Positions 1 to 64,000 of a stretch of 64,000 bases of DNA are shown piece by piece (the stretch's first letter is position 1; each line of letters opens with the position of its first letter). This DNA is from Salinigranum halophilum. Lineage in GTDB: Archaea; Halobacteriota; Halobacteria; Halobacteriales; Haloferacaceae. The notes under the pieces were generated by a model. It did not search any database, was not told the DNA's origin, and saw only the letters and a program-made list of their open reading frames with translations. The stretch is from positions 434,001 through 498,000 of the forward strand of contig NZ_SSNL01000005.1 in assembly GCF_007004735.1 (NCBI RefSeq), in the 5' to 3' direction. A program made the position numbers and the translations under genes.

Positions 1-1622
1 GCGCCGAGGGCGTCGAACGCCTCGTCGTTGAACGTCTTGATGGCGGTGAGGATACCGTACGTCTTCGCCGGTTCGCAGTAGGTGTCCGTCGGGTGGAACG
101 CGTTCTGCTGGAGGTACGCCTCGCGGAGGTAGCGGGCCACCTCGAGGGTGAGCTGCTGGTCCTCCGGCAAGGCGTCCTTCCCGACCAGCTGGACGATCTC
201 CTGGAGTTCGGCCTCCTCGTCGAGGGTGTCGACCGCCCACTGGCGGATCTCCGACCACTCGTCGGTGACGTTGTCCTGGAACCAGGGGTCGAGCTGTTCG
301 CGGTACAGGGAGTACGACTCGTTCCAGTTGATGGAGGGGAAGTGCCGACGCTCGGCGAGGTCGGCGTCGAGCGCCCAGAAGCACTTCACGATACGCAGGG
401 TGTTCTGCGTGACCGGCTCGGAGAAGTCGCCGCCGGGCGGCGAGACGGCCCCGATGACCGAGATAGAGCCCTCGGTGCCGTTGATGTTCTCGAAGTAGCC
501 GGCACGCTCGTAGAACTGCGAGAGGCGCGCGGAGAGGTAGGCGGGGTAGCCCTCCTCGCCGGGCATCTCCTCCAGTCGGGAGGAGATCTCGCGCATGGCC
601 TCGGCCCACCGGGAGGTGGAGTCGGCCATCAGCGCCACGTCGTACCCCATGTCGCGGTAGAACTCCGCGATGGTGATGCCCGTGTACACGCACGATTCGC
701 GTGCGGCGACGGGCATGTTCGACGTGTTGGCGATGAGCGACGTGCGGGCCATGAGCGGGTTCCCCGTCTTCGGGTCGTCCAGTTCGGGGAAGTCCTCGAT
801 GACCTCGGTCATCTCGTTACCGCGCTCGCCACAGCCGACGTAGACGACGATGTCGGCGTCGGCCCACTTCGCGAGCTGGTGCTGGGTGACGGTCTTTCCG
901 GAGCCGAACGGACCGGGAATCGCGGCCGTCCCACCCTTCGCGATGGGGAACAGGCCGTCGAGGATGCGCTGCCCCGACACGAGCGGTTCGGTCGGGGTCT
1001 GCTTCTCCACGCTCGGCCGGGCCGAACGGACCGGCCACTCCTGGTGCATCGTGATCTCCTCGCCGCTCTCGAGGGTGACGACCGCCTCTTCGACGTTGAA
1101 GTCGCCCGCTTCCGCGGCTTCGACGACGCCGCCCTCGGAGCCGGGGGGCACCATGACCTTGTGGTCGATGCTCACCGTCTCCTCGACGACGCCGACGACG
1201 TCACCGGATTCGACCTCGTCACCGACCTCGACGGTGGGCTCGAAGGCCCACTCCTTCTCGAGGTCGATGCCGGGGGCGTCGACGCCGCGGTCGAGGAACG
1301 CACTGTTCATCTTGGATTCGAGGACGTCGAGGGGCCGCTGGACACCGTCGTAGATGGAGTCCAGCAGTCCCGGCCCCAGGTCGACCGTCAGCGGCTCGCC
1401 CGTGTTCTCGACGGGTTCGCCCGGGCCGACGCCGGAGGTCTCCTCGTACACCTGGATGGTCGTGATGTCGCCTTCGATCTCGATGACTTCGCCCATCAGC
1501 CCTTCGTCGCCCACGTAGACGACGTCGTTCATCCGGGCGTCGAGGTCGACGGCCTGTACGACCGGACCACTCACGCTCTCGATGATGCCGTCCTCTCGGA
1601 CGTCCTGTGTTGCCTGACTCAT
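1..1622 (-). CDS. atpA: A-type ATP synthase catalytic subunit A (3' end outside window)
   Basis: Catalytic subunit of the archaeal A1 head, which makes ATP from ADP and phosphate driven by ion flow through the membrane rotor. About 540 of the usual 580-590 residues are visible; the C-terminus lies beyond the left edge. The start [12 protein letters not shown] is followed by the N-terminal beta-barrel, the non-homologous insert typical of A/V-type catalytic subunits, and a perfect P-loop GPFGSGKT at about residues 237-244. The uninterrupted P-loop shows there is no intein at this frequent insertion site. It is the seventh gene of the operon, starting 3 nt after the atpF stop, so translation is probably coupled. 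atpB and atpD would be expected next, outside the window. Confidence 0.97.
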
Positions 1623-1625
1623 GTG

Positions 1626-1946
1626 TTATTCGTCCATTAGGTCGATACCGATGGCTCGTTTGATCTGTTCGCGGAGGCCGCCCGCGCCGGCGCCGCCGCC
1701 GAGAGTGACGAGCACCGGTTCGATGCTCCCCTCGACGGCCTGTCGAGCCTGCCGGGACAGGTGGTCCATGTCGTCGTCGTGCATCACGATGATGCCGACC
1801 TCGTCGTCGTCGAGCGTCTCCATAACGGCCTCGTCGAGCGATTCGTCCTTCTCCTCGTCGGGGACGTTCCGGAACTTCCGGACGCCCGCGAGGCGAAAGC
1901 CCGTGGTGAAGTCGGGGCTGCCGACCACGGCAATCTCCTGACTCAT
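1626..1946 (-). CDS. atpF: A-type ATP synthase subunit F
   Basis: Small central-stalk subunit of the A1 sector, which sits with subunit D in the rotor shaft and modulates ATPase activity. I chose the start MSQEIAVVGSPDF because it overlaps the atpC stop by 4 nt (ATGA) and gives 106 residues, the family's normal size; the longer open frame upstream lies inside atpC. Hallmarks are the N-terminal Rossmann-like strand with GSPDFTTGFRLAGV and the central strand VGIIVMHDDD. The stop is 3 nt from the atpA start. Confidence 0.95.
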   Translation of the reverse strand: MSQEIAVVGSPDFTTGFRLAGVRKFRNVPDEEKDESLDEAVMETLDDDEVGIIVMHDDDMDHLSRQARQAVEGSIEPVLVTLGGGAGAGGLREQIKRAIGIDLMDE

Positions 1947-2989
1947 AGTATCACCAGTTCCTCCTCGATCTGCTCGGGGGAGAGGCCGGCCTCGCGGGCT
2001 CGCGCGATGGCCCGGATGTTGTCGACCTCGCGCTCCTTCGCCAGGATGTACGAGATGACCGGGCTCACCGAGAGCGGGAAGACGTTCCCCAGGCTGGACG
2101 AGTACTCCAAGAGCGCCGTCTCCAGCGCCCGCTCGAACGCGATGAGGCTCTCGGCCTCCTCGAAGTCGTTGAGCGCGTCGGAGAGGTCGTCGCCGTACGT
2201 CGAGTCGCGGATACGCTGGACGAGTTCGTCGAGGTTCGACGCCAGCCCGCTCAGCTCCGCGCGGGTGAACAGCTGCCCGCCGTCGATGTAGTACTCCGCC
2301 GGGTCGATGTCCGCGCCGCTGCGGGCCAGCCGCAGGGCGTTTCGCGCGTTCCGGAAGTCGACCTCGGCCAGCAGGATGTCGCGATACTGCTGGGTCGCCT
2401 CGTCCCATCGGACCTCCGAGAGGAGGTTCTCGTAGAAGACGCGGTCGACGGCGTTCTCGAGGGGGACCAACACGCCCGCGGACTCGTACTCCTCGAACGC
2501 CGCCTCGAGCGCGGAGCCGAAGATGGTCCGGTCGAGGGTGTCGATGACCTCCTCGATGCTGGTCGCTTCCAGCAGCCGGTTGACGAGCCGTTCGTCGAAC
2601 TCACCGGCGCGGATGAGGTCGGCTTCGACGTCCGCTCGCGAGGTGTCCGAGTAGATGCCGCGGATGACGGTCTTGACGTTCCACGCGTCGAACTTCCGCA
2701 GGTACCGCGCGATGAGGTCGTACAGCCGTCCGTTCGCCCAGTCGAGGATGTCGTCGAACTGCTTCGCGAGGTTGCGGTTCAGCGCGTACTCGACGAGGTC
2801 GACACCCGAGTGCCGCGCACCCAGGGCGTTGACCTCCTCTTCGTACGTCGACTCCTCCATGAACCGGGCGATTTCGGCCGTGCTCATCCGCACGAGTTTG
2901 CGGTAGTCCTCGTCCGCGAAGAGCGCGCTCCGACGGGCTCGAACACGGGCGTTGACGTACTCCGGATTCGAGCTGCCGGCTTTGCTCAT
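1943..2989 (-). CDS. atpC: A-type ATP synthase subunit C
   Basis: Subunit C (V-type subunit d homologue, 348 residues) is the socket that couples the central stalk to the membrane c-ring (subunit K). The protein is almost entirely helical and acidic, with the family's threefold repeat of helical domains; motifs such as DILDWANGRLYDLIARYLRKFD and the C-terminal LAKEREVDNIRAIARAR are typical. It overlaps atpE upstream and atpF downstream by 4 nt each, so three consecutive stop/start overlaps run through this part of the operon. No oddities in length or composition. Confidence 0.96.
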   Translation of the reverse strand: MSKAGSSNPEYVNARVRARRSALFADEDYRKLVRMSTAEIARFMEESTYEEEVNALGARHSGVDLVEYALNRNLAKQFDDILDWANGRLYDLIARYLRKFDAWNVKTVIRGIYSDTSRADVEADLIRAGEFDERLVNRLLEATSIEEVIDTLDRTIFGSALEAAFEEYESAGVLVPLENAVDRVFYENLLSEVRWDEATQQYRDILLAEVDFRNARNALRLARSGADIDPAEYYIDGGQLFTRAELSGLASNLDELVQRIRDSTYGDDLSDALNDFEEAESLIAFERALETALLEYSSSLGNVFPLSVSPVISYILAKEREVDNIRAIARAREAGLSPEQIEEELVIL

Positions 2990-3567
2990 TGGTCGAAAAG
3001 GATGCCGCTGACGTCCTTCAGGTTGTTCTCCCAGACGGTGTCGAGGAGCGAGTCGAAGGTGTTGTCCACCCGGACGCGCGACGTCTCCGCCTCGACGATG
3101 ACGCCGCCGAGACAGTCGACGGCGTCGTCACCGAGCGAGAAGCCCTCGTAATCGGCGAGGATCTCCTCGAGCAGCGCTTCGTCCGCGGCGCGGCCGTGGA
3201 CGACGACCTCCGCGTCGTCGAACTCCGCGGCCGACGCGTCGATCAGCGCTCGGGTGAGCTCCTCGCGCTTGTCGCCGGCGAGTTCGGCCAGCTCCGCTTC
3301 GACCTGCTCTCGCACGGTCTGCAAGGCGTCGCGGCGAGCCTCGAGGCGCTCCTGTTTGGCCTCGAGTTTGGCTGCCGAGAGCGCCTGTTCGCGCTCCTGG
3401 GCGATCGTCCGTTCGACCTCCCGTTCGCGCTCTTCGATGATCGCCTCGGCGTCGGCTTCCGCCTCGGAAACGATCTCGTCAGCGCGCTCTTCGCCCTCCG
3501 TACGAATCTCCTCGGCACGCGCGCGGGCTTCGTCTCGAATGTCCTCGACAACTGTGTCCAGACTCAT
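2986..3567 (-). CDS. atpE: A-type ATP synthase peripheral-stalk subunit E
   Basis: Peripheral-stalk subunit (193 residues) that, paired with subunit H, holds the A1 head against rotation. The N-terminal half is one long, strongly charged coiled coil rich in E, A and R (about residues 1-110); the C-terminal half is the mixed alpha/beta head-binding domain. It is the first of a run of tightly overlapping genes (E-C-F) and begins 21 nt after the atpK stop. Confidence 0.96.
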   Translation of the reverse strand: MSLDTVVEDIRDEARARAEEIRTEGEERADEIVSEAEADAEAIIEEREREVERTIAQEREQALSAAKLEAKQERLEARRDALQTVREQVEAELAELAGDKREELTRALIDASAAEFDDAEVVVHGRAADEALLEEILADYEGFSLGDDAVDCLGGVIVEAETSRVRVDNTFDSLLDTVWENNLKDVSGILFDQ

Positions 3568-3588
3568 TGGTAAAGGGAAAGGGGGTGC

Positions 3589-3849
3589 TTACCCGACCAG
3601 GAAGACGACGACGAGCGCGAGAATAACGAGCGTCTCCGGAAGGACTGTGAAGATGAGTCCCTGCACGAAGAGGTTCTCGTCCTCGGCGACCGCACCGACC
3701 GCGGCGGCACCGATACCACGCTCGGCGTAGCCCGCACCGAAGGCAGCCAGTCCGACTGCCAGTGCGGCAGCGGCCTGAGCGGGGATCGCGGGAGCGGATG
3801 AGCCTTCCTGCAGTACGACGTTCGCCAGCTGGGTTGCAGCGTCAATCAT
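3589..3849 (-). CDS. atpK: A-type ATP synthase proteolipid subunit K (c-ring)
   Basis: Rotor-ring proteolipid of 86 residues with two membrane helices (about residues 25-53 and 62-86). The second helix carries the ion-binding carboxylate in LPETLVILALV; the first has a glycine-rich packing face (AAFGAGYAERGIGAAAVGA). This is the short two-helix form, not the multi-hairpin form of some methanogens. It is separated from atpI by 182 nt, unlike the other genes of the operon, and that gap holds a probable promoter, which would suit a subunit needed in about ten copies per enzyme. Confidence 0.95.
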   Translation of the reverse strand: MIDAATQLANVVLQEGSSAPAIPAQAAAALAVGLAAFGAGYAERGIGAAAVGAVAEDENLFVQGLIFTVLPETLVILALVVVFLVG

Positions 3850-3917
3850 GGTTGTGTGGTATATCTCAGTGGTGTCCGTTTGGTCGTCTCCGAACGTTCG
3901 TGTGTGGAGGCAGGGTC

Positions 3918-3931
3918 ATCATAAAGCTTCC
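3918..3931 (-). promoter_or_regulatory. Probable internal promoter (TATA-like) for atpK
   Basis: On the minus strand this stretch reads GGAAGCTTTATGAT, a TATA-like element about 70-80 nt upstream of the atpK start, within the only sizeable gap of the ATP synthase operon. Initiation about 27 nt downstream would leave a leader of roughly 50 nt. Assignment rests on position and base composition only. Confidence 0.4.
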
Positions 3932-4031
3932 CAAAAGACGTCGACAGCGCCCGATTCGGCTGAAAACGGAGTTACATCTGGTCGCGGGGCGAGCCCGCAG
4001 CGGGGGGCGAACAGGAGGGAACGGAGGTGCG

Positions 4032-6296
4032 TCAGTCGTCGGACGTGTACTTCCGCTCGTACCCGAACGGCTCGTACGGCGTCCCACCGCCGTCGAAGAA
4101 CTTGTTGAAGAACTCGACGTACTCGAGACGCACCGCCTGCAGGCCGGCACTCGTGACACCGAGCGCCAGCACGAGCGCGTGACCGATGACGAGGACGAGG
4201 AAGCCGACGAGCACGAACGCCAGGCCACCGTGGACGAGGCCGCCGAACATGACCTCGGTGACCTCGTAGCCGTGGTACATCACGGTGTCGGCCCCGGCCG
4301 GGATGGTCGGCATCCCGTCGACGCCGAAGTGCCACCCGCCCTTGCTGTCGACGTAGACGCCGAAGAACAGCAGGTTGACCGTAAAGGCCATCCCTGCCTT
4401 CGCCAGCAGCACCGCGGCGATTCGGGTGTACGACAGCACGTTGACGAGCACGTTCAGGAACTCGACGGCTTCGATAGGCTCGCCGATGATGAGGAGGACG
4501 AGTCCGACCGCGAACACTGCGAGCCCCGCCAATCCGACGACGGCGGGGAAGCCGGAGAAGCCCAGCGCGATGACGCCCTCGCTCGAGAACGTCGTGTAGA
4601 TGAACTCGGGAGCGGTCCCCCGGACGGCGTCGCTGAAGATCCAGATCCAGAGACCGTTCACCATCAGCAGCCACGAACCGGACTCGTAGAGCGCGTGTTT
4701 GAAGCCGTGGAACTCGAGGGTCTCGATGAAGTCGAGAATCCAGCCCATGTTGAGGTGGACGATGCCGATGAGCACGCTCACGAAGAGCCACGCCAGCGCC
4801 CACTCGGCGGTGGCCGGCGAGAGGCCCTTCTCTATCGGGGCGTGTTCGAGACCGACAACACCCTCCCAGAAGACCGACGCGATGGTGTGCAGTCCGAATA
4901 GCTCGCCGTAGAGGATACCGAACAGCATCGTGAACAGCCCGGCCGCGATGGTGATCCCGCCCATCGACCGGAACGCCGGCGACTCGAACTTCGAGTAGAG
5001 GAAGTACCCGATGAGGGTGTACACGACCCCGTACCCGAGGTCGCCGATCATGAACCCGAAGAACGCCGGGAACGTGAGGAAGACGAGGACCGTCGGGTCG
5101 AACTCGGTGTACTTCGGCCGGCCGACCGCGTTGACGAGCACCTCGAACGGCTTGACGACGCCCGGGTTGTCCTGGACGACCGGCGGGTCGTCGTTCTTCA
5201 TGACGACGCTGCCACCGTCCGCCTTTGCTTCCTTGCCGCCGTCGGTCTGCGCCTGCTGACCGCCGTCGGCCGCCGCGGGCGCACCGCCGCCGGAGTACTG
5301 CTCGCGAAGCTCCTCACCGCCGTGGCGGTTGAACTGCGCGTCTTCGAGCCGCTGAATCTCGACGTGGTCGCCGACAGCGTCGGTGAGTTCGGCGACGAAG
5401 TCGCCGTACCGCGTGGTGGGAATCCACCCCTCGGCGACGAAGGCGTTGTCCGTCGTCGCGAAGGTCAGCGGTGCCTCTGTCTTCTGGACCTCGATGGAGA
5501 GGCGTTCCTCGGCCGCGAGCAGGAAGCCCGCGGCGTCGAGTTTGACCTCTTCGAGTTCGCCTTCGACCGTCTCCAGTCGGGACTGGTACTTCTTCCGACG
5601 GCTCTGCAGTTCCTGGACGTACGTCTCGGGGGAGACCGACCCGTCCGTCCCGCGCACGTCGTCGGGGATGTCGGAGATGTCGGGAATCTGGACGGGCCCG
5701 AACTCCGTGCCCACGAGGGCGTCAGAGAGGGTCTCGCCCTCGTAGGTGCGAGCGAAGATGCCCAGCGTCGACCCGTCGTCGGCGGCGAAGATGCGGTAGT
5801 GTTCGACCGCCGACGAGGAGACGAGCGCTTCCTCGACGGTGTCGCGCTTGCCCTCACCCACCGACACCTCGATTGACTCGTACCCAGAGAGGAGGTCGAG
5901 GTCGATCCCGAGCGCGACGAACGGCTCCATCGACTCGATTCGCTCTTCGACCTCGCGGAGGTCGGATTCGATATCGCTCTGTCGGTCGTCGAGTTCGTTG
6001 ACGCGACCTCGGACCTCGGCGAGGTCCGCCTCGAGCGCCTCGTCGGAGACGACGCGCGTCGGGCCGGCGTCCTCCTCGTCGACGTCGAGGATGCTCTCGA
6101 TGGAGCGGATGGTGACGAGTTTCTCCGACGCGGATTCGGCACTTGCCGCCGGGGTGCCCTGTTTGAAGCCGTCCCAGGAACCGTCGTACTCGGTGACGTG
6201 GAGCAAGTTGAGGTCGTGGACTGTCTCGACGACGTCGTCCATGACCTTCTTCGAGCCCGTCACCGACACTTTGCTCATCTGCTCAGGTCTGAGCAT
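4032..6296 (-). CDS. atpI: A-type ATP synthase membrane subunit I (a-subunit)
   Basis: The 754-residue stator membrane subunit that forms the ion half-channels next to the K ring. The N-terminal half (to about residue 390) is a soluble dumbbell domain with two coiled-coil stretches that anchor the E/H peripheral stalks; the C-terminal half contains about eight membrane helices, including LSYTRIAAVLLAKAGMAF with the essential arginine. Between the halves (about residues 340-375) is a low-complexity insert rich in G, A, D and Q (AAADGGQQAQTDGG), a haloarchaeal-style linker. The start overlaps the 3' end of atpH by 14 nt. Confidence 0.96.
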   Translation of the reverse strand: MLRPEQMSKVSVTGSKKVMDDVVETVHDLNLLHVTEYDGSWDGFKQGTPAASAESASEKLVTIRSIESILDVDEEDAGPTRVVSDEALEADLAEVRGRVNELDDRQSDIESDLREVEERIESMEPFVALGIDLDLLSGYESIEVSVGEGKRDTVEEALVSSSAVEHYRIFAADDGSTLGIFARTYEGETLSDALVGTEFGPVQIPDISDIPDDVRGTDGSVSPETYVQELQSRRKKYQSRLETVEGELEEVKLDAAGFLLAAEERLSIEVQKTEAPLTFATTDNAFVAEGWIPTTRYGDFVAELTDAVGDHVEIQRLEDAQFNRHGGEELREQYSGGGAPAAADGGQQAQTDGGKEAKADGGSVVMKNDDPPVVQDNPGVVKPFEVLVNAVGRPKYTEFDPTVLVFLTFPAFFGFMIGDLGYGVVYTLIGYFLYSKFESPAFRSMGGITIAAGLFTMLFGILYGELFGLHTIASVFWEGVVGLEHAPIEKGLSPATAEWALAWLFVSVLIGIVHLNMGWILDFIETLEFHGFKHALYESGSWLLMVNGLWIWIFSDAVRGTAPEFIYTTFSSEGVIALGFSGFPAVVGLAGLAVFAVGLVLLIIGEPIEAVEFLNVLVNVLSYTRIAAVLLAKAGMAFTVNLLFFGVYVDSKGGWHFGVDGMPTIPAGADTVMYHGYEVTEVMFGGLVHGGLAFVLVGFLVLVIGHALVLALGVTSAGLQAVRLEYVEFFNKFFDGGGTPYEPFGYERKYTSDD

Positions 6297-6615
6297 TCAC
6301 CGCCTCCTCGAACTGTTCGATGGCGTATTCGACCGCCTCGTCTACGTTCGCTTCGGCCTCGTCGCGGAGCCGCTGGCGGTCGTCGGCCCCCTCTTCGAGG
6401 AGGCTCTCGCGCTCGGCGGCGATCTCCTCGCGGGCTTCGGCGAGCCGCGACTCCGCGAGCTCGTCGGCCTCCTCCTCGGCCTCCGCTCGGATACGCTCGG
6501 CCTTTGTTCGGGCCTCAGAGATCGTCTCTTCGCGGTCAGCCTCCGCCTCCGCGACGATCTCGTCGGCCTCCTGTTCGGCCTGCTTGATTCGATCGAGAAC
6601 CTCTGGTCTCGGCAT
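6283..6615 (-). CDS. atpH: A-type ATP synthase peripheral-stalk subunit H
   Basis: First gene of the operon, 110 residues, almost entirely one acidic coiled coil (E/A/R-rich heptads from about residue 5 to 105) that pairs with subunit E in the peripheral stalk. I placed the start at MPRPEVLDRIKQ because a TATA-like element lies 31-38 nt upstream; the longer frame upstream has no coiled-coil character and mixed composition. Its stop overlaps atpI. Confidence 0.9.
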   Translation of the reverse strand: MPRPEVLDRIKQAEQEADEIVAEAEADREETISEARTKAERIRAEAEEEADELAESRLAEAREEIAAERESLLEEGADDRQRLRDEAEANVDEAVEYAIEQFEEAVNAQT

Positions 6616-6645
6616 ACTCCTATCACCCGTGAGGTGTGCAAGCGG

Positions 6646-6653
6646 CGTATAAG
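6646..6653 (-). promoter_or_regulatory. TATA box of the ATP synthase operon
   Basis: CTTATACG on the minus strand, 31-38 nt upstream of the atpH start, the spacing expected for a nearly leaderless haloarchaeal transcript. No other gene lies upstream on this strand, so this is the likely main promoter of the operon. Confidence 0.5.
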
Positions 6654-6802
6654 GTGTTTGCGGAACACTCGCGTGGGACACCGCGATACGCCTCGGACAC
6701 GACGGGGGGTATGGGTCCTGCGACCAAAGTCGTTGTCCGTCGGCCGCCCGTCCCACGACAAATCCGCACCGTTATGCCAGACGACTCCTAAGCCGGCACG
6801 AG

Positions 6803-7426
6803 ATGGGAGTCCTCGAGAACAAGGCCCGGGCACGCCTCTTCTACAAGTACCTCTCGAAGGTGTACGACCAGGTGAACCCGTTCATCTGGGACGACGAGAT
6901 GCGCGCGGAGGCGCTCTCGATGATCGACATCCAGCGCGACGACAGAGTGCTCGACGTCGGCTGTGGGACGGGCTTCGCCACCGAAGGGCTGCTCGAACAC
7001 ACCGACGACGTCCACGGACTCGACCAGTCGGTCCACCAGATGGAGAGGGCGTTCGAGAAGTTCGGCAAGCGCGACCGCGTGAAGTTCTACCGCGGCGACG
7101 CCGAGCGGCTCCCGTTCAAGGACGACACGTTCGACGTCGTCTGGTCTTCGGGCTCCATCGAGTACTGGCCGAACCCCGTCGACGCACTCGTCGAGTTCCG
7201 CCGGGTCGTGAAGCCGGGGAACCAGGTGCTCGTCGTCGGCCCGGACGACCCCAAATCCTCGGTGTTCCAGAAGCTCGCCGACGCTATCATGCTCTTTTAC
7301 GACGAGGAGGAGGCCCAGCGGATGTTCGAGGCGGCCGGCTACGTCGACATCGAACACCGCGTCCTCCAGCGTCGTCCGGGGTCGCCCCGCGCCATCGTCA
7401 CCGTCGCGCGCGCTCCCGAGGAGTAG
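6803..7426 (+). CDS. SAM-dependent methyltransferase, quinone-biosynthesis type
   Basis: Class I methyltransferase of 207 residues. Motif I is VLDVGCGTGFATEG (about residues 49-62) and motif II/III region is GDAERLPFKDDTFDVVWSSGSIEYW. The last segment, and the absence of an obvious N-terminal targeting region, resemble the MPBQ/MSBQ (UbiE-like) C-methyltransferases; haloarchaea make methylated menaquinones, so ring methylation is a reasonable inference but not proven. The gene is transcribed divergently from the ATP synthase operon, and the start MGVLENKARARLFY follows a 187-nt intergenic region. Confidence 0.75.
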   Translation: MGVLENKARARLFYKYLSKVYDQVNPFIWDDEMRAEALSMIDIQRDDRVLDVGCGTGFATEGLLEHTDDVHGLDQSVHQMERAFEKFGKRDRVKFYRGDAERLPFKDDTFDVVWSSGSIEYWPNPVDALVEFRRVVKPGNQVLVVGPDDPKSSVFQKLADAIMLFYDEEEAQRMFEAAGYVDIEHRVLQRRPGSPRAIVTVARAPEE

Positions 7427-7488
7427 CGCGTCTCGCTCCCGACCACGACAGCAGTTCTCGACCCGAGATTCCGTTCGGATAACCGTCA

Positions 7489-7974
7489 TCACCCCGTCCG
7501 CACCGACGCATCGGCGACCAGTGCGTCGTCGGTGTACACGCGAACGGTGACGACCTCGCCGGTCGTGAGCACCGGTCGGTTCGTCCCGGCGACGCGGACG
7601 CTCGCCGTCTCGCCGGCCGTCCACCGCGGGTCCGACGCGCTGTTGAACGGTCCGGTCGGTCCCGCGTGGAAGCCGCGCGCGGAGAAGAACGGCACGGGGG
7701 GCTGGTGCGCCAGCGGGTCGCCGTCGACGGTCACGACGAATCGGAGGGCGGTGACGTCGAGCGCGTCGCCGCCGCGGTGCGTGAGCCTGAGTTCGTCACC
7801 GTCGACGGTGAGTGACAGGGACGCACGGAGTGGGACGCCGTCCGAGACGCCGCCGTGCCCGCTGGCGAGGACCGCCCCCGAGACGGTGACGGCGAGGCCG
7901 AACGTGACGAGGAGCAGGAGGACACCGGTGAGGGGAGCGAGTCCACGGGCGCGAGCGGTGAGTCGAGCGGACAT
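7489..7974 (-). CDS. Type IV pilin-like secreted protein
   Basis: About 161 residues. The N-terminus has the haloarchaeal pilin pattern: a short basic leader (SARLTARARG), then LAPLTG and a hydrophobic helix of about 20 residues, which is the usual substrate architecture for the prepilin peptidase PibD. The rest is a predicted beta-rich domain with no recognised motif. I prefer the start at 7974 because it puts the hydrophobic helix close to the N-terminus; an in-frame start at 8022 adds 16 basic residues. No pilus assembly genes are adjacent, so it may be a minor or orphan pilin. Confidence 0.65.
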   Translation of the reverse strand: MSARLTARARGLAPLTGVLLLLVTFGLAVTVSGAVLASGHGGVSDGVPLRASLSLTVDGDELRLTHRGGDALDVTALRFVVTVDGDPLAHQPPVPFFSARGFHAGPTGPFNSASDPRWTAGETASVRVAGTNRPVLTTGEVVTVRVYTDDALVADASVRTG

Positions 7975-8172
7975 ACGTCGGGTCACGCTGCGTTGGTCGC
8001 GGCTTCGTACTTCAACGCTCACGCCGGCGGCGGTGTGACCACGGCGTGCAGCGACGATGCGAGCGGGACCCCCTGGTGGACGGCCACGAGCACGGTCCGA
8101 AAACGCGTAGATTCGCCCGCCGCTTCGGGTATGGAAAGCGTTTTGACGTCACGATGAGGAGAACGAACGCAC

Positions 8173-9483
8173 ATGCGGAGCGCCGCGCTCACTCTCGCCC
8201 TCCTCATCATCCTCTCCGGCGCGGCACCGGCAACAGCCCTGGTTCCCACCGGTGTCGACGACGGACAGGAACCCGCATCAGCGACCGCGCTCGCGACGGC
8301 ACCCGCAGTCGCGCAGGTCGAGTCGGACATGCGCCCTGCGACGGAGATACGGGTCCAACTCGAGCGGGACACCGACGCCCGATGGACGGTCACGCATCGG
8401 TACGCGCTCGCCGGCGAGGACGAAGTCGAGGCGTTCCGCGCGCTCGGCGCAGAGTTCGAGAACGGACAGGCGAGCGTCGGGTTCGACGCCAGCGTCTTCC
8501 GGACCATCGCAGCGGAGGCCGCACAGTCGACGGGGCGGAACATGGTCATCCGCGACGTCGCGCGCGAGGCGAGCGTCGAGCGGAACACGACGGCGACCGC
8601 CACGGGGACTGGGACGGTGACACCGACGGCGACACCGACGGGAACGCCCGAGAACGAGACCGTCACGGGCGTCCTCCGGCTGTCGTTCACCTGGACGAAC
8701 TTCCTCGAACGCCGCGACGACGGGACCCTCCAGCTCGGGGACGTGTTCGTCACCAGCGACGGCGGCACGTGGCTCTCGTCGCTCGGTGACGACCAGCGAC
8801 TGACGGTCGTCACCCCACCGGGGTACGTCATCAGCCGCACGAGCTTCCCCATCCAGCAGCAGAACGGCTCGCTCATCATCGACGGGCCGCGGGAGTTCAC
8901 CAGCGAGGAACGGCTCTCGGTCACCTACCGCGAGAGCGGCCAGTCGGAACTGCCGTGGGTGCTCATCGTCGGCGGCGGCGTCGCAGTCGTCGTCGTCCTC
9001 GCGCTGGTCTTCCTCCGCTCGCGCGACCGGCGGTCGGCGGCGTCCGCGACGGGGAACGGAACCCCGATGACGAACGGCGGCGAGACGACGGCCGAGAGCC
9101 CCGAACGGACCCCCGACGACGCCGGAGCGACCGCCGGGTCGACGTCGGACGCCTCGACGACATCCCCGTCTCGGGGCCCAGAGCCGGGGCCGGGCCCAGG
9201 CCCTGGCGTCGACGCCGGTGCGGAGGACGCCGAAGCGCCCGCCGAGGACGAGGAGCCGGACTTCGACCTGCTCTCGGACGAAGAGCGCGTCGAGTACCTC
9301 CTCGAACAGCGCGGCGGGCGGATGAAGCAGGCGAACATCGTCAAGGAGACCGGCTGGTCGGACGCGAAGGTGTCACAGCTCCTCTCGTCGATGGCCGAGG
9401 CGGGTCGGGTCGAGAAGCTCAGGCTCGGCCGCGAGAACCTCATCTCGATTCCGGACGCCGACGAGGACGCGGCGGACGAGTAG
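8173..9483 (+). CDS. Membrane-anchored winged-helix regulator-like protein
   Basis: A 436-residue type I membrane protein: signal peptide (about 1-23), extracytoplasmic domain (about 50-255) interrupted by a T/P-rich linker (TATGTGTVTPTATPTGTPEN), a membrane helix around 258-277 (WVLIVGGGVAVVVVLALVFL), a disordered cytoplasmic linker with repeated G/P, and a C-terminal helix-turn-helix domain (about 355-425; MKQANIVKETGWSDAKVSQLL). Haloarchaea carry a family with this architecture, thought to link an envelope signal to transcription. No partner gene is adjacent; its target is unknown. Confidence 0.75.
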   Translation: MRSAALTLALLIILSGAAPATALVPTGVDDGQEPASATALATAPAVAQVESDMRPATEIRVQLERDTDARWTVTHRYALAGEDEVEAFRALGAEFENGQASVGFDASVFRTIAAEAAQSTGRNMVIRDVAREASVERNTTATATGTGTVTPTATPTGTPENETVTGVLRLSFTWTNFLERRDDGTLQLGDVFVTSDGGTWLSSLGDDQRLTVVTPPGYVISRTSFPIQQQNGSLIIDGPREFTSEERLSVTYRESGQSELPWVLIVGGGVAVVVVLALVFLRSRDRRSAASATGNGTPMTNGGETTAESPERTPDDAGATAGSTSDASTTSPSRGPEPGPGPGPGVDAGAEDAEAPAEDEEPDFDLLSDEERVEYLLEQRGGRMKQANIVKETGWSDAKVSQLLSSMAEAGRVEKLRLGRENLISIPDADEDAADE

Positions 9484-9513
9484 GCGGTCCGGCCGGGGGC
9501 CGAAGGCCGGGGG

Positions 9514-11721
9514 TTACTCCACCGAGAACGTGCGTTGCACAGCCTCGGCATCGGTCGCCGACCGTCCGAGGGAGAGCGTGAACTCGCCGGGCTCGACGGT
9601 TCGCTCGCCGTCAGGGCCGACGACACCCATCGCGTCCGGTTCGACCGAGAGTTCGACCTGCCTCGACGCCCCGGCGTCGAGTTCGACGCGCTCGAACGCA
9701 CAGAGTTCTCTGACCGGTTTCGCGCGCGAGGCGTACTCGTCACGGAGGTACGCCTGGACGACCTGGTCGCCCGCGCGGTCGCTCCGGTTCTCGACGGTCA
9801 CGGAGACGCTGACTGACTCGCCGGCGTCGACGGTCTCCGCGGAGACGGTCGCCTCGGTCACCGCGACGTCTGCGTAGCTCAGTCCGTGGCCGAACGCGTA
9901 CAGGGGGTCGTACGACGGCGGGTGTTCGTGTGCGCCGATGGGACAGGGGTGGCGGACGTAGTCGTGGTGAGTAGGGAGGTGCGCCGCCGACCGGGCGAAC
10001 GAGATGGGGAGCGCTCCGCCCGGCTCCGCACCGAGGAGGACGTCCGCGAGCGCTCGGCCGCCCTCGGTCCCGCTCGGCGGGGTGAACAGGACGGCCGAGA
10101 GGGTGTCGGCCGCCCAGGGGAGCGGGAGCGGCCGGCCCGACGAGAGGACCAGGACGGTCGGCGTGCCGGTCGCGTGGACCGCCTCCAGGAGGTCGCGCTG
10201 GGGGCGGGGCAGCTCGAAGTGGTGCCGGGAGGGGAAACGCCCCGTCTCCGTGCGGCTCATCTCGCTCGGACCGAACTCGTGGAGATACCAGCCCTCACCG
10301 AGCGCGACGACGGCGACGTCGGCGTCGCGGGCGGCGTCGACGGCGGCGTCGATGTCCTCGTCACCGTCGTGGGTCACGCCGGGTTCGTAGGTGACGGCGG
10401 CGGCGTCCGCGAGGGCCGCACGGAATGTCACACCCTCGCTCGGGTCGAGGACGCTCCACCCGCCGACCTGGGCCGTGCGGTCGTCCGCGTTGGGGCCCGT
10501 CAGGAGGATGTCCTCGTCGCCGTCGAGCGGGAGGAGACCGTCGTTCTCGAGGAGCGTGATACCGCTGCGGGCGACCTCGTGTGCGAGGTCGGTGTGGTCC
10601 TCGCTGCGGAGGACGGAGTCGAGGCGGTCGGTGTCGACGAGGGGAGATTCGAACAGCCCCAGGTCGCGCTTGAGCGCGAGGACTCGCCGGACGGCCTCGT
10701 CGAGGAGCGCCTCGCCGAGGTCACCGGCGTCGACGAGGTCGACGATGGCCTCGGCGTGGCGCGTCCCGTTCACCGAGCCGATGTCGACGCCGGCGGTGAG
10801 CGCGTCGCCGACCGCCCGCTGGGAGGTCTCGGCCGTCTGGTGGTCGGCGTGGAGCATCTCGACGCCGTTCCAGTCGGAGGCGACGACGCCGTCGAAGCCC
10901 AGTTCCGCACGGAGTTGGCCGCGGAGGAACCGCGTCGACCCGTGGGCGGGTTCGCCGTCGATGGAGTTGTAACAGGGCATGACGCTCCTGACACCTTCGT
11001 CGAGCACGCGCGAGAAGGGCGGGACGAAGACGCGGTGGAACGTCGTCCGGGAGACCTCGACCGGCGACGCGTCTTCCCCTCTGAGGGGGCCGCCGTACGC
11101 CGGGAAGTGCTTGGCAGTGGCCGCGACCGTCTCGTCCGTGTCCAGCGCGTCGCCCTGGAGACCGCGGGCCTTCGCGGCGGCCATCTCGGCGACGAGCGTC
11201 GGCGACTCGCCGAACGTCTCGAAGGTGCGCCCCCAGCGGGGGTCGCGGGCGACGTCACAGGTCGGCCCGTAGTTGGTCGTCACGCCGGTGGCGCGCGCCT
11301 CGCGCGCGGTGACTCGTCCGACGCGCTCGGCCAGGTCGGGCGAGAAGGTGGCCGCCAGCGCGAGGTTCTGGGGGAACACGGTGGTGTGGTCGACGTAGGC
11401 GTGGCCGTGGACCGCATCGACGGGGACGAGAAGCGGAATCCCCGCTCGCGTCTCCTCGACGGCGTATCGCTGGAGTCGGTTCGCGACTTCGGCGGCGTCG
11501 TGCGGGTCGACGTGTGGCGACCCGGCCCAGCCGAACGGGGTCACCGAACCGAGGTGGTGGCTGTCGATGCGCGCCTCGACGTCGTCGACGCTCAACTGTT
11601 CGTCGAGTTCACCGACGTAGATGCCGGCGCACTGTCCCGCCTTCTCCGCGAGCGATAACTCGTCGAGGAGGGTGTCGACGTCGACGCGGCCGTCGTCGTC
11701 ACGAGGGTAGTCGGGATTCAT
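9514..11721 (-). CDS. Glycoside hydrolase family 3 beta-glucosidase-like enzyme
   Basis: A 735-residue GH3 enzyme, predicted to release terminal beta-linked sugars from oligosaccharides or glycosides. Order of domains: TIM barrel (about 15-330), alpha/beta sandwich (about 370-580), and a C-terminal fibronectin-III-like domain (about 620-735). The nucleophile aspartate sits in VVASDWNGVEM (about D283), and KHFPAYGG is the usual barrel motif. The start MNPDYPRDDDGRVDVD is chosen because the frame further upstream runs into the divergent etfB promoter and has no protein-like composition. No signal peptide is seen, so it is probably cytoplasmic and acts on imported sugars. It is divergent from etfB. 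Confidence 0.9.
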   Translation of the reverse strand: MNPDYPRDDDGRVDVDTLLDELSLAEKAGQCAGIYVGELDEQLSVDDVEARIDSHHLGSVTPFGWAGSPHVDPHDAAEVANRLQRYAVEETRAGIPLLVPVDAVHGHAYVDHTTVFPQNLALAATFSPDLAERVGRVTAREARATGVTTNYGPTCDVARDPRWGRTFETFGESPTLVAEMAAAKARGLQGDALDTDETVAATAKHFPAYGGPLRGEDASPVEVSRTTFHRVFVPPFSRVLDEGVRSVMPCYNSIDGEPAHGSTRFLRGQLRAELGFDGVVASDWNGVEMLHADHQTAETSQRAVGDALTAGVDIGSVNGTRHAEAIVDLVDAGDLGEALLDEAVRRVLALKRDLGLFESPLVDTDRLDSVLRSEDHTDLAHEVARSGITLLENDGLLPLDGDEDILLTGPNADDRTAQVGGWSVLDPSEGVTFRAALADAAAVTYEPGVTHDGDEDIDAAVDAARDADVAVVALGEGWYLHEFGPSEMSRTETGRFPSRHHFELPRPQRDLLEAVHATGTPTVLVLSSGRPLPLPWAADTLSAVLFTPPSGTEGGRALADVLLGAEPGGALPISFARSAAHLPTHHDYVRHPCPIGAHEHPPSYDPLYAFGHGLSYADVAVTEATVSAETVDAGESVSVSVTVENRSDRAGDQVVQAYLRDEYASRAKPVRELCAFERVELDAGASRQVELSVEPDAMGVVGPDGERTVEPGEFTLSLGRSATDAEAVQRTFSVE

Positions 11722-11815
11722 GGTGAAAAAATCACTCAGACTCGAAGTAAACCCACCGCATCTCGCGGTGCCTTTTTCGAAACCATTTAGCGCCGAGGAA
11801 GGCGAAGGGTCGATG

Positions 11816-12604
11816 ATGAAGGTTCTCGTCACCGTAAAAGAGGTCGCCGAGGCGGCCGACGACTTCGAAATCGACGGCCTCGACATCGCCTCCGAGTATC
11901 TAGAGTACGACCTGAACGAGTGGGACGAGTACGCGGTCGAAGCCGCCGTTCAACTCCAGGAAGCGGGCCACGCCGACGAGGTGGTGAGCGTCACCATCGG
12001 GCCCGAACGGACCGAGGAGACGGTTCGGATGGCGCTGGCGAAGGGCGTCGACCGCGCCGTCAGGGTGTGGGACGACGACATCGCGGCGGCAGGGCTGCTC
12101 GACGTCGACGCGAAGGCGCGCCTCCTCGAGGCCGTCGTCGCCGAGGAGGAACCCGAACTCGTGCTCACCGGCGTCCAGGCGAACGACGACGGCTTCGGCG
12201 CGACCGGCGTCTCACTCGCCGAGCGCATCGGGTTCGAGTGGGCCGCCGTGGTGAACGACCTGGAACTCGAGGGTGACGTGGCGAAGGTCCACCGCGAACT
12301 CGAAGGCGGCGTCGAAGAGCACACCGAAGTCGACCTTCCCGCGGTCCTGACCATCCAGACGGGTATCAACGAGCCGCGGTACGCCTCACTCCGCGGCATC
12401 CGCCAGGCGCAGTCGAAGGAGATCGCGCCGAAGACGCTCGCAGACCTGGGGCTGGACGCCAGCGCCGTCGAGAGTTCGTTCTCCATGACCGCGATGTACG
12501 AACCCGAGACCGAGTCGGACGCGACCATCTTCGAGGGTGACGCTGAGACGACCGCCGCGGAACTCGCGACGGTCCTCCGCGAGAAGGGGGTGGGTGCGGA
12601 ATGA
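11816..12604 (+). CDS. etfB: Electron transfer flavoprotein beta subunit
   Basis: ETF beta subunit (262 residues, MKVLVTVKEVAE start), the AMP-binding half of a heterodimer that carries electrons from flavoprotein dehydrogenases (for example acyl-CoA dehydrogenases) to the respiratory chain. The N-terminal VLVTVKEV strand, the LTGVQANDDGFGATG loop and the PAVLTIQTGINEPRYASLRGI segment are family hallmarks. Two ATGs lie in tandem (11813 and 11816); a purine-rich stretch GAAGGCGAAGGG precedes them. The stop overlaps the etfA start by 4 nt. Confidence 0.95.
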   Translation: MKVLVTVKEVAEAADDFEIDGLDIASEYLEYDLNEWDEYAVEAAVQLQEAGHADEVVSVTIGPERTEETVRMALAKGVDRAVRVWDDDIAAAGLLDVDAKARLLEAVVAEEEPELVLTGVQANDDGFGATGVSLAERIGFEWAAVVNDLELEGDVAKVHRELEGGVEEHTEVDLPAVLTIQTGINEPRYASLRGIRQAQSKEIAPKTLADLGLDASAVESSFSMTAMYEPETESDATIFEGDAETTAAELATVLREKGVGAE

Positions 12605-13551
12605 CGGTGCTTGCCGTCGCCGACCACCGTCGAGGCGAACTCCGCGACGTGAGCTACGAACTCGTCACCGCCGGGCGTGAACTCGCAGAAGCGCTCGACG
12701 CGGAACTGCACGTCGCGGTCGTCTCCGGCGACGTCGAGGCCTTCGCCGAGCACCTCTCGCTCGACGGCGTCGACACCGTCCACACGGTCGCCCACGGCGA
12801 GGAGTTCAACCACGACGTGTACGTGCAGGCGCTGGAGGCGCTCGACGCCGAAGTCGACCCGACGGTGCTTCTGATGCCGAACTCGGTGAACGGGCTCGAC
12901 TACGCCCCCGCCGTCGCCTCGTCGCTCGGCCTCCCGCTCGTGAGCGACGCCGTCGCGCTCGCGTGGGACGACGGTCTCACCGTGACGCGAGAGATGTACG
13001 CCTCGAAGGTCGAGACGACCGTCGACGTGGACGCCGACCGGGTCGCCGTGACGATTCGCGGTGGCGAGTGGGGCCCCACGGAGGACCACGGGTCGCCGGC
13101 CGTCGAGGCGTTCGACCTGACGGTCGACGAATCCCGTGTCCGCTCGCGCGTCACGGGCTTCGAGGAGGTCGGCGGTGGCGACGTCGACATCGCCGACGCC
13201 GACGTCCTCGTCTCGGTGGGCCGCGGCATCGAAGAGGAGGAGAACATCGAACTCGTCGAGGAACTCGCCGACGCGATGGGCGCGACGCTCTCCGCCTCGC
13301 GGCCCATCGTCGACAACGGCTGGCTCCCGAAGAACCGGCAGGTGGGCCAGTCCGGGAAGGTGGTCACGCCCGACGTCTACCTCGCCATCGGCATCTCAGG
13401 CGCGGTCCAGCACGTCGCCGGGATGAAAGGTGCGGAGACCATCATCGCCATCAACACCGACCCGAACGCGCCTATCTTCGACATCGCCGACTACGGCATC
13501 GTGGGCGACCTCTTCGACGTCGTCCCCGCGCTCGTCGAGCAGTTCCGGTAG
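12601..13551 (+). CDS. etfA: Electron transfer flavoprotein alpha subunit
   Basis: ETF alpha subunit (316 residues), which binds the FAD. The C-terminal FAD domain is complete and near consensus: [35 protein letters not shown] and [17 protein letters not shown]. It overlaps etfB by 4 nt, so the two subunits are translationally coupled. No ETF:quinone oxidoreductase (fixC/X) follows, so the electron acceptor is encoded elsewhere. Confidence 0.96.
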
Positions 13552-13618
13552 CGAACGACCGTCTCGAGCGCGAACGGCGGTCGGGGAGCGAGCGGTGACC
13601 GGTGACCGGGTGACGCCA

Positions 13619-14074
13619 CTACGCTACCTCGATCGTGACCGCTTCTGAATCACCGTCGCTGTCGAGCGATTCGTCGGCCGCGGCCAGGTCGGCGAGCGCC
13701 AGCTCGACGTTCCGCGCGTTGGCCTTCCACACCGCGTCGAAGAGGACGCCGACGACGGGGACGGAACCGACCGCGACGTCGACCGCGACGTTCGCGAGCA
13801 TCCGAAGCAGGGTGGTGAACGAGACGCCGAGGCGTGCGGATTCGAGGACGATGTACAGCGAGAGCCCGGCCCCGACGACGTCGCCGACGTTGCCCGGGAG
13901 CGCGCTCAAGAGCGGGTCGAGCCCGACGCGGAAGTCGGTCCCGGGGACGCGGACGCTGTCGTCGAGGAGTCGCCGCACGAACTGCATCCGCCTGACCGCC
14001 GCCTCGTCGACCGTCGACGGGAGGTCGACGGTGCCTTCGAACGAGTCTTCGGGGTCGTGAGCACGGGTAACCAT
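13619..14074 (-). CDS. DUF4112 membrane protein
   Basis: A 151-residue protein with the DUF4112 pattern: basic N-terminus, LDDSVRVPGTDFRVGLDPLLSALPGNVGDVVGAG, then hydrophobic segments and VPVVGVLFDAVWKANARN. The family has no established function. It stands alone, converging on etfA and divergent from the prenyl synthase gene. Confidence 0.85.
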   Translation of the reverse strand: MVTRAHDPEDSFEGTVDLPSTVDEAAVRRMQFVRRLLDDSVRVPGTDFRVGLDPLLSALPGNVGDVVGAGLSLYIVLESARLGVSFTTLLRMLANVAVDVAVGSVPVVGVLFDAVWKANARNVELALADLAAADESLDSDGDSEAVTIEVA

Positions 14075-14250
14075 ACGTCAAACGTGAGGGCGACGAGGGG
14101 AAAAAGTGACGTGTGGGTTCGAGCCACGACCGAGCGGGCTCGTCGATGGGCGCGCGTCACGGTCACAGCCATCGCTCGGACACCGAGGCCGACGGCGAGA
14201 GACCTCTCGGTTCCGTTACCTACTTGCCTCCGCCGTCCTGAGACCCGCCA

Positions 14251-15093
14251 ATGGAGTATCTGGAGCGCCGGGTCGGGCTCGTGAACGACCGACTCGAAGA
14301 GGTGGTCGAGGCGGTCGACCCGCCCGAGCTGTCCGACGAGCTCGAACACGTGGCGCTCTCCGGCGGCAAGCGGGTCCGCCCTGCCGTCACCGTCCTCTCG
14401 TGTGAGGCGGTCGGCGGCGCACCCTCGGCGGCCGTGGACTTCGCCGTCGCGGTCGAACTCGTCCACAACGCCTCGCTCGTCATCGACGACATCATCGACC
14501 GCTCCGGGGTCCGACGGGGGAAGCCGAGCGCGTGGGCCGAGTACGGCTACGGTCCCGCCATCGTCTGCTCGGACGGCCTCCTGGGAGAGGCGTTCGCCCT
14601 CCTCTCCGTGGACGACCAGGCGACACAGATCGTCGCGGAGGCGATGGTCGAACTGAGCGAGGGGGAGGCGACAGAACTCGTCGCCCGGCCCACGACCGAC
14701 GACGAGTACATGACGCTCGCCCGCCGGAAGACGGGCGTCCTGTTCCGCGCGGCGGCCGAACTCGGCGTCGTCGCGGCGGGCGGAGAGATGGCGACCGTCG
14801 AGGCCTTCGGCGAGTACGCAGAGCGCGTCGGAGTGGCCTTTCAGATCCGCGACGACGTCCTCGACGCGACGGCCGACGCCGACGACCTGGGGAAACCCAC
14901 CGGACAGGACGAGGCGATGGACCGCCCCTCGCTGGTGCAGGTGACCGGCATCGCGCCCGAGGAGGCGAACGAGCGGGCGCGCGCGGAGGCCGACCAGGCT
15001 CTCGCGGCGCTCGAAAACGCCGACCCCGAGGAGACGGCGGCGCTGGGCTATCTGCGTGACCTCGCGGAGTTCGTCGTCGTCCGCGAGCGGTAA
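14251..15093 (+). CDS. Trans-isoprenyl diphosphate synthase
   Basis: Polyprenyl synthetase family, 280 residues: condenses isopentenyl diphosphate with allylic diphosphates to make the C15-C20 precursors of archaeal lipids or quinone tails. Visible motifs are GGKRVRP (38-44), the first aspartate-rich motif DDIID (79-83) and the second, RDDVLD, near residue 200. Residues just upstream of the first aspartate motif are small (HNASLV), which in this family permits products longer than C15, but the chain length cannot be set from sequence alone. The protein is shorter than typical GGPP synthases (about 320-350) and may be a paralogue. Confidence 0.9.
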   Translation: MEYLERRVGLVNDRLEEVVEAVDPPELSDELEHVALSGGKRVRPAVTVLSCEAVGGAPSAAVDFAVAVELVHNASLVIDDIIDRSGVRRGKPSAWAEYGYGPAIVCSDGLLGEAFALLSVDDQATQIVAEAMVELSEGEATELVARPTTDDEYMTLARRKTGVLFRAAAELGVVAAGGEMATVEAFGEYAERVGVAFQIRDDVLDATADADDLGKPTGQDEAMDRPSLVQVTGIAPEEANERARAEADQALAALENADPEETAALGYLRDLAEFVVVRER

Positions 15094-15123
15094 GCGACAC
15101 CCGCAACGGTCCGGACGGGGCGG

Positions 15124-16248
15124 TCACGCGGAGGCGTCGGTCTCGACGCCGGTGGGAAAGCGTGACTCGGCGATGGCGAACGCGAGCGTACTCAACACAC
15201 CGAGGAGCGTCCCCGCCGTGAGCGCGACGGCGAGGTCGGTCAGCGAGAGCGAGGTGGCCCCCGGCACGGCCGGCAGGAAGAACCCCGAGAGGGCGTGGAG
15301 GACGACCGCGATGGCGACCACGTAGAAGGGCGCGTTGAGGTAGCGCCACTTGAAGCGGTCGGCGAGGTACTCGTCGGTCACCTGCCCCAGCGAGGAGGTG
15401 ATGCCAGCGGCGGCGAACCACTGGACCGCCCCGTGGACGACCGCGGCCAGGACGACGCCGACGCCGAGTTGTCCCGGGACGCCAGCGTCGACGGTGCGGA
15501 GGAGTTCGAAGCCGCGGACGCCGCCGACGACCATGAGCGCGGCGGCGACGACGTAGGTGATGAGCGTCGCGCGGCCGGCGTAGAGGAGGTTGCGCCCGCG
15601 TTCGGCGACGTCGTCGACGACCGTCTCCAGGCCCAGCCCTCGAAAGAGCGTGTACAGGCCCAGGAGGGCGGAGATGAGGCCCAAGACGACCGCACCCGGG
15701 ACGTCGAAGTACGAGGCGATGGTGACGAACGGGTAGATGAGGAGGAGAATCCCGAGCGGAACGAGAATCGTCCCCCGCGTCTCGGGGTCGTCGAGCACCT
15801 GTTTCATCGTGTAGTACATCGATTCGAGGTCCTGGGCCTGTCGGACGACCACGCGTCGGACCCCGTCGATGGGCACCCGCGACCGGATGACCGGGAGGAC
15901 CGACTCGTCCTGTGCCCCGTCGGTGATGACGATGGCGCGGACGTTCTCTCCGGTCTGGAGGGCGGCGAGCACCTCGTCGATCTCCTCGCCGATGGCGCGG
16001 TTCGCTTTCACGTCCGAGCCGTCGATACCGGTGACGGCCGCGACCTCGACCTCTTCGCCGCCCTCGGCGAGGAGGTCGTCGTGGGTGTGGATGCCCTGGA
16101 AGAGCACGTTGATGTCGGAGTCCTCCGGGTCGGCCGTCGCCAGGGCGACTGCAGCCGTCTCGACGGCGTCTCGGCCGACGACCGGCGTCTCGAAGCCAGT
16201 CTTGCGACCGAGGTCGTCGTCGAGGTCGACACAGAGGACCAACAGCAT
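15124..16248 (-). CDS. DUF373 family integral membrane protein
   Basis: A 374-residue archaeal protein. The N-terminal third (MLLVLCVDLDDDLGRKTG to about residue 145) is a soluble alpha/beta domain with conserved acidic loops and the AIVITDGAQDE strand; the rest has about six membrane helices. The family is widespread in archaea but has no assigned activity. I chose the start at 16248 since the longer frame upstream overlaps the divergent gene and is not protein-like. AGATATACG on this strand, about 20-27 nt upstream of the start, may be the TATA box of a leaderless transcript. Confidence 0.85.
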   Translation of the reverse strand: MLLVLCVDLDDDLGRKTGFETPVVGRDAVETAAVALATADPEDSDINVLFQGIHTHDDLLAEGGEEVEVAAVTGIDGSDVKANRAIGEEIDEVLAALQTGENVRAIVITDGAQDESVLPVIRSRVPIDGVRRVVVRQAQDLESMYYTMKQVLDDPETRGTILVPLGILLLIYPFVTIASYFDVPGAVVLGLISALLGLYTLFRGLGLETVVDDVAERGRNLLYAGRATLITYVVAAALMVVGGVRGFELLRTVDAGVPGQLGVGVVLAAVVHGAVQWFAAAGITSSLGQVTDEYLADRFKWRYLNAPFYVVAIAVVLHALSGFFLPAVPGATSLSLTDLAVALTAGTLLGVLSTLAFAIAESRFPTGVETDASA

Positions 16249-16380
16249 CGCGGAGAGGTACGTCGTCGTCGTATATCTGTTTTCGGGACGAGGGCGGAAT
16301 CGGCTGACGGGGATGGTGGGCGACGGGACGGGCGGGCCGGACGGCGGCAGGGTTAATCCACGGCCGTCCGAAGCGCTCGT

Positions 16381-17235
16381 GTGCCCCCCTCGTCGGTCCA
16401 CCCGCCCACAGTCGAGTGGGAGTTCAGCCCCGCCACGACCCGCCCGCTCCGCCTCCTCGTGTACACCGCCGTCGGCCTCGGCGTCGGCCCAGTCTGTGGT
16501 CTCGTCGTCCTCGTGGGCGCGACGCTCGTCGGGAGCGGCGGCGTCCAGATTGCCCTCTTCGTGCTCGTGCTCGCCCTCTTCGTCGGTCTCGGCGTCGGGA
16601 GTGGCCGCGCGCTGTTCGCGCTGGGGAACGCCCCGCCCGAGGTCCACGAGACCGTCCGCGCGCTCTCGCGGAGGCGCGTCGTCGCCAGCGTACTGCTCGG
16701 GACGGGGCTCGGCGTCGCCGGCCTGTGGTGGACCGACGTCGGCTTCGAACTCGTCGTCGGTGGCGTCGTCGCGGGCTTCGCCGCCCTCGTCGTCGGGGCG
16801 GGACTGCAGTCGGAGGGTGTCGTCGACGGCGACACCGGGGAGCTGACGTACGCCGGGCACACCGTCCCGGTCGACGCGATTCGACGCGTCCGCTCCTGGC
16901 GACTCGGGAGGTTCGTGGTGATGGTCGTCACCTACCACCCCGGGCGGGTCGGCGCGTCGACGCCGCGGTTCGTCGTGTGCTCCGAGGCGGCCCGCGACGC
17001 AGTCAACGCGGGGGTGGCGCGGGCGACGCCCGACGACGACACCGCCGTCGAGGAGGGAACGCGAGCGCCGCGAGCGGTGCGAGCCGTCGCCGCGGCGTTC
17101 GGACTCGCCTGTCTGGCGGCCGGGCCGGTGCTGTGGGTGCTCGTTCCACCGGACGGTCGCCTGTTCGCGGGGTATCTCGGGCTCTTCGGCCTCCTCTTCG
17201 GAGCGCTGTTCGTCCGGTACGCAGTCGTCGCCTGA
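16381..17235 (+). CDS. Hypothetical integral membrane protein
   Basis: A 284-residue protein with a GTG start (GTGCCCCCC), four to six hydrophobic segments (about 27-75, 97-140, 225-284) and a central soluble stretch (about 145-200) with VDGDTGELTYAGHTVPVDAIRRVRSW, which resembles a small beta-sandwich of bacterial PH-like type. I do not recognise the family. A TATA-like GGTTAATCC lies about 27-33 nt upstream, consistent with a leaderless transcript from the GTG. Confidence 0.65.
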   Translation: MPPSSVHPPTVEWEFSPATTRPLRLLVYTAVGLGVGPVCGLVVLVGATLVGSGGVQIALFVLVLALFVGLGVGSGRALFALGNAPPEVHETVRALSRRRVVASVLLGTGLGVAGLWWTDVGFELVVGGVVAGFAALVVGAGLQSEGVVDGDTGELTYAGHTVPVDAIRRVRSWRLGRFVVMVVTYHPGRVGASTPRFVVCSEAARDAVNAGVARATPDDDTAVEEGTRAPRAVRAVAAAFGLACLAAGPVLWVLVPPDGRLFAGYLGLFGLLFGALFVRYAVVA

Positions 17236-17251
17236 GACGGGGGGTCGCGCG

Positions 17252-18214
17252 TCAGTCGTCGGCGCTCGCCGCCTGCGGACGGTCGGTCGCCGCGTCCCCC
17301 GCCGCGACGGCCGCACGGTAGCGCCGGAGTTTGCGCACGAGCAGGAAGAGCAACACGCCGTCCCAGAGAACGATGAACGCGAACGTGGTGAGGCCGCTCA
17401 TCGGCAGTACTCGGGGGAGAATCGTCGTGAGCGAGTTGTACGTCCCGTGCAGCAGCGCGGCGACGAGCAGGCCCTTCACTACGAGCGGGCCGTAGTGGTC
17501 GTCGGTGAACTTCGCGAGGCCGAGATAGTAGCCCGCGAAGGCGGAGTACAGGACGTGCCCGGGGCCGGCGAGCGAGCGGGCGACAGTGGTCGGGATGGTG
17601 GCCGCGAGGACCGGCCCGCCGCTCTGGATGGCCGTCAGCGCGTTCTGTGCGATGTAGATGACGTTCTCGATGGAGGCGAATCCCAGGCCGGCGGCCGCGC
17701 CGTACATCGCCCCGTCGATGACGGCGTCGAACTCGGAGCGGTCGTACGCGTACAGGCGGACGGCCAGCCACTTGACCAGTTCCTCGCCGGGGCCGACGAC
17801 GAGGAAGAACAGGAGGATGGAGCCGACGACGGGAATCTGTCGGAAGACAGTCCCGGCGGCGGTGTTGACGAGGGCGGCGAAACTCGCGAGCAGTCCCCCG
17901 AGGACGAACGTGACCGCGAGCGTCCCGACCGGTTCGGGGTCGACGTCTTGTCGGCGGATGTACCAGACGAGGAGGAGCGCCGGAATCACCGACACGGCCG
18001 AGAACACGGCCAGGAAGGGGTCCGTGGCGAACAGGCCGAACGCCACGAAGAACTGTCCGAGCAGTACGAGTGCGGCGAGTGCGACGACGAGGACGCGCCA
18101 GTTGGCGGCGAGCGTTTCGTACATCGCGACGGAGAGCCGGTCACCGAGCGTTCGCGGCTCCCACGTCGTCACACCATGCGTGTCGACGGACGACTCGTCC
18201 GAGGACGTGGGCAT
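17252..18214 (-). CDS. PrsW-family intramembrane metalloprotease
   Basis: A 320-residue polytopic membrane protein with the PrsW glutamyl/CPBP-related motifs: PGEELVKW in one helix, GFASIENVIYI in the next, GPGHVLYSAFAGYYLG and a final LLHGTYNSL. These supply the glutamates and histidines thought to bind the catalytic metal. In bacteria PrsW cleaves an anti-sigma factor; the archaeal substrate is unknown. The start MPTSSDESS is preferred over one 42 nt upstream. The gene converges on the preceding membrane protein gene. Confidence 0.88.
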   Translation of the reverse strand: MPTSSDESSVDTHGVTTWEPRTLGDRLSVAMYETLAANWRVLVVALAALVLLGQFFVAFGLFATDPFLAVFSAVSVIPALLLVWYIRRQDVDPEPVGTLAVTFVLGGLLASFAALVNTAAGTVFRQIPVVGSILLFFLVVGPGEELVKWLAVRLYAYDRSEFDAVIDGAMYGAAAGLGFASIENVIYIAQNALTAIQSGGPVLAATIPTTVARSLAGPGHVLYSAFAGYYLGLAKFTDDHYGPLVVKGLLVAALLHGTYNSLTTILPRVLPMSGLTTFAFIVLWDGVLLFLLVRKLRRYRAAVAAGDAATDRPQAASADD

Positions 18215-18444
18215 GCGTTCTGTCCCCCGGACGCCAGCCTGAAGAGTTATGTGCAATAGATTTCGAGTGAATCTAACACAGAGCGCTGGGACAGGACAGT
18301 CTCGGTCAAGCGAGGGAGGCCTGGTTCGGTACTCCTGACAGCCACTTCGCGTCTGGAGGTGATTTAAACGATTTTAGTAGGTGGAACGAGAGGCAGGGGT
18401 ATGGACAGACGACAAACAAGTAGCCGTGGCTTCCAGCCCCATCG

Positions 18445-19773
18445 ATGGTAAACGTCGCGCTCTCGCTGGCACAGGTCGTCGTTGCGCTGGCTCTCGTGGT
18501 ACTCAACGGCTTTTTCGTCGCTGCAGAGTTCGCCTTCGTACGGATACGAGGGACATCGGTCGAACAACTTGCCGAGGAGGGGCGCCCCGGCGCGGGGACG
18601 CTCCAGGAGGTGATGGCGGATCTCGACGACTATCTCGCGACGACACAACTCGGGATCACCATCGCCTCGCTCGGATTGGGGTGGGTCGGCGAACCGGCCG
18701 TGGCGTCGCTCATCGAGCCCGTGCTGGCACCGATTCTCCCGGCGGGGCTCATCCATCTGGTCGCCTTCGCGGTCGGCTTTAGTTTCATCACGTTCCTCCA
18801 CGTCGTCTTCGGAGAACTCGCGCCGAAGACGCTCGCAATCGCCCAGACCGAGCGACTCTCTCTGTTTCTCGCCCCGCCGATGAAGGTGTTCTACTACCTC
18901 CTCTATCCGGGAATCGTCGTCTTCAACGGGGCTGCCAACGCGTTCACGCGAGCACTCGGCGTGCCACCCGCTTCCGAAACGGACGAGACGCTCGGCGAAC
19001 GGGAACTCCTTCGGGTCCTGACCCGGTCCGGCGAGGAAGGGGACATCGACGTTGCGGAAGTGACGATGATCGAGCGTGTCTTCGACCTCGACGACATCGT
19101 GGTGCGGGAGGTCATGGTTCCACGACCGGACGTGGTGAGCGTTCCGGCGGATGCCTCGCTCTCTGACCTCCAGTCGGTCGTCCTCGAAGCTGGTCACACG
19201 CGCTATCCGGTTCTCGATGCCGACGACGGCGACCAGGTGGTCGGATTCGTCGACGTGAAAGACGTTTTACGAGCGGAGGTAGAGGGCGGAGAGGCCGAGT
19301 CAGTCGGCGACATCGCCCGCGAGATTCTCATCGTCCCCGAGACGATGGCACTGAGCGACCTCCTGAGACAGTTCAGGGAAGACCAACAGCAGATGGCCGC
19401 CGTTATCGACGAGTGGGGGGCGTTCGAGGGGATGGCAACGGTCGAAGACGTCGTCGAGGCGCTCGTCGGAGACCTCCGAGACGAGTTCGACGTGGACGAG
19501 CGTGAGCCGTCGATTCGCCAGCACGACGACGGGTACGACATCGACGGCAGCGTCCCGTTGTCGAAGGTCAACGACCTGATCGAGGGGGAGTTCACGAGTG
19601 ACGAGGTCGAGACGATCGGTGGACTGGTACTCGAACACCTCGACCGTGCGCCAGAACGTGGCGATCGCGTCGAGGTTGCCGGATACGTTGTCGAGGTGAT
19701 GAGCGTCGAGGGGACCCGAATTTCGACGGTCTGGGTCCACAAAGGTGAGGTGGACGACCCAGTCGTGGACTGA
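18445..19773 (+). CDS. CNNM/CorC family membrane protein with CBS pair
   Basis: A 442-residue protein with the DUF21/CNNM transmembrane domain (about 1-190; four hydrophobic segments, including NGFFVAAEFAFVRIR and FGELAPKTLAI), a CBS domain pair (about 215-340; VMVPRPDVVSV and GVIDEWG-like VIDEWGAFEGMAT) and a C-terminal CorC/HlyC domain (about 355-435). Members affect Mg2+ (or other cation) efflux and sense Mg-ATP via the CBS pair; the older name hemolysin is misleading. A TATA-like TGATTTAAACG about 80 nt upstream suggests its own promoter. Confidence 0.9.
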   Translation: MVNVALSLAQVVVALALVVLNGFFVAAEFAFVRIRGTSVEQLAEEGRPGAGTLQEVMADLDDYLATTQLGITIASLGLGWVGEPAVASLIEPVLAPILPAGLIHLVAFAVGFSFITFLHVVFGELAPKTLAIAQTERLSLFLAPPMKVFYYLLYPGIVVFNGAANAFTRALGVPPASETDETLGERELLRVLTRSGEEGDIDVAEVTMIERVFDLDDIVVREVMVPRPDVVSVPADASLSDLQSVVLEAGHTRYPVLDADDGDQVVGFVDVKDVLRAEVEGGEAESVGDIAREILIVPETMALSDLLRQFREDQQQMAAVIDEWGAFEGMATVEDVVEALVGDLRDEFDVDEREPSIRQHDDGYDIDGSVPLSKVNDLIEGEFTSDEVETIGGLVLEHLDRAPERGDRVEVAGYVVEVMSVEGTRISTVWVHKGEVDDPVVD

Positions 19774-20090
19774 GTGGGGATGCGGAGTTGCCTGGGAGGA
19801 TTCGTTCTTGAGTGCTCTCCGTGAGAGTAGTGTCTCGTGACGGTCTGACTCGAAGTCGCAGCACCCGAATCTACGAGTGACGGGTCCGGTTTTCGGTGGC
19901 AGAACTCCATCTTCCGGGACACGTACTGGAATTCGGTGCCAGTACGCGCGCGCTGTTCAGCGCGTCCGCTGAAACATCACTAACTGCTGTCAGAATCGGC
20001 GTGACACAGACAGAGGGTGGGTTCAGCACGGCGGATTCGTTTATTTTGAGAGGGTAGCTCTGAGTTGGCTAGTAGAGTGCAGGTGCGTGT
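19774..20090. other. Intergenic region with no gene seen
   Basis: No protein-like frame on either strand. It contains one short perfect hairpin, CGCGCTG-TT-CAGCGCG near 19947-19962, between two convergent genes, which could assist termination. Nothing else is recognised. Confidence 0.4.
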
Positions 20091-20321
20091 CTATTGGTTC
20101 TCGTCTTGTTGAGATGCCAGACGTTGTTGAGCGTCGGCAATTGCTTCCACGGCCATGAGACCTCTCCAAAGGAAGTACAGAAGCACGATTACGAAACCGG
20201 GCAAGATACCCAGTAACAGCTGCCCCGCGATGAGTATCGAATACGCGAGGAAAAGTATGTAGAACACCGCTATTGCAACGAGCCAATTGCGTGGGATCGA
20301 AGGTGGGGACCAGTCTGACAT
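20091..20321 (-). CDS. Small two-helix membrane protein
   Basis: A 76-residue protein (MSDWSPPSIPRNWL) with two hydrophobic helices (about 13-30 and 33-52) separated by one or two residues and a charged, glutamine-rich C-terminal tail (AIADAQQRLASQQDENQ) likely to be cytoplasmic. The family is common in haloarchaea but uncharacterised. TTTATAATC on this strand at 20345-20354, about 24-33 nt upstream, marks a promoter for a leaderless transcript and supports the gene. Confidence 0.7.
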   Translation of the reverse strand: MSDWSPPSIPRNWLVAIAVFYILFLAYSILIAGQLLLGILPGFVIVLLYFLWRGLMAVEAIADAQQRLASQQDENQ

Positions 20322-20669
20322 ACATTTCGGTCAAACTGTCACTGGATTATAAATTACGCTGATTGAATGGTTAGGAGTCCGTTTGTACCGACCGATATGA
20401 CTGGTTCAGTAACAACCAGTCTCGCGTGACCGACTTGCGCTCTGTATGCGGCAGCATCGCTCGCAACTGTTCGATTTTGGTGGATACTGGCATGACTGCG
20501 ATAGCGCGTGGGGCCGGCGCTCAGCAAGTACCCACCGGCGGCCGTCTCGGCACGCCGAATCCAGTGGATTCACGCAACTCTTGCGGCAGGTGTACCCACC
20601 GGGCGGTTTGCTCGAAGGAGACCGGTTGGGGTCCCAAAGTATACTGCACTCAACTGAGATGACACTCGT
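20322..20669. other. Intergenic region holding two divergent promoters
   Basis: Contains the TATA box for the minus-strand small membrane protein (20345-20354) and AAAGTATACTGC (20635-20646) about 27 nt upstream of the OsmC start. The roughly 280 nt between them has no convincing frame; its composition is coding-like but every frame of useful length lacks recognisable protein features. Confidence 0.4.
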
Positions 20670-21083
20670 ATGGGTGACTCCAAACGAACCCACTACGAAG
20701 TCAGTGCTTCGCGTGTCAGTCCGCACCGGACCCGAGTGACGACTGACGACGGGGAGTTCGTCGTCGGACACGACGTGAATCCCGTCGAGAATCTCCTCGG
20801 ATCCGTCTTGGCCTGTCTCAACTCGACCGGGACGATGGTCGCCCGCGACATGGAGATTGATATCGTGTCGCTTGAGGCAACGGTCGAGGGGGATGTGAAC
20901 TACGCGAGGTATCTGGGCAAGGACTCCGAGGACCGTCCAGGTTTGCAAGGACTCGACGTATCCCTCTCGGTCGAGGCAGAGGGCGACGCTGACCTCGACG
21001 CCTGGCTTTCGGCAGTCAAAGAGCGGTGTCCGGTCACTGATAACATCGAACACGAGACCGGACTCCGCGTCACACTCGATTGA
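20670..21083 (+). CDS. OsmC/Ohr family protein
   Basis: A 137-residue OsmC-fold protein with the family's central helix containing the redox cysteine (VENLLGSVLACLNSTGTMVARDMEID) and the second, near the C-terminus (AVKERCPVTDNIEH). OsmC proteins reduce organic hydroperoxides or act as thiol-dependent acyl-handling proteins. Both cysteines are present. The transcript is probably leaderless, judging from a TATA box centred about 27 nt upstream. Confidence 0.9.
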   Translation: MGDSKRTHYEVSASRVSPHRTRVTTDDGEFVVGHDVNPVENLLGSVLACLNSTGTMVARDMEIDIVSLEATVEGDVNYARYLGKDSEDRPGLQGLDVSLSVEAEGDADLDAWLSAVKERCPVTDNIEHETGLRVTLD

Positions 21084-21300
21084 ACTGATAGAGAGCTGTA
21101 CATGACCGGCTGGATGGGGTGAGCCGACGCCGTTTTCGGCTCTGCCAGTGGTGAATGCGCTCCCTGTACTTAGCACGGGATCGACAAACGAGCAGTGACA
21201 GAGCGTTCACCAGGTTCGACGCAGGTCAGAACGAGGGTCGCTGCTGGTCGCGGCAAGTCGCACCGTTTTTGACCGTTCGGACTCCTAGGTTCGGTACTGA

Positions 21301-22296
21301 ATGATCTCGAAGGGCTGTGAGCAGTGCGCCAAGGGTGGGAAGATGGTCCTGTTCGTCTACGGCTACTGCGACCAGCGCGACTGTTTCTACTGCCCGCTGG
21401 GCGAGAACCGAAAGAACGTCACGCAGGTGTACGCCAACGAGCGCGCGGTCGAGTCGGACGAGGACGTCCTCACCGAGGCCAAGCGGATGGACGCGCTCGG
21501 CACCTCCATCACCGGCGGGGAGCCACAGGAGGCGCTCGACAAGACCTGTCACTACCTCTCGCTGCTGAAGGAGGAGTTCGGCGAGGACCACCACACGCAC
21601 CTCTACACGGGGATTACGGGCGGGCGAGAGAACATGCGCCGACTCTCGGAGGCGGGCCTCGACGAGATTCGGTTCCACCCGCCGCTCGAACAGTGGGGCG
21701 ACCTCCACGGAACCGAGTGGGAGGAGATTCTCTACATCGCGCGCGAGGAAGGCCTCACCCCGGCGTTCGAGATTCCCGGCATCCGCGCCGAGCCGGAGTT
21801 CCTGGAGTTCCTCGACGAGGGGGCCGCGGACTTCTGTAACATCAACGAGTTCGAGATGAGCGATGGGAACTTCCGCCGGATGCAAGAGGAGGGCTTCGAA
21901 CTCCGCGACGGGCACATGAGCGCGGTCGAGTCGCCGAAAGAGGAGATACTCGACGTGATGGGCAGCCACGAGCGGGTCTACTTCTGCACCTCGGTGTTCA
22001 AAGACGCCGCCCAGCACCGCCGTCGGCTGAAGCGGATGGCTCGCAACCTCCGCCGCCCGTTCGACGAGGTAACCGACGACGGCACCCTCGTCTACGGGAA
22101 GACGTGGGTCTCGCCCGAGGAGTTGGATGCGCTCGGCGTCCCCGAGGAGTTCTACACGGTCAAGTCCGAGCACGTCGAGGTGGCGTGGTGGCTCCTCGAA
22201 GAGATGATCGAGGAGGGCGACCTGCCGGAGGGCGAAATCGTCGAGCAGTACCCCACCGTCGACGGGACGGTCGTCGAGCGAACGCCGTTAGCCTGA
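21301..22296 (+). CDS. Radical SAM protein with CX4CX2C cluster motif
   Basis: A 331-residue radical SAM enzyme of an archaeal family without assigned product. The cluster-binding cysteines are C23, C28 and C31 (YGYCDQRDCFYCPLGENR), giving CX4CX2C spacing instead of the usual CX3CX2C. A CxxC pair (C6, C9) precedes it. TSITGGEP is the SAM-binding GGE motif. The remainder is a partial TIM barrel; no C-terminal Fe-S domain is seen. It stands alone, so substrate cannot be inferred from neighbours. Confidence 0.85.
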   Translation: MISKGCEQCAKGGKMVLFVYGYCDQRDCFYCPLGENRKNVTQVYANERAVESDEDVLTEAKRMDALGTSITGGEPQEALDKTCHYLSLLKEEFGEDHHTHLYTGITGGRENMRRLSEAGLDEIRFHPPLEQWGDLHGTEWEEILYIAREEGLTPAFEIPGIRAEPEFLEFLDEGAADFCNINEFEMSDGNFRRMQEEGFELRDGHMSAVESPKEEILDVMGSHERVYFCTSVFKDAAQHRRRLKRMARNLRRPFDEVTDDGTLVYGKTWVSPEELDALGVPEEFYTVKSEHVEVAWWLLEEMIEEGDLPEGEIVEQYPTVDGTVVERTPLA

Positions 22297-22355
22297 GCGG
22301 AGGTTCTTTCGCTCCGGCTTCGGAGCGGTGCGAAGCGAGTGAGCGGCCGCTCCGG

Positions 22356-23828
22356 TCACGCCCTCGCCGTCGTCGTCACCGTCGCGTTCGCGGCCGACCC
22401 GCCGCCCGACGAGTCACTCGGCGGGCGGGCCAGATGGAGCCACGCCGGTTCCGCGACCGTCGTCGCGTCGAACTGGCCGTAGGTCCACTCGAAGCGGAAC
22501 CGGTAGCTCCCCTCGACGGTGACGACAGTGAACTCGACGGTCGCCTCGTGGACCAGGCCGTGCTCGCCGACGAACGCGACGACGCTGTAGTTGTACACCT
22601 CGGCCTGGAAGGCGGGCGGCGTGCCCGTCCCTTCGAGTCGATAGCGGGTTTCGCGGCCGACCTCGATGCGCTCTGTCACGTCGGTGGTCGGGGTCGCCAG
22701 ATAGCGCGTGACGAGCGTACGGCGGAGGCGATGAGGGTCGGGGGCGACGTCGCCCTTGCTGCCGTTGATCCAGCGGACGCTCGCCGCCGCCGTCGTGCGG
22801 TCGTCGACGTACCAGTCGGTGCCGTCGAAGTAGACGATGCGGGTGAGCCGCCTGTCGTCGCCGGTCTCGAACGTCTCCTCGACGAGGTACCGGTCGCCCG
22901 CGACGGCGATGTCGGTGTCCCGCTGGGTCCGCGGCGCGTCGGGGACGCCGTTCTGTGGCCGGTAGCGGTCGGTCCAGAGCGTGTAGTTGACGCCGAGTTC
23001 TCGGTCGTGGGCGACGGCGAGCGCGGTCAGGTTCGTCACGCCGTCGGGACCGAGGCCCGGGACCGTGGCGAGCGACCCCACGTCCGGGTCGTCGGTGTCG
23101 GCCGTGGCGCTCGTCGAGGGTGTCGCCGTCGGTTCGGGCGTCACTGGACCGCGGTCGTCGGTCGGCTCCGAGAGACTCGCCGCGCCGACGAGCGGGTCGG
23201 ACCCGTCGGCGGCGACCAGCGCGCCGTTCACGGCGAAGACGAGGACGACGACCGCGAGGAGGGCGGCGACTGTCGTGACGCCGATGGACTCCTCAACGCC
23301 GTGAATCGCGTCGACCCGGTCTCGGGCACGGAGTGAGAGTGGTCGCGGGAGGGTCTCGGGGGAACCACCCAGGTAGCGTCGGTAGAGCGACTCGGCGTCG
23401 GCGGAGTCGAGCGCGTACCGGAGCATCTCGCGGAGGCCCGTGGCGTCGAGCACACGCACGTCGTTCGCCGCAGTCGCCCACGCCGGGGGCTCGTCGAACG
23501 CGACGACGACGTCGACTTCGGGGGCAGGGCGAGGGACACGACGGCGGTGACCGAGACGGCGCGGCGGGACGGGGTAAAGCACCAGCGACTCGGCACGGCG
23601 GCGAGCGACCACGACGTCGTCGTCGACGGTCGTCTCGAACCCGCGGACGGCCCACAGGTCGGCGACGAAGGCGCGGCGGGTCGCGGCGTCGAGTCGAGCG
23701 AGGTGTGCGTCGACGACCGCGTCGGTGTCGGCGGTCACGGCCGTCCGGGGCGGCGCGGCCGCGACCGGGCCCGGAAGCCGCGGCCGGCCGGCCGGCGCGG
23801 CGGGACTGTGCGTGTCATCGGTACGCAT
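22356..23828 (-). CDS. Membrane protein with degenerate nuclease-like N-terminal domain
   Basis: A 490-residue protein. Residues about 40-170 (ADLWAVRGFETTVDDDVVVARR, then VDVVVAFDEPP and VRVLDATGLREMLRYALD) follow the strand/helix order of the Mrr-like restriction-endonuclease fold seen in several haloarchaeal membrane proteins, but the catalytic D/ExK is not visible, so it is probably a non-catalytic variant. A membrane helix follows (about 205-225), then a T/P-rich linker and an extracytoplasmic domain (about 270-480) of repeated beta strands. It is the upstream neighbour, on the same strand, of no gene closer than 39 nt. The start MRTDDTHSP is inferred. Confidence 0.55.
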   Translation of the reverse strand: MRTDDTHSPAAPAGRPRLPGPVAAAPPRTAVTADTDAVVDAHLARLDAATRRAFVADLWAVRGFETTVDDDVVVARRRAESLVLYPVPPRRLGHRRRVPRPAPEVDVVVAFDEPPAWATAANDVRVLDATGLREMLRYALDSADAESLYRRYLGGSPETLPRPLSLRARDRVDAIHGVEESIGVTTVAALLAVVVLVFAVNGALVAADGSDPLVGAASLSEPTDDRGPVTPEPTATPSTSATADTDDPDVGSLATVPGLGPDGVTNLTALAVAHDRELGVNYTLWTDRYRPQNGVPDAPRTQRDTDIAVAGDRYLVEETFETGDDRRLTRIVYFDGTDWYVDDRTTAAASVRWINGSKGDVAPDPHRLRRTLVTRYLATPTTDVTERIEVGRETRYRLEGTGTPPAFQAEVYNYSVVAFVGEHGLVHEATVEFTVVTVEGSYRFRFEWTYGQFDATTVAEPAWLHLARPPSDSSGGGSAANATVTTTARA

Positions 23829-23867
23829 ACGCAGAGGGCGGCTGGGATATAGAGGCTTTCCCCACAC

Positions 23868-24581
23868 TCAGGCGCGCTCGGGCGCCGTGAGGGCGTAGAA
23901 GAACGTCGGTGCGGCGGCGAGACAGAGGCCGACGAGGACCCACGACTCCAGTGCAGTTCCGCGGAGGAGGCCGACGAGGACGACGAGGACGCCACCGGCG
24001 GCACCGCCGGCAACGAATCGGCGGCGCGTGCGGGGAGTGAGTCGCTCGCCCCGTGCACGGGCGTAGAGACCGCCGGCGAGGACGGACGCGAGTGCCGTCG
24101 CCGCCGCGAACGGCACGCCGCCGACCAGGAGGGCGTATGCGAAGAGGCCGATGGCGACGAGCGTCGTCGCGAGGAGCGTCTGCGGCGAGGTGAGCGGATT
24201 GAGTCTGTCGGCCGCGTCACCCGCGGAGACGTGGTACGCCGCCGCCGGGAGGACGACGAGAGCGCCGAGGAACAGCGCGTAGGGGACCTCACGGGCGAGG
24301 CGGGACGGCTCCGCGTCGACCAGCACCGCGCCGGCGAGGACGACGCCGGTGACGAGCGCGGCGAGCGAAGTGAGTCGGGGCGGGAGGACGGTCGTGGGGT
24401 CGGCGCTGTGAGTGGTCGAGTAGGCGGCGAACGGGTAGAGGATGACCACCGACGTCAACAGGGTGCGAACGACGTCACCCGTGAGCGCGAGCCCGGCGAC
24501 GAGGAACGAAAGCGAGAGGAACGCACCGGTGACGAGCGCGAACTCCGGGACGTGGCGGTTCGTCTCGGGGGAAGCGTCCAT
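23868..24581 (-). CDS. Hypothetical polytopic membrane protein
   Basis: About 237 residues and at least seven hydrophobic segments with short loops; no motif recognised. The start MDASPETNRHVPEF puts the first helix at about residue 15. It is followed, 39 nt downstream on the same strand, by the nuclease-like membrane protein, and preceded 41 nt upstream by the small zinc protein, so the three may form one transcription unit. Confidence 0.6.
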   Translation of the reverse strand: MDASPETNRHVPEFALVTGAFLSLSFLVAGLALTGDVVRTLLTSVVILYPFAAYSTTHSADPTTVLPPRLTSLAALVTGVVLAGAVLVDAEPSRLAREVPYALFLGALVVLPAAAYHVSAGDAADRLNPLTSPQTLLATTLVAIGLFAYALLVGGVPFAAATALASVLAGGLYARARGERLTPRTRRRFVAGGAAGGVLVVLVGLLRGTALESWVLVGLCLAAAPTFFYALTAPERA

Positions 24582-24622
24582 ACCGGAGGGTAGGAAGAGC
24601 GGCACAAAGCCGTTCCGTCCCG

Positions 24623-24775
24623 CTACTCCGGTCGGATGACCGACTCACAGGACGGACACTCGGCGAAGACGCCCTGTTCGCCGTTCGCGCGTTCGTACTC
24701 GATGAGCGCCCACCCGCTCGGCACCGACCGACCACACTCCGGACAGCGGCCGAGCGGGGCGGCGTCCGTCGTCAT
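24623..24775 (-). CDS. Small zinc-ribbon protein
   Basis: A 50-residue protein with two CxxC knuckles (RCPECGRSVPSG and ECPSCESVIRP), forming one zinc ribbon. Haloarchaea encode many such miniproteins, mostly of unknown function. The short frame has strong haloarchaeal codon use and ends at its second knuckle, which supports a complete gene. The start MTTDAAPLG fits the usual size. Confidence 0.65.
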   Translation of the reverse strand: MTTDAAPLGRCPECGRSVPSGWALIEYERANGEQGVFAECPSCESVIRPE

Positions 24776-25074
24776 GGCCGACGGACGGCCGACAGCCGTC
24801 CGTGCCGGACACGACGCAGTCGTGACGACGACGCGTCCGTCGGTGCCGTCGTCGGTAGATTCGTCCAGTACTCCCCCATCGAACGAACGGACGCGGCCGA
24901 CCCACATAATGTTTTTTCCATGATAAGTCAGGAGGCACGGCGAACCACGGGCCGCTGAATTCACGGCGCACGCCCAGGAGGTGAATCCATCCGTTCGGCG
25001 AGCGGAACCGAGGCGTGACAGGCGTCGACACGCGGGGCGCAAGCGTTTAGAGCGCCCCCCGAGTACTCCACCGC

Positions 25075-25533
25075 ATGCCCGACTGTCCACTGGCGGACGA
25101 GTGCCCGCGGTTCTCCGAGCGCATTGCGGGGATGGGCTGTCAGTACTTCGGCGACAAGGGCGGCGCCGAGTGGTGTGACAGCTACAACATGCCGATCTAC
25201 GAGTTGAAACAGCAGCCGGTGAAAGCCGGCGAAGAGATCGAAATCGAGGTGACGGACATCCACGAGAGCGGTGCCGGGGTCGGCCGGACCGACGACGGGT
25301 TCATCGTGCTCGTCGACGGACTGTTGCCCGAGTGCCGCGCGATCGTCCGTATCGACCGGGTGAAGTCGAACCACGCACTCGCCAAGAAGGTCATCGAGAA
25401 GATGCCCCTCGAAGCCGACGACGAGGCCGACGAGACGAGCGAGAGCGACACCGGCCCCGAGCGGGGCGGCCGGCGCGGCGGGCGGAACCGTCGTGAGGCG
25501 CTCGGGAGTCGCGACAACTTCTGGGGGAAGTAG
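25075..25533 (+). CDS. TRAM-domain RNA-binding protein with N-terminal cysteine motif
   Basis: A 152-residue protein. The N-terminus (MPDCPLADECPRFSER, GMGCQYFG, WCDSYN) has four well-spaced cysteines, probably a metal site. Residues about 50-112 form a TRAM domain (EIEVTDIHESGAGVGRTDDGFIVLVDG), which binds RNA; the tail is basic and glycine/arginine-rich (GGRRGGRNRREA). In archaea TRAM proteins act as RNA chaperones or accompany tRNA- and rRNA-modifying enzymes. It is followed 100 nt later by a Tfx regulator. Confidence 0.85.
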   Translation: MPDCPLADECPRFSERIAGMGCQYFGDKGGAEWCDSYNMPIYELKQQPVKAGEEIEIEVTDIHESGAGVGRTDDGFIVLVDGLLPECRAIVRIDRVKSNHALAKKVIEKMPLEADDEADETSESDTGPERGGRRGGRNRREALGSRDNFWGK

Positions 25534-25633
25534 CCGACCGCGAAGTCTCGAATCGACGACAGAACCCACTCACCCGCTCCACCAGACACAGTCGACGCGC
25601 TGTCTTTTTCTCCGACGCCTCGTTGTATCCAGT

Positions 25634-26146
25634 ATGGACGACACGGGAGCCGCCGACGCCGGCGACAGCGGCGCGAGCGACCTCGATATCGACATCGACG
25701 CCCTCCTCGACCGGGCGGGGTTCGACCCCGAGACGAGCGTCCTGACGCGGCGGCAGGCAGAGGTGCTCTTGCTCCGCGAGCAGGGGGTGCGCCAGACGAC
25801 CATCGCCGACCACATCGGAACCTCGCGTGCGAACGTCTCGAGCATCGAGGCCAGCGCCCGCTCGAACGTCGAGAAGGCCCGCGAGACGGTCGCCTTCGCG
25901 GAGGCGCTGTCGGCTCCCGTGCGAGTCGAACTCGACGTCGGCACCGACCTCTACGACGTGCCGAAACTCGTGTACGACGCGTGTGACGAGGCGGGCGTGA
26001 AGGTGACCTACACGGCACCGGACCTGATGAAGGCCGTGAGCGACGCGGCGGGGGAGGCCGTCCAGGGTCGGGAGGTCCGCGAGTCCATCCTGGTCGGCGT
26101 GACGAGCGCCGGCGACGTCCGCGTCCGTCGGTCGACGGAACAGTGA
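25634..26146 (+). CDS. Tfx-family DNA-binding protein
   Basis: A 170-residue Tfx-like regulator. The N-terminal HTH (about 30-80; LTRRQAEVLLLREQGVRQTTIADHIGTSRANVSSIE) is followed by a C-terminal alpha/beta domain. Tfx was found as an activator of a formylmethanofuran dehydrogenase operon in a methanogen; haloarchaeal members are widespread and their targets are unknown. The start MDDTGAAD is preferred to an in-frame one 141 nt upstream, inside the preceding gene. Confidence 0.85.
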   Translation: MDDTGAADAGDSGASDLDIDIDALLDRAGFDPETSVLTRRQAEVLLLREQGVRQTTIADHIGTSRANVSSIEASARSNVEKARETVAFAEALSAPVRVELDVGTDLYDVPKLVYDACDEAGVKVTYTAPDLMKAVSDAAGEAVQGREVRESILVGVTSAGDVRVRRSTEQ

Positions 26147-26148
26147 CG

Positions 26149-26358
26149 ATGGCAGACACCGGCGGTCTCTACGCTCGGGTGAAACTCCTCGGTGGTGTCG
26201 CGCTCCCCCTGCTCGTCCTCTCGGGGGCGCTCGTTCGCGTCGACCCCGTCTTGCTCGTCGGGGCGGTACTGGCGCTCGGGTCGGTGTTCGGGGTCACCTA
26301 CGCCTACGCGCAGTACGTCGACTTCGACGCCGTTCCCGGCGTCGAGCGCAAGCAGTGA
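26149..26358 (+). CDS. Small two-helix membrane protein
   Basis: A 69-residue hydrophobic protein (MADTGGLYARVKLLGG) with two membrane helices and a short charged tail. It begins 2 nt after the Tfx stop; a GTG start at 26143 overlapping that stop is also possible. Co-transcription with Tfx is likely. Family not recognised. Confidence 0.6.
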   Translation: MADTGGLYARVKLLGGVALPLLVLSGALVRVDPVLLVGAVLALGSVFGVTYAYAQYVDFDAVPGVERKQ

Positions 26359-26367
26359 GTCGGCGGA

Positions 26368-27435
26368 CTAGAACCGCCCCTGTTGCTTCAGCATCGACAC
26401 CACGTCTCGGACCCGCTGAGCCGATGCTTTGGGAACGACGAGGACCCGGTCGTCCCACGCGACGACGGCGAGGCCGTCGACGCCGGCTAGCGAGACATGC
26501 GGGCCGTCGGAGACGACCACGTTGTCGCCGCTGTCGACGAACAGGGCCGCATCGGCCTCGGAGCCGTCGGTCTCGTGACCCGCTTCGCCGACGTCGGTCC
26601 CGGCGTGAACGACGTTCCCGTCGTCGTCCGCGGGGAGCAACCGGGCGAGGGCGTCCCACGACCCCAGGTCGTCCCAGGGCACCTCGAGCGGGACGACGGC
26701 CGCGTCGGAGACGCGTTCCATCACCGCGTAGTCGACGCTCGTCGGCTCGACGGCGTCGAATCCGCCGGCGACGTCGCCGTCGTCGAGCGCCCGCACGAGC
26801 GGGGCGAGCGGGGAGTCGTCCGCGGCCGCGCGGAACGTCTCCACCCGCCACGCGAACATCCCGGCGTTCCACAGGTAGCCCGCCTCGATGTACCTGGCCG
26901 CGGTCTCGGCGTCGGGTTTCTCGTGGAACGCGTCGAGGTCGGCGAAGCCGTCGTGCTCGCGGCCGGGTTCGATGTAGCCGTAGCCCGTCTCGGGCCGGGT
27001 CGGGTCGACGCCGAAGGCGACCAGTCTGTCCGCCGCGCGGGCGACCTCTGCGCCGCGTTCGAGCGTCTCCGTGAACCGGCCCACGTCGCCGACGGTGTGG
27101 TCGCTCGGGAGGACGACCACGACGGCGTCGTCGCCGTACCGCTCGCCGATACAGTGGGTCGCGTACGCGAGCGCGGGCCCGGTGTCTTTACCCACGGGTT
27201 CGACGACGACCTCGGCCCCGGGCACGAGGTCACGGACGTCCGCTTCGAGTTCGGGACGGGTGCTCACGACGACGTGGTCGGCGAACGAGGCCCGGTCGAC
27301 GGTGCGTTCGAGGAGCGTCTCCTCGCCCAGCAGGGGGAGGAACTGTTTCGGGCGGGTCGAGCGCGAGGCGGGATAGAGCCGCGACCCCGTCCCGCCGGCG
27401 AGGACGAGGGCGACGACGGGAGCCGAGGTCACCAC
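26368..27435 (-). CDS. Mannose-1-phosphate guanylyltransferase
   Basis: A 355-residue nucleotidyltransferase that makes GDP-mannose from GTP and mannose-1-phosphate for protein glycosylation and exopolysaccharide. The N-terminal signature is LVLAGGTGSRLYPASRSTRPKQFLPLLGEETLLERT; LPSDH, GYGYIEPG, FHEKPD, LWNAGMFAWRVE and VPWDDLGSWDAL are the other family motifs. The C-terminal beta-helix part is short; there is no isomerase domain. It starts at GTG and overlaps the upstream gene by 7 nt. Confidence 0.9.
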   Translation of the reverse strand: MVTSAPVVALVLAGGTGSRLYPASRSTRPKQFLPLLGEETLLERTVDRASFADHVVVSTRPELEADVRDLVPGAEVVVEPVGKDTGPALAYATHCIGERYGDDAVVVVLPSDHTVGDVGRFTETLERGAEVARAADRLVAFGVDPTRPETGYGYIEPGREHDGFADLDAFHEKPDAETAARYIEAGYLWNAGMFAWRVETFRAAADDSPLAPLVRALDDGDVAGGFDAVEPTSVDYAVMERVSDAAVVPLEVPWDDLGSWDALARLLPADDDGNVVHAGTDVGEAGHETDGSEADAALFVDSGDNVVVSDGPHVSLAGVDGLAVVAWDDRVLVVPKASAQRVRDVVSMLKQQGRF

Positions 27436-27725
27436 GTCTCGACCACCCCCTCTCTGACGTCCTCTGCACAGCCCTCACAGTCGACGTGGTCGACCTCGAA
27501 ACAGGCGGGGCGACCCTCGCTGTCGACCGGGACGGCCCGGCGCTCGGCGTAGCGGCGACAGACCAACCGAGCGCGCCCCTCGTCGTCGGTCGGAAGGTCG
27601 AACGTCGTCGACCAGTCGCGGCCCTCGCGGTAGGCGCGTTTCGCCTCCGCGTAGCGCCGGCCGGCCCGTCGGAACGTCGTGCGGACGAACCGGGCGAACC
27701 GGTCGTCCTCGCCGGAGTCGTTCAT
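27429..27725 (-). CDS. Small haloarchaeal protein with C-terminal cysteine motif
   Basis: A 98-residue protein, basic in its N-terminal half and ending with FEVDHVDCEGCAEDVREGVVETW. The CEGC pair plus a single upstream cysteine could bind metal. Similar proteins are conserved in haloarchaea without assigned function. Its stop lies within the guanylyltransferase start, so the two are translationally coupled. Confidence 0.65.
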   Translation of the reverse strand: MNDSGEDDRFARFVRTTFRRAGRRYAEAKRAYREGRDWSTTFDLPTDDEGRARLVCRRYAERRAVPVDSEGRPACFEVDHVDCEGCAEDVREGVVETW

Positions 27726-27810
27726 ACGGAACGGTCGGCGGGCGAGGGTTTCAACGTTGGCTCCGGGTCGGTGGGCGACGTTTCAAGTCGAGTCGGGGCG
27801 AGTGAGGAGT

Positions 27811-28647
27811 ATGACCGGAGTTCGGTGTCGGGTGATGACGTTCAACGTCCGCTACGACACCGCCGCGGACGGCGACCACGCGTGGGAACACCGCCGGCCG
27901 CTGGTCGCGAGCGTCGTTCGGTACCACGCGCCGGACGTCGTCGGCCTCCAGGAACCGTTGCACCACCAGTACGCGTCCCTCCGTGAGCAGCTCCCCGAGT
28001 ACACCTGGGAGGGTGTCGGACGGAACAACGGCGGCTCCGAGGGCGAACACTGCCCGCTCGGCTGGCGGACGGCGCGGGTCGAACGCGAGCGCCACGGCAC
28101 CGTCTGGCTCTCCGAGTCGCCGGGGCAGCCGGGGAGTTCCTATCCCACCGCGAGCAAGCCGCGGCTCGTGACGTGGGCACGCCTCGTCGTCGACGGGGCT
28201 CCGCTCGTCGTCTGTAACACCCACTTCGACCACGAGAGCGAGACGGCGCGGGTGCAGAGCGCCAGACAGCTTCGGCGGCTCGTCGGTGAACTCGGTGGCG
28301 CGACCGACGAGTCGGCGCTGACCGTCCCGGTCGCCGTCCTCGGTGACTTCAACTGCACGCCCGGCTCAGAGCCGTATCGGGTGCTCACGGGTGCCGGAGG
28401 CGATGCGGACGTCGAGGGGGACCCGGGGCCGGTACTCACCGACGCGATGGACGCCTCCGAGCACCCACATCACGGGCCGACAGTGACCTTCGAGCGGTTC
28501 CACGGCCCACCCGACACGAAGATCGACCACGTGTTCGTCGCCGGCGACGTCACCGTGCGACAACACGCCGTCGTCGCCGACCACTGGGACGGTCGCCCGC
28601 CGTCGGACCACTGCCCCGTGGTGGCCGAACTGGTCGTCGGGAAGTGA
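27811..28647 (+). CDS. Endonuclease/exonuclease/phosphatase family protein
   Basis: A 278-residue member of the EEP superfamily. The four family motifs are present: MTFNVRYDTAADGDHAWEHR, VVGLQEPLHHQ, LGDFNCTPGSEPYRVL and the C-terminal SDHCPVVAEL. These are Mg2+-dependent phosphoesterases acting on nucleic acids or small phosphoesters; the glycan- and inositol-phosphatase branch also fits, so the substrate is open. No signal peptide. Start at ATG 27811, with the acidic purine-rich AGTGAGGAGT just upstream. Confidence 0.85.
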   Translation: MTGVRCRVMTFNVRYDTAADGDHAWEHRRPLVASVVRYHAPDVVGLQEPLHHQYASLREQLPEYTWEGVGRNNGGSEGEHCPLGWRTARVERERHGTVWLSESPGQPGSSYPTASKPRLVTWARLVVDGAPLVVCNTHFDHESETARVQSARQLRRLVGELGGATDESALTVPVAVLGDFNCTPGSEPYRVLTGAGGDADVEGDPGPVLTDAMDASEHPHHGPTVTFERFHGPPDTKIDHVFVAGDVTVRQHAVVADHWDGRPPSDHCPVVAELVVGK

Positions 28648-28696
28648 GACAAATCAGGCGTCGTCACACGGTTTTCACTTTCGCTTCGCCTACAGA

Positions 28697-28707
28697 ACTT
28701 TTTATAT
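28697..28707 (+). promoter_or_regulatory. TATA box of the rpa3-rpap3 operon
   Basis: CTTTTTATATC, a strong TATA element about 60-68 nt upstream of rpa3. A Shine-Dalgarno-like GCGGAGGCG precedes the ATG, so this transcript is likely to have a leader of about 35 nt, unlike most genes here. Confidence 0.55.
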
Positions 28708-28765
28708 CATCGGGAACCAATCGACGTACGCCTCCCATTGAAAACGAAGCGGAGGCGAGTCAACC

Positions 28766-29701
28766 ATGAGCGATTTGCGTACCCACGCGGAAGAGATTGC
28801 ATCGCAGTTTTCAGACCATCTGGACCTCACGGCGGACGAGGTCGAAGAGCGCCTGGACAACCTCGTCAACGAGTACCGGGTCCCCGTCGACGAGGCGCGG
28901 CGGAGCGTCACCAACAGCTACCTCGACGAAGCGGGGATGGAGCGTGACGACCTCGGCCGCGGCGGCACCCAGGAGGTGAAGCTCGGCGACATCGACGCCG
29001 ACGAACAGTGGGTCGACATCACCGTGAAGCTCGTCGACCTCTGGGAGCCCCGTAGCGACTCCATCTCGCAGGTCGGCCTCGTCGGCGACGAGTCCGGGAC
29101 GAAGAAGTTCGTCGCCTTCACCACCTCGGACCTGCCCGAGTTGGAGGAAGGAAAGTCGTACAAACTCTCGAACGTCGTCACCGACGAGTACCAGGGGAAC
29201 TTCTCGGTCAAGCTCAACCGGACGACGACCATCACCGAACTCGACGAGGAGGTCGAGGTCGGCGACGACTCCAGCGAGGCCGAGGGCGCGCTGGTCGACA
29301 TCCAGTCCGGGTCCGGGCTGATCAAGCGCTGCCCCGAGGAAGACTGTACGCGGGTGCTCCAGAACGGCCGGTGCTCCGAGCACGGGAACGTCGACGGTGA
29401 GTTCGACCTCCGCATCAAGGGCGTCCTCGACGACGGTGCCGACGTCCACGAGGTCATCTTCGGTCGCGAGATGACCGAGGAGTTGACCGGCGTCACGCTC
29501 GAGGAGGCGAAACAGCGGGCGATGGACGCCCTCGACACCACCGTCGTCGCCGAGGACATGCGGACCGACGTGCTCGGCCGGTACTACCGGGTGCGCGGCC
29601 CGACGTTCGGCCGCTACCTGCTCGTCGACGAGTTCGAACAGCTTTCCGCGCCCGCGGCCGCGGATGCGAGTGCCCTGCTGTCGGATGCGAGGTCGAGTTA
29701 A
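28766..29701 (+). CDS. rpa3: Replication protein A, Rpa3 type
   Basis: Single-stranded DNA-binding protein of 311 residues, used in replication, repair and recombination. An N-terminal helical region (about 1-60) precedes one OB fold (about 80-165; WVDITVKLVDLWEPRSDS), then a zinc finger C189-x4-C194-x8-C203-x2-H206 (CPEEDCTRVLQNGRCSEH) and a C-terminal domain. In Haloferax volcanii Rpa3 has this single-OB plus zinc-finger layout and is co-expressed with an RPA-associated protein, rpap3, exactly as here. Stop and the next start are adjacent. Confidence 0.9.
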   Translation: MSDLRTHAEEIASQFSDHLDLTADEVEERLDNLVNEYRVPVDEARRSVTNSYLDEAGMERDDLGRGGTQEVKLGDIDADEQWVDITVKLVDLWEPRSDSISQVGLVGDESGTKKFVAFTTSDLPELEEGKSYKLSNVVTDEYQGNFSVKLNRTTTITELDEEVEVGDDSSEAEGALVDIQSGSGLIKRCPEEDCTRVLQNGRCSEHGNVDGEFDLRIKGVLDDGADVHEVIFGREMTEELTGVTLEEAKQRAMDALDTTVVAEDMRTDVLGRYYRVRGPTFGRYLLVDEFEQLSAPAAADASALLSDARSS

Positions 29702-30307
29702 ATGAGCCAGTCAATCCCCACCCGCGAAGTCGCCCGCCGCGTCTTCGCCAGCGAGTTCAACGACGCCAGCTACACGTTCAGTGAATCGGACGACGAGCGC
29801 GCCCCCGTCTACTTACTCCTCCCCACCGGAGAGAAGGCCAACCGGGTGTTCCTCGTCGGGACCCTCACCGAGAAGGAGGACATCGGCGACGACTCCGAGT
29901 ACTGGCGCGGCCGCATCGTCGACCCGACGGGGACGTTCTTCGTCTACGCCGGACAGTACCAGCCCGAAGCCGCCGCCGCGCTCCGCGACCTCGACGCGCC
30001 GTCGTACGTGGCCATCGTCGGGAAGCCGCGGACGTACGAGCCCGAAGACGGCGACGGCGTCATCGTGAGCGTCCGCCCCGAGTCCATCACCGAAGTCGAC
30101 GCCGGCACGCGCGACCGCTGGGTGGTCGAGACCGCCCAGCGCACGCTCGAACGCGTCCGCGCCTTCGACGACGAGGGCAACCAGTACGCCCGGATGGCGA
30201 AAGAACACTACGACCTGCCCGTCGACCAGTACCGCAGTGAGGCCATCACGGCGCTGCAGAGCCTCGACGAGACGGGCGAACTCGACACCGACGCCCCGCC
30301 GGCGTAG
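29702..30307 (+). CDS. rpap3: RPA-associated protein Rpap3
   Basis: A 201-residue OB-fold protein (COG3390 type; about 45-130, VFLVGTLTEKEDIGDDSEYWRGRIVDPTGTFFVYAG) that works with Rpa3. The gene begins directly after the rpa3 stop, so translation is coupled. In H. volcanii, Rpa3 with Rpap3 is important for DNA repair and survival after DNA damage, whereas Rpa2 is the essential RPA. No third gene follows in this operon. Confidence 0.88.
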   Translation: MSQSIPTREVARRVFASEFNDASYTFSESDDERAPVYLLLPTGEKANRVFLVGTLTEKEDIGDDSEYWRGRIVDPTGTFFVYAGQYQPEAAAALRDLDAPSYVAIVGKPRTYEPEDGDGVIVSVRPESITEVDAGTRDRWVVETAQRTLERVRAFDDEGNQYARMAKEHYDLPVDQYRSEAITALQSLDETGELDTDAPPA

Positions 30308-30438
30308 GCGTCGACGTCGGCACCGCCACGCGGCTGGTTCGACGTGACTGTCGCCGAGAGGTGACTGCGGCGAGACCAGCACAGGCACACGTGCCCGCAA
30401 CCCGCGCTGTTTAGTCACCCGCCGAGGGACGTGTCAGC

Positions 30439-31614
30439 ATGACTGCCGAGTCGACATCGGCGCGGCGTCCGTGGGTCGTGCTCGCGGGGTGTTTCCTCGT
30501 GGCGACGGGGTTCAACGCGTACCTCTTCGCCCCCGCGAGCATCATCTCGTTTTTCGTCGAGGCGTTCGCCATCGACAAGCCGGCGGCCGGGCTGTCCATC
30601 AGCGTCGTCTTCCTCGGGTGGGTGCTGTTTCAGATTCCCAGCGGACTCCTGATGGACCGGTACGACAACCGGGTGCTCGTGTGGGTCGGCATCGCAGTGT
30701 TCGTCGGTGCCGCCGTCGTGGGCCCGTTCGCACCGACGTATCCGGCGTTCTTGGTGACGCGATTCGTCGGTGGCGCGACGGCGGTGTTCCTCTGGACGGC
30801 GAACGCCAACATCGTCGCACAGTCGTTCCCCCAGGCGCGGCGGGCGGTCGGGACGAGCCTGTTCGTCACGAGCGCGCCCGCGGGAGCGACGCTCGCACAG
30901 GTGGCCGGCCCGCCGCTGCAGACCGTCGTCGGCTGGCGGGGCGTCGTCGCCGCGTACGCCGTCGTCACCATCGCCGGGGTCGTCCCCTTCCTCTGGGCGC
31001 TCGACGACCCCATCCGGAACGAGTCGGCGCTCTCGCTCTCGGGCTTCGCGACGGCGCTCAGTGACAAGCGAGTGCTGGCAATCGCGACGAGCAGTTTCTG
31101 TGCGTACTCGCTGTTCGTCTTCTTCAACTCGTGGATGCCGACCTACGCCGCCGAGGCCGTCAGCGTCGACCTCGCGACCGCCGGCGTGCTCTCTGCCATC
31201 GTCCCCGCGATGGGACTGCTCGCCCGACCGGGCGGCGGCTGGCTCTCCGACCGTCTCGGTGGGCGTCGCCGACCGGTCATCATCGCGGCCTTCGTGCTGG
31301 TGATTCCGGCGCTCGTCGTCGCCGCCGTCGCGACGTCCGTGGTCTGGTTCGCGGCCGCGCTGCTACTCGCGGGAGTCGGCTCACAGCTCGGCACGGGCGT
31401 CTTCTACGTCTACGTCGAGGAGGTGTCACCGCCGGCCTCCGGCGGGACGAGTCTCGCGGTGTTGATGACGCTCTCGATCGCCGGCGCGCTCGTCGCACCG
31501 GTCGCGGCCGGGTGGCTCGTCGACGTCGCCTCGTGGACCACGGCGTTCGGGGTCGGCGGGGTGCTCGCCCTCAGTGGGGTCGCCGCCGTCGCTCGCCTCC
31601 CGGAGAGCGAGTGA
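30439..31614 (+). CDS. MFS transporter
   Basis: A 391-residue major facilitator with 12 predicted helices and the loop 2-3 signature GLLMDRYDNRVLVWVG and loop 8-9 GGWLSDRLGGRRRP. It belongs to the anion:cation/nitrate-sugar-type group of carriers, but the substrate cannot be read from sequence. The start MTAESTSARRPWVV has a hydrophobic first helix at residue 12. Next genes point the same way but have their own promoter. Confidence 0.9.
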   Translation: MTAESTSARRPWVVLAGCFLVATGFNAYLFAPASIISFFVEAFAIDKPAAGLSISVVFLGWVLFQIPSGLLMDRYDNRVLVWVGIAVFVGAAVVGPFAPTYPAFLVTRFVGGATAVFLWTANANIVAQSFPQARRAVGTSLFVTSAPAGATLAQVAGPPLQTVVGWRGVVAAYAVVTIAGVVPFLWALDDPIRNESALSLSGFATALSDKRVLAIATSSFCAYSLFVFFNSWMPTYAAEAVSVDLATAGVLSAIVPAMGLLARPGGGWLSDRLGGRRRPVIIAAFVLVIPALVVAAVATSVVWFAAALLLAGVGSQLGTGVFYVYVEEVSPPASGGTSLAVLMTLSIAGALVAPVAAGWLVDVASWTTAFGVGGVLALSGVAAVARLPESE

Positions 31615-31656
31615 GAGTCCGGATCGCTGTGCGAAACGTGCGATTGTCTGACGAAC

Positions 31657-31664
31657 CATTAAGT
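31657..31664 (+). promoter_or_regulatory. TATA box of the RHH gene
   Basis: CATTAAGT, 34-41 nt upstream of the ATG at 31698; consistent with a leader of about 10 nt. Confidence 0.5.
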
Positions 31665-31697
31665 ACGACGCGCGTCCATACCGAGGCAGACACAGTC

Positions 31698-32117
31698 ATG
31701 GGCAACAAGAACAAAACGATCTCCTTCCGCGTCAACGAGGACTCCTTCGAGACGCTCCGAGAGATCGCCGAAGAGCGGGACATCTCGCTGTCCGCCGTCT
31801 TCCGCGACTACGTCGACACGCTCGTTGCCCACGACGGTCAAGTGAGAGTCGTCCCCGAACACGAGCTCAAACAGCTCCAGCAGAGCGACGACGACTCCGA
31901 GAGCTTCCCGCCGAAGGTGAAGGTGCCGAAGAGCTTCATCCGCGAGCACGAGCGGCTCGAACTCGAGGCCGAACACCTCCGCGAACAGCTCGAAGAGCAC
32001 AAAGGGTACGTCAACTACCTCCGCGAACAGGTCGAAGCCCAAGACGACAACGAGGTCATCCAGCTCGAAGACCTCGACAGCGGCGAGCGCGACGAGCCCT
32101 CGTTCCGTCTCGGCTAG
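31698..32117 (+). CDS. Ribbon-helix-helix regulator with C-terminal coiled coil
   Basis: A 139-residue protein. The N-terminal 45 residues are a ribbon-helix-helix DNA-binding motif (KTISFRVNEDSFETLREIAEERDISLSAVFRDYVDTL); the C-terminal half (about 80-125) is a coiled coil (HERLELEAEHLREQLEEHKGYVNYLREQVEAQ) for dimer or tetramer contacts. Conserved in haloarchaea; its targets are unknown. The long open frame upstream in the same phase is inside the MFS gene and is not real. Confidence 0.82.
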   Translation: MGNKNKTISFRVNEDSFETLREIAEERDISLSAVFRDYVDTLVAHDGQVRVVPEHELKQLQQSDDDSESFPPKVKVPKSFIREHERLELEAEHLREQLEEHKGYVNYLREQVEAQDDNEVIQLEDLDSGERDEPSFRLG

Positions 32118-32186
32118 CCCGACAGCCCGTCGCGTCGCGACCGGTTCGGTCGCGGGAGCTGTCAGTAGGAACACGTATGTCAGTGC

Positions 32187-33062
32187 GTGTCGAACTCTTC
32201 TCGAGAGCCGATGGCGTCGAACGGGGGAGAGGCGGTTCGGGGGGAGCGAGCGGTCGGTGTTCGTGACGACCGCGTCCTCCCGCTCACTCGGTGGGTCGCT
32301 CGCGCCATCGTGCCGTTTCTCGCCGCGGCGTTCGTCGTCCTCTACGGAGTCCCGGCGCGGACGACCGAGTTCTTCGCGTGGACCATCCGCCCCGAGATGA
32401 CGCCCATCGTCATGGGGGCGGGCTACGGTGCCGGGGTCTACTTCTTCTATCGGGTCTCGACCGCCGACGAGTGGCACACCGTCGCCCCGGTCTTCCTCGG
32501 CATCACGACGTTCACGTGGTTCATGGCCGTCGCGACGGTCCTCCACTGGGCGAACTTCAACCACAGCCACCACACGTTCTTCCTGTGGGTCGTCCTCTAC
32601 GCCGTGACGCCGTTGCTCGTGCCCGCGGTGTGGGCGCACAACGGACGGACGCAGTCCGGCGAGCGAGCCGCGGACGAGGCCGTCCTCCCACCTCCGGTAC
32701 GAGTGGTGGGTGGGGTGCTCGGCCTCGTCATCACACTCAGTGCCGTCGCGCTGTTCGTCGCGCCCGGGCCGATGATCGAGTCGTGGCCGTGGGCGGTCTC
32801 GCCGCTGACCGCGCGCGTCCTTGCCGGCTGGTTCGCGCTCTTCGGCGTCGTGAACGGCGTCGTCGTCCTCGACCCCCGCTGGAGCGGGGCGCGTGTCCTC
32901 GTCCAGAGCCAGTTGCTCGGCTTCGCGCTGGTGCTTCTCGGCGTCGCCCGCGCCTGGGAGGACTTCGACACCGAGAACCCGCTCACGTGGGCCGTCGTCG
33001 GCGGGATGGCGCTGTATCTGGCGCTCGTCGCCGTCTTGTACCTCGCGATGGAACGCCGGTGA
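32187..33062 (+). CDS. Hypothetical integral membrane protein
   Basis: A 291-residue membrane protein with eight hydrophobic segments. One helix contains HWANFNHSHH, a histidine-rich stretch that could bind metal or haem, but no family is recognised. The GTG start at 32187 (SNSSREPMASN) and an ATG at 32211 are both possible; the ATG adds no membrane segment. Confidence 0.6.
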   Translation: MSNSSREPMASNGGEAVRGERAVGVRDDRVLPLTRWVARAIVPFLAAAFVVLYGVPARTTEFFAWTIRPEMTPIVMGAGYGAGVYFFYRVSTADEWHTVAPVFLGITTFTWFMAVATVLHWANFNHSHHTFFLWVVLYAVTPLLVPAVWAHNGRTQSGERAADEAVLPPPVRVVGGVLGLVITLSAVALFVAPGPMIESWPWAVSPLTARVLAGWFALFGVVNGVVVLDPRWSGARVLVQSQLLGFALVLLGVARAWEDFDTENPLTWAVVGGMALYLALVAVLYLAMERR

Positions 33063-33082
33063 GTCGGCGGCCGACGGGTCGG

Positions 33083-33559
33083 TCAGCGCCGGCCGGAGAG
33101 CGACCGCTTCACCCGGCCGAGTTCCTGTGCTGCCTGCGGGTTCCCGTCGACCTCCGCGAGCGTCTCGGCTGCCTCGAGCGTCCGGACCCCCTGGTCCAAG
33201 AACGAGAGGACGTCACCCGGGTACGCGTAGAGCATATACTCGTCGCCCATCACGTCGACGATGTCGTCGGGGCCGAGCCCCTGCTCGCGGAGTTCGAGCA
33301 GGTAGCGGATGAACTGCCGCTCGGGGTAACCCGTGTAGAGCTGGTTCTCGTCCTTGCAGTCGAGGAAGTCCTGCGCGAAGTCCAGCAAGCGGTCGCGTGT
33401 CGCGTCGTCGACCTTCGAGAGACCCTCACCGGAGTAGAGCAGTTCGATGGTCGCCCCCTTGAACGCCCCTTTCGGGATGGACGTGTCTAGCTGAGAGACG
33501 ATCTGGCGGTGGTTCTTGAGGTAGACCTTGTCGGTGATGGCCACGTTCTTACCGTGCAT
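33083..33559 (-). CDS. Conserved haloarchaeal protein, DUF5814-like
   Basis: A 158-residue acidic, mainly helical protein beginning MHGKNVAITDKVYLKNH. It is highly conserved among haloarchaea as a separate small protein; the same domain, as I recall it, occurs fused to archaeal helicases. I infer no function. I chose the ATG at 33559, since the upstream extension is arginine-rich and not conserved in style. It converges on the upstream membrane protein gene. Confidence 0.65.
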   Translation of the reverse strand: MHGKNVAITDKVYLKNHRQIVSQLDTSIPKGAFKGATIELLYSGEGLSKVDDATRDRLLDFAQDFLDCKDENQLYTGYPERQFIRYLLELREQGLGPDDIVDVMGDEYMLYAYPGDVLSFLDQGVRTLEAAETLAEVDGNPQAAQELGRVKRSLSGRR

Positions 33560-33888
33560 TCGGACGAGACAGGCAAAAGCGTCCCGTTCTGGTCTGTCAG
33601 CACACGACCTCGGCGTCGCGTGGGGTGTCGCCACCGTTCCCCAACGTCGCGATGCCGTCACTCCTGTGGCACGTGGTGGACCGACTAGTACTCGGTGGTG
33701 TCGACGTCACGACCAGCGACCGGTTCTGACGGACAGGACCACGACCGGTGCGGCGCGTCGCCGTCCTGCGACCCCCCCTCGCCTCACACGTGGACAACGA
33801 ACCAATCGCCTTCTGGTAGAAAGTATCACAGCTGGTAACCGGGGCGGCCTCGTTAAGTAGTCGCCCGAAGACCGTGACAGTGATTCGG
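33560..33888. other. Intergenic region between divergent genes
   Basis: No gene seen. It contains CGTTAAGTAG (33851-33860), a TATA-like element about 30 nt upstream of the pilin start at 33889. The rest (33560-33840) shows no frame with haloarchaeal protein character. Confidence 0.4.
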
Positions 33889-34416
33889 ATGGTGTCAGAC
33901 GAGCTCGTAGGCGACCGGGCGGTCACGTCCGGCATCGCGACGATATTCATGGTCGCTGTCGTCGTCCTACTCGGGGCGACGCTTTCGGTCGCGTTCGGTG
34001 CGACGGTCGACAAGCCGACGCCGTCACCGACAGCGACGTTCGAGTACCAGAAGCACGAACGCGGCACGTCGTCCGACGAGGTCGAGATCACGCTCACCGG
34101 CGGGGAGCCGCTGGAAGCGAAGAAGCTGATGGTCGTCGCGAGCGAACCGGTCGACCTGGGGACGCCCGGGAACTACTGGTCCGAGGGTGAGACGACAGGT
34201 GAGAAGGTGACCGAGGGGAACGACCAGGTACAGATCGGCGAGACGTGGGAGGCCGGCGAGTCGATACACCTCAGCAGGGACGGGGAGTTGGAAGGAGTGA
34301 CCATCCGTCTCGTCTGGAACCCGGTGGAGGTCGACAAGGACGGCGCGGGCGGGCGGGACCCGAGCGAGGTCGTCGGCGAAGACTCGTACGTCCTCCTGCG
34401 GTTCACGGTGCGGTGA
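33889..34416 (+). CDS. Type IV pilin-like protein
   Basis: A 175-residue protein with the haloarchaeal pilin N-terminus: short charged leader MVSDELVGDRAVTSG, a hydrophobic helix (IATIFMVAVVVLLGATLSVAFGA), then a small, predicted beta-rich domain. The leader and glycine before the helix fit processing by PibD. A GTG at 33874 is an alternative start. No pilus machinery is nearby. Confidence 0.7.
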   Translation: MVSDELVGDRAVTSGIATIFMVAVVVLLGATLSVAFGATVDKPTPSPTATFEYQKHERGTSSDEVEITLTGGEPLEAKKLMVVASEPVDLGTPGNYWSEGETTGEKVTEGNDQVQIGETWEAGESIHLSRDGELEGVTIRLVWNPVEVDKDGAGGRDPSEVVGEDSYVLLRFTVR

Positions 34417-34604
34417 GACGGTCGGCGTGACCGGAGCCGACGATAGGCTGCTGTTCGCCGGTGTCAGCCGTCGGGAAGACGAGTCCTGCTGGTAGATTCA
34501 CCACTGGGGCACGTCCACGCGCCGCTCGACGATCGACTCCACCTTCTCCCGCCGGACCTCGTCGAGGTCGCCGTTCGGTTCAACGCCGTTTCACCGGCCG
34601 ACAC
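34417..34604 (-). pseudogene. Possible 3' remnant of an unknown gene
   Basis: Between pilin and ECF ATPase. On the minus strand, 34498-34586 reads as one open stretch ending in a stop (EVRREKVESIVERRVDVPQW), with haloarchaeal codon use but no start and an in-frame stop just upstream. It could be the tail of a gene that once followed the ECF operon. Evidence is weak and based on codon character only. Confidence 0.2.
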
Positions 34605-36332
34605 TCAGAGGAGGCGAGCGAGCAGGTCGTCGACGCTCACCACGCCGTGGAGGCCGAGCGCGGCACCGACCTGAGTCGGAACGGGCGCCTGGACCCCCGA
34701 CGCAGCCGTCACCGTCTCGTCGGTGAACGCCGCGGTCGGCGTCCCGTCCGCGAGCACTCGTCCCTCGGAGAGGACGACGACACGGTCGGCGTAGTCGGTG
34801 ACGAACGCGACGTCGTGGGTGACGACGATCACCAGCCGACCGTCGGCGACGAGCGTAGAGACGACATCCCCGACCCGGTCGACGCCCGCGGCGTCCTGTC
34901 CGGCTGTCGGCTCGTCGAGGACGACCACCCGTGGCTCCATCGCGAGGACGGACGCGAGCGCGACGCGTTTGCGTGCGGCGCGGCCGAGTTCGTACGTGTC
35001 CGCCTCGCCCTGTCCATCGAGCCCGACCCGTTTCAGCGCCCGGTCGACCCGTGCGTCGACGTCGGCGGCCCCGAGATTCTCCGGGCCGAAGCCGACCTCG
35101 TCGGCCACGCGGGAGTGAAAGAGCTGGTCGTCGGGGTTCTGAAAGACCAGCCCGACGGCGGCGGCGAGGGTCGACACCTGCGTCTCTCGCGTGTCCGTCC
35201 CGTCGACGAGAACGCGGCCCGTCGTGGGAGTGAGCAGCCCGTTGAGGTGTTTCACGAGTGTCGTCTTGCCCGCTCCGTTCGGGCCGAGGAGCGCGACGCA
35301 CCCACCGTCCACGGCGAGGTCGATACCCCGGAGTGCCTCGACGCCCTCCCCACGCTCGGACGCGTCGTAGGTGTGGTGGACGTCGTCGAGACGAACAAGC
35401 GGCTCGGCGTTCGCCGTCCCGACCGCGCCACCGCCGTCGGTCGGGGCCCGAGTCGTCCCATCCTCCGTGTCCAGGTCCGCGTGGCTCCGGAGTTCGTCGA
35501 CGGCCGCCTCGACCGTGAGCGGCAGGGGTCGGTCGGCCGGGACGAGCCCGTCGTCGCGGAACGCGCGGCCGAGGCGAACCGTCGGAGGGACGCGGAGCCG
35601 GTCGTCGAGCGAGCGGTCGGCGAGCACGTCGCCCGGCGGACCGTCGCGGACGACCGCCCCGTCGTCGACGACGAGGAGCCGGTCGGCGCGGGGAGCCAGC
35701 CGCTGGAGGTCCTGGCTCACGACGACGACCGTGTAGCCCTCGCGGTGGAGTCGGCTCGCCACGTCGAAGACGGCGTCGGTCCCGTCGGGGTCGAGTTCCG
35801 CCGTCGGCTCGTCCAGCACCAGGAGGCTGGGGTCGAGCGCGAGGACGCTCGCCACCGCGACCCGCTGGAGTTGCCCGCCAGAGAGAGAGTGTGGGTCGCG
35901 CTCGGCGAGGTCGGCGACGCCCACACGGGCGAGTTCGTCCATCGACCGCCGCCGGAGGGCGTCAGTCGGAACACCCCGCTGTTCGAGCCCGAAAGCGACC
36001 TCCTCTAGCACCGTCGTCGCCGCGCCGGTCAGCTGGTCGGCGGGGTTCTCGAAGACGTAGCCGACCGTCGCTCCGAGTGCGGCGATGCTCGCCGACGGAA
36101 CGTCGACGTCGCCGACCGTGACCGAACCGGTGAGGTCGCCAGTGAAAAAGTGCGGAACGAACCCCGGCAGGAGTCGACAGAGCGTCGTCTTGCCTGCGTC
36201 GGCCGGGCCGGTGATGCCGACGAACGAGCCCCCGTCGACTTGGACGGAGACCTCACGGAGCGCGGGGCTGTCACCGTCGCGGTAGCGGAACGTGACGCCG
36301 TCGAGCGAGAACGCGGTCACAGCAGCCGCCAC
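34605..36332 (-). CDS. ECF transporter ATPase, two ABC domains fused
   Basis: A 575-residue protein with two ATP-binding-cassette domains, the EcfA-EcfA' pair fused in one chain. Domain 1: Walker A GPADAGKT (42-49), signature LSGGQ (150-154), Walker B LVLDEP with E175, but SQD at the switch position (Q207 where histidine is usual). Domain 2: Walker A GPNGAGKT (350-357), Walker B with E474, H506 intact, but ELGRAARKR (448-455) replaces LSGGQ. All defects fall in one composite site. It starts at GTG and overlaps the EcfT stop by 16 nt. The substrate is set by the S component encoded upstream. Confidence 0.9.
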   Translation of the reverse strand: MAAAVTAFSLDGVTFRYRDGDSPALREVSVQVDGGSFVGITGPADAGKTTLCRLLPGFVPHFFTGDLTGSVTVGDVDVPSASIAALGATVGYVFENPADQLTGAATTVLEEVAFGLEQRGVPTDALRRRSMDELARVGVADLAERDPHSLSGGQLQRVAVASVLALDPSLLVLDEPTAELDPDGTDAVFDVASRLHREGYTVVVVSQDLQRLAPRADRLLVVDDGAVVRDGPPGDVLADRSLDDRLRVPPTVRLGRAFRDDGLVPADRPLPLTVEAAVDELRSHADLDTEDGTTRAPTDGGGAVGTANAEPLVRLDDVHHTYDASERGEGVEALRGIDLAVDGGCVALLGPNGAGKTTLVKHLNGLLTPTTGRVLVDGTDTRETQVSTLAAAVGLVFQNPDDQLFHSRVADEVGFGPENLGAADVDARVDRALKRVGLDGQGEADTYELGRAARKRVALASVLAMEPRVVVLDEPTAGQDAAGVDRVGDVVSTLVADGRLVIVVTHDVAFVTDYADRVVVLSEGRVLADGTPTAAFTDETVTAASGVQAPVPTQVGAALGLHGVVSVDDLLARLL

Positions 36333-37081
36333 CCCGCGAGGCCGACGACGCCGACGATGCCGACGACGCGCAGCGCCCAGTCGAGCGGTGACACAGAGAG
36401 CGTGTACAGCGACGTTCGCGGGCCATCGAGCGAGAAGCCGCGCGCCTCCAGCGCCAGCGACCGGGTCTGTGTCGCCACGAGCGCGCCGATGAGTAACGGA
36501 CCGAGGAGGGAGACGAGCGCCCGTATCCGGCTCTGAAGCGACCCCCGAGTGTCCAGAGCGCGCGAGCGCTGGGCGTCGACGATCCGTTCTGCTCGCCGTC
36601 GAAGCTCCGGGACCAGCTGGAGCGAGGCGACGAACACGTACCCGAGTTTCCGCGGGACGCCCGCCTCGGTGAGTCCCGTCATCAGCTTCTTCGGGTGGGC
36701 GGTCGAGACGAACAGCAAGCCGGCGAGGACGAACGCGGCGAGGACGCCGAGGAACGAGACGGCGTACACGACGCCGTCGCGCCAGAGCGTGAGCGGGCCA
36801 ACGGTGACGAGGACGGCTCCCGAGCCGGTGCGGAAGAAGCCGTGAACGGCGAGCAGCCCGACGCCGAGCGGAACGAGAATCGACAGTGCCGCGCGGCCGA
36901 CGCTCGGGGCGACCCCCGCGACGGTGCTCGAGACGACGAGCACGCCGAGCAGGGCCGCCAGAGCGACCGGTGGCGCGAGGTACGCGCCGAGGATACAGCA
37001 GCCGAGCAGGGTGACCTTCGTCACCGGGTGGAGCCGGTGAACGACGCTCTCACCGTGCCGGTAGCCGGCGAGACCACTCAT
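36317..37081 (-). CDS. ecfT: ECF transporter membrane component EcfT
   Basis: A 254-residue energy-coupling membrane protein. After six to seven helices it has the coupling-helix signatures DAQRSRALDT (about 165-175) and ALEARGFSLDG (about 210-220), which contact the two ATPase domains. It sits between the S component gene (32 nt upstream) and the fused ATPase gene (overlap 16 nt), giving a dedicated S-T-A operon. Confidence 0.9.
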   Translation of the reverse strand: MSGLAGYRHGESVVHRLHPVTKVTLLGCCILGAYLAPPVALAALLGVLVVSSTVAGVAPSVGRAALSILVPLGVGLLAVHGFFRTGSGAVLVTVGPLTLWRDGVVYAVSFLGVLAAFVLAGLLFVSTAHPKKLMTGLTEAGVPRKLGYVFVASLQLVPELRRRAERIVDAQRSRALDTRGSLQSRIRALVSLLGPLLIGALVATQTRSLALEARGFSLDGPRTSLYTLSVSPLDWALRVVGIVGVVGLAGWRLL

Positions 37082-37112
37082 CAGGGGCGACCCCCCAGTG
37101 ACACCCGCACGC

Positions 37113-37733
37113 TCACTCCTCCCGGTCGAGGACGCGCGCCGCCGTCTCGGGCATGTACCGCCGCGGGACCTGCTTGGCGACGAGCGCAGCCAGGAGGACG
37201 GTGACGACCTTGTCGATGGGTTCGACGACGAGCGTCTGGCCCACCACGGCCGACCAGATGTTCGCGCCGGTCGCGCGGAAGAAGGTCGTCACAGCGTCCG
37301 AGCCCGTTCCAGTGACGCCGCCGAAGGCCACCACCGTGATGGGCGCGCCCATCACGATGGAGATAGCGGCGATGACGAGGCCGACGACGACGATCTTCCA
37401 GTATCGACGGAACCAGCCGCGACGGGCCATGTAGCCCGCCGCGAGGCCGAACGCCACCTGTAACGGCGTGTACGCCCAGAACGTCGGGTTGACCAAGAAC
37501 CCCTCGACGACGTTGACGAACACGCCGGTCAGCGCGGCCGCCCACGGCCCGGCGAGCAGGGCGACCAACACCACGCCGAGGGCGTCGAGGTAGAGGAACG
37601 GCACCTTCACCACGTTCACGACGTAGGCGGCGACGACGCTCAGCGCGACGCCGACAGGGATGAGCACCCACGTCTGCGTGGTGAACTCCCGGCGGAGGCC
37701 GCCGACGAACCCCGACTCAGTCCGCTCGGCCAT
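37113..37733 (-). CDS. ECF transporter substrate-binding S component
   Basis: A 206-residue membrane protein with six helices and the general S-component layout (VPFLYLDALGVVLVALLAGPWAAALTG). The substrate cannot be told: no biotin-, thiamin- or cobalt-specific motif is visible. S components generally bind vitamins or related small molecules. An 80-100 nt leader precedes it, with a TATA box at 37843-37855, which is unusual here and could hold regulation. Confidence 0.85.
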   Translation of the reverse strand: MAERTESGFVGGLRREFTTQTWVLIPVGVALSVVAAYVVNVVKVPFLYLDALGVVLVALLAGPWAAALTGVFVNVVEGFLVNPTFWAYTPLQVAFGLAAGYMARRGWFRRYWKIVVVGLVIAAISIVMGAPITVVAFGGVTGTGSDAVTTFFRATGANIWSAVVGQTLVVEPIDKVVTVLLAALVAKQVPRRYMPETAARVLDREE

Positions 37734-37842
37734 CGCGGGTACCCCCGAACGAACCGTGCTCCGGTCGCTCCGTTTGGAGAGATTTTCTCTTCACATCCTC
37801 GGACTGAACGAGTTCTCTCATCGATTCGGAATCGTGTCTCTG

Positions 37843-37855
37843 TTCATATATGAGT
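37843..37855 (-). promoter_or_regulatory. TATA box of the ECF transporter operon
   Basis: CTCATATATGAAC on the minus strand; its centre is about 115 nt from the S component start, so the leader would be about 85-90 nt. Confidence 0.45.
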
Positions 37856-37866
37856 TACGGGACATG

Positions 37867-38163
37867 TTAGTGTGTGGCAGAAGACTGTATCGTCACCTCG
37901 AATTCAGCGCCTCGGATACCGCGTATGCCACAAGAACAGGCGGTGAACACGGTGGAGAACGTCGTCACGGCGACCAACGGCGGCAGGGTTGCGGGCTCAG
38001 GGCGCTGTTCGAACGGGAACGTCGCGACGGAGGCGACGAACAGCGAGACGAAGAGCGCGAACGTCGCGAGCGGGGTGCAGAGGGCGCTGACGTCGTATAC
38101 CTCGGGGGCGAAGCGCAACCGGAGAGACGAGTCGAAGATCGATCGGTGACCGTCGAGCGTCAC
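37867..38163 (-). CDS. Small membrane protein coupled to ADP-ribosylglycohydrolase
   Basis: A 98-residue protein with a GTG start that overlaps the TGA of the upstream hydrolase gene (GTGA). Codon use is clearly haloarchaeal (mainly GTC, TTC, ACG, CTC), and it has two hydrophobic segments (about 30-50 and 62-82), which supports a real gene in preference to the charged frame on the other strand. The TAA stop lies close to the TATA box of the ECF operon, so the tail reads into that promoter. Family unknown. Confidence 0.5.
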   Translation of the reverse strand: MTLDGHRSIFDSSLRLRFAPEVYDVSALCTPLATFALFVSLFVASVATFPFEQRPEPATLPPLVAVTTFSTVFTACSCGIRGIRGAEFEVTIQSSATH

Positions 38164-39494
38164 CCGAGGCGGTCGGCGACAGCGGCCGTCTCCGTCACGA
38201 GCCAGTCGATGGCGGGAGACGGACGGTCGGCGAGTGCCGTGGGGACGCCCTCATCGAACCGGTTGGTCCACGCCGGCGCGACGGCGTCACGGCCGAGCGC
38301 GCAGCCGAGGACGGAGCCGACCGTCGCCGCGTTGCAGTCGGTGTCGAACCCCGCGTGGACGGCGCGGGCGAGTCCCCGAGAGAGGTCCGGCGGGGAAGCC
38401 GACGACTCCCAGACCAGCACCGCCGCGACGACCTGTGCGTTCGGCAGGACGTGGTAGCCCTCGTAGAAGTCGGCGTCGTCCCACGCGTCGTGAATGCGGT
38501 CGATAGCCGTCTCGTACGGGACGCCGGCGTCGTGCCACGAGAACACCGTCTCGACCGCATCGGTGAACCGCGAGTCGGCGGGGACTTCGGTCAGTCCCAC
38601 GTCCATCGCGTCGCGGACCGTCTCGACCGCGGGGACGGCCGCGAGCGTCGCCGCGACCCACATCGCCCCGTACAGGCCGTTGCGGACGTGGCTGAGGCGG
38701 GCGTCGCGGTGAGCAAGCGCGGCCGCACGCTCCGGAGCGCCCGGGGCGACGTAGCCGTAACAGTCGCCGCGAATCTGCGCACCGATGAGTTCGCGGTACG
38801 GGTTCCGGTGGGTCGCCGTCTCGGGCGGGTCGACCCCGTCGAGGAGGTTCCGATACGCGACCCGCTCGGCGGTGTGGAGCGCACACGCCGGCAGCTGTGT
38901 CACCCACGTCCGTGCGAGGTCAGCGGTGGTGAACTGAGCGCCGGCACGCCGGAGCGTCTCCAAGGCGGCGACGGTGAAGTCGACGTCGTCGTCACGGACC
39001 CGCTCGTCGCGGTCGACCCACCCACCAGTCGCGTCGAGGTCGAAGCGGTCGCTCCCGGAACGGTCGGCACGGAGGTACCCCCCGAGCGACTGATCGGTCG
39101 TCTCGAGGAAGTCGTGGATTTCGGCTCGGGTCCACGTCTCGACCGGCTTGCCGAGGAAGCAGCCGGCGACCCGTCCCGCCCACGCCCCGGCGAGGCGATC
39201 GGAGCGGGCGTCGGGAGTCGTCGAGAGTGTCCGCGGGCCCGGCGGCCGGGCCGCGTGGATGGCGTCGAGGGTGTCCGGTTCGTCGTCGCGGGGGTCCGGT
39301 AGTGACCCACAGCGGTCGAGAAGCGACCGAGCGCGCCGTCGAACGTCCGCCTCCGTCGGGTCGCCGGCCGTCAGTTCCGCACGCAGCGCGCCGAAATCAG
39401 CGTCGACCGCCTCGGTCAGTCGGCCCGTGTCGGCGAGCTGGCGGCGCTCGACGTCGAGTGCCGCCGGACCGACCGTGAGGTAGTCGAGGTGCAT
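38160..39494 (-). CDS. ADP-ribosylglycohydrolase family protein
   Basis: A 444-residue member of the ADP-ribosyl hydrolase (DraG/ARH) family. The N-terminal domain (about 1-100) is extra; the catalytic domain begins LAGAWAGRVAGCFLGKPVE and contains the acidic metal-binding motifs DDDVDFT and GFDTDCNAATVGSVLGCALG, characteristic of the di-Mg2+ site. Such enzymes remove ADP-ribose from proteins or hydrolyse related ADP-ribosyl or nucleoside conjugates. The start MHLDYLTVGPA is preferred to one 24 nt upstream. It lies upstream of, and may be co-regulated with, the small membrane protein and ECF operon. Confidence 0.85.
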   Translation of the reverse strand: MHLDYLTVGPAALDVERRQLADTGRLTEAVDADFGALRAELTAGDPTEADVRRRARSLLDRCGSLPDPRDDEPDTLDAIHAARPPGPRTLSTTPDARSDRLAGAWAGRVAGCFLGKPVETWTRAEIHDFLETTDQSLGGYLRADRSGSDRFDLDATGGWVDRDERVRDDDVDFTVAALETLRRAGAQFTTADLARTWVTQLPACALHTAERVAYRNLLDGVDPPETATHRNPYRELIGAQIRGDCYGYVAPGAPERAAALAHRDARLSHVRNGLYGAMWVAATLAAVPAVETVRDAMDVGLTEVPADSRFTDAVETVFSWHDAGVPYETAIDRIHDAWDDADFYEGYHVLPNAQVVAAVLVWESSASPPDLSRGLARAVHAGFDTDCNAATVGSVLGCALGRDAVAPAWTNRFDEGVPTALADRPSPAIDWLVTETAAVADRLG

Positions 39495-40070
39495 GCAGAA
39501 CGGTACGACGAGCCACACTTAGTTCCGGGTGTCACTCGCGCCCGGTGGCGGTCAGCCACTGGTCGGCTCTGCGCCCTCACCGGGAACGCCGAACCCCTCG
39601 TCGACGACGCCGTCCGCCGCGGCGACGCGCCCACCGGAGTCCGAAAGCAGCGGGAAGTCGATGTTGTCCGCGCGGGCGAATCACTGGTGGGCGTCGACGC
39701 TGTCCGCGCCGAAGCCGTCCGCGGGGAGGCGACCTTCACGAGGGACGCACAAGGCCCCGTATCGGAGAGGCGAGACGAGTCACAGCGGCGTCCGCAGCCG
39801 AACCGTCCGTCACCGCGGCGGCGCTCGGATGGCGGGGCTCGCTCTCCACCGTGATAATCTGGACTATACGGTTATCTTGGTGAGCAGAATTGTGGCATCA
39901 ATGACCCCACCGCCAACTACTCGACCGATCCGACCGACTCGTGGACACGGGCCGGGAACCCACGTGCGTTCACCACCGGGCGGCGGCGGGGGACCCAGCG
40001 TCGACCACGGACCCAGCCGACTGCGCGGTCACACCGGTCGTCGCGACGACACGGGGAGGGATGAGCGCCC
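39495..40070. other. Long intergenic region upstream of the surface protein
   Basis: Apart from the peroxiredoxin relic, no gene is seen. GGACTATACGG near 39861-39871 may be a TATA box, though it is about 200 nt from the GTG start of the surface protein; the sequence in between is GC-rich without a convincing frame. Confidence 0.35.
39551..39715 (-). pseudogene. Decayed peroxiredoxin (AhpC/TSA) fragment
   Basis: On the minus strand the frame reads a peroxiredoxin core segment, SVDAHQ, stop, FARADNIDFPLLSDSGGR, then VAAADGVVDEGFGVPGEG, where FPLLSD and the following GV match the thioredoxin-fold region after the catalytic cysteine. It has an internal stop, no catalytic cysteine part, and another stop soon after. 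I read it as a relic, not a functional gene. Confidence 0.45.
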
Positions 40071-43000
40071 GTGACAGAGCGCTGGTTCGCCGGACGCCCG
40101 CTGGGAGTGCTGCTCGTGGTCGTCCTCGTCGTATCGGGCACGATCGTCGTCGAACCGGTGCGAGCGAACGGCTCCGACATCCAGTCGGGGACGATCGACA
40201 CGTTCGGCAGTAACGCCTGGGCGTTCAACGACATGGCGCAGAACAGTTCCGGAACCATCCATCAAGTCAACATCGACGAGAACGACCGTATCACCGTCCG
40301 AGCGTGGGACGGCTCCGCGTGGTCGGTCGTGACCTCGTTCACGGCGGGGGAGGTGACCGACGTCACGGTCGATTCCCTCTCGAACGACCTCAGTCTCGAC
40401 ATCGACGCACAGGACCACCTGCACCTCACGTACAGAGGCTCGATCGGGTCCGGCGTCGACAACACCCGCGGTGTCCTCTACGGCGAGTACGACGGGTCGT
40501 CGTGGACGCACTCGTGGGTCGAGAGCGCCACCCACCCGAACGGGTGGAACAACTTCGACGACCCCCTGCTGGTCGTCGAGGACGACGGCACTCCCCACCT
40601 CCAGTACGAGTTCTCCGGTGAGAGCACGAACGACATCCGCTACGCCACGCCCGACGGCGCTGGCGGGTGGACCATCGAGACCATCGTCTCGACCGACGGC
40701 AGCGGGACGGACGAGGTGTTCACCGGAGCCGTCGACGTCGACAGCACCGGAACCGTCCACATGTGGTACACCCGCGAGGACGACCAGAACACGTACACCG
40801 GAAACGTCTACCACACGACGCGACCGTCGGGCGGCAGCTGGAGCAGTCCGACGAAGCTGCTCGACTCGACGGGCGACGGTATCGACTACGACTTCGGTGG
40901 CGCGCTCGTCGCCGACGGTGACCAGCATCTGGTCTACTCCTACACCGAGTGGGACACCGACTGGAACGTCGTCAACAGCGAGATTCGCCACGTGAGCGAC
41001 GAGACCGGGTCGATGCAGGATACTCTCGTCGACCAGAGTACCTCCCGCTCGCTCGTCGCGCTCGGGGTCGCTACGACGACACAGGGTGCCCACGACGTGT
41101 ACGTGATGGCCGACTCCTCCAACGCCGACTGGACGGTCGTCCACCAGCAGTTCTACGGACGGAACGCCGACGACCAGTGGGTCGACGGCACGGACCTGAG
41201 CTTCACGTCGAACAGCATCGGCGAGATGGTGTTCGAGGTGAACCCGTCGGGCGAACTCGTGACGGTCACCGAAGGGACGAACCTGCGGAACGTCTACTAC
41301 AAGGCCGGACCCGTGAGTGCGTTCGTCCCCGTGCCCAACGATCCGCCGGCGTTCGACACCGCGTCGCCGACTCTCTCGGTCGACGAGGACAGCGGCGCGA
41401 CGAGCATCGACAGTCTCCTCACGGCGACCGACACCGAAGGCGGAAGTACCCTGACGTGGTCTGTGGCGAGCACACCGTCGAACGGGACGCTCGGCGGCTT
41501 CGACGCGACTGCGAGTACCGGGACCGGCGTGGCCCCGTCGGGACTGACCTACACCCCCGACCCCGACTTCTTCGGCAGCGACAGCTTCGACGTGCAGGTC
41601 GCCGACGGCCTCGGTGGGACCGACACGGTGACCGTCGACGTGACCGTCTCCGGCGTCGGTGACGTGCCGGTCGCCGGCGACGAGACCCTGACGACGGACG
41701 AGGACACCGAGGGGAGCATCACCTTGCCGGCGGTGGACGCCGACGGCGACTCGCTCACTTACGCCGTGACGGCCCAGCCGACAGACGGGGTGGTGACGGT
41801 CGACGGCACCACGCTCACCTACGACCCCGACGCGGACTTCGTCGGATCGAACGTCTTCAGTTACCGGGTCGACGACGGCACCGACGGCACCGACACGGGG
41901 GACGTCTCGGTGACCGTCTCGGCGACGAACGACCCGCCGGTCGCGACGGCAACCAGCCTCACCACCGACGAGGAGGTCACCGCCGAGGTCGACGTCAGCG
42001 CGACCGACGTCGACGGCGACACGTTGACCTACAGCGTCGCCGCACAGGCCGCCGACGGCTGGGTGTACAACACCGACAACACGTTCACGTACGTACCCGA
42101 CACCGACTTCTTCGGGACCGACGCGTTCACCTACGAGGTCGACGACGGCAACGGCGGGACCGACACCGCGACCGTCTCCGTCACGGTCACCAACGTCAAC
42201 GACGCGCCGGTCGCCCCCGACGACGGACTGACCACCGACGAAGACACCCCGGGGACGCTCGCGGGCCCGGCGACCGACGTCGACGGCGACGACCTGACGT
42301 ACACGGTACACACGTCGCCGTCGAACGGGAGCGTCTCCGTCGCCGATGGGACGTTCACCTTCACGCCCGATGCCGACTTCACCGGGAGCGATGCGTTCAC
42401 CTACGAGGTCGACGACGGCAACGGCGGGACCGACACCGGAACCGTCTCGGTCACCGTCGCCGCGGTCAACGACGCGCCGGTCGCGGGCGACGACGACTAC
42501 ACGACCGCCGAGGATACGACGCTGACCGTTTCGACACCCGGCGTCCTCGGCAACGACGCCGACGTCGACGCCGACAGCCTGACCGCGACAGTCACCGACA
42601 GCCCAACGAACGGGTCGCTCAGCCTCGCCGCCGACGGCTCGTTCGACTACACCCCGGACGCCGACTTCTTCGGAACCGACGCGTTCACCTACGAGGTCGA
42701 CGACGGCAACGGCGGGACCGACACCGGAACCGTCTCGGTCACCGTCACCGGGGTCAACGACGCCCCGGCGGCGACCGGGGACAGCTACACGACCGACGAG
42801 GACACGGCTCTCTCCGTCTCGACGCCCGGCGTCCTCGGCAACGACGCCGACGTCGACGCCGACAGCCTGACGGCGACAGTCACCGGCAGTCCGACGAACG
42901 GGTCGCTCACCCTCGCCGCCGATGGCTCGTTCGACTACACCCCGGATGCCGACTTCTTCGGAACCGACGCGTTCACCTACGAGGTCGACGACAGGAACGG

Positions 43001-44867
43001 CGAGACCGACACTGGGTCCGTCTCCATCACTGTCGCTGCGGTCAACGACGCGCCGACCGTCGCCGACGACGAGTACACCACCGACGAGGATACGACGCTG
43101 ACCGTGGACGTCGCTGGGGGCGTCCTCGCGAACGACACCGACGTCGAGGGCGAGGGGCTCACCGCCTCGGTCGTGTCGGGCCCGTCGAACGGGACGCTCA
43201 CGCTCTTTACCGACGGCTCGTTCACCTACGACCCGGACACCGACTTCGCCGGGGCGGACAGCTTCACCTACGAGGCCAGAGACGACACCGGGGCCACCAC
43301 CGGAGGAACGGTCACGGTGACCGTCGCCGTCGTCGCCGACGCGCCGCGTCTCTCGAACCTCGATGGGACGACCGTCACGTACACCGAGGACGGGATGCCG
43401 GTCGAACTCGACACGGCACCGCACGTCACGGTCACCGACCCCGACCCGGATGGGAGCCGGACGACGGGGACGCTCGTCGCCAGCGTCACGGCGAACGGAA
43501 CGGCCGAAGAGGACGTGCTCGCGCTGAACACCAGCGGCCCCGTCTCGCTGTCGGCCGGGACGACCGCCGGGTCGACGGTCGGCGTCTCCGGGACAACGGT
43601 CGGGACCGTCCGGGCAGGCGAGACGGGGGCCGACGGGGAACCGTTCGGCGTCGACTTCGAGCCCGGCATCACGGACGCGCAGGTCGAATCGTTGCTCCGG
43701 GCCATCACGTACGAGAACGTGAACGCGGATGCGCCGGACACGCGTTCTCGGACCGTGACGGTGACGGTCACCGACGCCGGTGGGTCGGACACCGCCACGG
43801 TGACGGTTCCGGTCGTCGCGACGAACGATGCACCGACCGTCGCCGCCGACCACTACAGCATGAACGAAGACGAGTCGCTCTCGGTCCCGGCTCCCGGCGT
43901 CCTCAGCAACGACACCGACGCCGACGGGGACACGCTCGCGGTGAACACCACGGCCGGGGCGGCTCCGACGAACGGGACGCTGACGCGGTTCGCGAACGGG
44001 TCGTTCGTGTACACGCCGAATCCCGACTTCGCAGGGACCGACAGCTTCGTCTACGAAGTCGCCGACGGCAACGGAGGCACCGACACCGGGACCGTCACCG
44101 TGGTCGTGACCGACGTCCCGGAGCCGAGGGGCAGCAGCGAGGAGGAGACGACGGCGGGTCGGGTCCTGCTCTCGACGTCGAGCCCCATCGACAGCGTGAC
44201 CGGCCGGGCGACGTTCGGCGCGGCCAGCGACTCGGTCGAGTCGGTCCAGGTCGAGTTCGCGGGGCACGCGCGCGGGCGCTGGCGCACCAGCCAACTGGAG
44301 CGCCCGCCGGCCGAGTCGAACTACGCCGGTGACGAGGAGGACGTCGTCGCCTCGCTCGACATCACCGTCCCGCCGAACGTCGAGAACAGACCGGCCGTCA
44401 TCACGATGACCATCCACGAGTCGCGGGTCGATTCGATGGGCGTCACGTCCGACCAACTGGTCGTCGACCACTACGACGAGCCGACGGACACGTGGACACG
44501 GCTGGACTCGCGCGTCGTCGGGACGGCGAACGGCTACGTCACCCTCGAGGTGCAGACGCCGCACTTCTCGCTGTTCGTCATCGCTGCCGACCGGTCCGTC
44601 GCCTCCCCCTCGACGGCCGGCCCGACCCGACCCACGACCCCGGACGCGACAGACGGGAGCGGTGACTCGGCGGGCGAGGACGGTCCGCTCGACGACGTCG
44701 TGTCGGACCTGGTCGATGCCGAACCCGTTCCCGACGTGGATGTCGACGTCGACGCCGCCGAGGTCGCACCGGAAACCGTCCCCGGTCCCGACGAGACCGT
44801 GGGCGCGGCGGTGGTCGCGCTCCTGCTTGCACTGGTCGCGGTCGGCGTCGGACTCCGCCGCCGGTAA
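40071..44867 (+). CDS. Large cell-surface protein with tandem cadherin-like repeats
   Basis: A 1598-residue secreted protein. Signal peptide (about 1-32), a beta-propeller-like domain (about 40-415) of repeated DG/W-containing blades, then seven to eight cadherin-like (tandem-95) repeats from residue 423 to about 1355, each opening NDAPxxxxDxYTTDEDT and rich in D/N calcium-type motifs, a single different domain (about 1090-1250), a PGF-pre-PGF-like domain (about 1365-1500), a T/P/D linker and a C-terminal membrane helix ending LRRR. It starts at GTG (40071) with GGGGAGGG upstream. The protein is strongly acidic; such proteins mediate adhesion or S-layer association. Repeat units are also highly similar in DNA. 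Confidence 0.88.
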   Translation: MTERWFAGRPLGVLLVVVLVVSGTIVVEPVRANGSDIQSGTIDTFGSNAWAFNDMAQNSSGTIHQVNIDENDRITVRAWDGSAWSVVTSFTAGEVTDVTVDSLSNDLSLDIDAQDHLHLTYRGSIGSGVDNTRGVLYGEYDGSSWTHSWVESATHPNGWNNFDDPLLVVEDDGTPHLQYEFSGESTNDIRYATPDGAGGWTIETIVSTDGSGTDEVFTGAVDVDSTGTVHMWYTREDDQNTYTGNVYHTTRPSGGSWSSPTKLLDSTGDGIDYDFGGALVADGDQHLVYSYTEWDTDWNVVNSEIRHVSDETGSMQDTLVDQSTSRSLVALGVATTTQGAHDVYVMADSSNADWTVVHQQFYGRNADDQWVDGTDLSFTSNSIGEMVFEVNPSGELVTVTEGTNLRNVYYKAGPVSAFVPVPNDPPAFDTASPTLSVDEDSGATSIDSLLTATDTEGGSTLTWSVASTPSNGTLGGFDATASTGTGVAPSGLTYTPDPDFFGSDSFDVQVADGLGGTDTVTVDVTVSGVGDVPVAGDETLTTDEDTEGSITLPAVDADGDSLTYAVTAQPTDGVVTVDGTTLTYDPDADFVGSNVFSYRVDDGTDGTDTGDVSVTVSATNDPPVATATSLTTDEEVTAEVDVSATDVDGDTLTYSVAAQAADGWVYNTDNTFTYVPDTDFFGTDAFTYEVDDGNGGTDTATVSVTVTNVNDAPVAPDDGLTTDEDTPGTLAGPATDVDGDDLTYTVHTSPSNGSVSVADGTFTFTPDADFTGSDAFTYEVDDGNGGTDTGTVSVTVAAVNDAPVAGDDDYTTAEDTTLTVSTPGVLGNDADVDADSLTATVTDSPTNGSLSLAADGSFDYTPDADFFGTDAFTYEVDDGNGGTDTGTVSVTVTGVNDAPAATGDSYTTDEDTALSVSTPGVLGNDADVDADSLTATVTGSPTNGSLTLAADGSFDYTPDADFFGTDAFTYEVDDRNGETDTGSVSITVAAVNDAPTVADDEYTTDEDTTLTVDVAGGVLANDTDVEGEGLTASVVSGPSNGTLTLFTDGSFTYDPDTDFAGADSFTYEARDDTGATTGGTVTVTVAVVADAPRLSNLDGTTVTYTEDGMPVELDTAPHVTVTDPDPDGSRTTGTLVASVTANGTAEEDVLALNTSGPVSLSAGTTAGSTVGVSGTTVGTVRAGETGADGEPFGVDFEPGITDAQVESLLRAITYENVNADAPDTRSRTVTVTVTDAGGSDTATVTVPVVATNDAPTVAADHYSMNEDESLSVPAPGVLSNDTDADGDTLAVNTTAGAAPTNGTLTRFANGSFVYTPNPDFAGTDSFVYEVADGNGGTDTGTVTVVVTDVPEPRGSSEEETTAGRVLLSTSSPIDSVTGRATFGAASDSVESVQVEFAGHARGRWRTSQLERPPAESNYAGDEEDVVASLDITVPPNVENRPAVITMTIHESRVDSMGVTSDQLVVDHYDEPTDTWTRLDSRVVGTANGYVTLEVQTPHFSLFVIAADRSVASPSTAGPTRPTTPDATDGSGDSAGEDGPLDDVVSDLVDAEPVPDVDVDVDAAEVAPETVPGPDETVGAAVVALLLALVAVGVGLRRR
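42123..43010 (+). repeat. Near-identical direct DNA repeats inside the surface protein gene
   Basis: GCGTTCACCTACGAGGTCGA and the following 25-30 bases recur at 42123, 42393, 42681 and 42969, with spacings of 270, 288 and 288 nt (90, 96 and 96 codons). Each copy is the end of one cadherin-like repeat. Nucleotide similarity beyond that needed for protein similarity suggests recent duplication or gene conversion. Confidence 0.85.
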
Positions 44868-45076
44868 GCGCCGTGTCGACGTCGCATCCGGGCTGTCCGG
44901 GTCCCGCGACCCCGTCGGGATGCGACCCGTTCGTCGCGAGCGACGACTGCAGGACTGACCAGTGTCGATGAAGCCCGTTCGGGCGTGTGTGTGCCTCACA
45001 CGGCCTGAGAAGCGAGTCGTAACGCTTTTTGACTGCACACGACTTTGACTGTATTGCAGACGCAAGCACCCAGCGT

Positions 45077-45149
45077 GTCCGGGTTGGGGTAATGGTTATC
45101 CTTCAGCCTTGTGGAGGCTGAGAAGTGGGTTCGATTCTCACACCCGGAC
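45077..45149 (+). tRNA. tRNA-His (anticodon GUG)
   Basis: Cloverleaf: acceptor TCCGGGT (45078-45084) pairs with ACCCGGA (45142-45148); T arm GTGGG-TTCGATT-CTCAC; anticodon stem CAGCC/GGCTG with loop TTGTGGA, anticodon GTG. Position -1 is G (45077) and position 73 is C (45149), the G-1:C73 pair that marks tRNA-His. No CCA is encoded. No intron is seen. It is the likely boundary of the genomic island to its right. Confidence 0.93.
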
Positions 45150-45172
45150 CATGTCAGAAATTAAACATGTTT

Positions 45173-45188
45173 GCAGGACGTTTCCTGC
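45173..45188 (+). terminator. Hairpin downstream of tRNA-His
   Basis: GCAGGA-CGTT-TCCTGC, a perfect 6-bp stem with a 4-nt loop, 24 nt after the tRNA. It may assist 3' processing or termination; there is no strong T-run directly behind it. Confidence 0.3.
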
Positions 45189-45263
45189 GAACGGTTCTTT
45201 ATACGACTTCGGAGTCGCTACGCTCTCGGCCTATTTTGTCAAAGATAAAGTCAAATTTCCAAA

Positions 45264-46088
45264 CTACTCCCGGTCACGGAGTGCCCGCAGTCGCTCGGGA
45301 CTGATCTTCCCGAACTCGGCTTTTCGGTGACACCGACTGCAGAGAGACGCGACGTTGTCGAGGAAGTGCGCGTCCTCACGGCTGAGGTCCTCAGCTTCGA
45401 TGTACCACCGCACGGGGACGATGTGGTGCACGTCAGGATTGCGGCCGATCTCCTCACGGGTCACGCCACAGACGACACACTGGTGCCCATCTCGTTCGAG
45501 TGCGTCCGAACGGACAGCAGCCCAGCCACTCCCGTACGCTTCGTTGCCGCCGCCGAGCCAGTTCGGGTGCCCGTCCCCAGAGAAGGTCTCCGAAAGCCAC
45601 TGAGAACGACATTCTTCCCCGCAAAGAACGACGTCACCGATGTTGCTCGGATATCGTTCGACCACGTCGCCACAGACGTCGCACTCGGTCGTGCGTCGGC
45701 CCCCCGACCACCGGGGATTGCGGGGGCCGTCGATACTGGGTGGTGTTCGCCACTGTTCAGTCGTGACACACTCGGAACAGTACAATCCTCGCTTCTCCGA
45801 AGGGTAGTACTCGAACGTTGCACCACAGATACGACAGGTCGTCTCCGTCTTCCCACCTCGATAGTTCGGATTTCGCTCCCCGGCGTAGGGAGCCGCCTCG
45901 GTGAGGCACGCCTCAGAGCAGTATTTCTTCTCGTAGTCGCTGTAGAACGCATCGCCACAGTGATCGCACTCGCGATTTCGGAGGCGCTCGCCGTGTACAA
46001 TCGAGTGGTGGACACCGAGACCACGGCGGGAGCTGAAGGGTTGACCGCACGTCGGACAGGTGTGGTCGTCGTATGCGTTAGTCGTCAT
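45264..46088 (-). CDS. HNH endonuclease with multiple zinc knuckles
   Basis: A 274-residue protein. N-terminal C2H2 finger (TCPTCGQPFSSRRGLGVHHSIVHG), then three CxxC-type zinc modules (ECDHCG with YCSEAC; TCRICG with YCSECV; ECDVCG with LCGEEC), then an HNH domain (about 195-260; CVVCGVTREEIGRNPDVHHIVPVRWY, ASLCSRCHRKAE). Zinc-knuckle HNH proteins of this type are frequent in haloarchaeal islands and may be homing or phage-type nucleases. It is the first gene right of tRNA-His. Family recognised, role inferred. Confidence 0.8.
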   Translation of the reverse strand: MTTNAYDDHTCPTCGQPFSSRRGLGVHHSIVHGERLRNRECDHCGDAFYSDYEKKYCSEACLTEAAPYAGERNPNYRGGKTETTCRICGATFEYYPSEKRGLYCSECVTTEQWRTPPSIDGPRNPRWSGGRRTTECDVCGDVVERYPSNIGDVVLCGEECRSQWLSETFSGDGHPNWLGGGNEAYGSGWAAVRSDALERDGHQCVVCGVTREEIGRNPDVHHIVPVRWYIEAEDLSREDAHFLDNVASLCSRCHRKAEFGKISPERLRALRDRE

Positions 46089-46303
46089 CGGTCAGAGACG
46101 CTCCGGGAGTGGATGGGCGGTGAAGAGACGATACAGCAGTCGGTGAGTCGTGGGTGTGGTCGCATTGTATTGCTGCGGTGACTCGGATGAGTTCCCGCAC
46201 TCCTCTTTGGGGACGACAAAAGTCACGGGCGGAGCACTCCCCAGTCGTAGTTCCGCTGAGAGTATTCAATCGGATAGTGATTTTCTATCAGTTCCTCAGA
46301 CTA

Positions 46304-46316
46304 CCATATTATATTG
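46304..46316 (+). promoter_or_regulatory. TATA box flanked by inverted repeats
   Basis: CCATATTATATTG, centred about 27 nt upstream of the ATG at 46337. CTATCA (46285-46290) and TGATAG (46315-46320) form inverted repeats around it, and GATAG/CTATC arms also occur at 46273-46289, suggesting operator sites. Confidence 0.55.
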
Positions 46317-46336
46317 ATAGTCTATGAATGGAGAAC

Positions 46337-47392
46337 ATGGCTCGAGTAGCACGCCAAGAGCGAGCGACGCTTCCGGCCGGGGTACCTGCAAAGGCCACGC
46401 CACAACACGAGAAGCCCGGACTCCGGCCGGCGGATAGAACGGCCGAAACGGATGTCTCGTGGCCACCGACTCCCGACCATATCCAGAGTATCAACACACA
46501 CCACGTGGTCGTCGTTTGTTCTAGGAGCATCGATTTCCCACATCTTGAGCATACGAACGCGTGTTACACCGCGCTTGAGCGGATTGTGGGGTCGTATTCA
46601 GACGAAACCCTCGGCCTCGAGACCGTGCTGTCAGAAGTCGAGCGGCGATGGGATTCGCCGCGGCCCGGGCGCTGTCGAGGCGGTGTCATCGCCGGTGATA
46701 CGTGTATCCAGACGCATACGAAGATACCTACAGCGTTCCTCGAAGACGTGGCGGCAGCCAAGCAATTCGTCCAGTCGTTGCCGGCGGACCTCACCAGATA
46801 CGGAATGTCACCCTATGAGTGCCGTGCGGCACTCTGTTGGCCAGTCCAGCCAGGCCACTTCTACGTTGAGTACGAGTATCAGAGCGAGAATCACTTCGGT
46901 GGAGAACGCGAGCAGTTGGCATTCGGGCTCCTCTTGTCCGATCCGCTGTTCGACGACTCACTGGTCCGGGAGTTTTTTGCTGCACTCGACGTCGATCCAC
47001 CCCTGTACCAGCGACAGTGGCCGTACCAGGTGCTCGTCGTGCAGGGAGGGTCCGAGGGCGTTCCGGTCGAGCCCATCGCGACCAGGGGGAACGACACGGA
47101 TGAGAGCCGACGGCTGCTCCACGCGGAGAACCCACTCTACGGTGTCAATCAAGATGACCTCCGAGTGAAAACGAGGACCGATGCATCGGGGCCGCCGACC
47201 ACGACGCAACAGCTATCGATGGAGTGCTACCGTCCGCTCCAACACATCGACTCGCTTGGGTACGATAAAAAGACAGACTCGTCGCATCTCGAGACGCACC
47301 ACCTCGACGAAATCACCGTCATCAATCCACCGGGATTCAATTCGATGTGGGTCAACGCTTCACTTGACACGATTTATTCACGATATGGGTAA
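46337..47392 (+). CDS. Island protein of unknown function
   Basis: A 351-residue protein, starting MARVARQERATLPAG. I place the start at 46337 because the TATA box is centred 27 nt upstream, giving a leaderless transcript; an ATG at 46328 is in frame. No family is recognised. The sequence is mixed alpha/beta and slightly acidic, with GGVIAGDTCIQTHTKIPTAFLED and FYVEYEYQSENHFGG as distinctive stretches. After the TAA, the same frame stays open for 61 codons (to 47578) with protein-like composition, so the gene may have lost its 3' end to a nonsense mutation. Confidence 0.5.
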   Translation: MARVARQERATLPAGVPAKATPQHEKPGLRPADRTAETDVSWPPTPDHIQSINTHHVVVVCSRSIDFPHLEHTNACYTALERIVGSYSDETLGLETVLSEVERRWDSPRPGRCRGGVIAGDTCIQTHTKIPTAFLEDVAAAKQFVQSLPADLTRYGMSPYECRAALCWPVQPGHFYVEYEYQSENHFGGEREQLAFGLLLSDPLFDDSLVREFFAALDVDPPLYQRQWPYQVLVVQGGSEGVPVEPIATRGNDTDESRRLLHAENPLYGVNQDDLRVKTRTDASGPPTTTQQLSMECYRPLQHIDSLGYDKKTDSSHLETHHLDEITVINPPGFNSMWVNASLDTIYSRYG

Positions 47393-47614
47393 ATCGATGT
47401 AGGAGACAACGAATTCCCAGACACGCGCGGCATCGACGAGCTCCTCAAATACGAATTCGTCGTCGCACTCACTGTGCAACATGGAGGACCAGATCGAGTA
47501 TATTGTGATGATATTTCAGCGGCACTACAGTGGATGAAAATCATATTTGTCAGAATTAAGTCATCTTATCCTAACTAACCGAGTCTTGTACTACGGATAG
47601 CCATAATTGAGCAA

Positions 47615-47968
47615 TCAGGAAAGACGCTTGATAAATTGTTTGACAGCCCTGCAAGCCGCTTCGGCGTCAGATGTCGAGCGGGAGAAGTCAGAACTGATAG
47701 GTTCTGTGAACCCGGGGCGATGGTAGTCAGGGCCAGCCGTCTCGCTAGCTTCTATATGCCACTTGCCGTCAAGATACTGGAGTGAAACGACTCGTATCGG
47801 CACGTCAGTGCCAACGAGTGAGACGTCTTCAAGATTCCATGAATATTCGTCATCAGCCATCTCTCGAACCCACTGATAGCTATCCTTGTCGAGCCGGGTT
47901 CGTTCCCAGTGACAGTCGTTCTCTTCGATACTCTGGGGAGGTAGGTCAACGTCATCTTCGGTCGACAT
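47615..47968 (-). CDS. Small island protein of unknown function
   Basis: A 117-residue acidic protein, MSTEDDVDLPPQSIEEND, with a single mixed domain (YQWVREMADDEYSWNLEDVSLVG, VRVVSLQYLDGKWHIEAS) and a C-terminal helix. The start is chosen at the ATG giving the acidic start typical of haloarchaea. No family recognised. It lies tail-to-tail with the preceding unknown gene. Confidence 0.5.
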   Translation of the reverse strand: MSTEDDVDLPPQSIEENDCHWERTRLDKDSYQWVREMADDEYSWNLEDVSLVGTDVPIRVVSLQYLDGKWHIEASETAGPDYHRPGFTEPISSDFSRSTSDAEAACRAVKQFIKRLS

Positions 47969-48102
47969 ACCCCAAGACACAGGTCGGAGCAGCTAAATAA
48001 TGTAGGCCGGTGTGTCCGACTTATTGACCTCAGTTGAGACACAGGTCAGTCAATCATATAACTGAACTCGTCTATAAAGTGGCCCCGTGGAGAGATATAA
48101 CA

Positions 48103-48183
48103 GTGCCTGATGATTTGAATGACTTCGCCCGCTGCGCCACTACCGAGAACGCCAAGGGTACGCTAAGTTCCGAACTACTTTGA
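48103..48183 (+). CDS. Possible leaderless micro-ORF upstream of the methyltransferase
   Basis: A 26-codon frame from GTG (PDDLNDFARCATTENAKGTL...) preceded by a TATA element TCTATAAAG about 25 nt upstream. It ends 25 nt before the methyltransferase ATG. It may be a small protein or a leader peptide; the promoter supports transcription, not translation. Confidence 0.25.
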   Translation: MPDDLNDFARCATTENAKGTLSSELL

Positions 48184-48208
48184 CGACCCCTACACAACCA
48201 CGTGAATA

Positions 48209-49555
48209 ATGGAAGATCGGCCGTCCGCGATCGATCTATTCTGTGGGGCAGGAGGTCTCACACAGGGACTCCGAGACGCGGATTTCGATGTCTGCTGGGC
48301 GATTGATTGTGATTCTGCTGCAGTAGAAACCTACCGACGAAACCACGGCAATCACGTAGTTGAAAAAGATATTCGTGAAACTGACCCGGGGATAGACGGA
48401 CCCGACATCGAACCAAGGGTACTCGACCTTGTGGCAGGTGGACCCCCATGTCCCTCCTTCTCTACTATTGGACGAGCAAAACTTGGTTCGCTGGAAAACA
48501 GATCGACCGAGGAAGACGACAGGAACATTCTCTACCGTGACTTCCTCCGGTACGTCGACTATTTCGAGCCCGCAGCCTTCATCATGGAGAACGTTCCGGG
48601 CCTGCTCAATGATACCGCGGTCGTCGAAACAGACACGATTCAGCAGTCGCTACCGACGTTCTCAGCGTCTACTGGGGAACCGGTCGGCAAGGAAACCCCA
48701 GTCCCCGAGATTATCCTCGAAGAGATGAGGGCACTCGGATATCACGCGGATTGGGAAATGGTCGACGCAGCTGACTACGGGGTTCCCCAGCATCGAAAGC
48801 GGGTTTTCTTCATCGGAACACGTGAGGGAGACAGCCTACCGGACCTCAATCAATGGGAAACACACCGTGAACCGAAGAACAAGACAGAGCGAACCATGCA
48901 GGTCCGGAGTAGCCCCGGGGCGTTCAAAGAATCCTCTCAGACTACGTTCAATACGGAGCCAGCAGTTCCACCTTTCAACCGAGGTGACACGGCCAAGCGA
49001 CCGTATGTGACTGTCGCGGACGCAATCATGGACCTGCCTCCGGTCTCACCTAGTGGAGAGATGCCGCCGAGAGAAGCGACGGAATACACCCTCCCCCCGG
49101 TTTCACCATATCAGGAATGGCTACGCGATATCCTGGAGGATGAAGACTGGGACGATCAACCGCTACGGAACCACAGTTGTCGGTGGCACAACCATCTGGA
49201 CCTCTCTATCTACAAACTGCTCGGGCATGGTGTCGGATGGAATATCGGGGACGTAAGCCAGGAGCTCCAGCCCTACCGCGATGATGTCTTCCCAGACAAG
49301 TACAAGAAACAGAATCCCTCCAAGCCGGCGTCAACCATTCTTGCACACATCCAGAAGGACGGCCACATGTTTATTCACCCCACTGAAGCCCGATCGCTCA
49401 CTGTCCGAGAGGCCGCCCGGTTGCAGTCATTTCGTGATTCATACTGGTTTCCGGAGAGCAGGACGAACGCGTATCGGCTTGTCGGAAACGCCGTGCCTCC
49501 ACGATTGGCACACGCTGTAGGCCATGCGACTAGAGAAGAAGTTCTCGAGTGTTAG
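48209..49555 (+). CDS. C5-cytosine DNA methyltransferase
   Basis: A 448-residue DNA (cytosine-5) methyltransferase. Motif I IDLFCGAGGLTQG (about 8-20), motif IV with catalytic C81 in GGPPCPSF (77-84), motif VI ENVPG (127-131), motif VIII HRKRVFFIG, motif IX REAARLQSF, motif X GNAVPP. The region between motifs VIII and IX is long, where target recognition lies. In DISARM class 2 a C5 methyltransferase (drmMII) marks self DNA; here it lies beside drmD/drmMI genes, so either role is possible. It converges on the CBS-HEPN gene, the stops being 8 nt apart. Confidence 0.92.
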   Translation: MEDRPSAIDLFCGAGGLTQGLRDADFDVCWAIDCDSAAVETYRRNHGNHVVEKDIRETDPGIDGPDIEPRVLDLVAGGPPCPSFSTIGRAKLGSLENRSTEEDDRNILYRDFLRYVDYFEPAAFIMENVPGLLNDTAVVETDTIQQSLPTFSASTGEPVGKETPVPEIILEEMRALGYHADWEMVDAADYGVPQHRKRVFFIGTREGDSLPDLNQWETHREPKNKTERTMQVRSSPGAFKESSQTTFNTEPAVPPFNRGDTAKRPYVTVADAIMDLPPVSPSGEMPPREATEYTLPPVSPYQEWLRDILEDEDWDDQPLRNHSCRWHNHLDLSIYKLLGHGVGWNIGDVSQELQPYRDDVFPDKYKKQNPSKPASTILAHIQKDGHMFIHPTEARSLTVREAARLQSFRDSYWFPESRTNAYRLVGNAVPPRLAHAVGHATREEVLEC

Positions 49556-49563
49556 GTCAGGGA

Positions 49564-50325
49564 CTATCGAGGACGTGGATTATCGGCGACAGCGGTGATG
49601 TATCCGTGGGCAAATTCGATTATATCAAGATCAAGCTCGCTCCGGTCTTCGATACGGAAGTGGAAGAGACGATTGCGGTGTTCTCCAATGCGGCTGACCA
49701 GCTGTCGAACGAAATCCTGCCGCTCGTGAAAGAACTCGTCGAACCCGTCGTTCCAGTTTTTTGAAATTAGGAATTCGTAGTGACTGAAGCTGCACTCGTC
49801 GAGGCTCTCAACGAGACGTAGATGGTCAGACTCCGAGGAGAGATCTCTCAACACCGCTGGAACCTCGTCGCCATAGACATCCCGAATGATGCTACGGATT
49901 GCGTTCTCAATGCCCTCGATCAGAAGAAAGGGCTGGGTGGACTCCCTCCAGAATTCGCGGATATCGTAGTCAGTAACAATTCTGTATCCGTCCGGGGAGT
50001 CCACGAGTACGTATGAGCGTTCGCCAAGAATGCTGAACAGAGTATTGAACTCATCATCGTGGTCGACTATCCGTGGCTTTTCGACTGCGAGTTCTGCTGT
50101 CCGGTTGCTCAGTCTCTTTGGCGAGTCGAACAGTTCGTCAGTTGCGAGCAACGCTCTTGCAATCGACTGATACGATACAGCGCCGATGAGTTCACCACTG
50201 CGGGTGATTCCAACCTGAGAGTACTGCCGTGCCAGCATTAGTTCGATTACGTCCCGCAGGTTTGTCTCCGCAGTAACCGTCTCAAAAGAGGGGGCGTCGA
50301 TCTCACCAACTGTATCAAACACCAT
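49564..50325 (-). CDS. CBS-domain protein fused to HEPN domain
   Basis: A 253-residue protein. Residues about 5-125 are a CBS pair (LRDVIELMLARQYSQVGITRSGELIGAVSY and SILGERSYVLVDSPDGYRIVTDYDI), which usually binds adenosine nucleotides. Residues about 130-250 are helical and contain EHRNRLFH, R217-N218-x3-H222, the RN(x3)H motif of HEPN ribonucleases, in the usual position on the last but one helix. Fusion of a nucleotide sensor with a HEPN RNase, in a defence island, points to abortive-type defence or regulation; there is no such known DISARM component. Confidence 0.75.
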   Translation of the reverse strand: MVFDTVGEIDAPSFETVTAETNLRDVIELMLARQYSQVGITRSGELIGAVSYQSIARALLATDELFDSPKRLSNRTAELAVEKPRIVDHDDEFNTLFSILGERSYVLVDSPDGYRIVTDYDIREFWRESTQPFLLIEGIENAIRSIIRDVYGDEVPAVLRDLSSESDHLRLVESLDECSFSHYEFLISKNWNDGFDEFFHERQDFVRQLVSRIGEHRNRLFHFRIEDRSELDLDIIEFAHGYITAVADNPRPR

Positions 50326-50390
50326 AGGGTATACATGAACTCCGTTCAGGAAAATATGAACGGGTCCCTGACATAGTCGTCTCGGATGAG

Positions 50391-50561
50391 TTACACAAGC
50401 AATTGATCAATGCGTTCATACTGGCGTTCATCTGGAAGTGACCGATTCACGAAGAGGAGTTGTCTAGCCCGCACGAATTGGCAGTACTCTCGCAAGAATT
50501 ATTCGAACAGGTATCCGAGTTGCAACGATGTTATATACGATTGCGTGTGGAAATCGTCAAA
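50391..50561 (-). pseudogene. Relic of an unknown gene downstream of drmD
   Basis: On the minus strand the frame carries LFDDFHTQSYITSLQLGYLFE, stop, FLREYCQFVRARQLLFVNRS, LPDERQYERIDQLLV, stop. The composition is protein-like and there is one in-frame stop and no start, so it looks like the decayed 3' half of a gene that once followed drmD. I do not recognise it. Confidence 0.35.
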
Positions 50562-50591
50562 TAAAATTCAACAGACAACTGGGTTCTGTGG

Positions 50592-53534
50592 CTAATTCTC
50601 AAAGGCGTCGATAACGGCGGCCATGTTGATGAGCTCCGGCTCGTCAGGAATCACCTGCTCTTCCTCTTCAAGCCTCGCCAGCTCTGCATCCCGTTCTTTC
50701 TTTAATTCCTTGAGCTGGCTCTGTGCTTTCGCGAGAACGATGCGCATGTCTTCATCCGGCTGTGTGTCCCGTTCTTCGAAACGCTCGATCCGGTCCTCGA
50801 GGTCGTCGATACGGTACTCGAAGTATTTCTGTGTGTGCTCGCGTCGAATGCGGGCCTCTCGCTGTCGGTCTTCTCGTGCCTCGGCTGCCAGATTCTCTAT
50901 AACCTCCCAAGCGACAGCCTCTGCACGATCCACGAGATCGTCAGAACACGCAGAAATCACTTCGACTGCGGGATAATCGTTGGCGGCGGAAGGCGGGAGG
51001 CCACCGGTGATGTTGATGTTGCCAGTCTTCTCATCACCGTCTGGTGTCACGTAGACTTGGACGAGGCGCTCAGTGACTGTGTCGCCTGTCCCAGAGAGAT
51101 ATCCCACCCGGAAGTGGCAGAGTAATCCCGGTGTTGCCAAGTCTCTTCCGCCAGTCAGGACGGCCGTCTGTCCACCGACTGCGTCACTGTCGAGACAGAA
51201 CTGCATCATCGACCGCACGACTGGGTGGTCAAGGGCGATGAATTCGAGTGACTCGTCCTCAACAGCGTTCTTCCGGTCGAAGGTTGCGCCATCGTACCGG
51301 TCCTTCACTTCGCCCCCCGAGATCGGGTCTGGGACGACGAGGTCGAACACGTCGCCGCCGTCATCGGCGGGGCCGGACCGCACGTTGACAATCCGGCCAC
51401 CGAACTCGTTGCATACGGTCCGAACGAGGTACTCCACGTCCGCCTCGCTGATTGTGTCCTCTGCACTCTCGTCGATGATGTCGAGGATTTCCCGATCCTT
51501 CTCGCTCAGGTCGAAGCGGTCACGGATGAGCAACTCCTCGTCGACGCGGCGAACGGCTTCCTCCTGGTCTTCGACAATCGCGTCAAGATCTGCGGCGATT
51601 GAGTCCGTACCGTCGTTCTGAGCGATAGCGGTCATGATCTGCTCCTCGAGGTCGACGTTCTCCAGAACGAGCCCGAGGACATCCGAACTCATGCCCAGCG
51701 TTTCCTCGATCTCATCGAGCTTGTTCAACAGCAGTTCGAGGATGTCGCTCTCCCGTGTATCGTCGACGAACAGGTTCCGGATCTCGACCGTTCGTTCCTG
51801 CCCGTAGCGGTGGAGTCGACCGATGCGCTGGTCGATTCGCGTCGGATTCCACGGGAGATCGTAGTTGACCATGATGTGGGCGAACTGGAGGTTCAGCCCC
51901 TCGCGGGCGGCGTCCGTCGCCAGCATGATGTTGGCCTCCTTTTCGAACTTCTTCAGCTGGCGTCTCCGCTCGGGCTGTGAGAGGTCGCCATACACTTGAG
52001 CGACGTCGTGTTCGCTGAAGAGCCGGTCTCTGAGGTATTCCAGCGTGTCCGTGTACTCGGTGAAGATGAGGACCTTCTCGTCGGGGTCCTCGGCCAGCAC
52101 GCCGTCGACGAACTCGCGGAGCTGTTCGGCCTTGGTGTCGACGTCGATCGCCTTCGCTTGGTTGTAGAGGTCCCGGACGATTTGCAGCTCCTGTTTGACC
52201 TTCGCCGGATCACTGGATGCTGCCACGCTTCCGAGTTCCTCCTCGACCTTCTCCCGCTGGGCGTCGGTCAGCATCTCGGGGTCCTCGCGGTACTGCGGAA
52301 GGAGGCTCTTCGTGAGCTGAGACAGGTCGCCCGGATCCGCACCACCGGCCTGGATAGACTGCATCCGGTTCTTGAGCGACTTCCGGATGGCGTGAATCGA
52401 CGAGACGAGTCGCTTCTGGTAGAGGACCATCGCGAATCCCGCCGTGTCGTTGTCCTCTCTGTGGGCGAGGTTGTAGTGCTCCGTGATGTACTCAGTGACG
52501 TTCTCGTAGAGCTCCCGTTCCTCAGGCGTGAACGTGACCGGCAGCGTCTCGATGTTCTTCTCGGGGAACATCTTTGACCCGTCGGACTCGTACATCTCGC
52601 TCTTCAGCCGACGGATCATCAGGTCCCGAAGTCCCTCCTTGTTGACGTCGTGCTCGTCACGGAAGCGGTAGGGGTCCAACAGAGAGACCATGAAGTAGAA
52701 CTGATCGCGTTTCCCCTTATGGGGCGTCCCCGTCAGGAAGAGAAGCCCATCCGAGTTCTGCGACACTGCCTCGCCAACCCGGTAGCGCTCAGTCCTGTTG
52801 ATTCCACGCTTGCCCTCGCGGCGTGCCGTGAGGTGGTGAGATTCGTCGAAGATTGCGATGTCCCACTCTTCGTCCAGATTCTCCAGTGCCGCGAGCATGT
52901 CGTCCTGCTTCGCGAAGTCGATGGAGGTGATGATGCGGTCGTCGTGTGTCCAGACGTTTTTGTTCGGATGGGCACCGCGCTTCGCGTCGACGTAGTCGCG
53001 GTCGTACACGACGTAGTTGCTGTCGAACTTCTCGCGGAGTTCCTCCTGCCACTGGGTCGTAAGGGGCGCAGGCGCGACGATCAGCACTCTGTCGGCCTGC
53101 CCACGGGCAGCGAGTTCCTCGATGACGATGGCGGCCTCGATGGTCTTGCCGAGACCGACCTCGTCACCGATTAGATACCGGTGATTGTACGAGGTGAGGA
53201 TCTCGTAGGCGGCCTTCACCTGGTGTGGTGCGATGTCGATGCGGCTGCTCTCCAAGGTGACGAACCGGTCCTGCCGGTGGGCGAGGTCGAGTTCCGCAGC
53301 CCGAGAACGGAGATTGAAACGATCTGGTGCATCGAACTCACGGTTTGCGAGCAGCGTGTCGCTCCCCTCAACTTTGTCGACGACCGCGCTGGGGCGCTTG
53401 GTCTGTCCGCTATCGGTCAAGATCGTTAGCAAGCACTGCCCACTTGGGCGATGGTTAGCCTTTGCAACTTCCCCACTTCCGCCAGCGAAGCTTACGCGGT
53501 CGCCGACTTCGAATCCACATTCGCAGCTGGTCAC
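50592..53534 (-). CDS. drmD: SNF2-family helicase, DISARM DrmD-like
   Basis: A 980-residue SNF2/HepA-type ATPase. An N-terminal beta domain (about 1-60; GDRVSFAGGSGEV) is followed by Walker A GDEVGLGKT (123-131), the DEAH-like DESHH (230-234), a helicase C domain with LIFTEYTDTLEYLRD, TDAAREGLNLQ and motif VI RIDQRIGRLHRYGQ, and a C-terminal accessory domain with a coiled coil (about 900-965). In class 1 DISARM, drmD is such a helicase. It lies behind drmMI on the same strand with an inserted HNH gene between them; a diverged remnant of another drmD 5' end is on the far side. Confidence 0.88.
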   Translation of the reverse strand: MTSCECGFEVGDRVSFAGGSGEVAKANHRPSGQCLLTILTDSGQTKRPSAVVDKVEGSDTLLANREFDAPDRFNLRSRAAELDLAHRQDRFVTLESSRIDIAPHQVKAAYEILTSYNHRYLIGDEVGLGKTIEAAIVIEELAARGQADRVLIVAPAPLTTQWQEELREKFDSNYVVYDRDYVDAKRGAHPNKNVWTHDDRIITSIDFAKQDDMLAALENLDEEWDIAIFDESHHLTARREGKRGINRTERYRVGEAVSQNSDGLLFLTGTPHKGKRDQFYFMVSLLDPYRFRDEHDVNKEGLRDLMIRRLKSEMYESDGSKMFPEKNIETLPVTFTPEERELYENVTEYITEHYNLAHREDNDTAGFAMVLYQKRLVSSIHAIRKSLKNRMQSIQAGGADPGDLSQLTKSLLPQYREDPEMLTDAQREKVEEELGSVAASSDPAKVKQELQIVRDLYNQAKAIDVDTKAEQLREFVDGVLAEDPDEKVLIFTEYTDTLEYLRDRLFSEHDVAQVYGDLSQPERRRQLKKFEKEANIMLATDAAREGLNLQFAHIMVNYDLPWNPTRIDQRIGRLHRYGQERTVEIRNLFVDDTRESDILELLLNKLDEIEETLGMSSDVLGLVLENVDLEEQIMTAIAQNDGTDSIAADLDAIVEDQEEAVRRVDEELLIRDRFDLSEKDREILDIIDESAEDTISEADVEYLVRTVCNEFGGRIVNVRSGPADDGGDVFDLVVPDPISGGEVKDRYDGATFDRKNAVEDESLEFIALDHPVVRSMMQFCLDSDAVGGQTAVLTGGRDLATPGLLCHFRVGYLSGTGDTVTERLVQVYVTPDGDEKTGNINITGGLPPSAANDYPAVEVISACSDDLVDRAEAVAWEVIENLAAEAREDRQREARIRREHTQKYFEYRIDDLEDRIERFEERDTQPDEDMRIVLAKAQSQLKELKKERDAELARLEEEEQVIPDEPELINMAAVIDAFEN

Positions 53535-53639
53535 TGATAGGTACGATGTGACTCTCGGATTTAATATCTTTGCGGATAAATGCCGCCACAGTGCACCCAG
53601 TGTCCCGAATGACCATCCGTAAAACTCCTCCCGAGAATC

Positions 53640-54686
53640 ATGAATAGGGCGTTCAGAGTTGGCGAGCGATACCGAGACACGGGGAGTTTCAGGAACCCGG
53701 ATGACCAGTTTCTGCGCTGGATTCGTGGCCCACTGAGCAGTGGCATCAAAAACACGGGCGGGATTCGCGACCTTGGGACGGACCGCAGCGATGCTCCTTC
53801 AGCACTGGTACTGGTCTCGAACGACAAGGGTGTCTCTCAGCACGATGACCCGTGGGAAGACACGCTCGCAGTCGATTCGGGATACATCAGCTACTGGGGC
53901 GACGCCAAGGCGGAGAACCCCTACGACAAATCGAAACAGAACGAGAAAATCAAGGACGCGTTCGACAGGAAAGCGTCCGGCCGACGTGAGGAAGTCCCAC
54001 CGGTCCTCGTATTCCGGAAACCACAGTCTGGAACCGTCGAGTTCTGTGGGCTCTGTGTTCCTGACCACCTTGAGATCCGCTCCTATCAGGATGATTCAGG
54101 CACGCAGATTCCGAACTACCTCTTCCATTTCTCGATCCTCAACACGCAGTCTGTCCCGGTTTCCTGGCTCCACGACCGCGCACGGACGAACAGCTCTGCA
54201 AATGCCCCCGAGGTGTGGAAGCAGTGGGTTCGGACCGGAGACGTCAAGCAGTGGCCGACGGGGGAGCTCCTCGACTCCGTCGGTGGGACCATCCGACGCT
54301 ACGAGCAACCCGAAGTCGCCGTGAGCGACGCGTTCAGAGCTGAAACGTTTGAGCGATATGGTCGGGCGTGTACTCTGACCGACATCCGGGAGGAGACGCT
54401 GCTCGACCTAGCTCACGTGTTGCCCCGGAGCCAGCGGCCGGACCTCGCTGAGCATCCGGAGAACGTGTTCGTGCTGAACTCACTCCATCACCGGGCGTTC
54501 GACGCCCACCTCTTCACCATCGATAGCGAGTACAGGATTCGTGCCAGCCCCTCGTTCGATCCAGCTCATCCGTTCCTGAAACAGACGATCATCGACCGTC
54601 AGGGAGAGCGACTCACACTCCCACCCGATGCTCGAGTACAGTCTGCGTTCCTTGAAGAGTTGAATTCCAGTCTGTCTTGGCTGTAA
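53640..54686 (+). CDS. HNH endonuclease with putative modified-base reader domain
   Basis: A 348-residue protein. The N-terminal part (about 1-175; GYISYWGDAK, then RKPQSGTVEFCGLCVPDHLEI) resembles the SRA/PUA-like or AspBHI-type N-terminal domains which hold modified bases; the C-terminal part (about 238-300) is an HNH nuclease: CTLTDIR, LAHVLPRSQ with H259, N275/N280 and SLHHRAFD with H283-H284. Such architecture marks modification-dependent (type IV) restriction enzymes. It is divergent from drmD (105 nt apart) and points against drmMI, i.e. it is inserted in the DISARM operon. Confidence 0.7.
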   Translation: MNRAFRVGERYRDTGSFRNPDDQFLRWIRGPLSSGIKNTGGIRDLGTDRSDAPSALVLVSNDKGVSQHDDPWEDTLAVDSGYISYWGDAKAENPYDKSKQNEKIKDAFDRKASGRREEVPPVLVFRKPQSGTVEFCGLCVPDHLEIRSYQDDSGTQIPNYLFHFSILNTQSVPVSWLHDRARTNSSANAPEVWKQWVRTGDVKQWPTGELLDSVGGTIRRYEQPEVAVSDAFRAETFERYGRACTLTDIREETLLDLAHVLPRSQRPDLAEHPENVFVLNSLHHRAFDAHLFTIDSEYRIRASPSFDPAHPFLKQTIIDRQGERLTLPPDARVQSAFLEELNSSLSWL

Positions 54687-54704
54687 GCGAATCTCACCCT
54701 TTCT

Positions 54705-54850
54705 AGCTTGTCGACAACAGCGCTCGGGAGCTTGGTCTGTCCACTGTCGGTCAAGAACGTGAGCAGACACCTGCCACTCGATTGGTAGCTGACCTTTACA
54801 GCCTCGCACTTACCGCCAGCGAAGCTAACAGTCGCCGACCTCAAGTCCAC
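54705..54850 (-). pseudogene. Frameshifted remnant of a second drmD 5' end
   Basis: On the minus strand this 146-nt stretch encodes VSFAGGKCEAVKVSYQSS and RCLLTFLTDSGQTKLPSAVV, matching residues 14-57 of DrmD (30 of 44 positions identical by my count). At the start, GAC-CGC-GTA-AGC of drmD is GAC-TGT-TAG-C here: a 2-nt loss puts a stop in the native frame. It ends 15 nt from the stop of drmMI and breaks off next to the HNH stop. The divergence from the intact drmD argues against recent duplication. Confidence 0.8.
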
Positions 54851-54865
54851 AACCAGAGGCAGAGT

Positions 54866-57800
54866 TCAGTCTTTTAACATCATATATTGTTCCGAGATCG
54901 TTTGTGCGTCCATCTGTGAGTAAATTCGTTGTACGTCATCGTCAGATATTTCAAGAGTATCGAAAACCAATTTATCAATTTGTGCTTTATTCTGAGCAAT
55001 ATTGAGATCAATGTCTTCAATAGCAGACACCGAATTCTCGTACTCAGATTTCAATTTTGTTTGGAATGTTCTCGCTTCCGGATCTGGTGAAATCATACTG
55101 GAGTTATGTTTTGCAACGGACAGAATTCCCTTATCTGAGGAAAATTCGTGTTTCCAGTACTCTTTGACGTACGTTTTTCTTGCCAATTCTTCAAGATCGA
55201 CCCCCCAATCGGTCTGAATCCATTGTAGGAATCCTTCGATCTCGTCCCACCTGTCGGAGACCAATGATTTGGTATCACGAGCTATTTGTTCGAGCTGTTC
55301 GCTCTGGAACAGGGATTTGGTCGCTGGAATGTCCTCGACACTTCGCTGAGTGGAGTATCCTGTTCGGGTGCTGCTTTCAGTTTGGAGATATTTAGAGAGG
55401 CTGGAATTCAGTAATGCAACACCAGATTGCAGGCGAATATCATCTGTTTTTGGTTTTAAGATCGTAATATCTCGTCTCTCGTAGTAACCATTCTCTTCGA
55501 TCGCATACGGTTGCCAGTCATTCCCCCAATTGGAGTAGACGATTTTCGGTGTCGTAAATACTGACTCATCACGTGGCCAGTGGAGGCTGTACCATTCTAT
55601 CTTACCCTGCTGAACTTCTCGGCGAGATTCAAGTTTAGTTTTATAGCGTTCAAGATGTTCCCGAATTGATGGGTAGTCGTCTATTCGATCTTCTGAAGTG
55701 ATATATAACAAATATAGTTCTTCTGAATAATCAATCCAAAACTCAAAAATGTCGGAATTCCGATATGCGGGTCGAAGAAGCGGGTGATTGGCAGTAATAC
55801 CAATTCTGTCGAGGTCAGACGTTGTTAACAAGTAAACTCCTTCTCCGACTTCGAGTTCCTCATTGTCGAATTTGTCATACGATCTGGATGTGACCGTATC
55901 TGGATTAGGCACTATTCCCTGCTTTGAGGTTAGGAATTCCCCAATTGTTTCATTTGCAGAGGGTATATGTATAGGTCCTCGGGCCAGCTCTTTCAGACCT
56001 GTCCAAGGAGATCCGTCTTCTGGTAATGAAAATCCTCCATCAGTATATTGTGTAGAATAGAAGAGGTCCAGAGAACCATTTAGTGAGTCACTGAGCTCCT
56101 TCCTTGTCACTGAAGAATCTTTCAGGTACGCTATAGTTACTTCGTCTGGTTCACTTTTTGAAATTTTATGTATCTGATTCTGTTGACCCTTGGCATCGTC
56201 AAATATTGTATAATCACTGAAATGGATTATATTTTCTATCCAAGCATCTTCCAGCAAGTTAGCACGTAGTTCTTGGGCACTGTCTGCCTCTGGCCAATAT
56301 GCAGTAGTAATCATCGCAGAGGCACCAGACTGGTTTAGCAGCTTTGCCCCGAGCTGGACAAAGAAGTACAGCATATCCATTCGGCCGTGATAACAATTCT
56401 TTACCAGTGAAACCTTTTTTAATGTCTCAAAGGTTTCTTTTTGATTCTTTTCGCCGACATACGGTGGGTTACCAATAATTGCGTCAAAGCCAGGGTCTGT
56501 ATCTCCACTATGTTGGGAATAGAAAACATCAGGGAATTCTAATCTATAGTGGATCGGCTTCAATGTACTAGCTAATGTCTGAGCTCTCTCAAACCAATCA
56601 GAACTTGAGACGTCTTCCCATTCTTCAGTATCGTCGATGGCCCGTGCAAGGGCGGAGTAAGCATTGTCCGGAACGTGTTCCCCATACTGATCTAAAATAT
56701 ATACGTTCGCAATGGAATTCAACCGGTTTCTGAAAATATCTCTCTCAAATTCACCATACTTCTCTTCTATATATTTGATGTCCTCAAGTGTTTCATTGTC
56801 AGATGAAACGATATTTTGATGAATATCGAGCAACTTCTCAATACTATCTTTTTGTGTAACTCCAAACTCAGACAGCTGTGAATTCGGGCCAGCATCCTCA
56901 AATCCAGTGTCTAATTCGTCAATGTCCTCGATATTTGCGCCGATTAACGAATTGCCGGTTTTAAGATGGTGATCCAGAAACGCAAGAGGCTGCTCAGCTG
57001 CCAGAGTCCGAAGCCAGAGCGAGACTTTCGCCAATTCTGTGGCGAGTGGATTCAAATCGATGCCATAGATACACCGCTGAGCGATCTGTCTGCGAGCCCA
57101 GTTGATATCTCGAAGTTCGCCTTCTTTGGTGGTAGGCTCCTCTATAGAATCGATTCTCCCACTCTCGATGGCCTGTTTGTCCTGTCGCTCTTGCGCGTCG
57201 ATTATTTCACGGGCAAGATAATCCACAGCGTTCACCAGAAAGTGACCACTGCCCATTGCAGGATCGAGTATTTTGAGATTAAACACTCGCTCAGCGAAAT
57301 CCTTCGCAAACTGACCCCCACCCTCCTTATCAAACGGGTCTTGAGCAAGGAGATCCTCTCGAATGTCACTCACTATCGGATCAAGTGTTTCTTCTACGAT
57401 ATACTCGACAATATATTCGGGTGTATAATAAGAACCAGTAGCTTTTCGCTCACCAGCGTCTGTGCGGAGATATACGTCTCCTTCGTGCACTTCTATCACA
57501 TCACTCGATGTAGCAGGGGAGTACTCGCCTTCCTTTACAGTCAACGGCTGATCAGCAATATCAAGCTTGTATTCAAGTAATCCCTCGTAAATTGAGCCGA
57601 GATGACGCTCATCGAGTGAAGAATAATCGACAAACACCAGACCGTCGCCTTCGTCAGCGTCGCGTCGAGTCAGGAGGTCGATCACTTCCGCTACGTGCGC
57701 GTCGTCCGCTTTGTGAGTCGCGAGGAACTGTGCCTCTTCGCTGTCGTCTTGATCGGGACTGGTTCGGAACAGGCCACCATTGTACGCCGGAATGTAGAGT

Positions 57801-58876
57801 TGATCCTTCGGAATTCCCTGGCCCTGACTGCCTTGGTCAATGAGCAAGAACAGTTCCTCAAGCGTATCCCAAAGGTTAGTCTGCCAAGTCTGATAATGCT
57901 GCTGTGTCTCGTCACGTTTATCAACAACTTCCCGTTTCAACTCATTCAGACTGTAACTCTCGTTGTAAATGTCGTTGTCAGTGGGCAGGAGGTCACGCCC
58001 CTCACTCTCCGCGTACAGAACGAAGATGAGACGGTAGAGATAGATGAGCGAACTGTCGTGAATTAGCGGCAGGTCGTCCTCGCTGAGATTTTCGTTTGTG
58101 TCGAGGAAGCCCTCAGCGAGGACACGAATCGCATCGTAGATATTCTCTTGGAGGTCCTCCCCAATCGCCTCCGCGAACTTACCGGACTCGTCGTAGACGT
58201 CGTCGAGGAAACAGTCCCCTGACCGATCAGGCAGGAACGCCTGCTGTCGGAAGAAGAGATAGAAGTCTTTGAAATCCTCAATGCCACCCTCTCCCTCGAC
58301 GACCTCAAAGAGTTCGGGCAGGTCAATCTCGTAGTAGGAGTCTAGGCGGTGACTCGTCGGCCCGTAGTAGAGCCGCCATTGCTTCCCGTTCGTCAGCACC
58401 CCCCACTGGGGAGGGGTCTCCATGAGGTAGTCGTGGATCTGGTAGCTCGGGTTCTCGTAATCCCGCTTCTTTTCGCCACGAGTGTCGAGCTCTCGGCCCC
58501 AGTACTTCGCGTCGGCGACGGCGATCGCCTCCTCGTAGAAATCCGCTCGGTCGAACGCAGCATCCGCGGCTTCCGTACTCGGGAAAAAGCCGTAGTCCGG
58601 TCGCCGGGCGGTTCGCATGACCGTCTCCTCGATCTCGAACGGAATTCCGAGGATATCGAAGACGGGCCTGATGAAATTCCGCTCCAGCTGAGCCTCGTTG
58701 TAATCCGCGACTCGATCCTGCTTGTCAGTCCAGAGATCGCGGATTTCGTCGTACGCCTCACGGACCTCGGCCTCGTCAACTTCCTTCCAAGGCTCCGTCT
58801 GTCGGAGATGCTCGGTGAGGTAGTGGTTGGAAAAGAGGTCCCGATTCGTCCGATAGGGATGAGATTGCTGAGACAT
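54866..58876 (-). CDS. drmMI: Adenine-specific DNA methyltransferase with N-terminal nuclease motif, DrmMI-like
   Basis: A 1336-residue Eco57I-type protein. N-terminal type II restriction-like domain (about 40-190) with PDYGFF (93-98) and ADAKYWG (D122, K124), a PD-(D/E)xK-like pair; helical region (200-450); methyltransferase: motif X GSYYTPEYIV (481-490), motif I LDPAMGSGHF (537-546), motif IV NPPY (803-806); C-terminal target-recognition part and coiled coil. Motif NPPY indicates N6-adenine. In class 1 DISARM, drmMI is an adenine methyltransferase. Composition falls from GC-rich in the first third to AT-rich in the last two thirds. Start MSQQSHPYRTNRDL. Confidence 0.88.
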   Translation of the reverse strand: MSQQSHPYRTNRDLFSNHYLTEHLRQTEPWKEVDEAEVREAYDEIRDLWTDKQDRVADYNEAQLERNFIRPVFDILGIPFEIEETVMRTARRPDYGFFPSTEAADAAFDRADFYEEAIAVADAKYWGRELDTRGEKKRDYENPSYQIHDYLMETPPQWGVLTNGKQWRLYYGPTSHRLDSYYEIDLPELFEVVEGEGGIEDFKDFYLFFRQQAFLPDRSGDCFLDDVYDESGKFAEAIGEDLQENIYDAIRVLAEGFLDTNENLSEDDLPLIHDSSLIYLYRLIFVLYAESEGRDLLPTDNDIYNESYSLNELKREVVDKRDETQQHYQTWQTNLWDTLEELFLLIDQGSQGQGIPKDQLYIPAYNGGLFRTSPDQDDSEEAQFLATHKADDAHVAEVIDLLTRRDADEGDGLVFVDYSSLDERHLGSIYEGLLEYKLDIADQPLTVKEGEYSPATSSDVIEVHEGDVYLRTDAGERKATGSYYTPEYIVEYIVEETLDPIVSDIREDLLAQDPFDKEGGGQFAKDFAERVFNLKILDPAMGSGHFLVNAVDYLAREIIDAQERQDKQAIESGRIDSIEEPTTKEGELRDINWARRQIAQRCIYGIDLNPLATELAKVSLWLRTLAAEQPLAFLDHHLKTGNSLIGANIEDIDELDTGFEDAGPNSQLSEFGVTQKDSIEKLLDIHQNIVSSDNETLEDIKYIEEKYGEFERDIFRNRLNSIANVYILDQYGEHVPDNAYSALARAIDDTEEWEDVSSSDWFERAQTLASTLKPIHYRLEFPDVFYSQHSGDTDPGFDAIIGNPPYVGEKNQKETFETLKKVSLVKNCYHGRMDMLYFFVQLGAKLLNQSGASAMITTAYWPEADSAQELRANLLEDAWIENIIHFSDYTIFDDAKGQQNQIHKISKSEPDEVTIAYLKDSSVTRKELSDSLNGSLDLFYSTQYTDGGFSLPEDGSPWTGLKELARGPIHIPSANETIGEFLTSKQGIVPNPDTVTSRSYDKFDNEELEVGEGVYLLTTSDLDRIGITANHPLLRPAYRNSDIFEFWIDYSEELYLLYITSEDRIDDYPSIREHLERYKTKLESRREVQQGKIEWYSLHWPRDESVFTTPKIVYSNWGNDWQPYAIEENGYYERRDITILKPKTDDIRLQSGVALLNSSLSKYLQTESSTRTGYSTQRSVEDIPATKSLFQSEQLEQIARDTKSLVSDRWDEIEGFLQWIQTDWGVDLEELARKTYVKEYWKHEFSSDKGILSVAKHNSSMISPDPEARTFQTKLKSEYENSVSAIEDIDLNIAQNKAQIDKLVFDTLEISDDDVQRIYSQMDAQTISEQYMMLKD

Positions 58877-59053
58877 GTGTGCTGATCTAATAGCGCCAAG
58901 GCGACGCTATCTGTGAATATTCAGACAGCCACGTTCCTGCCCTATAACAGTTAGTGAAAAACGGGATTGAACGAGTGTGCTTCGTCCTTCGCGCGTGTGC
59001 GCTCGCACATGCGCAGCGAGCACGCGTATTGCGAACGCGCACGACGCTAAAAT

Positions 59054-59101
59054 CTCAGACCAGCACCGAGCTCATGCTCTTGCTTGAGGTGCTGGTCTGA
59101 G
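59054..59101. repeat. Perfect 14-bp inverted repeat upstream of drmA
   Basis: CTCAGACCAGCACC (59054-59067) and GGTGCTGGTCTGAG (59088-59101), separated by 20 nt and ending 3 nt before the TATA box of drmA. Likely an operator or a dimeric regulator site; a structure role in RNA is less likely because it lies upstream of the expected transcription start. Confidence 0.7.
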
Positions 59102-59103
59102 GC

Positions 59104-59113
59104 AAAAGTATAA
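59104..59113 (+). promoter_or_regulatory. TATA box of drmA
   Basis: AAAGTATAAG, centred about 36 nt upstream of the drmA ATG; a start about 27 nt downstream would leave a leader of about 9 nt. An inverted repeat lies directly upstream. Confidence 0.6.
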
Positions 59114-59144
59114 GTCGGGTGGCACGATTTGTCCTAGGCGCAAC

Positions 59145-62100
59145 ATGACAGGGTTCGAGCCAGATACGGACGCCGGCCCTCCGGACGACGAGGAACGCAT
59201 CGCACGACACCTCCGAAAACGCATCACTGACCGGGTGAGCGGAAATCTCGAGGGTGAAGACGCTCGGGTCAAGCGCGACGCCCCGAGCGACAAATTCTTC
59301 GCCGGAGCACTGGCCCTCGATGGGAACAGCGACCTCGGGGACAGCGATGACGACGACCTCCAGTCGAAGATGGAGCCCCACGCTATCGGTACCATGACCC
59401 GCATCCGAAACGGGTCCGCCGGTGACACGATTTCCATCGACATCACGGGGAGCGTGTGGGTGCGCGTGAACCCGACCTACGAGGAGATGGACCGACGCGA
59501 GGAGTACGTCTCGCTGGCCGACCGCGACGACGACGAGACCGAGAACACCACGCTCCTCCCCGTCTTCGAACGCCTCGAACTGGAGGTACCATCGATCGAG
59601 GTCCCCTACGAGGCCATCGCAGGCGGAACCCGGACAACCCCGGAGGTCGTTCGGGAGCGCGCCTCCGAAGCGATCAGGGCGGCCGTGGACGACGCTCGCG
59701 AACGGGCTGTAGCGCGCGACGACATCTACCTCGACAACGGAGACGACAAGCCCGACGAGGACGTCCCGAACTACGTCCTCCAGAACGAGACGGCGTTCAA
59801 CGACTACCTCGAAGAACGGGACGGAACGCCGGCGATACCGGACTGGGACCTGTCAGTACAGGTCGTCACCACCGAGGACCGTGAGAGCAACGGTGACGAA
59901 CTCCTGCTCGACATCGAGGTCACGAACACGGGCAGACAGTCGAAGCGGGACTACGTCTACACGCTCCGCGACCCGACCCTGTTCGAGGTTCAGCTCGACC
60001 TCAGCGCGAACGGCGACGTGGAGTTCACCCCCTTCACGTTCGACCCCCTGCCCGAGGACTTCCGCTACAACCGCGACCTCTGGGGACACGGACGGAACTG
60101 CACGATCAACGCTCCCGACTACGAGGAGACGCTCGGTGATGCCACACCGGGTCGCTCCGCACCTCGTGCCGACCCGCACACGGACCACCTCAAAACGGAC
60201 TTCATCCCCGAGTACCGCCAGCTGGTCTACGAGTCCGCCGATCGAGGCGTGAACCCGGCGTTCAGCGAGCTCGCAGACCTTCAGGGCGGCGGGTACGAGG
60301 TACTGGAGTCGGTCGCGGACGCCATGGACGAGTACCTCGAAACCGCCTACCCGGAAGCCCTCCGGGAATACAAAAAGCGGGGCGACTGGACGGACGCCGA
60401 CCGCGAGGACTTCGAGGAAGACAGGGCTGCATTCGAACGCGAAATCATCCGATTCTGTCGTGGCATCCGCGTGCTTCGCGAACACCCGGACACGGTCGGG
60501 CGCGCGTTCGAACTGATGAACGAGTCGATGGACCGGATGCACGACTTCGACACGTGGCGACTGTTCCAGCTCGTGTTCATCGTCATGCTCGTTCCCGACA
60601 TCGCGGGCCGCGAGTACGAGGAGTGGGACGAGATTAGCTGGCGTGACGAGGAGGACCTCTCAGAGCGGTTCGAGAAGGCCGAAGGCGCCCTCGACGTCGT
60701 CGACGTGCTCTGGTTCCCGACCGGCGGCGGCAAGTCCGAGGCGTTCTTCGGTGTTGCCGTCTGGAACATGTTCTTCGACCGCATCCGGGGCAAACACTTC
60801 GGGGTGACGACGTGGACGCGGTTCCCGCTCCGTCTCCTGTCGCTCCAGCAGCTTCAGCGGATGTCGGAGACCATCATATACGCTGACCTCGTTCGCCGTG
60901 ACCAGGACGACATTGGGAGCCGCCCGTCTCGTCCGTTCAGTGTCGGTTTCCTCGTCGGCAAGAAGAACACGCCGAACGCGCTCACGGGCTACAACAACGA
61001 CAACTTCACGCGCTACAAGCAGGACGAGAAGCTCCGGGAGGAGGCGAAGGTCGTTCCGAGCTGCCCAGCCTGTGGGTCCCGGGTCGAGATGCGAGTCACG
61101 GAGGACATCCGCCTCGCGCACGTCTGTACCGGGAATCCCTTCGAGTGTGACTGGCAGAAGCGCGAGACCACGGCCCAGGAGGTCTACGCGGAGGACGAAC
61201 TCCCGATCCACGTCGTCGACAACGAGCTCTACCGCTACACGCCGAGCATCCTCGCGGGGACCATCGACAAGATCACCGCAGTCGGCTACCAGCGGAAGAT
61301 GGCACACATCCTGACGGGAGAGATGGAGTACGAGTGCCCGACGCACGGCTTCGCCAGTCTCGGTGAGTGTACCGAGAAGTACGGCTGTGACATCGACAAG
61401 GACGAGTTCGAGTTGATGGCGTCGCCGATAGACGTGTACGACCCGGCACCATCCCTGATGGTCCCCGACGAACTCCACCTCCTCGAAGAGAGCGTGGGGA
61501 GCTTCGACGGCCACTACGAGACGGGCGTCCAGACGCTCCAAGAGATCGTCGACGCCGGGAAGACGAAGGTACTCGCACCCACGGCGACGATCACGGCCTA
61601 CGAGGACCAGGTGTACCACCTGTTCCTTCGGCCCGCAGAGCGCTTCCCGTCGCCGGGCCCCTTCCTTCGCGAGAACTTCTACGCGATGGAACAGCCCGAG
61701 ACACAGCGGTACTACATGGGGCTCATCCCGCACGGGAAGACGCACATCAACTCCATCATCGACGTCCTGTTCACCTTCCACGAGGAGGTCCAGGACCTCC
61801 TCCGGATGGCGATGGAGTCGCCCGAGGACCTCCTCACGGGTGTAGCACTGGACGGGACCGATACCAGTGAGGCCCTGTCAGCGGACTCCATCGCGGAGGT
61901 CATCGACATCCTCACGCTCTACAGCACGAGCCTGACCTACCTGCTGTCGAAGAAGGACGGCGACCGTCTGGACCAGTCGTTCGTCAGCCAGCTGAACGCG
62001 TACTTCCGTGGGGAAGGCCGCCCGCCACTCAACTCCGAGCGCATGACTGGTGGGACGCCCTTCGAGGAGGTCCAGACCATTCTGGACCAGCTCGACGACC

Positions 62101-62948
62101 CGTGGCAGGAGGACGAAGACGATGCCCTCCTGCACAGCCTCGCCGACGACGGCCTCGTCGATGAGGATGACATCCCGGACATCATGGAGCTCCGTGATGT
62201 CCTCGCGGCAGAACTCGACGAGGACAGAACTCCGCGGACGGAGTTCCGCGTCGCCCTTCGTGCGGCGTCCCCCGAGGTGCGAGAAGGGCTCGCCTGGCTA
62301 CTCGCGTACCGTCCCAACACGGTGACCGCCACCAGCATGATCAGCCACGGGGTGGACGTCGACCGGTTCAACATGATGGTGTTCTTCGGAATGCCGCGTG
62401 CCACTGCTGAGTACATCCAGTCCAGTTCCCGGGCTGGTCGCGCACACCCCGGGCTTGTGTTCAACATCCTCCACCCCATCCGGGAACGTGACCTGAGTCA
62501 CTACCACTTCTTCGAGAAGTACCACCAGTTCCTCGACCGGCTCGTCGAACCCGTCTCGGTGAACCGATGGGCGAAGAACAGCGTCAAGCGGACGCAGCCG
62601 GGGCAGTTCATGTCGCTCCTGCTTAACCACTACATGTACACCGACGACGGGGAGCTGATGTACTTCGGTGACCGGGCCGAAGAGTTCCTCTCGACGGTCG
62701 ACGACGTCGACCTCGAGAACCTCCTCGTGGACATGTACGGTGGGTCGGAGGTCCCACCGGAGTTCAGCGACGACGTCCGGCAGCTCACCCGGAGTGCGAT
62801 CTCCGAGGTCCAGTTGAGTGACCGACAGTGGACGAGCGAGCGCCTCCCCGGTCCTCCGATGCGGAGCCTGCGTGACGTCGACGAACAGCTCCCGATCGAT
62901 CCTGAGTGGAAGTACAAGGACATCCTCAGCACCTACAACAACCGATAA
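59145..62948 (+). CDS. drmA: DISARM helicase DrmA
   Basis: A 1267-residue helicase-type protein. N-terminal domain (about 1-510); P-loop FPTGGGKSE (524-532), DExH motif PDELHLLEES (775-784); helicase C with TATSMISHGVDVDRF (about 1061-1075) and motif VI QSSSRAGRAHPG (1092-1103). Between them is a zinc-ribbon insertion, CPACG (C640, C643) with a second pair after about 15 residues. The long N-terminal domain and the insertion match DrmA. It is required, with DrmB, in all DISARM systems, where the pair forms a complex that binds and inhibits incoming DNA. It precedes drmB by 2 nt and is divergent from drmMI. Confidence 0.93.
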   Translation: MTGFEPDTDAGPPDDEERIARHLRKRITDRVSGNLEGEDARVKRDAPSDKFFAGALALDGNSDLGDSDDDDLQSKMEPHAIGTMTRIRNGSAGDTISIDITGSVWVRVNPTYEEMDRREEYVSLADRDDDETENTTLLPVFERLELEVPSIEVPYEAIAGGTRTTPEVVRERASEAIRAAVDDARERAVARDDIYLDNGDDKPDEDVPNYVLQNETAFNDYLEERDGTPAIPDWDLSVQVVTTEDRESNGDELLLDIEVTNTGRQSKRDYVYTLRDPTLFEVQLDLSANGDVEFTPFTFDPLPEDFRYNRDLWGHGRNCTINAPDYEETLGDATPGRSAPRADPHTDHLKTDFIPEYRQLVYESADRGVNPAFSELADLQGGGYEVLESVADAMDEYLETAYPEALREYKKRGDWTDADREDFEEDRAAFEREIIRFCRGIRVLREHPDTVGRAFELMNESMDRMHDFDTWRLFQLVFIVMLVPDIAGREYEEWDEISWRDEEDLSERFEKAEGALDVVDVLWFPTGGGKSEAFFGVAVWNMFFDRIRGKHFGVTTWTRFPLRLLSLQQLQRMSETIIYADLVRRDQDDIGSRPSRPFSVGFLVGKKNTPNALTGYNNDNFTRYKQDEKLREEAKVVPSCPACGSRVEMRVTEDIRLAHVCTGNPFECDWQKRETTAQEVYAEDELPIHVVDNELYRYTPSILAGTIDKITAVGYQRKMAHILTGEMEYECPTHGFASLGECTEKYGCDIDKDEFELMASPIDVYDPAPSLMVPDELHLLEESVGSFDGHYETGVQTLQEIVDAGKTKVLAPTATITAYEDQVYHLFLRPAERFPSPGPFLRENFYAMEQPETQRYYMGLIPHGKTHINSIIDVLFTFHEEVQDLLRMAMESPEDLLTGVALDGTDTSEALSADSIAEVIDILTLYSTSLTYLLSKKDGDRLDQSFVSQLNAYFRGEGRPPLNSERMTGGTPFEEVQTILDQLDDPWQEDEDDALLHSLADDGLVDEDDIPDIMELRDVLAAELDEDRTPRTEFRVALRAASPEVREGLAWLLAYRPNTVTATSMISHGVDVDRFNMMVFFGMPRATAEYIQSSSRAGRAHPGLVFNILHPIRERDLSHYHFFEKYHQFLDRLVEPVSVNRWAKNSVKRTQPGQFMSLLLNHYMYTDDGELMYFGDRAEEFLSTVDDVDLENLLVDMYGGSEVPPEFSDDVRQLTRSAISEVQLSDRQWTSERLPGPPMRSLRDVDEQLPIDPEWKYKDILSTYNNR

Positions 62949-62950
62949 CA

Positions 62951-64000
62951 ATGTCAATGGAACGTAGCAAGTCGCAGGTACTCTACCAGTTCCTGCCCGA
63001 GAACACGTTCGACTACAGCGGTCAGCGGGGCATCTGGAAGACCACGCGACTTGAGACGAGCGATGCGAGTGGTACCGTCAGCAAGGACTACATCCTCGGC
63101 CGCGTCCTCGCACGCATCCGAAACTGGGACGGGGGCCAGAACGGCTTCGTCTCGAACAACACCGACCACTACCACTTCGGCGTCCCCGAGGGTGTCCGGG
63201 CCGAACCGTTCCCCACGACCTACGAGTGCCAGAAGTGCGACAAAGCGCACGGGTACTACACCGCAGACGAGGTCAAGAACAACAACCCTGATCTCACCTG
63301 TGAGCGATCTGGCTGTAACGGGAACCTCGAACAGTACCAGTTCGTGAGTGTTCACACCTGCGGAGAAATCCGACGCCTCTACCCGCAGAAGTGCCCAAAC
63401 CACGGGGACCAGCACGTCATACTCAACCGCCGAAACAGTCAACGTGTCCGGAACTTCCACTGGAGCTGTGAGGTCGGTAACTGTTCATGGGACACTCCCA
63501 TCCGGAACTACCAGAACTGCAATTGCGACTACATGGCCCCCGAAGCAGAGGAGAATGACGGGATGTACACGACGGTCCACCGGGCCGGGAGCGTCTTCTA
63601 CCCCCACTACCTCTCGACAGTGAACCTGCACACCGCAGGCATCGGGCACCTCCGGAACTCTGAGGACGGAGCAAAGAGAGCGATCGCGAAGCTGTTCGGA
63701 CTGTCAGATGCCGGGTCGCTTCAGGACGTCAGTCTGCACCAGCGAACCGGCCAGGTCGAGGTAGACGACGAGAAGGTGGTGGAGATCTACACCACACACG
63801 ACGACATCACCACGCTCGACCAGGCACGTGAGCACCTCCGTGAACAGGGGACGCTGGAGAGCCAGACCATCCTCGAGCGTCTCGGCGAGACACTCGCTCT
63901 CGATACGGACGGCGAAACCTCCGAGCTCACCGAGGCTGGTGACGAGATTCTCCAGTACGTCCTCAGCCGCGAGTCGCTCACGACGGATACACTGGACGAA
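62951..64000 (+). CDS. drmB: DISARM protein DrmB (DUF1998 type), 3' end outside window
   Basis: 350 residues visible from MSMERSKSQVLYQFLPENTF; the C-terminus, which would hold the DUF1998 domain, is beyond the edge. There are many paired cysteines: CQKC, CERSGC, CGEI, CPNHG, CEVGNC, CNCDY, suggesting two to three zinc ribbons in the first 200 residues. It begins 2 nt after the drmA stop, so translation is coupled. In DISARM, DrmB partners DrmA. drmC (phospholipase D family nuclease) would be expected next. Confidence 0.9.
   Translation, partial: MSMERSKSQVLYQFLPENTFDYSGQRGIWKTTRLETSDASGTVSKDYILGRVLARIRNWDGGQNGFVSNNTDHYHFGVPEGVRAEPFPTTYECQKCDKAHGYYTADEVKNNNPDLTCERSGCNGNLEQYQFVSVHTCGEIRRLYPQKCPNHGDQHVILNRRNSQRVRNFHWSCEVGNCSWDTPIRNYQNCNCDYMAPEAEENDGMYTTVHRAGSVFYPHYLSTVNLHTAGIGHLRNSEDGAKRAIAKLFGLSDAGSLQDVSLHQRTGQVEVDDEKVVEIYTTHDDITTLDQAREHLREQGTLESQTILERLGETLALDTDGETSELTEAGDEILQYVLSRESLTTDTLDE

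Follow-up and report, generated by a model that had tools for sequence, protein, structure and literature searches.

DISARM and the locus in the window

The closest described system is DISARM, which in its class 1-like form comprises drmA, drmB, drmC, drmD and drmMI (PMC9142583). We analysed a stretch of 64,000 nucleotides from the haloarchaeon Salinigranum halophilum (contig NZ_SSNL01000005.1, positions 434,001 to 498,000; hereafter the window), where the PADLOC models recover all core and class 1 genes of this system in a locus that carries drmMII too. Unlike in the described system, drmD is here uncoupled from drmMI by a short drmD remnant (hereafter the stub) and an HNH gene. The features of the locus, in window coordinates, are:

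48209-49555, plus strand: drmMII, C5-cytosine methylase
49564-50325, minus strand: gene with CBS and HEPN-like domains, conserved between drmD and drmMII
50592-53534, minus strand: intact drmD, SNF2-type helicase, 980 aa, GTG start, uncoupled from drmMI
53535-53639, strand not given: divergent intergenic region between HNH (plus) and drmD (minus), with the presumed promoters of both
53640-54686, plus strand: HNH gene, 348 aa
54687-54869, minus strand: drmD stub, decayed codons 1 to ~61, with a 2-nt frameshift near 54830 and no ATG or GTG start
54866-58876, minus strand: drmMI, adenine methylase, 1336 aa
54500-58170 (ends approximate), strand not given: putative block of discordant ancestry, namely the drmMI 3' part, the stub and the HNH tail
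59145-62948, plus strand: drmA (PADLOC DrmA, 1e-149)
62906-64000, plus strand: start of drmB, which runs on past the window (L112:906-2909) and is followed by drmC, outside the window

The gene order is therefore drmMII, the CBS/HEPN-like gene, drmD, HNH, the stub, drmMI, drmA and the beginning of drmB, with drmC lying just beyond the edge. Besides the drmA helicase, drmB (PADLOC DrmB, 1.3e-53; no Pfam DUF1998 match in this protein) and drmC (PADLOC DrmC, 5.5e-13; PLDc_2, 1.5e-12) are present, as is the class 1 pair of a drmD SNF2 helicase and a drmMI methylase, although PADLOC scored drmD higher as BrxHII (2e-166) than as DrmD (2e-110). We accordingly predict a class 1-like DISARM system that additionally possesses drmMII. 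An identity as ARMADA or BRIGADE (preprint PMC12458937) was considered and rejected, as the separate drmA, drmB and drmC genes and the PADLOC hits argue for DISARM.

The HNH protein combines an RE_AspBHI_N domain (residues 22-200; Pfam, 3e-39) with an HNH_2 domain (residues 244-295), and its closest solved structure is AspBHI (PDB 4oc8; 1.5e-14, residues 34-204). As a 5mC sensor of the AspBHI type and an HNH nuclease domain are united in one polypeptide, it is predicted to be a modification-dependent endonuclease. It thus resembles the AspBHI/MspJI (SRA-PD-(D/E)XK) and TagI (SRA-HNH) families in having an AspBHI-type N-terminal sensor and a C-terminal HNH domain; the nuclease of AspBHI itself is of the PD-(D/E)XK type, unlike that of the window protein, and the functional analogues are SRA-HNH enzymes like TagI (PMC6212794). 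A search of the HNH protein against TagI gave no sequence match at E 0.1. The divergent pairing of HNH and drmD, with a gap of ~110 nt, is kept in three related genomes (G234, G188 and G285), and modification-dependent HNH nucleases of this predicted kind are a recurrent accessory or companion of DISARM. Close relatives of the DISARM-linked HNH gene (73-77%) are also common as solo chromosomal genes in haloarchaeal genomes (e.g. L036-L047); no DISARM genes were found in the ~1.5 kb flanks of these solo copies, and no drmD pieces at them with a meaningful score.

By analogy only, the role of the HNH enzyme might resemble that of BrxU, the nested type IV enzyme of a BREX island (PMC8565348): both are modification-dependent nuclease genes, predicted as such in the window, within a methylation-based defence locus. 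The difference is that BREX harbours a GmrSD enzyme, whereas the DISARM of the window contains the AspBHI-HNH protein and has a GmrSD-type gene just downstream of drmC. This gene (L112:4032-6497, corresponding to ~66032-68497 in window numbering and thus outside the window; GmrSD_N, 3e-25; GmrSD_C, 1e-7) directly follows drmC and is predicted to code a second modification-dependent enzyme beside the DISARM locus. Beyond it come another C5-cytosine methylase, of 776 aa, and then a TFB gene. The protein encoded at 49564-50325, which unites a CBS domain with a weak HEPN (Swt1-like) domain, is 92-94% conserved in G234 and in Haloferax larsenii and could possibly be an RNase accessory.

The drmD stub and the drmMI/drmD joint in relatives

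A separation of 179 nt lies between the stop codon of the HNH gene (54684-54686) and the TGA of drmMI (54866-54868). The stub occupies this gap entirely, with weak drmD similarity ending only a few bases short of the HNH stop. Its DNA aligns to the 5' end of drmD with a score of 155, whereas none of 200 shuffles scored above 34, and the match amounts to 76% over ~146 nt (blastn) and to 69.8% identity over 43 aa, corresponding to drmD residues 14-56 (tblastn). A preliminary description of this DNA had reported a 146-nt drmD remnant behind drmMI with 68% identity over 44 residues and a 2-nt frameshift; these figures are about right, and the 2-nt deletion indeed breaks the reading frame near 54830. 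The remnant is somewhat longer than that, representing codons 1 to ~61 in minus-strand reading (~180 nt), and the interval of 53535-54865 originally assigned to it additionally spans the complete HNH gene along with the region of the drmD promoter. With the frameshift and without an ATG or GTG start, its coding capacity is gone. At its beginning, an in-frame CTG overlaps the TGA of drmMI (CTGA; 54866-54868).

To place this position in context we used 46 loci in which a drmD (at least ~50% identity) lies downstream of a same-strand drmMI, from a sample of 391 haloarchaeal genomes. The two genes overlap or almost touch in 25 of the 46, making this the commonest layout, so that the stub sits exactly where a drmD start is expected, as had been proposed. 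Both its significant similarity to the drmD 5' end and its position at the drmMI/drmD overlap thus mark it as a pseudogene of this origin, and it appears to be the truncated beginning of a drmD that was formerly translated in overlap with the present drmMI.

Among the remaining loci, 15 have intervening material without a detectable stub, one type consisting of HNH alone or HNH with one small gene. The spacing between the drmMI and HNH stops is conserved at 14-18 nt in seven loci (L072, L075-L078, L080 and L109). HNH is accompanied by other genes between drmMI and drmD in L071, the locus of G234, where a TATA-binding protein (TBP) gene is present, and in L109 and L110. A TBP gene occupies the joint in L022, L023, L024, L125 and L128, and a Nmad2/Nmad3 protein in L079. 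The last six loci, including the window, contain a drmD stub or pseudogene. In L073 (G208) a ~110-codon stub is followed by HNH and drmD, with an older HNH fragment farther upstream, and the junction of stub and HNH end is shared with the window. L082 has a nearly full-length broken drmD, then TBP and a full drmD; in L083 a stub of ~117 codons and drmD are separated by 5 kb of other genes, one of them for a Nmad3 protein; in both L029 and L117 drmMI is followed by a ~50-codon stub, TBP and drmD. As L082 and L083 may share one event, and L029 and L117 likewise, the five loci other than the window represent at least three further events, giving at least four of the stub type in all. The pseudogene or stub of L082 and L083 groups with the drmMI-adjacent, HNH-free drmD lineage (bootstrap 100), and their intact drmD belongs to another lineage, so that the displacement of one drmD by another is well documented in these two loci.

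TBP genes are found at the joint or just behind drmD in L071 (11391-11939), L082, L073, L022-L024, L029, L117, L125 and L128, and two of these score 1e-31 and 4e-39 with the Pfam TBP model. As TBP genes have been reported from TALON systems too (PMC12458937), the DISARM-linked versions may be functional. Nmad3 and Nmad2/Nmad3 domain proteins take the place of HNH between drmMI and drmD in L083 and L079, which suggests that proteins linked to modification accumulate at this joint. Some loci show decay of HNH and even of drmD: the middle of HNH is deleted in L078 (G256), and in L080 (G092) HNH is broken and drmD has an in-frame stop after codon 363. We found no description of HNH enzymes or stubs at the drmMI/drmD joint of DISARM in the part of the literature that was covered.

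Ancestry of the locus and of the stub

G234 is the nearest relative of the window for drmA (96%), the CBS/HEPN-like gene (94%), drmMII (89%), HNH (88%) and drmD (96%). Nucleotide identity between the two is mostly 80-97% from drmMII through drmD and the body of HNH, and again over drmA. Between these, 54625-56910 has no nucleotide match to G234, and the drmMI segment at 57000-58000 reaches only 68-78%. In keeping with this, drmMI is closer to L071 than to L073, L074 or L081 up to about codon 230, after which this closeness is lost (0/500 permutations in each case); codons 1 to ~235 are hence nearest to G234 and the remainder is of other ancestry. Beyond codon 700 the C-terminal half has at most ~45% identity to any DISARM drmMI. 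From codon ~800 on, a solitary methylase gene in G153 is the only one that comes fairly close (58-62% in each 100 residues across most of codons 801-1200); for the last ~150 aa there is no close relative. The final 100-200 nt of the HNH gene are also unusually divergent, and this 3' tail is variable in every pair compared; it probably belongs to the differently descended piece as well. Close relatives likewise show similar flanks around a different middle segment, as in L071 with its order drmMI-TBP-HNH, and in L072 (G188) the HNH tail and the drmMI end resemble those of the L075 group, a likely sign of recombination within HNH. Two points temper the boundary in drmMI: rapid divergence of target-recognition halves can give the false appearance of a breakpoint, and L071 itself looks recombinant in drmMI, so that the affinity may have been lost on the L071 side, which weakens the argument on direction.

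Among all drmD alleles examined, the stub comes nearest to those of G234 (117/153 sites) and the window (113/153), followed by G208 (109), G188 (101) and L074 (98), whereas the HNH-free lineage L084-L090 shares only 71-78 of 147-153 sites. The maximum-likelihood tree places the stub just outside the group of the window, G234 and G188. The AU test over the ~150 nt alignment does not separate attachments to the window (p 0.20), G234, L074 (0.38) and the L075 group; of the alleles with drmD adjacent to drmMI it rejects L081 (0.002) but does not reject L074. Because the stub offers only ~150 nt and has undergone neutral decay, its placement goes no finer than the clade of the window and L071-L074. 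The earlier statement that the stub is diverged from the current drmD is correct, and as it is no nearer to the window gene than to that of G234, a recent duplication is not its likely source; yet these two genes remain the nearest to it of the alleles examined. The companion expectation, that it would group with HNH-free alleles directly behind drmMI, was not clearly borne out, for it falls in or next to the clade of the window. To judge from these alignments, the stub derives from a drmD within the broad clade to which that of the window belongs, and probably neither from a recent copy of the window gene nor from the distant HNH-free lineage.

A donor locus with the drmMI C-terminal half of the window followed by an intact drmD was not found among the 391 genomes. 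Plasmids, searched for the stub and for the drmMI C-terminal half, yielded HNH-linked relatives but no donor of the stub; viral contigs yielded no drmD, and a further 224 genomes drawn from the order added no new close-lineage drmD loci.

Origin of the arrangement

Swapping of target recognition occurs in restriction-modification and type IIG enzymes. The conserved N-terminal and presumably exchanged C-terminal half of drmMI are comparable to this, with the difference that the swap in drmMI seems to pass the stop codon and to drag along the start of the next gene. We favour, with a probability of roughly 0.55, the view that two related DISARM alleles of haloarchaea recombined to form the locus, a drmMI 3' half and the drmD start attached to it being joined to an HNH-drmD-drmMII block. 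An allele with overlapping drmMI and drmD would have given the drmMI 3' part, that is the target-recognition half, along with drmD codons 1 to ~61; the second allele would have given the block of HNH, drmD, the CBS/HEPN-like gene and drmMII and, most parsimoniously, drmA and the drmMI N-terminus too. The two might have been joined illegitimately at the 3' end of HNH, after which the orphaned drmD start, made dispensable by the complete, separately promoted drmD alongside, would have decayed; the intact drmD would be expressed from that promoter next to HNH. The stub, its position, the mosaic affinities and the parallel stubs of other loci are observed, and we infer the direction of this exchange, the mechanism of the joint and the functional outcome. 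For the cell, that outcome would probably be a drmMI whose recognition half is new, with a functional drmD and the predicted modification-dependent nuclease retained.

A tentative alternative is that the joint is a recurrent cassette site of haloarchaeal DISARM, at which cargo (the predicted modification-dependent HNH nuclease, TBP or Nmad2/Nmad3 proteins) arrives together with a self-promoted drmD and the old drmD start is left, or duplicated, by drmMI. If so, DISARM could trade recognition halves as well as accessory nucleases.

Rather doubtful is the original proposal for the window, according to which a unit of HNH and drmD came in and replaced a resident drmD that overlapped drmMI, of which the first ~61 codons stayed behind. 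This would produce the same final anatomy, and cargo plus drmD behind a drmD stub does recur (L073, L082/L083 and L029/L117): the full drmD of L082 and L083 is clearly of another lineage than the remnant behind drmMI, and L073, with its stub at the HNH end and the older HNH fragment upstream, looks as if HNH-drmD had arrived twice. However, HNH and drmD are not alien to the window, as they share their nearest relative, G234, with drmA, the CBS/HEPN-like gene and drmMII; the HNH-linked clade is also the nearest to the stub, and it is drmMI that is the discordant piece. An incoming HNH-drmD unit is thus not the simplest reading. More likely the swapped-in piece was the neighbouring methylase half rather than drmD, so that an incoming drmMI 3' half would have dragged in the start of the drmD overlapping it, though the comparisons prove neither direction.

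An unlikely further option is a loop-in, in which a DNA circle, or a tandem duplication, with HNH and a drmD 5' end on it would have recombined at drmD, doubling codons 1-61 around HNH and leaving the original drmD body in place. In its favour, the stub and the beginning of the intact drmD are direct repeats of each other, the former corresponds exactly to a drmD 5' end and lies flush against the HNH stop, and a like anatomy exists in L029 and L117 with TBP as cargo; against this, the site counts given above (113/153 for the window gene, 117/153 for G234) speak against a recent duplication, and the deviant 3' half of drmMI is left unexplained. Finally, short and frameshifted as the stub is, a chance similarity or an unrelated small ORF is ruled out by the shuffle test (155 versus 34), the exact operonic position and the parallels in other loci.

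As a process the event is ordinary, the stub being apparently a recombination scar of a known kind and not a new system. Its value lies in the evidence that it gives for a modular exchange within DISARM: it indicates that haloarchaeal DISARM loci are shuffled gene-piece by gene-piece, with drmMI/drmD as a preferred joint, and that drmD tolerates uncoupling from drmMI. Whether the recognition halves of drmMI are swapped as modules, and whether the specificity of the nuclease is compatible with the cytosine methylase of its own locus, are now testable questions. On the Haloferax larsenii plasmid pHl5678-1 (L111), drmD, the CBS/HEPN-like gene (92%) and drmMII (89%) form a three-gene unit, in which the drmD N-terminus is divergent and near which drmA and drmMI are absent. 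L073 (G208) has a second drmD-like gene (47% identity), convergent to drmMII, so that three forms of drmD coexist in this locus, one full, one reduced to a stub and one diverged.
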